A stretch of DNA of 21,482 bases from positions 1-21,482 of the IMG/VR virus record IMGVR_UViG_3300048928_000204; one strand, 5' to 3'. Source of the DNA: a virus. Positions 1-21,482 of the stretch are shown one piece after another. A model generated the notes under the pieces. That model worked only from the letters and a program-made list of their open reading frames with translations, ran no database searches and was not told the DNA's origin. Every line of letters starts with the position of its first letter. The first letter of the stretch is position 1. A program made the translations under genes and the position numbers.

Positions 1-39
1 ATTGGCCGCGCCATCACCATGGTCGACGAGCTGAAGTAA
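1..39 (+). CDS. 3' end of a host chromosomal gene (partial)
   Basis: Reading frame 1 is open from the window edge and ends with a TAA at 37-39; the visible residues are IGRAITMVDELK. A strong intrinsic terminator begins nine bases after the stop, which supports this being the true end of a gene on the opposite strand to the phage genes. It is therefore the probable chromosomal flank of the prophage. Twelve residues are too few to recognise the family, and I do not assign a product. The gene seems intact at its 3' end, so integration did not truncate it visibly. Confidence 0.6.
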   Translation: MGRAITMVDELK

Positions 40-47
40 CGCCCCTC

Positions 48-80
48 TCCCCCTTTTCGCCCGAAAAGGGGGATGCTTTT
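48..80 (+). terminator. Intrinsic terminator of the flanking host gene
   Basis: Bases 49-58 (CCCCCTTTTC) are perfectly complementary to 63-72 (GAAAAGGGGG), with a four-base loop GCCC and one further T-A pair outside (48/73). TGCTTTT follows, giving the T-rich tail on the plus strand. The reverse direction lacks a T tract, so it serves the gene ending at 39. Confidence 0.85.
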
Positions 81-177
81 CCCCGGTTTACTCAATGTTT
101 ATCCCCACAACAACATAATCAGCGTTAGACTGTATGCTTAAAAATGCAGTCGCTTGAAATACAATAATTTAATTGCG

Positions 178-190
178 TATCAGCCACTTA
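178..190 (+). promoter_or_regulatory. IHF-like binding site
   Basis: TATCAGCCACTTA fits the IHF consensus WATCAANNNNTTR at every defined position except one (G instead of A at position 6), and A+T-rich DNA surrounds it. It lies next to the direct repeats of the presumed att region, where IHF commonly bends DNA for integrase. A single-mismatch match can occur by chance. Confidence 0.35.
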
Positions 191-203
191 TAATAATTTC
201 AAT

Positions 204-220
204 TCGGACATTATCGGACA
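204..220 (+). repeat. Paired TCGGACA direct repeats
   Basis: TCGGACA occurs at 204-210 and again at 214-220, exactly 10 bases apart, so both copies face the same side of the helix. Such spacing is typical of cooperative protein sites, for example excisionase in lambda-type att arms. The protein that binds here is not known from the window. Confidence 0.5.
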
Positions 221-248
221 ATAAAGGCCATTTTTGCGCCCCGAATCA

Positions 249-286
249 TGCCCCCAACACGAATTTGCCCCCAAATATGCCCCCAA
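249..286 (+). repeat. Three TGCCCCCAA repeats, likely integrase arm-type sites
   Basis: Exact 9-base copies lie at 249-257, 266-274 and 278-286, with a degenerate relative (TGCGCCCCGAA) just upstream at 235-245. The pitch is 17 and 12 bases. Short C-runs repeated in the same orientation beside a prophage end are typical of tyrosine-integrase arm-binding sites; the assignment is inference. Confidence 0.55.
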
Positions 287-436
287 AATTCACTCTTTGC
301 GCAACTCCTTTCAGTCTTTCTACGCCCCACATTACCGCTTACTCTAAGCAGATCACCATGCCTCTGTTTCAAAATCATAAATTTTCGGTGCAAACCTGTT
401 TTTTCCTTCTCGATTGGTTGCTATAGGCGACTGGTA

Positions 437-997
437 CTAATAAGGCCCTGTTGCTGAGCTAACGAGATATAGGTGGGAGTGCGTCGCTGTGCAGACTGGG
501 GTTTGAGGCATAACCTGGTGACAGACGCTATGCCAGACATGAATCGCCCGCATAAATACAACTGTATTTTTAATCCCGAGTTTGACAAAGGCATTTCCCT
601 TGAGGTTATACCAGGATTTATATTTTAGCTGCAACTTGGCCCTTGAGATATTGCTCGGAACACCACTGGCGATATCCAGAAGAACGCGATAAGCTGCGGG
701 CGTGAGTCTTCTTTCATGATAACGTCCACTCAGGAATTCATGGATAACATACTTTAAGTAATCCGGTGTTGTGTTTCTAGGAATCGTCATTTTCAGCCGG
801 GTGATAAAATATCCGGCAGATACTTTTGTTATAGGAAATTCTTTACCCCTCTCTTTAATGGAGAGGAAATAGAGAAACTGTACGCCGTCATCCAAAATAA
901 CGAGATCAGTTTTACCCGATCTGTGTTTTTTTCTAGTCAGGCTTTCAAATCCGAGGTAATAATAATTATCGTTTGTTAGCAAAGTAATATCATGCAC
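437..997 (-). CDS. LuxR/GerE-type HTH transcriptional regulator
   Basis: A 186-residue protein, probably cytoplasmic and DNA-binding. Residues 98-155 resemble the four-helix LuxR/GerE domain: LTPAAYRVLLDIASG is the usual first half, and KGNAFVKLGIKNTV matches the conserved recognition end (typically K-R-A-L-x-K-L-G-x-K-N). The N-terminal 90 residues look like the pseudo-receiver of BglJ- or fimbrial-type regulators (NDNYYYLGFESL, TDLVILDDG) but lack a complete phospho-acceptor set. The start is GTG: no ATG or TTG lies in frame between it and an upstream TGA, and AAAAGG sits about seven bases before it. The last ~30 residues have no recognised domain. It lies 128 bases downstream of the autotransporter gene on the same strand, so it may control that adhesin; the target is inferred. 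Base composition is richer in A+T than in the tail genes. Confidence 0.7.
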   Translation of the reverse strand: MHDITLLTNDNYYYLGFESLTRKKHRSGKTDLVILDDGVQFLYFLSIKERGKEFPITKVSAGYFITRLKMTIPRNTTPDYLKYVIHEFLSGRYHERRLTPAAYRVLLDIASGVPSNISRAKLQLKYKSWYNLKGNAFVKLGIKNTVVFMRAIHVWHSVCHQVMPQTPVCTATHSHLYLVSSATGPY

Positions 998-1066
998 GAC
1001 AGAAATCCTTTTCCATTTTAATCTGCTGCTTCTTTTTCAAACCTTCCCTGGCGGAGATTTGAAGCT

Positions 1067-1110
1067 GATTCCCGACATAACAGACCGGGAATCGAATTTA
1101 GTAATTCCCG
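1067..1110 (-). promoter_or_regulatory. Alternating hairpins between autotransporter and regulator
   Basis: Three mutually complementary segments lie in a row: GATTCCCG (1067-1074), CGGGAATC (1086-1093) and ATTCCCG (1104-1110). The middle one can pair with either neighbour, giving two alternative hairpins of 8 and 7 base pairs, each with an 11-base loop. Neither is followed by a T tract, so neither is a standard intrinsic terminator. It could stabilise the adhesin mRNA 3' end, act as a weak attenuator before the regulator gene, or bind a protein. Confidence 0.4.
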
Positions 1111-1125
1111 CCCCGGTTCAAGGCA

Positions 1126-4100
1126 TTACCAGTTGTATCTGACACCCAGCCCTCCCTGAGTGTCGCTGTACCCATTATCACCCACCTGCTGCGCCACATT
1201 GCCCCACACCGCAAAACGTGGAGTTATCTGGCCTTCCACTCCCAGCTTCACCTCCCCTGCGTTTTTAGTGCCGCTCAGGCTGTTGCTAACATCATCCATC
1301 CTTACCCGGGCATCACGGGTATTGTGCAGCCAATTCGCTTCAACAAAGGACCGGAATTCACGGTCTTTACCGTCATCAATGGCATTATGACCGCTGATGT
1401 AGGCCTTCATACCCAACCGGGTTTGGAGGTTCCCGCGACCATCATCCGTTACGCGCGTACCGTTCTTCTCCTGGTGGTCGTCTGCCTGTATGTCCATCCA
1501 CACCGCCTGCGCCTGCGGCTGCAGCCAGTAACTGTTACGGCCGCTCTCACCCAGCTTAATGCTGTAACCCGTTTCCACTGAGGCTGTCACGCCGGAAGAT
1601 TTATATTTTTCCGTTGCCTGCTCCTGACCCGACACTGTGTTGTCAAACCAGTTATAAAGCGCCCAGGTGTCTACATACAGACCGGTTTTATCCTCATCAT
1701 TGGCATACCAAGTGCCGTACAAACCCGCGCTATATCCACTGACCAGTCCGCGGGAGCGGTATCCCGTCAGGTCCGACACGGTCCGGCTCTGACTGCGCGC
1801 ATAGCCCCCCATGACGCCAAGGTGCCAGCGGTCAGTGTCGTTGGTGTTCCACTGCACCAGGTCAGCGCCGAGCTGCATGACATAGCGATTTGCCTGCGTT
1901 TTCAGTTGCCCGGAATCGTCACGGGAACGGGTGTGTCCGCCTACGTTACGCAACCACAGGCTGGTGACTCTCTGCTCACCGGTCAGCGCGTCCGTGTACC
2001 GGGTCTCTCCCGGACGGTCATCCAGGCGGGTCATGAACAGCGTGTTCGCCGCCCGGCTATTGGCAAGATAGCTTCCCGACTCGGGACGGAGTTGTGCTTC
2101 CGGCTCGGTCTCTTCAGTCTGACTACTCAGATACCAGTTACCAGAGTTCTGATCATTACCGCGTAAGAGGTTGTAATCATAAGCTCCGGCCACAATACGC
2201 CCACTCTGAACAAAATCACCGTCAGAAGTACCATTAACATGGATAATCTCTATACCTTCCAGCGTTTGTGCACCATTACCGCCAGCGTTACTGACGCTGA
2301 CGTAGGTTGTTCCTCTGGTATCACCGTTCACTGTCATACGATCTGTCAGAGAGGTATCGTCTCCCAGCACACTACTGAACGCCAGGTGTCCGTTGTCACC
2401 CACGTAATCACCATTCACGGTCAGACTGTTACCCGGCTGGCTGTCACTGCCTGTCCCACTTATTCGTACTAAGCCTTTGTTCACCAAGTCGCCGTTAATG
2501 GTAAGGTTGGCCTGCGTGGTTGTGGAAAGGGTGTTCATCGCTGTCGTCTGCGAGGAGCCTTCCATCACCGGCGTACCTACTTGCAAGACACCCTGGTTAT
2601 TCACATTCCCGGCAATAATACCGTTGCCCGCCAGTAACCCCGCGTCATGGACAGTCACTTGCGATGAGGCCAGTGAAACTGTATTCCCCTGTTCGCCGAA
2701 GACTAGGGCACCGCCGAAAATATCCGTAGCGCCGGTATACGCCACGCTATCCGTACCCAGCGTCACCCAACCACTACCGTATTTCTCGATGCTACCAGCA
2801 CCGGTGATGCGGTTGTTTATCTGCCAGCTATCATCTGCGGAAAGTATCACCCGACCGGCGTTTTTAATGGTCGCCTCACCGGGCTGATCTGCTGCCGTTA
2901 CCATCAGGCTGCTATTACCATCCACATCGAAGCTACCGCTGAAGCCCGTATTATCACTCGCCAGCTGTACCTGACTGGCGCTGAGTGCCAGCGAACCGCT
3001 ACCACTCAGGCTATTCTTGAACACGCCTTCAGCCCCATTCAGATTCACCCGACCAGCCAGGACCATCGCACCGCCACCCAGGCCCTGCACATCATTCAGG
3101 TCTGCCGTGGCGTCTTGCGCTACCGTGATGCCGGCATCCAGTGTGTGGTTCGCACCTTCCACATTAAGGACGCCATCGATCAGGGTCAGACTGCCGTTCC
3201 CGGTCAGTTCCCCGGTGATACTGCCACCATGAGTAATCTCCAGATGACCGCCGTCGAGGTTCACTTGCGCATCCTCCTCAATGCTCACGCTGCCCACAGT
3301 CTGGTGGTGACCATTCATCTCAAGGACGGTACCCTGTGACATCTGCAAAAGCGATGTGGCTCCCAGAACGCCGTCATTCTGCATTAGCAGAGTGCCGCTG
3401 CGGATATCTGTGGTACCAGTGTAATTATTCTCCAGATTCGACAAAGACACCGTATTCCCCGTGCCGGTGTCAATCGCCAGATCTCCGTTGCCGATAAGCA
3501 CTGCACTCAAGTCTGCGGCGTTGCCGGTACGACCCTCACTGTTAAGCAGCAGCGCATCGCTGCCCTGACCCAGCAGTTCCACCTGCGTCAGACCGTAGTT
3601 AATATAAAGTCCGTCATGACCATCGCCGCCGGTCAGACGGTAGTCCCAGGTGCCCTGCGCTACGGTATTACCATTCTGAAGAATATATGCTGTTGCACCA
3701 CCATTACTGATGGCACCGCCGTTCTGATCGGTCAGCGTCAGGTTACCACCGCTGCCGGTGACGCTGCCTTCAGTGGAGACCAGTTGTACCAGAATATTGC
3801 CTTCATCCTGCGCCAGCAGGGGGACGGATGTATCCGGTATTGGCGTGTCATTGCTCACGGAACCGGCGGTGGTGATCTGAACAGTACCGCTGCCGGAGAT
3901 ATCCAGCTGTCCGGTCGTATGTATTGAATTCTCCGCGGTGGTCTGTCCCGGCGTGACGGCCCCCATGACCAGCATACCGCCGTCAAAAGTTAGTCCGTTA
4001 ATGGTCTGTTGCCCGTCTCCCACGCTTGCCACGCTGCCGCTGCCGAGCTTAAGCAGGGTGTTACTCAGCGCATCCATATTCGTTCCGGCTAGCGAAAACA

Positions 4101-5970
4101 GGGTGTCCTTCAAGGCCAGAACGCCACTGAAGTTGTCAGTTAAGGAAGCGGAGACAAAATCAAACTGGTTACCGGTGGTGTCAACCTCAAGCGTGCCGTA
4201 ACCGTTCAGTATGTTGATAAACTGCCAGTTCTGCGTGGCATCAATCGCAAGCGTACCACCAGTCATAGTGACATCGTTTGTGCCAATATTGTTCTGTGCT
4301 GAAATGAGCAGAGTGGCGGGTGAATCAATATTAACATCACCCTGGAAAGCAGAATTATTGCCGGTCAACGCTGATATGCCGCTTAAGGCGTTCACCGTGC
4401 CGGAACCACTGATAGCAGCGTCCAGCTCAAAGTCAGTACTGGTGTGATTTAGCGTCAGCACACCAGTTCCGGCTCCGAAAATAATCTTCCGTGCGTCAAT
4501 GTTCCCGGCAGCAACCGCTGCATTACCGTCCAGGGCACCAACAGCCAGTTCGCCAACAGAGCCGGTATTACGGGCGACAGTGACATCCCTCGGAGTACTG
4601 ATCAAGGCATCATTACTGATGGCCAGACTGCCTTTCCCGCTGTAACCAACATCAAGGGAATCAGTACTGACTGTGGCACCATTATTAATGCTCAGACTGC
4701 CTTCACCATTAAAGCCAACAGTTAAATTACTGGTGCTGCTCCACCCGGAATTCGCACCAGTAACTTCTACCGCACCGATTGAGCCAGCATTATGTCCGAT
4801 ATAGCTGAAAGAGTTGCTGACAGTAGCGCCATTACTGACGGTCAGATGCCCTTCTCCGCTGTGACCAACATAGATATAAGAGGAGTTCCATCCGGAACCC
4901 GCACCAGTGACTTCTGCCGTACCGATTGAACCAGTATTATATCCAACGGCGCCAGTAGAGTTGCTGGTGACAGTTGCACCGTCACTAACAGTAAGGCGGC
5001 CTTCTCCACCAGAGCCCACATGCAGAGATGATAATTCCCAGGTGGAACCCCTACCGGTAACCTCCACAGTGCCGGTCGAGTCCACCTTGTTTCCGATAGT
5101 GCCTCCACTAGTGGTGATTGTGGCGCCATCGCTGATGGTCAGGTGGCCTTCCCCGGATTCACCAATACTAAAAGTCGAAGTACTATTCCATCGAGATCCT
5201 GCTCCAGTAACCGTCACGGCCCCGTTCGATCCTGCAGAGTTTCCGATGTAGCTGATAGTGTTGCTGGCTGTGGCTCCATCTCTGATAGTCAGATGACCTT
5301 CTCCGAGATAACCAACATAGAGATATGCACCGTTCCAGTCAGAACCTGTACCAGTGAATTCAGCCGTACCGGTTGAACCGGAACTGTATCCAATATAGGT
5401 GCTGCCGAAACCGCTGGCCGTGGCCCCCTCACTGAGAGTAAAACTGCCATTCCCCTTAGCACCAACATAAAGAGACCCAACACCATTCCAGCTGGAACCT
5501 GCACCAGTAATCGTCACCGTACCAGTTGTGCCCACAGAGTTTGCGATATAGTTATAGGCGGTAGTACCGGTGTTGCTGACCGTTGCACCCTCACTGATAG
5601 CAAGATGACCATCACCATTGTAACCGACATAGATACCGTTGCCGTTGCTCCAACTCGAGCCTGCACCAATAACCTCCACAGTACCAATTGAGCCCGCAGA
5701 GTATCCGATGTAGTCATAGGCATTAGAGGCTGTTCTCGTGTTCACGACTGAACCGCCGTTAATAATTCTCAATGTGCCATTGATGTATAACGGGTCAGTC
5801 ATACTCCACTCAGGGAGTGAACCTGTACCATCTACTGTGGTAGTGGTATCCGGATCAATAGTGGCCGCATCAACGACATTTGATCTGGTCAGACACAGCA
5901 CCACCAACGTAGCTATCTTCGTCAATCGGCTAGGATGACAGATAAAACTAGCAGGATTGCTATATTTCAT
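1126..5970 (-). CDS. AIDA-type autotransporter adhesin (type Va secretion)
   Basis: A type V secreted surface protein of 1614 residues from the chosen start (numbering below uses the longer 1633-residue frame from 6027). I chose the internal ATG at 5970 because it follows GAAGAGACC and gives a normal signal peptide: basic SRLTK, hydrophobic IATLVVLCL, cleavage near VDA/A (about 54). Residues ~79-498 hold about eight ~50-residue repeats (YVGxxGEGHLTISDGATVSN, then IGxxAGSxGxVxVTGAGSxW), the T5SS/PEP-CTERM-associated strand-loop-strand type. Residues ~500-1330 form a long beta-helix with passenger-associated repeats such as NNYTGTTDIRSGTL and VAYTGATDIFGGAL. The beta-barrel starts near LWLRNVGG (about 1357) and ends GLGVRYNW, with the expected terminal aromatic residue. 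I see no cysteine after the signal peptide. It is probably an adhesin or biofilm factor; the ligand is unknown. It lies between the tail fibre gene and the prophage end, a cargo position. Confidence 0.93.
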   Translation of the reverse strand: MKYSNPASFICHPSRLTKIATLVVLCLTRSNVVDAATIDPDTTTTVDGTGSLPEWSMTDPLYINGTLRIINGGSVVNTRTASNAYDYIGYSAGSIGTVEVIGAGSSWSNGNGIYVGYNGDGHLAISEGATVSNTGTTAYNYIANSVGTTGTVTITGAGSSWNGVGSLYVGAKGNGSFTLSEGATASGFGSTYIGYSSGSTGTAEFTGTGSDWNGAYLYVGYLGEGHLTIRDGATASNTISYIGNSAGSNGAVTVTGAGSRWNSTSTFSIGESGEGHLTISDGATITTSGGTIGNKVDSTGTVEVTGRGSTWELSSLHVGSGGEGRLTVSDGATVTSNSTGAVGYNTGSIGTAEVTGAGSGWNSSYIYVGHSGEGHLTVSNGATVSNSFSYIGHNAGSIGAVEVTGANSGWSSTSNLTVGFNGEGSLSINNGATVSTDSLDVGYSGKGSLAISNDALISTPRDVTVARNTGSVGELAVGALDGNAAVAAGNIDARKIIFGAGTGVLTLNHTSTDFELDAAISGSGTVNALSGISALTGNNSAFQGDVNIDSPATLLISAQNNIGTNDVTMTGGTLAIDATQNWQFINILNGYGTLEVDTTGNQFDFVSASLTDNFSGVLALKDTLFSLAGTNMDALSNTLLKLGSGSVASVGDGQQTINGLTFDGGMLVMGAVTPGQTTAENSIHTTGQLDISGSGTVQITTAGSVSNDTPIPDTSVPLLAQDEGNILVQLVSTEGSVTGSGGNLTLTDQNGGAISNGGATAYILQNGNTVAQGTWDYRLTGGDGHDGLYINYGLTQVELLGQGSDALLLNSEGRTGNAADLSAVLIGNGDLAIDTGTGNTVSLSNLENNYTGTTDIRSGTLLMQNDGVLGATSLLQMSQGTVLEMNGHHQTVGSVSIEEDAQVNLDGGHLEITHGGSITGELTGNGSLTLIDGVLNVEGANHTLDAGITVAQDATADLNDVQGLGGGAMVLAGRVNLNGAEGVFKNSLSGSGSLALSASQVQLASDNTGFSGSFDVDGNSSLMVTAADQPGEATIKNAGRVILSADDSWQINNRITGAGSIEKYGSGWVTLGTDSVAYTGATDIFGGALVFGEQGNTVSLASSQVTVHDAGLLAGNGIIAGNVNNQGVLQVGTPVMEGSSQTTAMNTLSTTTQANLTINGDLVNKGLVRISGTGSDSQPGNSLTVNGDYVGDNGHLAFSSVLGDDTSLTDRMTVNGDTRGTTYVSVSNAGGNGAQTLEGIEIIHVNGTSDGDFVQSGRIVAGAYDYNLLRGNDQNSGNWYLSSQTEETEPEAQLRPESGSYLANSRAANTLFMTRLDDRPGETRYTDALTGEQRVTSLWLRNVGGHTRSRDDSGQLKTQANRYVMQLGADLVQWNTNDTDRWHLGVMGGYARSQSRTVSDLTGYRSRGLVSGYSAGLYGTWYANDEDKTGLYVDTWALYNWFDNTVSGQEQATEKYKSSGVTASVETGYSIKLGESGRNSYWLQPQAQAVWMDIQADDHQEKNGTRVTDDGRGNLQTRLGMKAYISGHNAIDDGKDREFRSFVEANWLHNTRDARVRMDDVSNSLSGTKNAGEVKLGVEGQITPRFAVWGNVAQQVGDNGYSDTQGGLGVRYNW
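4540..5793 (-). repeat. Tandem ~150-bp passenger repeats of the autotransporter
   Basis: About eight imperfect in-frame units of 49-54 codons. In 1633-residue numbering they run roughly 79-130, 131-184, 185-234, 235-284, 285-333, 334-383, 384-433 and a final degenerate 434-498. Each pairs a (L/I)xVGxxGxGxLxIxxGATxS half with an IGxxxGSxGxVxVTGAGSxW half. The protein spacing is well conserved but the units differ in sequence. Each would add rungs to a right-handed beta-helix stalk. Confidence 0.85.
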
Positions 5971-6027
5971 GTCGGTCTCTTCAATTAAATTATTGAGAAC
6001 AGATATCTTTCGATACTGTTGTTTCAT

Positions 6028-6514
6028 ACTCGGTAAGCAAAATAAATACTCAATCAGACAAGAAGCAAATATAAAATCACGAACTAAATGATTTGTTATG
6101 AAATCGTTCCTGCCACTCCAATTTTAGCGTCATTTCATATATTTCATGACTACTGTCGCGCGCAGCCATAATAAATCGCAATCGATTCAATGTATTAGCA
6201 ATGCCGTAGACCTCACAAATAATGGATGACGCCCTAAAAGGGAGGGTAAGACTATACTAAACAAGAGCTTTCATATGAAGGTCATTTCAAAACATTACTC
6301 TCGATACAAAAAATTACAAAACACAAGATCATGAATTGACCTAGATCAATGATTCAAGCCCATTTTAATTCGCAACCTTATGTTGAGTCCTAAATTGCCG
6401 AGACGCAATCTGGACATCACTGCATAGAGCTACGCCGTTTCGTTTTTAAGTTTCTCTCTCGTTCCGAATTATAACGTTTGTGAATTATTCGATTCATGCT
6501 CCAATTGAATAGTT
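6028..6514. other. A+T-rich non-coding region upstream of the autotransporter
   Basis: About 490 bases between the fibre stop and the longest autotransporter frame. There is no open frame longer than about 20 codons with a credible ribosome site. No clear intrinsic terminator follows the fibre gene on the minus strand. The region should contain the autotransporter promoter, but no hexamer pair stands out; the best A+T-rich candidate is around 6065-6075 (TATATT on the minus strand), with a poor -35. An FNR-like palindrome lies at 6336-6349. The abrupt compositional change suggests a junction between phage and acquired DNA. Confidence 0.6.
6336..6349. promoter_or_regulatory. FNR-like palindrome
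   Basis: TTGACCTAGATCAA matches the FNR consensus TTGATNNNNATCAA at 9 of 10 defined positions, and one further A-T pair outside extends the symmetry (ATTGA...TCAAT). It lies about 370 bases upstream of the chosen autotransporter start, further than usual for direct class I/II activation of that gene. It may serve an undetected promoter or be a chance match. Confidence 0.35.
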
Positions 6515-7798
6515 TTAATCCAGCCCCCCTACACTCAGTTTTTTGATCAACCTTTTGATGTCACTAACTTCATCCATCAGAGCAAGGATTGCTTCATGGT
6601 GAAGGGCCGCGGCCACTCCGACCGTATCAACAGATTTTACATCCTCAATTTCTGAGCCGTCTCGTAAGGTTGTTTTTCCATATGATTTCACTGCTTTAGG
6701 AAAAACCTTTTCAACTTCCTGAGCTATGAATCCATACCCGTGCGAAGGAATATCGAGGCGGTCCCATTCGACGCCTCGAAGTTGCTGCATTTTCATAAGC
6801 GGATCAGCTATTACCGTTATATTTTCTTTAATACGCTCATCGGAAGAAGTTACCCAATTGCCTGTCGCAGCACCATTGGAATGGAATACCCATGCTACCA
6901 TTCCTTCCTGATCAGACCCTTTCAGGCCCAATGTCACGTTTTCAAAATTTGCACCACCGCCACGAGCACCACCGAATGTCCATTCCCCTGTATACCAAGT
7001 TCCTCTGAGGATGTTGACATAATTCCCTGTATTTGGGTTATACCCACTGGCAACGATTAGGCTGATTCCGTTATTCATCAATGCACCGCCACCATTATCT
7101 CCTGAACTGATGGCAAATCCGGGATTACCACCTACCCCGGGCTGAACTGTAATTGGGCTCGTGATTTTCCCACCCGCTTTCTGATCGACGGTATTTAATC
7201 GTGAATCGTTACCAGCGGCCACCGTTCCCGCAGCTGTTCCGACGTTCTTGGTGGCGCTGTCGCCCAAACCGAGATTTGTGCGAGCGCCTGAAGCGGTTGT
7301 CGAACCGGTACCCCCCTGCGCTACAGACAGCGCTGTAGTAAGTCCGTTGAGCGAGGTAATGTCATTGTTTGCACCTTTTGTCGCCTTGCCTGAGAGCGAT
7401 GTGGTAATACTATTCCAGGCTGGGCCCGTCCATGTCGTTCCATCCGGCAGAATTACCGGTACATCTCCTTTTCCAGTAAAAATGCGTTGCCAGTTCTGTT
7501 TGTCGTAATTCAGTCCACGCAGCGCTTCTGCACTCTGAGCAACCAGCGCTGCTGTGACCATATTCAAGGCCACACGCGGGACTGCTGACCAGGCCGCACC
7601 AGATTGCGTTGGCCCGGTGAAGTTACTGACAAGCGTGAGCTGCGTGCCACTGTCTACCGTTTTCACTGGCAGCGTATAGGGCACACCGCCCACAGTTGAG
7701 ACAATAAAGTCACCTGCGGTGAGTTCTGTTGCGAATGAGGTTCCGGAACCGCCAACAATAGCGGAACCATTTGTCAGAGTTATTGTTCCTGCCGACAT
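6515..7798 (-). CDS. Tail fibre with self-cleaving S74 chaperone domain
   Basis: A 427-residue receptor-binding fibre. Residues 1-90 form the N-terminal part of N15/lambdoid-type fibres. Around 158-201 is the short fibre repeat seen in many phages (AQGGTGSTTASGARTNLGLG, then AAGTVAAGNDSRL). Residues 225-315 are probably the receptor-binding region. From S319 to the end is a peptidase S74 intramolecular chaperone: SSDERIKENI, GYGFIAQEVEKVFP and a final coiled coil (EAILALMDEVSDIKRLIKKL). In this family a Ser-Lys pair, here S319 and K324, removes the chaperone after trimerisation, so the mature fibre would end near S318. AAGGA lies seven bases before the ATG. No separate fibre-assembly (tfa) gene follows, as expected when the chaperone is built in. 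A terminator sits just upstream, so expression needs read-through. Confidence 0.88.
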   Translation of the reverse strand: MSAGTITLTNGSAIVGGSGTSFATELTAGDFIVSTVGGVPYTLPVKTVDSGTQLTLVSNFTGPTQSGAAWSAVPRVALNMVTAALVAQSAEALRGLNYDKQNWQRIFTGKGDVPVILPDGTTWTGPAWNSITTSLSGKATKGANNDITSLNGLTTALSVAQGGTGSTTASGARTNLGLGDSATKNVGTAAGTVAAGNDSRLNTVDQKAGGKITSPITVQPGVGGNPGFAISSGDNGGGALMNNGISLIVASGYNPNTGNYVNILRGTWYTGEWTFGGARGGGANFENVTLGLKGSDQEGMVAWVFHSNGAATGNWVTSSDERIKENITVIADPLMKMQQLRGVEWDRLDIPSHGYGFIAQEVEKVFPKAVKSYGKTTLRDGSEIEDVKSVDTVGVAAALHHEAILALMDEVSDIKRLIKKLSVGGLD

Positions 7799-7822
7799 AT
7801 AGGATTCCTTAATTCAGAAAAT

Positions 7823-7847
7823 AAAAAACCCCGTCAATGCGGGGCTT
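7823..7847 (-). terminator. Intrinsic terminator before the tail fibre gene
   Basis: On the minus strand, CCCCG (7844-7840) and CGGGG (7833-7829) pair across a six-base loop, extended by A-T and G-T pairs, and TTTTTTA follows (7828-7822). It lies between the DUF6453-like gene and the fibre gene. The fibre ribosome site begins only about 10 bases after the T tract, leaving no room for a new promoter. Confidence 0.75.
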
Positions 7848-7862
7848 TTGGGTGGGGTTGTA

Positions 7863-8810
7863 TCAATACATTGCGGGGATGATGGGAATACTCATTCCGG
7901 TATATCTCTCGCCGGTCACAGAATATTTGTCTGTCCATCGGGAACGGACACGGCCATTTCCACATTTTACCGAGTTCCCGCTCATCACCAGTCCCTTGGA
8001 TCGCATGTTGCACCACCCGCTGGCTGTTGAAGAGATGAAACCATAGGAGCCAAGCGCAATCATGCTGTTGCCAATATCGACCCAGCTATTGCCCGGTGAA
8101 TAAAACTGATTGCGGAATATAAATGGACGGCGGGTAGTGGAGAAAGTGCACTGGCCAGCAGCGTTGATGAAATTTAATCCTCTCCCCGGTACAGGTGCCT
8201 GAACCGCAAAAATTGCAATATCGACATTTACAGAACGGACAATATCGTCATAGCCCGTATAATCCTGCCGGGAGTAAATATTATTGCCATCACATTCAAG
8301 CGTAGCTGCGCTGTCATTCCAGCGTGCAAAAACGAGCCCTTTGGCCGGAAGCGTGTAAGTACCATTTACATTGACCGTCCCACTGAAAACACAGGAAGCA
8401 ACGCGGCTGACATCAGTGATCGCAATAAAGTCTGTCGAGTCCTCAATGAGCAAACCACGGTTTCCACTCTGCCCTGCCGGTAAAATCTGCCAGACTGTGC
8501 CGGGAAATGTTTTATCTTTCCCCCAACCATCTGATGACCAGACTCTCTGAGTCAGGGTTCCGTTGCCGTTATTGGTTATACCGTCAAGAACCATAATCGT
8601 TGTGATCAGATTCGGCGAGCGAGTCACATTCACAACCGAGTTTGATGGAATGAAAAATGGGGTCGCCCCGGCAACAAAGCCCTGAACAGTCATGGTCTGC
8701 TGGCCCCATGCCTCTACCGCCTCCCCGCCATACGACGGACATTTCATTCCGGCAGTGATGGTCATTGCGGGACGCCCGTCATTCAAATCAATATAAAGCC
8801 CCCTGGCCAT
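7863..8810 (-). CDS. DUF6453-like phage protein between J and the fibre
   Basis: A 315-residue protein that I place with the DUF6453-type proteins found after J in N15-like and other lambdoid phages; function is not established. It is rich in G, N, S and aromatic residues, with beta-rich spacing, no signal peptide and no membrane segment. This fits a virion protein at the tail tip or an adsorption protein. The ATG at 8810 overlaps the J stop (TGATG), and GGGAG lies eight bases upstream, so it is translationally coupled to J. A TTG one codon earlier is less likely. Six or so cysteines are scattered through it (for example SYGG preceded by KCP, and SGWCNM and VKCGNG near the end). A terminator follows directly. 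Confidence 0.7.
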   Translation of the reverse strand: MARGLYIDLNDGRPAMTITAGMKCPSYGGEAVEAWGQQTMTVQGFVAGATPFFIPSNSVVNVTRSPNLITTIMVLDGITNNGNGTLTQRVWSSDGWGKDKTFPGTVWQILPAGQSGNRGLLIEDSTDFIAITDVSRVASCVFSGTVNVNGTYTLPAKGLVFARWNDSAATLECDGNNIYSRQDYTGYDDIVRSVNVDIAIFAVQAPVPGRGLNFINAAGQCTFSTTRRPFIFRNQFYSPGNSWVDIGNSMIALGSYGFISSTASGWCNMRSKGLVMSGNSVKCGNGRVRSRWTDKYSVTGERYTGMSIPIIPAMY

Positions 8811-11800
8811 CAAAATTCTCCCAGAACAATGCGCCCGCCGTTCGACAAACTGACAGTGACACCGTTGTTATTGATCGTGACGCCTCCAGTTGAGTTGGTA
8901 AATCCAAACTGACCATTTTGGGCATAAACCCCGCCACGAACCGTCACATTATTGAATTCAGCAGAACCATTCTTGTTGATAGTCCAGCCTGCTGTGCCCG
9001 CACTGTAATTATTCGACTGAATGACATTGCCAATCTTGGCATTCGTGATCGTGCCATCCTGAATAAAACCTGAGCTGATAAAGACCTGACCATTAACTAC
9101 CGCGAAGGGTGAATACTGACTGTCACCGCTGCCGCTCATCAGAACGAACTGATTAGCGTTAAAGCCAACCCTGGTTATTACCGGTTTCCCTGCCTCCGCC
9201 AGAACGGCAATCGACATCCCTGCGTTGTACATTACGCCATTAATCCTGACCCCCGTTTTCAGCGTATAAATGGCTGATGCGCCGGTGGCGTCAACGACTG
9301 CAGTCAGCTTGTCTTCAAGAGCTGCCGTCACATCGTTAAACTGCGCCTGCACCTGGGTGGACATTTCAGCCATTGCCTTATCAACTTCAGCAATAGTCGT
9401 TTTTACAACCAGAATATCGGCACGCACTTCCCCGTATTGCGCCCACTGATGCTCAACTGTTCCGTGGTTCGCCAGGGCGTTCTGCAGAATTCCCTCAATG
9501 TTGGTATCGATGTCTCCAGTGAGGCGCTCCCCATCAGCAGAGGTAAGAAAATCGTCTGCTATATCCCCCAGATAATCATCGGCGTTATCGTTTGACATAC
9601 CCCTTACCCAGTCGGTATATCCGGACTCGTTACCTGTTCTGTCGACCAACTGCGCGCGGTACCAGAATTCCTGCCCGGCTTTAAGGCCGAGCTGGGTGTA
9701 TTCCGCAGATGGATAAGGCACGTCTGAGAGCAGGAGTGGATCCGAAAAGTCACTGTTGGCGGTATACTGAATTTCCGTTTTTAGCGTATCGCCAGTGTTT
9801 GCCGGGAAGCCCCAGTTAAGAAGAATGCCCCAGTTAATACCCGTGGCCGTGAATCCTACTGGCTTAGGTGGGTTTCCTACTTTGCCCGTCAGTGTCTTCT
9901 CTTCCGAATATCCCCATCCTGAGGAAATTTCAGCGGCATTGATAGCACGCACGCGCACCAGATAGCGTCCGGCGTAAATCCCCGGGACGTCGAATGACGT
10001 GGTGGAGCTGCGCGGCACGTTAACCCAGTTCCCGTCATTGCGGCGCCATTGCGCTTCATAGGCGATAGCGTTCTGCGCCTGGTCCCAGCTCACGCGCATG
10101 GTCTCAACGCTGATATTTTGCTGCACCACGGAAAACGAGCTGATCACGATGTTCGAAGGCGGCGACTGGTTACCCGGCGGGATCACACTCACCGGCCGCT
10201 GGTCAATGATGGCTCCGGTATCAATACGGTCATATTTATCCGGGTCGTGCCATGCGGCGGTAATCGAGAAAGTGCCATTATCGTTATCTGAAACGCTGAC
10301 AACACGATACTGCTGCGCGTAAAGCTCGTCAGATTCAACCACCCAAACAGCTTCGGTCTGTGGGGTCTCACTGTATGCAGTAGTGACTGTGACTGATTGG
10401 CCGTTCACAGCCTGAATGGTCCTGCTCTGCGACGCTCCGGAAGGTAGGTTGAGAATAAGGCGATCACCTGCTGCCGCATCTGCCACGCGGTCAAGTTTGA
10501 TAACGCGACCGTTAACGGCGCTGATGCGGCCTCCCATAACCTTTCCGGAAAGCAGTTCGTCAGCCACGGCGATGATGTAGCCCGGCTGTGGTATGTTTCC
10601 ATCCAGGCCGACATCGAACGAAACAACACGGTCTTTATTGTTGGTGAGGATGCCCCAGCGGCCTTTTCTGTTTGCTTCTGATTGCCGGGTGCATCCGATA
10701 GCCGTCATCTCCAGTTGATTAAAGCCGTAACGTGCCACCAGCGCCTGCTCAAATACGGGCTCCATCGCGTCAGCGTAGGCGTTATCCGGATCGGACCAGG
10801 ATACCAGCGCTGTGGTGTATCGGGTTTTAGTGGTGCTGCCCGAATAGGTGAAGCGACCGTCAATAACGTTCGCGCGCGTATAGCTGTAATCAACATCACG
10901 TGGCATGTCAGCCAGGGCAACGATCTGATCCCCGCCCCAGTAAGTCATGCCGCGGAAGATAGCGGCAAAATCACGCAACACAGTGTAAGCGTCGTTACGG
11001 TCCTGGATATAGACGTTGCAGGTATACCGTGGTTCAGTACCGCTTCCGCCTTTGCCGTCCGGTACCTGCTGATCGCAATACTGAGCCACCTGATACAACG
11101 TCCATTTATCGATGTTAGCCGCAGTAAGCCGGTTACCTAGGCCGAAACGATCGGTAACCACCAGATCGTAAAAAATCCACGCCGGGTTATCCGTCCATGC
11201 CCATTTAAACGCCCCGGTCCATGTACTGCTATAGGTTCGGGTTTCAGGGTCATAAGTATCAGGAACACGGATAACACGTCCGCGGGGCTCACAGGAGATC
11301 TGCGGGATTGAGCCGTTAAACTGGCTGGAGTCGAATTCAATGTACAGCAGCGCGGTGTTCGGATAGCGCAACTTGGCGTCGATCACCTCAGTGAAGCTCT
11401 GCAGTGTCATCGTGTCGCCAATCTTCGCGCTGTTAGCATCGGCTGTAACCTTACGCAGTCTGATAGTCCAGGTACTGCCAGCCTGAGGTAAATCAATTCG
11501 GTGGCTACGCTCGTAACCAGAGGTTGTTTTCCCGGTCACGCAGGTATTGAGTACCGTCTGCCATGTTCCACCGTCCGTCTGCAGGTCGATAGCATAGTTG
11601 ATCGAATAGCCGACCAAATCCCCGTCATCTTCCTGTTTAAACAGAGACGGCCATTTCAGACGCAGGCGTACTGCCGAGAGCTTGGTGTTAGTGAAAGTGC
11701 GTGTCCATGCGGTAACACTGGAAATTTCAGTACCCATGCTGATTTCGTTTTCGGTACCGGGAATACCCTGAATGTAATTTTGCGCCTGCGTTCCCGCGCG

Positions 11801-12028
11801 AAACTCCCACGTCACGCCGCTGAAGTTTTGTAAGCCGTCGGCGTTCTCCAGCGCCGTTCCGTCCAGGTAAATATCTTTGCCGGTTAGCAGCCCTGCAAAC
11901 TCCCCTTCCCCAAGCGCAACGAGGATTTTAGCCTTCGCAACAGATTGCAGATCATCTGGCTGTTCGGTAGGAGTGCGGGAACTGGAGCTTCCGCCCTTGC
12001 GGCCCTTCAACACTTTTTCTGTACCCAT
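8810..12028 (-). CDS. J: Host specificity protein J (central tail tip fibre)
   Basis: A 1072-residue homologue of lambda gpJ (1132 residues), the trimeric tail tip protein that contacts the receptor and triggers DNA release. Residues 1-600 match the conserved hub: KGRKGGSSSSRTPTEQPDDL at the start, EPRGRVIRVPDTYDP (about 247-261), GRWGILTNNKDRVVSFDVG, and HDPDKYDRID near 594-603. Two fibronectin type III-like domains follow (about 620-715 and 718-810), then a helical stretch (about 815-905). A DUF1983-type C-terminal region comes next (about 910-1025; SGFIQDGTITNAKIGN), and a short strand-rich end that probably sets host range. ATG at 12028 has no strong ribosome site (only GGGCG) and lies just past a terminator. 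The stop overlaps the next gene. Confidence 0.95.
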   Translation of the reverse strand: MGTEKVLKGRKGGSSSSRTPTEQPDDLQSVAKAKILVALGEGEFAGLLTGKDIYLDGTALENADGLQNFSGVTWEFRAGTQAQNYIQGIPGTENEISMGTEISSVTAWTRTFTNTKLSAVRLRLKWPSLFKQEDDGDLVGYSINYAIDLQTDGGTWQTVLNTCVTGKTTSGYERSHRIDLPQAGSTWTIRLRKVTADANSAKIGDTMTLQSFTEVIDAKLRYPNTALLYIEFDSSQFNGSIPQISCEPRGRVIRVPDTYDPETRTYSSTWTGAFKWAWTDNPAWIFYDLVVTDRFGLGNRLTAANIDKWTLYQVAQYCDQQVPDGKGGSGTEPRYTCNVYIQDRNDAYTVLRDFAAIFRGMTYWGGDQIVALADMPRDVDYSYTRANVIDGRFTYSGSTTKTRYTTALVSWSDPDNAYADAMEPVFEQALVARYGFNQLEMTAIGCTRQSEANRKGRWGILTNNKDRVVSFDVGLDGNIPQPGYIIAVADELLSGKVMGGRISAVNGRVIKLDRVADAAAGDRLILNLPSGASQSRTIQAVNGQSVTVTTAYSETPQTEAVWVVESDELYAQQYRVVSVSDNDNGTFSITAAWHDPDKYDRIDTGAIIDQRPVSVIPPGNQSPPSNIVISSFSVVQQNISVETMRVSWDQAQNAIAYEAQWRRNDGNWVNVPRSSTTSFDVPGIYAGRYLVRVRAINAAEISSGWGYSEEKTLTGKVGNPPKPVGFTATGINWGILLNWGFPANTGDTLKTEIQYTANSDFSDPLLLSDVPYPSAEYTQLGLKAGQEFWYRAQLVDRTGNESGYTDWVRGMSNDNADDYLGDIADDFLTSADGERLTGDIDTNIEGILQNALANHGTVEHQWAQYGEVRADILVVKTTIAEVDKAMAEMSTQVQAQFNDVTAALEDKLTAVVDATGASAIYTLKTGVRINGVMYNAGMSIAVLAEAGKPVITRVGFNANQFVLMSGSGDSQYSPFAVVNGQVFISSGFIQDGTITNAKIGNVIQSNNYSAGTAGWTINKNGSAEFNNVTVRGGVYAQNGQFGFTNSTGGVTINNNGVTVSLSNGGRIVLGEF

Positions 12029-12039
12029 ATTGCGCCCAT

Positions 12040-12063
12040 AAAAAAAGCCACCCGAAGGCGGCC
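12040..12063 (-). terminator. Intrinsic terminator between I and J
   Basis: On the minus strand GCCGCC (12062-12057) pairs with GGTGGC (12052-12047) with one G-T pair, closed by a TTCG tetraloop and followed by seven T (12046-12040). It lies in the 53-base gap between the I stop and the J start. J transcription therefore depends on antitermination or leakage. Confidence 0.7.
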
Positions 12064-12081
12064 TGAAAAAAGGTTTGTTAT

Positions 12082-12696
12082 CTACTGCTGATCTTCAACA
12101 TAAATTCCGGCAGAAATAATCGCTCCGCCGATTCGCCTGCGACCGTAGAGAAGTGGTACCGGGTAACCCTGAGCCGCGGTGTTTGTCACGCCACCGAAAG
12201 CGTATGATGCGCGGTTATCTGCACTCTGTTTGCTGGCCAGCCCGGTTGGCTGAGGAGAAAGCATTTGCACAACCCCGCCGACCATCATCGCCGCACCAAA
12301 TTGTGCGACACCATACCCGGCTGCAGATAACGTACCTGCTGAAAAATAGCCGACAGCCACCCCGACAACGACCAGCACTGCGCCAAGGATTGTTTGTAAT
12401 ACCCCCGCTTTTTTACTACCAATGATTACCGGAACGATGCGGATAACCTCACCGGTAACCGGAAAGCCAAGATCATCCTCACCAATGTTTCTTTTACCCT
12501 TAAATACAGAGTATGTAAGCCCGCGACGCTGGCTGGAAATCATAAACTGCTCAAATCCGGGAATGGTCTTCGCGAGTGCAACACCAGCCTCGCTCACACG
12601 GGAAATCAGGCGATGGTGAACTTTTCCAAACGTTTTACCAAGAACTCCGCCAAGTTCAATTCGACTCATAACCTCTTTCATACAATTTCCACACAT
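12082..12696 (-). CDS. I: Tail tip assembly protein I
   Basis: A 204-residue homologue of lambda gpI, needed for tail tip assembly. The N-terminal part has the usual ubiquitin-like layout. Residues ~105-150 hold two hydrophobic segments (TILGAVLVVVGVAVGYFSAG and GAAMMVGGVVQMLSP), and the family C-terminus is present (AQGYPVPLLYGRRRIGGAIIS). The start is uncertain. The first ATG (12696) lies directly in the T tract of a terminator without a proper ribosome site. ATG at 12681 has GGA six bases before it, and ATG at 12669 has GAGG very close. I favour 12681, which would remove MCGNC. It sits between the lipoprotein moron and J. Confidence 0.88.
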   Translation of the reverse strand: MCGNCMKEVMSRIELGGVLGKTFGKVHHRLISRVSEAGVALAKTIPGFEQFMISSQRRGLTYSVFKGKRNIGEDDLGFPVTGEVIRIVPVIIGSKKAGVLQTILGAVLVVVGVAVGYFSAGTLSAAGYGVAQFGAAMMVGGVVQMLSPQPTGLASKQSADNRASYAFGGVTNTAAQGYPVPLLYGRRRIGGAIISAGIYVEDQQ

Positions 12697-12718
12697 AAAA
12701 AAACCGCCGAAGCGGTTT
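12697..12718 (-). terminator. Intrinsic terminator of the lipoprotein moron
   Basis: On the minus strand AAACCGC (12718-12712) pairs perfectly with GCGGTTT (12707-12701) around a TTCG tetraloop, and further T's run to 12697. It begins six bases after the lipoprotein stop and ends at the first possible start of I. Confidence 0.88.
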
Positions 12719-12723
12719 AAATA

Positions 12724-13053
12724 TCAATTTTGTGCAGCTTTACCGCCGGTACACTGATATTCGACAGATACGTTGGACATAATACAACTCCCAAAACCAT
12801 CCATCTGTCCACACTGGCTAGTTTGTCCGCCAAAAGGTTCTGCACCTTCATATCCCCAAGTTTTACATTTTTGGGCGGCTAAAGATGCGGCTTGATTAAG
12901 GTCAACAACAGGCTTTTCAAATTGACCGACTGTATAACCCATTCTCACAGTACCATCGGCCTTGCTTCCCCCCATAGGGACCATTTCCTTTCGAACCGCG
13001 CAACCAGATAAAATCATGGTAGTTAAAACTATCAGGACTATTTTCTTCATCAT
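12724..13053 (-). CDS. YecR-like lipoprotein, phage moron
   Basis: A 109-residue predicted lipoprotein. MMKK, a hydrophobic stretch and the lipobox LSGC at 15-18 give a signal peptidase II site at C18. Alanine at the +2 position suggests outer-membrane sorting. The mature part resembles the YecR-like lipoprotein family: CKTWGYEGAEPFGG, then three more cysteines ending VEYQCTGG; the four could form two disulfides. Family function is not established. It lies between K and I, which are adjacent in lambda, and has its own extended -10 promoter upstream and a perfect terminator downstream. This fits a lysogen-expressed 'moron', like lambda bor, that modifies the cell envelope, possibly excluding other phages. 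AAGGG six bases before the first ATG supports the start. Confidence 0.85.
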   Translation of the reverse strand: MMKKIVLIVLTTMILSGCAVRKEMVPMGGSKADGTVRMGYTVGQFEKPVVDLNQAASLAAQKCKTWGYEGAEPFGGQTSQCGQMDGFGSCIMSNVSVEYQCTGGKAAQN

Positions 13054-13080
13054 TTATTTCCCTTAATTACAATCGGAAAT

Positions 13081-13108
13081 ATCTTAACACCATTCAATTT
13101 GGCTGCAA
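13081..13108 (-). promoter_or_regulatory. Candidate sigma-70 promoter of the lipoprotein moron
   Basis: On the minus strand TGTTAAGAT (13089-13081) is an extended -10 element (TGnTAAGAT, four of six matches in the hexamer). A weak -35, TTGCAG (13108-13103), lies 16 bases upstream. It sits in the 83-base gap between the K stop and the lipoprotein start, which is A+T rich compared with the tail genes on both sides. The gap is unexpected, because neighbouring tail genes abut or overlap. Confidence 0.5.
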
Positions 13109-13136
13109 TATAAGAATGATTTTTGATGACATAAAT

Positions 13137-13853
13137 TTAATACAGAAATAAATCTTTATAACGCAATAACTTAACTGTTCTTTCCTGCCAGTAACCGCCG
13201 TACGGCACACGCTGGCTCAGATGGCCGTACAGATGATGCAATAGCATATTGTCCTTAAGCAGGATCCCCGCATGATTCCACTTATCGGCCTGGACCTGCA
13301 TGATCACCATATCGCCAGGCCTCGGCGGTCCGTCGAATTCCCGGAAGCCGCACTCGTACCAGCAATCCTGATAAAAGTTGTCCGGATAATTGTTTTCCCA
13401 CCATGGGTAATCTACCCGGTAATCGTGCAACTCAATGCCGTGGTTTTGGCGGAAATAGCTCATGACCAGACCCCAGCAGTCAAAGTGACCAAGCACAAAC
13501 GGACGCTCCAGCAGCGGCAGTTCTCCGCGCGGCTGGATGGTACGTAAATCCCCCTCCGGCCAGCTCACGATGTGCCAGGGTAAAAGCGTTGCATCGCATT
13601 GCGCTTTATCCAGTTCGCTTGGTTGCGTCGTGGCATCAGGGTGACTGTGAGCGATGGCGATCACAGTTCCCCAGTCTTCAGCTGCTGCGTAATCTTCCGG
13701 ACAAAGCACAAAATTGTCCTCTGGCGCCGCTGCAAGATTACGGCACGGAAAATAACGTTCAACGCGGCTTTTCTGCGCCACGACGCCACAGCACTCACGA
13801 GGATATTCAGCTGCAGCATGCGCCATAATGGCATCAATGGTTTTCTGACGCAT
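13137..13853 (-). CDS. K: Tail tip assembly protein K (JAMM + NlpC/P60)
   Basis: A 238-residue homologue of lambda gpK with two enzyme-like domains. The N-terminal JAB/MPN domain has an intact JAMM signature: E20, H69-S-H71-P, S79 and D82, which normally bind zinc. The C-terminal NlpC/P60 cysteine peptidase domain begins near 115, with C126 in GHFDCWGLV, H194 in KWNHAGILL and a further H206/H207. In lambda it acts in tail tip assembly, and such domains may process tail proteins or cut peptidoglycan. The ATG lies one base after the L stop and AGGAG precedes it by six bases. All expected catalytic residues are present. Confidence 0.95.
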   Translation of the reverse strand: MRQKTIDAIMAHAAAEYPRECCGVVAQKSRVERYFPCRNLAAAPEDNFVLCPEDYAAAEDWGTVIAIAHSHPDATTQPSELDKAQCDATLLPWHIVSWPEGDLRTIQPRGELPLLERPFVLGHFDCWGLVMSYFRQNHGIELHDYRVDYPWWENNYPDNFYQDCWYECGFREFDGPPRPGDMVIMQVQADKWNHAGILLKDNMLLHHLYGHLSQRVPYGGYWQERTVKLLRYKDLFLY

Positions 13854-13854
13854 A

Positions 13855-14610
13855 TTAGCTCCTGATCAAAGACGTCCCAGGGAAGCCACCAAACGAGAGT
13901 TCGTTATTTTCGCCGAACCGAAGTTTGCAGGCCGTCAGAGTGCCGCTGCATTCATCCAGGGACGGATCGCTGACCGGGTTATTGTTTTTGTCGAAATAGT
14001 TGGTCCCGGCATAGTCGCAGCCGTCGCCGGTGCGATACTTATTCCGGATGCACCAGGTACAGAGCGAATGCAGCTGACGCGTCGGAATCATCAGTCCCTG
14101 CAGGTCCATCGGACTTGAAAGTGTGAATTCCACGGCCTCGTTTGTCTCTGCGCTTTTGGCATCGATGTAAAATACTTTCACCTTTTCCTGCGTAGGGTCT
14201 GCCGCTGGGTTCCCGTCTGGAAAATTTCGCGCATCAAGGTAGCTGGCCAACGTATCGTGGATTGTGACCTTCGCCTGCAGCAGATCATCATAGGCAAGAC
14301 AGAGTGCCGTGACAGAGCTGTCGAGGTTAGCAACCGATAATTTGGGCTGCGCGCTACCCCCACTGGTGGAAGCCTCAATCCCCTCAATCTGGCAGGGCCA
14401 CGCTTTATATTCCTGCCCCTGCCACCAGATGGATTTTGCAGGAAGTTTGCTTTCATCCCCACCAGCAGCATCAATCTCTTCTGGTGTATGCGCGATATTA
14501 TGCGCATGGAAGCAAAGTACATCTGACATACCGAAGGCAGTGCCATCGACAGTAAAAAGCCGGACAGTATTGCCCGGCTCGAGTTTTTGATAATCAGCAT
14601 GAAGGCTCAT
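13855..14610 (-). CDS. L: Minor tail protein L (Fe-S tail tip protein)
   Basis: A 251-residue homologue of lambda gpL, a tail tip protein whose C-terminal domain binds an iron-sulfur cluster in lambda. The matching part here is 180-232: HSLCTWCIRNKYRTGDGCDY, then LDECSGTLTACKLRFG. Cysteines are at 184, 187, 198, 221 and 228, so one more than the four needed for a cluster; which four serve is not clear from sequence alone. The protein ends with FGGFPGTSLIRS, typical of the family. ATG overlaps the M stop by four bases (ATGA), showing translational coupling. Confidence 0.95.
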   Translation of the reverse strand: MSLHADYQKLEPGNTVRLFTVDGTAFGMSDVLCFHAHNIAHTPEEIDAAGGDESKLPAKSIWWQGQEYKAWPCQIEGIEASTSGGSAQPKLSVANLDSSVTALCLAYDDLLQAKVTIHDTLASYLDARNFPDGNPAADPTQEKVKVFYIDAKSAETNEAVEFTLSSPMDLQGLMIPTRQLHSLCTWCIRNKYRTGDGCDYAGTNYFDKNNNPVSDPSLDECSGTLTACKLRFGENNELSFGGFPGTSLIRS

Positions 14611-14957
14611 GGTGCAAATGCCTGTTCAAACGTTGCGGTTACGGTTTCCACTTTTTTATTCAGGGTGACTCGCTTAAGGCTGTCAGCCTCAACACGCCAG
14701 AGGGCTAGATCACCACCAGGTGGAGTGAATGTGAAAGACTTGGTTTTATGCCTCCGCAGGAATGAATGAATCTCCCTGGCTATTACCGGATCGCCAGTAA
14801 AAGAAAAGGCATAATTTAGAACCTCATCGTTCAGGCCAGAACCACATACCTGCTTGTACCCATCACCGAACTGCGCCGTTCTGACTGTATCTTTGCTGCT
14901 CAGAGTGGGCTGGCTTGCTGCCTGAATCTTCCATGCAAAATGCTCTATGGCCATCAT
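14607..14957 (-). CDS. M: Minor tail protein M
   Basis: A 116-residue homologue of lambda gpM (109 residues), part of the tail tip baseplate; family features are RTAQFGDGYKQV near 26-37 and KSFTFTPPGGD near 73-83. Two ATG codons stand in tandem immediately after the H stop (TAAATGATG). AGAGG within the end of H favours the second, at 14954, by spacing. It overlaps L by four bases. Confidence 0.92.
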   Translation of the reverse strand: MMAIEHFAWKIQAASQPTLSSKDTVRTAQFGDGYKQVCGSGLNDEVLNYAFSFTGDPVIAREIHSFLRRHKTKSFTFTPPGGDLALWRVEADSLKRVTLNKKVETVTATFEQAFAP

Positions 14958-17900
14958 TTACCTCTGTTTAGTGGCATTCCAGATAATTCCCCCGGGCCTT
15001 ATTTCGCGCGCGATGCCTTCGCGGACCGAACGATCAACCACTTTCTGATAAGCCTGAGCAAGTGCTCCATCACCACTCTGTTGCTGCTTCGTATCGTTAG
15101 GCTGAGCTGTAGTCACTGAAACGGGTGCGTAAACGCTAACCCCACCGATGCCAGAAGCTGCTGCGCTCCCGCCGCCGACCAGACCACCGGAGGCATACCC
15201 GCGCATCAGCCGATAAAGATTGGCCACGCCGATGCGGCTGGTTGACTCTTTGGTGAAGACGAACTCCCCGCGGTGAACGATACCGGCTGGCTCGTACTTG
15301 CCGCCGTGCCCGGTAAAGCCGCCTGCGTCAAAGCCCGTAGGGCGGAAAGATGGCACCGAAAATGACTGACCTGCAGATGCTGTATTGGTACCGCCACTCA
15401 CCCAGCCCATCGCGCTCTGGATGGTGTAGGCCACCAGCAGCTGGTTGATAACGGAGACAATCATTTTGAGGATCGACGTCGTGAAGTCCCTGAAGCTCGC
15501 CTTCCCGGTTGTTGTCAGGCTGGTAAGCTGGCCAGCCAGCCCGCTGAACGTTGCCTGCGAAATCTGCTGTACCGAGCTGAAGACGTTTGTCGCTGAATCC
15601 TGATACTCAGCCCAGCCCTGCTTAGCACCGGCAAGCCAGTTTGCGCGCAGGGCATCTTCTGCCTCAAACGTTGCCCTTTGCTCTTCGAGAACCTTTTGCT
15701 GTGCCTGAGGATTGTAGGAATAGCTCTCACTGAGACGCTGCAGGGTGGATTGTCGTCCGGCCTCGCGGGTGGATACCCCCTCAGACTGAGCCTGCAGGCC
15801 CGCCCTGGCGGCTTTTTGCTGCTGCTCAAACTTCACGGCCTGATCGGCCAGCTGGTTGAGCTTTTGCTGACTGGCAACCTTATCGCCCAGGTCGGCCAGC
15901 TGCCGCTTGTACTCGAGCGTTTCTTCCTTGTGCGCCAGCAGGGATTTTTCCTGCGCCGTAAGCTGACGACGACCAGCAGCCTCCTGCAGAACGGTGAACT
16001 GATTTTCAGTTTGCCAGAGGTCCTGACGCTGTTTGCTTATGACGTCGTTTACGCTGGTATGCTGCTCGAGCGTTTTAAGCTGGGCCTGAAGGGTGAGAAG
16101 TTCGGCCTGCGCCTTTTCCTCGGCTTTGTCCCCGGCGGGCGTTGAGTAGCTTTTGCCTTTCGGCGTTTTTGGATCCTTCCACTGCTTTTCAATCCCGGCG
16201 CGGGCCGCGGCAATGTCCTTTTCAGTCCACAGCGTGGCGACACCGTCTTTCGCATCCTGGCGGTTTTTCTCAATAAGCTGGCTGAGCTTTTTCTCTGCTG
16301 AAGCCCGCTTTTCTGCCGCCGTCGCGCCGGACTCCACCAGCTGATTAAACTGCTGCTGGCTGCGGATTGCCTGAGCCTGCTGGTCCGTCCGCATTTTTTC
16401 CCGCGCGGCTGCCAGCCCTTCCTGGGCGTATTGCTGATCGGCAAGATCGTAAGCCTGCTTTTTCAGCTCCACCTGCTGGCGCGCGTTTCTCAACCTTTCC
16501 GCATCAGCTTTCTGCAGAACGTTGTTACCGGCATAATCAGGGTCGACCTTAAGATTGCTGGACAGCGCGCGGTACTCTTTCTCTGCTGCCTGCCATTCAG
16601 CAAAAGAGTCCTGGCGCTTCATCGCGGTGTCAGGATTTCGCCCGACGCCCAGCATCGCATCCCACGCACCGGAGGCAGCATTCTTCACCCAGTTCCAGGC
16701 TTTTTCGAGGGATCCGAGATTATCCTCGACCGCACCGGCGCGCTGAATGACCGCGTCGGAATATGCCCGCATGGCCAGCCCGGCGGCCTTCTGAGAATCC
16801 CCCAGCGCCTGAGCAGAAGCTATCTGTTCATACTGTGTGGCTGTCAGAAAGTGAAGGGAATCGTTGAGCGTCGCGACCGCGTTAACCGGATCATCCTTCA
16901 GGCGTTTAAACTGATTTATGGTTTCGTCGACGGCCTGTCCGGTAGCCTGCTGCAGCCTGGCGGCAACATTGCTGACCATGCTGACGTCATTACCGCTGAA
17001 CGCGCCGCTTCCAACAACCTGCGCCAGCACGCCTGCAGCGGCATGCTGCGTGATGCCATTACCGGCCAGCGAGCGCGCCAGCGCCTGAAGTTGCCCTGAC
17101 GTTTTCCCCGCGTAGTTCCCGGTCAGGATCAGCTGCCTGTTAAATTCCTCAGACTCTTTGCTGCCGTCATACCAGGCCTTACCCAGCCCGAATACCGCCG
17201 CGGCAATCCCACCAACCATGCCGGCGATCCCAAGCCCGCGCAGCGACAGCAGCTGGTCTATCCATCCTGCCCGGTTTGCCAGCGTGATCCCGGAGCCGCG
17301 CAGCGCACCGAAGTTACCGCGCATGACCTCGCCGATAAGTACCCCCAGCTCCTGCCGGGCAGCAGCACTTTGCAGCCCCAGACCGTGCGTGGCCACTTTG
17401 GCAGCTTCAAGTTTGCGGATATAGACCTCAGCTGCATCGCTGGCACCGACCTGCGCTGCTTTCATGCGCAGCAGCTCGGTACCGGAGAGCTTTTGCTCTG
17501 CAACCTGTTGCTTCAGCTGGCTGAGGAATCGCGTGCGCGCTGCGGCCGATTTTTCCTCCACGATCTGCAGTTCTTTTTGCCGGGCCGTGGTGCGGGAAAT
17601 AAGGGCGAGATAATCCTGCTGGGTTATGTTGCCCTGTGCCCTGGCTGCGCGAAAGCGCGCCTGCACGTTCGCAAGCGACTGTGTCTCACCATTGAGCTGG
17701 CGAACGCCGTCAATCTGGCGGAAAAATGATGCCGCCAGTTCATCCTGTCGACGGGCAAGCGCTGCGGCCTGCCCGTCATTCTCACGCATGCGCTGATTAA
17801 GCTCGGTCACGCGGCGGTGAGTTTCATCAACGGACTTTGAAACGTTCTGCCAGTCTTTGGTCAGCCCTTCCGTTGCGGCCGACTGACGGGCTTTCATGTC

Positions 17901-18101
17901 TGCGGCGGCAGCCGCGCCGGCGTCGCCCACACTCTTTAGTGCAGCGCTCTGACGGTCCGCAGCACGCTGCATTCGCGCCTGAACTTTATCAGACTCATCC
18001 GCCATTCCTGTCAGTTGCCCTTTGATTCGGGCGACCTGCTCGCTGAAGGTTGCGCGGTCAACATCCAGCTTAATAACCAGATCGCTAATCTGCTGGGCCA
18101 T
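14958..18101 (-). CDS. H: Tape measure protein H
   Basis: A 1047-residue homologue of lambda gpH (853 residues), the protein that sets tail length and leaves with the DNA. The N-terminal 20 residues (SDLVIKLDVDRATFSEQV) are typical. Long alanine- and glutamine-rich coiled-coil stretches run about 20-260 and 510-850. The prophage tape measure domain lies about 250-480. Two hydrophobic helices, around 286-307 (GLGIAGMVGGIAAAVFGLG) and 874-900, may cross the host membrane. The C-terminal region is GHGGKYEPAGIVHRGEFVFT, the usual family motif, with processing expected in this area in lambda. The extra length suggests a tail longer than lambda's, if the usual proportionality holds. Its start overlaps the end of the T frame by 17 bases, so translation is coupled to GT. 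Confidence 0.95.
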   Translation of the reverse strand: MAQQISDLVIKLDVDRATFSEQVARIKGQLTGMADESDKVQARMQRAADRQSAALKSVGDAGAAAAADMKARQSAATEGLTKDWQNVSKSVDETHRRVTELNQRMRENDGQAAALARRQDELAASFFRQIDGVRQLNGETQSLANVQARFRAARAQGNITQQDYLALISRTTARQKELQIVEEKSAAARTRFLSQLKQQVAEQKLSGTELLRMKAAQVGASDAAEVYIRKLEAAKVATHGLGLQSAAARQELGVLIGEVMRGNFGALRGSGITLANRAGWIDQLLSLRGLGIAGMVGGIAAAVFGLGKAWYDGSKESEEFNRQLILTGNYAGKTSGQLQALARSLAGNGITQHAAAGVLAQVVGSGAFSGNDVSMVSNVAARLQQATGQAVDETINQFKRLKDDPVNAVATLNDSLHFLTATQYEQIASAQALGDSQKAAGLAMRAYSDAVIQRAGAVEDNLGSLEKAWNWVKNAASGAWDAMLGVGRNPDTAMKRQDSFAEWQAAEKEYRALSSNLKVDPDYAGNNVLQKADAERLRNARQQVELKKQAYDLADQQYAQEGLAAAREKMRTDQQAQAIRSQQQFNQLVESGATAAEKRASAEKKLSQLIEKNRQDAKDGVATLWTEKDIAAARAGIEKQWKDPKTPKGKSYSTPAGDKAEEKAQAELLTLQAQLKTLEQHTSVNDVISKQRQDLWQTENQFTVLQEAAGRRQLTAQEKSLLAHKEETLEYKRQLADLGDKVASQQKLNQLADQAVKFEQQQKAARAGLQAQSEGVSTREAGRQSTLQRLSESYSYNPQAQQKVLEEQRATFEAEDALRANWLAGAKQGWAEYQDSATNVFSSVQQISQATFSGLAGQLTSLTTTGKASFRDFTTSILKMIVSVINQLLVAYTIQSAMGWVSGGTNTASAGQSFSVPSFRPTGFDAGGFTGHGGKYEPAGIVHRGEFVFTKESTSRIGVANLYRLMRGYASGGLVGGGSAAASGIGGVSVYAPVSVTTAQPNDTKQQQSGDGALAQAYQKVVDRSVREGIAREIRPGGIIWNATKQR

Positions 18102-18839
18102 ATCGGATACCTCCTGTGATCCCCTCAGCGGCGGTCATCAGCGTGTCATCATCCGGCTCGTCATCGCTGACGACGACATCCGAAGGAGAAAGCAGGCTGA
18201 AATGTGCGGGGGTAAGTTCCGGGTCGCGGAAGAAAAGAGTGGAGATGGAATAAAGCAGCTCTGAGAAATGCGCATCGAGCTGCGCGTCCTGAAAATAATG
18301 CTCCCGGTAGAACTGGTGCCAGTCGCCCAGCTCACTGGAAGTCATTCCAGCCAGCATGGCGCGCCAGTCGGGTCGCCCGAACTCGCGCGCCAGATTCAGG
18401 ACAAACTTCAGCTCGCTGGCAAGGGCTTTTCCGCCGTAACGGGTTCAGCGCTTTCCGCCTCCGCGGAGGCATCCGGATCGGCAACGTTGTCATCATCAAC
18501 CGGAACGAGCATGCCGGAGAGCAGCTTTATTTCCATTTCTGCTTTACCGATCGCCTCCGGCGGCCAGCCGCTAAGCACCTGCTGATAAAGCGTTTCCACA
18601 TCCGTGCCAGCCGGATCGTTATGCCACAAAGACATCGCGATCAAACGCGCACCGCAGCGAATATTTGAGCCAATCAGCCTGGCCGTCATTTCCTGATCGC
18701 TGATGCCGTCGCTGTCAGCGCTGACGGCCTTTTCCTCTGCGGCCATAAACGTGATGTACTCAATACGCTGCAGCGCCGACAGCTCGAAGATGGTCAGGGA
18801 TTCTGTTTGCCAGGTGAACTTCTCTTTTTTCAGAAACAT
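18085..18839 (-). CDS. GT: Tail assembly chaperone GT (-1 frameshift fusion)
   Basis: In lambda a small share of ribosomes slip back one base near the end of G and make GT, which holds the tape measure while V assembles. Here the T frame is open from about 18444 to its stop at 18085-18087 and lies exactly one base back from G. The likely slip site is GGAAAAG at 18432-18426, decoded GAA AAG in G. After slippage, base 18426 is read twice and the product continues ALASELKFVLNLAREF, giving 138 + 113 = 251 residues. T features include MLAGMTSSELGDWHQFYREH and a C-terminal GITGGIRYGP close to lambda's GIAGGVRYG. T has no ribosome site of its own, so I do not call it as a separate gene. Confidence 0.85.
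18408..18839 (-). CDS. G: Minor tail protein G (tail assembly chaperone)
   Basis: A 143-residue homologue of lambda gpG (140 residues), which with GT keeps the tape measure soluble during tube polymerisation and is absent from the virion. Start MFLKKEKFTWQTESLTIFEL, the family block ELSALQRIEYITFMA and MSLWHNDPAG are all recognisable. The C-terminal tail is acidic and disordered (DDDNVADPDASAEAESAEP), as in lambda. AAGGAAGGA precedes the ATG by four bases, overlapping the end of V. The final codons contain the slip site for GT. Confidence 0.95.
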   Translation of the reverse strand: MFLKKEKFTWQTESLTIFELSALQRIEYITFMAAEEKAVSADSDGISDQEMTARLIGSNIRCGARLIAMSLWHNDPAGTDVETLYQQVLSGWPPEAIGKAEMEIKLLSGMLVPVDDDNVADPDASAEAESAEPVTAEKPLPAS

Positions 18840-18849
18840 GCGTCCTTCC

Positions 18850-19593
18850 TTACGCTGCAGTTACGGTGACTTTGCAGACCGCTACGAAATTACCATCGCT
18901 GGTCATAACAATAACGTCAGCGGTGCCTGCCGCCACGCCGGTGACGGTGATCGCGTTGCCGCTAACGGTGACCGTTGCTTTTGCCCCGTCGGAGGTTGCC
19001 ACGCGGAACGAGGTATCTGAGGCACTGGCAGGGTTAACCGTCACATTGAGCGTTGTGGTTGCGCCCGCGACCACGCTTGCCGTGGCTTTATCGAGCGTAA
19101 CGCCGGTCACGGGGATATTCGGGGTCCCGCTTTCTTCTGCCAGTTCCGGCTTGCCGGTATTGGTGATTTTCGCTGTACGGGTAATGACCTCTTTTGCCGG
19201 AATGGCTTTACCCAGGCTGCTGCACCAGCCGCGGAAAACGTCGACGGTACCGTTCGGGTATTTGATTTTGTAATAGCGTACTGAGCCATCAATAAACCAT
19301 GCGACCAGGTCTTTTTGCCCTTCTTCTCCCGGCTTCCAGGCGAGGGTGAACGAGGTATCGCCAGCAGATTTTGCCCCCTGGGCCGTCGCGTTCCAGTCGG
19401 CATCCTCGTCGTCGAGGTAAGTGTCGTCATACGATTCGGCGGTCATTTCGCCCGGCGTAAGTTCTTTGATTTTCGCCAGGCGATTCCAGTCGATATCAGA
19501 GAGTGGGTTAGCGAAAGCGTTGCCCGTTCCGGTGTAAAGCCAGAGCGTCGTACCGGCGCCTTTTACAGGAGCAAGTGGATTTGGTGTTGGCAT
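18850..19593 (-). CDS. V: Major tail tube protein V
   Basis: A 247-residue homologue of lambda gpV (246 residues), which stacks as hexameric rings to form the tail tube. Residues 1-155 are the tube domain ([37 protein letters not shown]). Residues ~158-247 are an Ig-like Big_2 domain ([20 protein letters not shown]), displayed on the tube outside in lambda and dispensable for assembly there. GAGGAA precedes the start, and only seven bases separate it from U. Confidence 0.97.
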
Positions 19594-19600
19594 GTTTTCC

Positions 19601-19999
19601 TCACATTTCGTAAGTGATTGAATATTTCATATCGGCGGAGGTCCACAGCCCCATCGCATCATCGCGCTGGTAATCGAAGCCTTGTGGAACCATGAGCGTT
19701 AACAGTGATTCGAGGCCGGGAACATCAGCAAGGGCCGGATAGATATTGCTTTCCATCCATTCATCCAGTTCGGAATCTGGTACCTGCGAGGACAGGAAGA
19801 CCTCGATATGTAACGTTGCCGCCCACATATCGGCATCAAGTTCTTCGCCGGTATACTCCGCATCGGTCAGATAGACCGCGACGGCAGGAAAATCCTCCTC
19901 CTCAATGACAGCCGGGCGCCCGTCAAAAAACATGACGTCGATCCCGATGGCCTCTTCAAGCACATCAATAATTTTCTGGCGAATGAGAGTGTGTTTCAT
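19601..19999 (-). CDS. U: Tail terminator protein U
   Basis: A 132-residue homologue of lambda gpU (131 residues). It caps the tail tube as a hexamer and stops further V addition before head joining. The signature regions [48 protein letters not shown] and a final SITYEM all correspond to lambda. It overlaps the Z stop by four bases (ATGA). Confidence 0.96.
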
Positions 20000-20580
20000 C
20001 GTGTCAGATGCAACCTCAGTTGTTGCCTGAGGGCATAGCCAAGTTGTTTTGGCATTTCCTCTTCAAGCATGCGTTTCTTCTCTGCTTCGAAAGCAGTGGT
20101 GAGGGGCGCGGACAATGGGATTTTGACCACGTCGATGGGATAACGACTTTTTCCTGCAATGCGCTTCATGACGTGCCAGCGGCCGTTCGCCAGGCGCTGG
20201 ATAAAGGCGTCGCGAAAAACATAACGGCCAATTCTCAGCACGCTACTTTTTCGAACCAGCGGGCCTTTTCGGTTCGTAGCCCTGACCTGCGCGGCACCGA
20301 GTTTGATGGCGGGAAGGTTGCCCCGGTTAACCTTAATTCGGGCCGCTGAGTGCCCTGACGCCGAGGCTTTGTTGATTCTCACCCTTTGTCTGACCAGCTT
20401 TACAGGTATCCCCGAAACGCGGTTATCACCGGCTACCGTTTCTTTCGCCACCCTTCGGACGGCAACCGAGACGCCATTAGCAGCAACCCGGTTCACAGCC
20501 CATGCGCTGGCATTGGGAACCATATTTCTGTCCAGGCTATCCAGGTTAGCAATCGCCTGCTCAAGACCTTTTATCGACAT
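19996..20580 (-). CDS. Z: Minor tail protein Z
   Basis: A 194-residue homologue of lambda gpZ (192 residues), needed for a correct tail end that joins a filled head. Shared features are IKGLEQAIANL at the start, ARIKVNRGNLPAIKLG near 80-95, and GRWHVMKRIAGKSRYPIDVV near 132-151, with a strongly basic composition. TAAGGAG overlaps the stop of FII and serves as the ribosome site. The stop overlaps U. Confidence 0.96.
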   Translation of the reverse strand: MSIKGLEQAIANLDSLDRNMVPNASAWAVNRVAANGVSVAVRRVAKETVAGDNRVSGIPVKLVRQRVRINKASASGHSAARIKVNRGNLPAIKLGAAQVRATNRKGPLVRKSSVLRIGRYVFRDAFIQRLANGRWHVMKRIAGKSRYPIDVVKIPLSAPLTTAFEAEKKRMLEEEMPKQLGYALRQQLRLHLTR

Positions 20581-20589
20581 GAATGCTCC

Positions 20590-20943
20590 TTAACGACGCC
20601 GCGTTCCGCCGGGAGGTGATCCACTACCCAGCCATACATGGCAGGAACCGCAGTCATCCGGGCCCACGCGATCAACCCAAAATTCACGCCCGTTTACCTT
20701 CAGCGTGTCCAGACGTTCCAGCCCGCTTACATCCGATGAGTTCACAAAAAACGTCGGCCTGGTTCCGTCAATTCTGATCCCCGCTTCTGCGAAACCGATG
20801 TTCTCTGGATCGTCAAAGACCCCGCGGAGCGTGACGCCGGATAAAGATCCAGAGGTTATCCTTGCCTCTGCGCCCATCACTCCACGTATAGTGGTATCCG
20901 CGCGCGCCATCGCTTCATCAAAAAGATTATCGAAATCAGCCAT
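20590..20943 (-). CDS. FII: Head-tail joining protein FII
   Basis: A 117-residue protein, the same length as lambda gpFII, which binds the filled head and creates the site for the tail. Near-identical stretches are MADFDNLFDEAMARAD, RGVFDDPENI, FWVDRVGPDDCGSCHVWLG and the ending PPGGTRRR. It has a strong ribosome site, AAGGGGG, in the short gap after FI. Confidence 0.97.
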   Translation of the reverse strand: MADFDNLFDEAMARADTTIRGVMGAEARITSGSLSGVTLRGVFDDPENIGFAEAGIRIDGTRPTFFVNSSDVSGLERLDTLKVNGREFWVDRVGPDDCGSCHVWLGSGSPPGGTRRR

Positions 20944-20954
20944 TAGGCCCCCTT

Positions 20955-21368
20955 TCAGACTTCCCGGGCCAGCCCCTGAGAAATCAGTTCGGTAGCCTCC
21001 GCGTCGGTCACGCGAATAACGACACCAGGCTCAACAATAGAGAGGGACTCGTTGCGTGTGGCGTGAAGTGTATCAATGTGCAAGGTCACCAGTGTCTCAA
21101 CCGCCACCAGCTCGCCGGGCTCATTTGACGCAGGATTCTCGGTAATAGAGCCAGAGGTGTTCTCTGGGCCGGGCTGGCCCGAGGTGCTGCCAGCAGTAGT
21201 GCTGGCAACGGACACCTCAGCGCCCTCTTCTCCGTCTTCGTCGAGTTCCTCTTCGAGCTCAGAAATACGTAACGTAAGCTCCTGGATGGTGCCTGTGACG
21301 TTGACCTCACGATCAAGCTTTACGCCCAGCTCTTTCAGTCGGGCGATAAGGGTTTCTTTTTCTGTCAT
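20955..21368 (-). CDS. FI: DNA packaging protein FI
   Basis: A 137-residue homologue of lambda gpFI (132 residues), which helps the terminase-DNA complex find the prohead. Matches include TEKETLIARLKELGVKLDRE at the start, LRISELEEELDED, and THIDTLHATRNESLS-type residues near the end (LHIDTLHATR), finishing GLAREV. The middle is acidic and low-complexity, as in lambda. I chose the ATG at 21368 because GGAG lies eight bases upstream; an ATG 12 codons earlier lies next to a hairpin and has no ribosome site. Confidence 0.95.
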   Translation of the reverse strand: MTEKETLIARLKELGVKLDREVNVTGTIQELTLRISELEEELDEDGEEGAEVSVASTTAGSTSGQPGPENTSGSITENPASNEPGELVAVETLVTLHIDTLHATRNESLSIVEPGVVIRVTDAEATELISQGLAREV

Positions 21369-21386
21369 GGGAAATACTCCAGAAAT

Positions 21387-21404
21387 GTGGCCCAACAGGG
21401 CCAC
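21387..21404 (-). promoter_or_regulatory. Hairpin between capsid gene E and FI
   Basis: GTGGCCC (21404-21398) and GGGCCAC (21393-21387) pair perfectly across a four-base TGTT loop on the minus strand. Only ATTT follows, so it is at most a weak terminator. It lies in the 45-base gap after the major capsid gene, where it could lower downstream expression or protect the 3' end of the abundant capsid message. Confidence 0.6.
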
Positions 21405-21413
21405 TGGGGAAAG

Positions 21414-21482
21414 TTATGCCAGCTTGACTGAAACGAACGCGTCCGGATCTGGCAGCAGCATCAGCGGAGCTGACTGAATCAT
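21414..21482 (-). CDS. E: Major capsid protein E (3' end only)
   Basis: The last 22 codons are visible, reading MIQSAPLMLLPDPDAFVSVK then LA and TAA. As I recall it, lambda gpE ends with almost the same residues (MIQSAPLMLLADPDEFVSVQ, then LA). The position directly before FI agrees with lambda order. The gene continues beyond the window edge. Confidence 0.9.
   Translation of the reverse strand: MIQSAPLMLLPDPDAFVSVKLA

Follow-up and report, generated by a model that had tools for sequence, protein, structure and literature searches.

Morons, among them morons between the tail genes K and I, and lipoproteins that exclude competing phages are already known. In phage lambda K and I are adjacent, and in HK022 the same position holds gp20, the K-I moron for which Juhala 2000 is reportedly the original paper. 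Lambda Bor is a lipoprotein expressed by the lysogen, and the lipoprotein Llp of phage T5 acts as a late-expressed shield. According to the report on the mEpimmI phages (PMC11893012), Lpp021 excludes mEp021 and mEp515, and Lpp010 excludes mEp010, mEp044, mEp554 and lambda. Two reports (PMC11756786, PMC12222027) describe the Salmonella lipoprotein YecR as a belt around the L ring, part of the LP ring, and in the first of these the yecR mutant still forms L rings. A yecR knock-out also belongs to the 57 Keio strains whose lambda plaques are altered (PMC2900299), which ties the YecR family to phage infection.

The stretch of DNA analysed here (the window) is a 21,482-base IMG/VR virus record. Its tail genes K (13137..13853, minus strand; JAB and NlpC/P60 by domain and profile matches) and I (12082..12696, minus strand; phrog_32, E 6.1e-72) are separated by 440 nt with 40% G+C, against 53% for the window, and sequence reading and scans delimit in this gap a unit of promoter, gene and terminator on the minus strand (13108..12697). 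The preliminary description had claimed a YecR-like lipoprotein gene, an extended -10 promoter and a UUCG-loop terminator at this place, and each was found there. The gene is a 109-aa ORF (12724..13053, minus strand) with the lipobox LSG-C as export signal, predicted lipidation at Cys18, Ala at +2 and four further Cys residues, which align among the mobile forms; it matched the YecR family PF13992 with E 3.3e-21 and 75.8 bits (cut-off 27). The terminator scan located AAACCGC-TTCG-GCGGTTT-TTTT, also written AAACCGC-TTCG-GCGGTTTTTTT, at 12697..12718 (minus strand), an intrinsic terminator with a 7-bp stem, a UUCG loop and a U-tract, whose stem-loop folds at -8.9 kcal/mol. An Rfam search of the window gave no matches.

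Other features of the window, all on the minus strand, were recorded alongside. The I-J gap has a terminator as well (12064..12045), again with a UUCG-type loop and with no gene before it; it may be the scar of a lost insert, because the I-J region of HK022 is annotated with two morons. The DUF6453 protein encoded after J (7863..8813; phrog_1265, of the PHROGs class 'moron ... membrane protein') varies among relatives, and the C-terminal part of a 1633-aa ORF (1126..6027) matches the tail fibre proximal subunit phrog_15824.

The 83-nt leader of the lipoprotein gene was read by eye. It contains, on the minus strand, a -35 sequence TTGCAG (13103..13108) separated by a 16-nt spacer from an extended -10 (13081..13089; TG at 13089-13088, one free base, TAAGAT at 13086-13081), an inverted repeat also supported by leader comparison (13056..13080; ATTTCC at 13080-13075 and GGAAAT at 13061-13056) and the Shine-Dalgarno sequence AAGGGA (13059..13064); the predicted +1 would fall at about 13074. 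Taken alone, this promoter sequence is weak evidence, since 17% of dinucleotide shuffles of the leader contain a TGnTAnnnT, and 1.5% contain one whose TG is preceded by TTG at a distance of 14-17 nt. The -35 matches the consensus at only three of six positions, and a consensus promoter scan of the window missed the moron promoter. Comparison of leaders makes the case strong. Conservation was counted in 66 non-redundant leaders, with the TG outside the search pattern: the T of the extended -10 is present in 61 and the G in 64 leaders, and the bases of GGAAA, likewise not forced by the pattern, in 60, 64, 58, 62 and 60. At the 16-nt spacer, the -35 TTG is conserved in 49, 52 and 42 of 63 leaders, and at least four of six -35 positions match in 33 of the 63, against 8.9 in shuffles. 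The nhmmer profile of this module matched the window at 13091..13053 with E 8.7e-9, the window leader itself being part of the profile, from which L030 was excluded.

The predicted first transcribed bases of most such leaders are the near palindrome GATTGCAATC, and the window copy (13074..13065) is degenerate, GATTGTAATT. An RcsAB box, an FNR box, a sigma-E and a FliA site are what we presume to be candidate readings of TARGATGTTTCC or GATTGCAATC. Inspection by eye spoke against a leader peptide, which was rejected because the window copy reads ATA in place of ATG.

To place the unit among its relatives, we turned to the two slots in which yecR occurs. A protein scan of viral contigs gave 30 loci, with yecR between K and I in most of them. 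In L026 and L034 it occupies the H-M slot, ahead of M, and there K and I overlap or are separated by 26 nt; it also precedes M in L033, which ends inside K, and in L035, where the K match is cut off, and L031 and L032 are other phages. The K-I slot itself was surveyed in the best 80 of 572 confirmed relatives (K at least 94% identical), of which 79 had an I gene. An insert of at least 150 nt was present in 64 of these 79 K-I slots (a redundant set, with 59 distinct inserts), compared with none of 77 M-L and none of 79 L-K junctions. The slot was empty in the other 15, K and I overlapping by 28-31 nt in five and lying 32-33 nt apart in ten. The earlier claim of an insertion between two genes adjacent in lambda therefore holds with respect to these relatives; for lambda itself the adjacency is general background. 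Only six of the 79 slots carry yecR and the remaining non-empty ones hold other inserts, of many unrelated families; this is contrary to what had been named as grounds for abandoning the moron reading, namely that every relative keeps the same gene in the K-I slot.

Lipoproteins are frequent among these inserts. A strict test, which misses for example the LFGC of L048, found a lipoprotein ORF in 48 of the 64 K-I inserts and in none of them on the reverse strand. Among 68 loci with both slots readable, the lipoprotein was placed in K-I only in 38, in H-M only in nine, in both in one and in neither in 20 (Fisher p 0.0014, kinship ignored); in the sole locus with both, L120, the K-I call is perhaps a chance lipobox. 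Of the 63 K-I inserts that contain an ORF, 56 have a terminator after the last one; mononucleotide shuffles, summed over families, would yield about 0.6. The terminator that had been proposed as a sign of a moron is consequently real but weak evidence when taken alone, because K-I inserts devoid of a promoter, and the gene-less I-J gap, also carry one. The wider architecture proposed in the preliminary description is nonetheless borne out by variable presence between genes that are adjacent in relatives, a second slot, a promoter conserved across leaders, an own terminator and a foreign base composition. Judged by these features, the unit is very probably a moron with its own transcription.

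The leader of yecR, over about 45 nt, is alike across very different contexts. A viral scan with the exact core motif TARGATRTTTCYGATTG matched at least 120 stretches, and in 105 of the 120 listed a lipobox ORF begins some tens of bases further downstream; in the one member displayed per cluster, for six clusters, the start codon is 36 nt from the motif start. The mature parts of the 105 listed lipoproteins fall into six families, with 64, 16, 12, 6, 5 and 2 members. The reversed motif, used as a control, matched 14 viral stretches and no lipoprotein, a number similar to the 15 unattached matches of the real motif. Between representatives of seven families, 84% of the leader is shared and only 27% of gene nucleotides 61-120, and BLAST of the mature proteins between these families gave nothing better than E 0.17. 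By these comparisons, the module is common to at least seven lipoprotein families with unrelated mature parts. The signal peptide may belong to it as well, although over the first 48 nt of the gene the module families agree with one another only a little better (57%) than controls do (49%).

A longer pattern searched in genome contigs gave 39 matches, of which 14 are in Enterobacterales by our reading of the genus names. Thirteen of these 14 precede lipoproteins, the fourteenth sitting near a locus end, and none of the 25 elsewhere does so. Within 295 genomes of one family, the longer pattern occurs in 12, once each, and 15 of 16 phage records have one module match each at up to one mismatch, the record of L026 having none and the backward control none. 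Searches of E. coli genomes gave no DNA match to the window gene or to the L122 leader. The module also precedes the lipoprotein of the H-M slot in L056, L071, L074, L092, L094, L099 and L100; the K-I slot is empty in five of these loci, and L071 and L100 have K-I inserts with no lipoprotein call. It adjoins cI in PhiR26_1, and phages of Salmonella, Klebsiella and Cronobacter have it ahead of the tape-measure gene or of other tail genes. In phages 9NA and SP069 (L242, 1500-1545; L247, 1500-1544), a leader-like palindrome TGTTAAACT..GTTTGATTGCAATCAAAC stands before the major tail protein gene, not before a lipoprotein. The leader of a 2.1-kb plasmid shows a fainter likeness, and its kinship is not firm, given an nhmmer E of 0.58.

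Protection from read-through RNA of the IS10 type is known, and the module resembles it in its inverted repeat, whose arms lie ahead of the predicted +1 and at the ribosome site. Pairing is possible in the module family between TTTCY, which precedes the predicted +1, and GGAAA, which overlaps the ribosome site. Compared with shuffled upstream sequence, the natural one made the Shine-Dalgarno sequence less accessible in 61 of 68 copies, and this sequence was freer in the own transcript than in read-through RNA in 60 of 68, counts that are not independent, since the sequences are related. The model suggests that read-through mRNA would be silent and mRNA from the own promoter free in the module family as a whole. 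The window copy differs from IS10 in this respect: its values are reversed (0.35 in the own transcript, 0.49 in read-through RNA), so that hiding of its ribosome site in read-through RNA is not predicted. A contrasting pattern was seen in most K-I lipoproteins of other families (L052, L044, L048, L063, L081 and others), which start 23-33 nt after the K stop codon and whose ribosome sites are covered by hairpins of changing sequence (CCTTTTG..CAAAGGGG, CCTCTTG..CAAGGGG, CCTTTG..CAAAGG); this suggests translational coupling to K, or insulation. Taking module and slots together, we tentatively propose a portable cassette of Enterobacterales phages for outer-membrane lipoproteins, composed of the -35 TTG, 16 bp, TGnTARGAT, TTTCYGATTGYAA, GGAAA and ATG. 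It would receive at least seven swapped mature domains, place one surface lipoprotein per lambda-like tail operon in the K-I or the H-M slot and, through the repeat present in many copies, limit translation to its own transcript. This is a possibility that we hold well short of even confidence.

An AlphaFold2 model built with ten window and IMG/VR sequences reached a pLDDT of 82.7. In a Foldseek search, its only PDB match below 1e-3 was Salmonella LP-ring YecR, 7bgl_1 (E 4.6e-5, target-normalised TM 0.89, rmsd 1.5, 24% identity), and phmmer matched the 7bgl chain with E 2.9e-6. YecR matches were found in 82 of 295 genomes; eight are 52-68% identical to the window protein and the rest 23-39%, with four genomes carrying both kinds. 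The tree unites 12 chromosomal rows in a clade (96/100) with a long branch; the window and the phage and plasmid rows fall outside it, and these mobile rows are not resolved as one clade because the deep forks elsewhere are weak. Identity and tree both set the moron YecR apart, as a subfamily, from the chromosomal, flagellar-type YecR. Beside two chromosomal yecR copies, our ORF reading placed a ferritin-like gene.

Other mobile elements carry homologues too. Those on 2.1-kb plasmids of Salmonella, Shigella and Klebsiella are 71-73% identical to the window protein; these plasmids (loci L037, 1-2109, and L040) are circular, and the genes listed in the one that was opened are the YecR lipoprotein and one hypothetical protein only. 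A 5-kb Klebsiella plasmid also carries a YecR gene, and larger plasmids do so in Xanthomonas (44%) and E. coli (33%). Two phages labelled Synechococcus have a homologue at 50.5%. In BPP-1, bbp28 (L005, 4995-5351) encodes a YecR-like lipoprotein (39%) alone on the opposite strand, between the endonuclease/terminase cluster and the primase, and from this setting it is, in our reading, an independent moron.

On balance, we consider it somewhat probable that the unit is a self-contained moron making an outer-membrane lipoprotein in the lysogen, most likely one that alters the host envelope and probably hinders competing phages. A sigma-70 promoter (-35 TTGCAG, extended -10 TGTTAAGAT) would drive a short mRNA ending at the UUCG terminator; the YecR-fold lipoprotein would be lipidated at Cys18 and, having Ala at +2, sent to the outer membrane. 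Since the promoter has no recognised repressor or antitermination element and the unit has its own terminator, transcription from the prophage would be steady, and the lysogen would carry a foreign outer-membrane lipoprotein that most likely disturbs the adsorption of competing phages or the entry of their DNA. We rate the chances that exclusion is the moron's main benefit as about even; its best support comes from other lipoproteins of phage structural clusters, for which exclusion has been shown (PMC11893012). Among solved structures the closest relative is no exclusion factor but the belt protein of the flagellar L ring, and PADLOC found no defence match in the window. Furthermore, J has five different C-terminal ends across the window and seven loci with 99-100% identical YecR, so YecR does not seem tuned to one J end. 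This is weak evidence against a co-tuning of YecR with J and lends no support to receptor blocking, and the last ~50 residues of J are perhaps not the receptor-binding part.

Homology bears on another reading, in which the phage YecR acts like its chromosomal counterpart, around the flagellar L ring or by sealing the outer membrane, and alters motility or the entry of phages that use the flagellum. The phmmer and Foldseek matches to 7bgl, the Salmonella belt and the altered plaques of the Keio knock-out all fit this proposal. The moron-type protein, however, belongs to the separate subfamily described above, and the Salmonella mutant still builds its L rings (PMC11756786). Klebsiella pneumoniae is a species without flagella, and a 71% relative is found on its small plasmids. 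A flagellar role seems to us unlikely, if still worth keeping in mind.

The position of the gene, within the late tail operon near J, would suit a late-expressed shield of the Llp kind, a lipoprotein coating the lysing cell and its debris and sparing new virions from old envelopes. The K-I lipoproteins from other families, with a hairpin hiding the Shine-Dalgarno sequence and no room for a promoter, fit such K-coupled expression. Set against this are the 83-nt leader of the window gene with its conserved promoter, the terminator, the module beside cI in PhiR26_1 and before tape-measure or tail genes elsewhere, and the plasmids that bear the gene with no tail operon. We regard a late shield as rather improbable, less so only than the two readings that follow. 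Serum resistance or another benefit at the host surface, with no exclusion of phages, has its precedent in Bor, to which annotation assigns serum resistance; the module is missing from the bor leader, so that bor was rejected as a module member, and we give this reading little credence. A minor role in tail structure or assembly, suggested by the position within the tail operon, is highly improbable, given that 73 of the 79 K-I slots (best 80 of 572 relatives) lack yecR, which also occurs in the H-M slot and on plasmids and encodes an export signal.

The open-access literature that we searched contained nothing on YecR as a phage moron, on a shared lipoprotein leader or on the two-slot pattern, and within that literature these three appear to be new. 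Morons and exclusion lipoproteins have so far been found singly; the conserved leader offers a sequence handle, independent of protein family, for hundreds of prophages, and would predict which lipoprotein morons are on in lysogens. If the portable cassette is real, it could guide the search for undiscovered phage-exclusion lipoproteins. Additionally, a flagellar L-ring family is here tied to very small plasmids and to phages, which makes it possible to test for what reason YecR travels on mobile elements.

Compared with the systems already described, the window protein is closest to YecR itself (PF13992, 7bgl), with which it shares the lipobox, the mature domain and the fold (TM 0.89); it differs in being borne by phages and plasmids, in its own promoter module and in its separate subfamily, the chromosomal form being reported to bind the L ring and, in E. 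coli, to be under FlhDC control. The resemblance to HK022 gp20 and other K-I morons, annotated 'moron gene product', lies in the shared slot, whereas those products are shorter and, by annotation, unrelated to the window protein. Cor (phrog_1119) is likewise a lipoprotein moron, annotated for superinfection exclusion, but the match of the window protein to it (E 0.004) is confined to residues 2-21, the signal peptide. Lpp021 and Lpp010 can be likened to the window protein by description and gene position, as small lipoproteins in the structural cluster of temperate coliphages (PMC11893012). The module profile found no match on their stretches, and the two genes differ from the window unit in lying after J on the opposite strand, in phages where K and I overlap.
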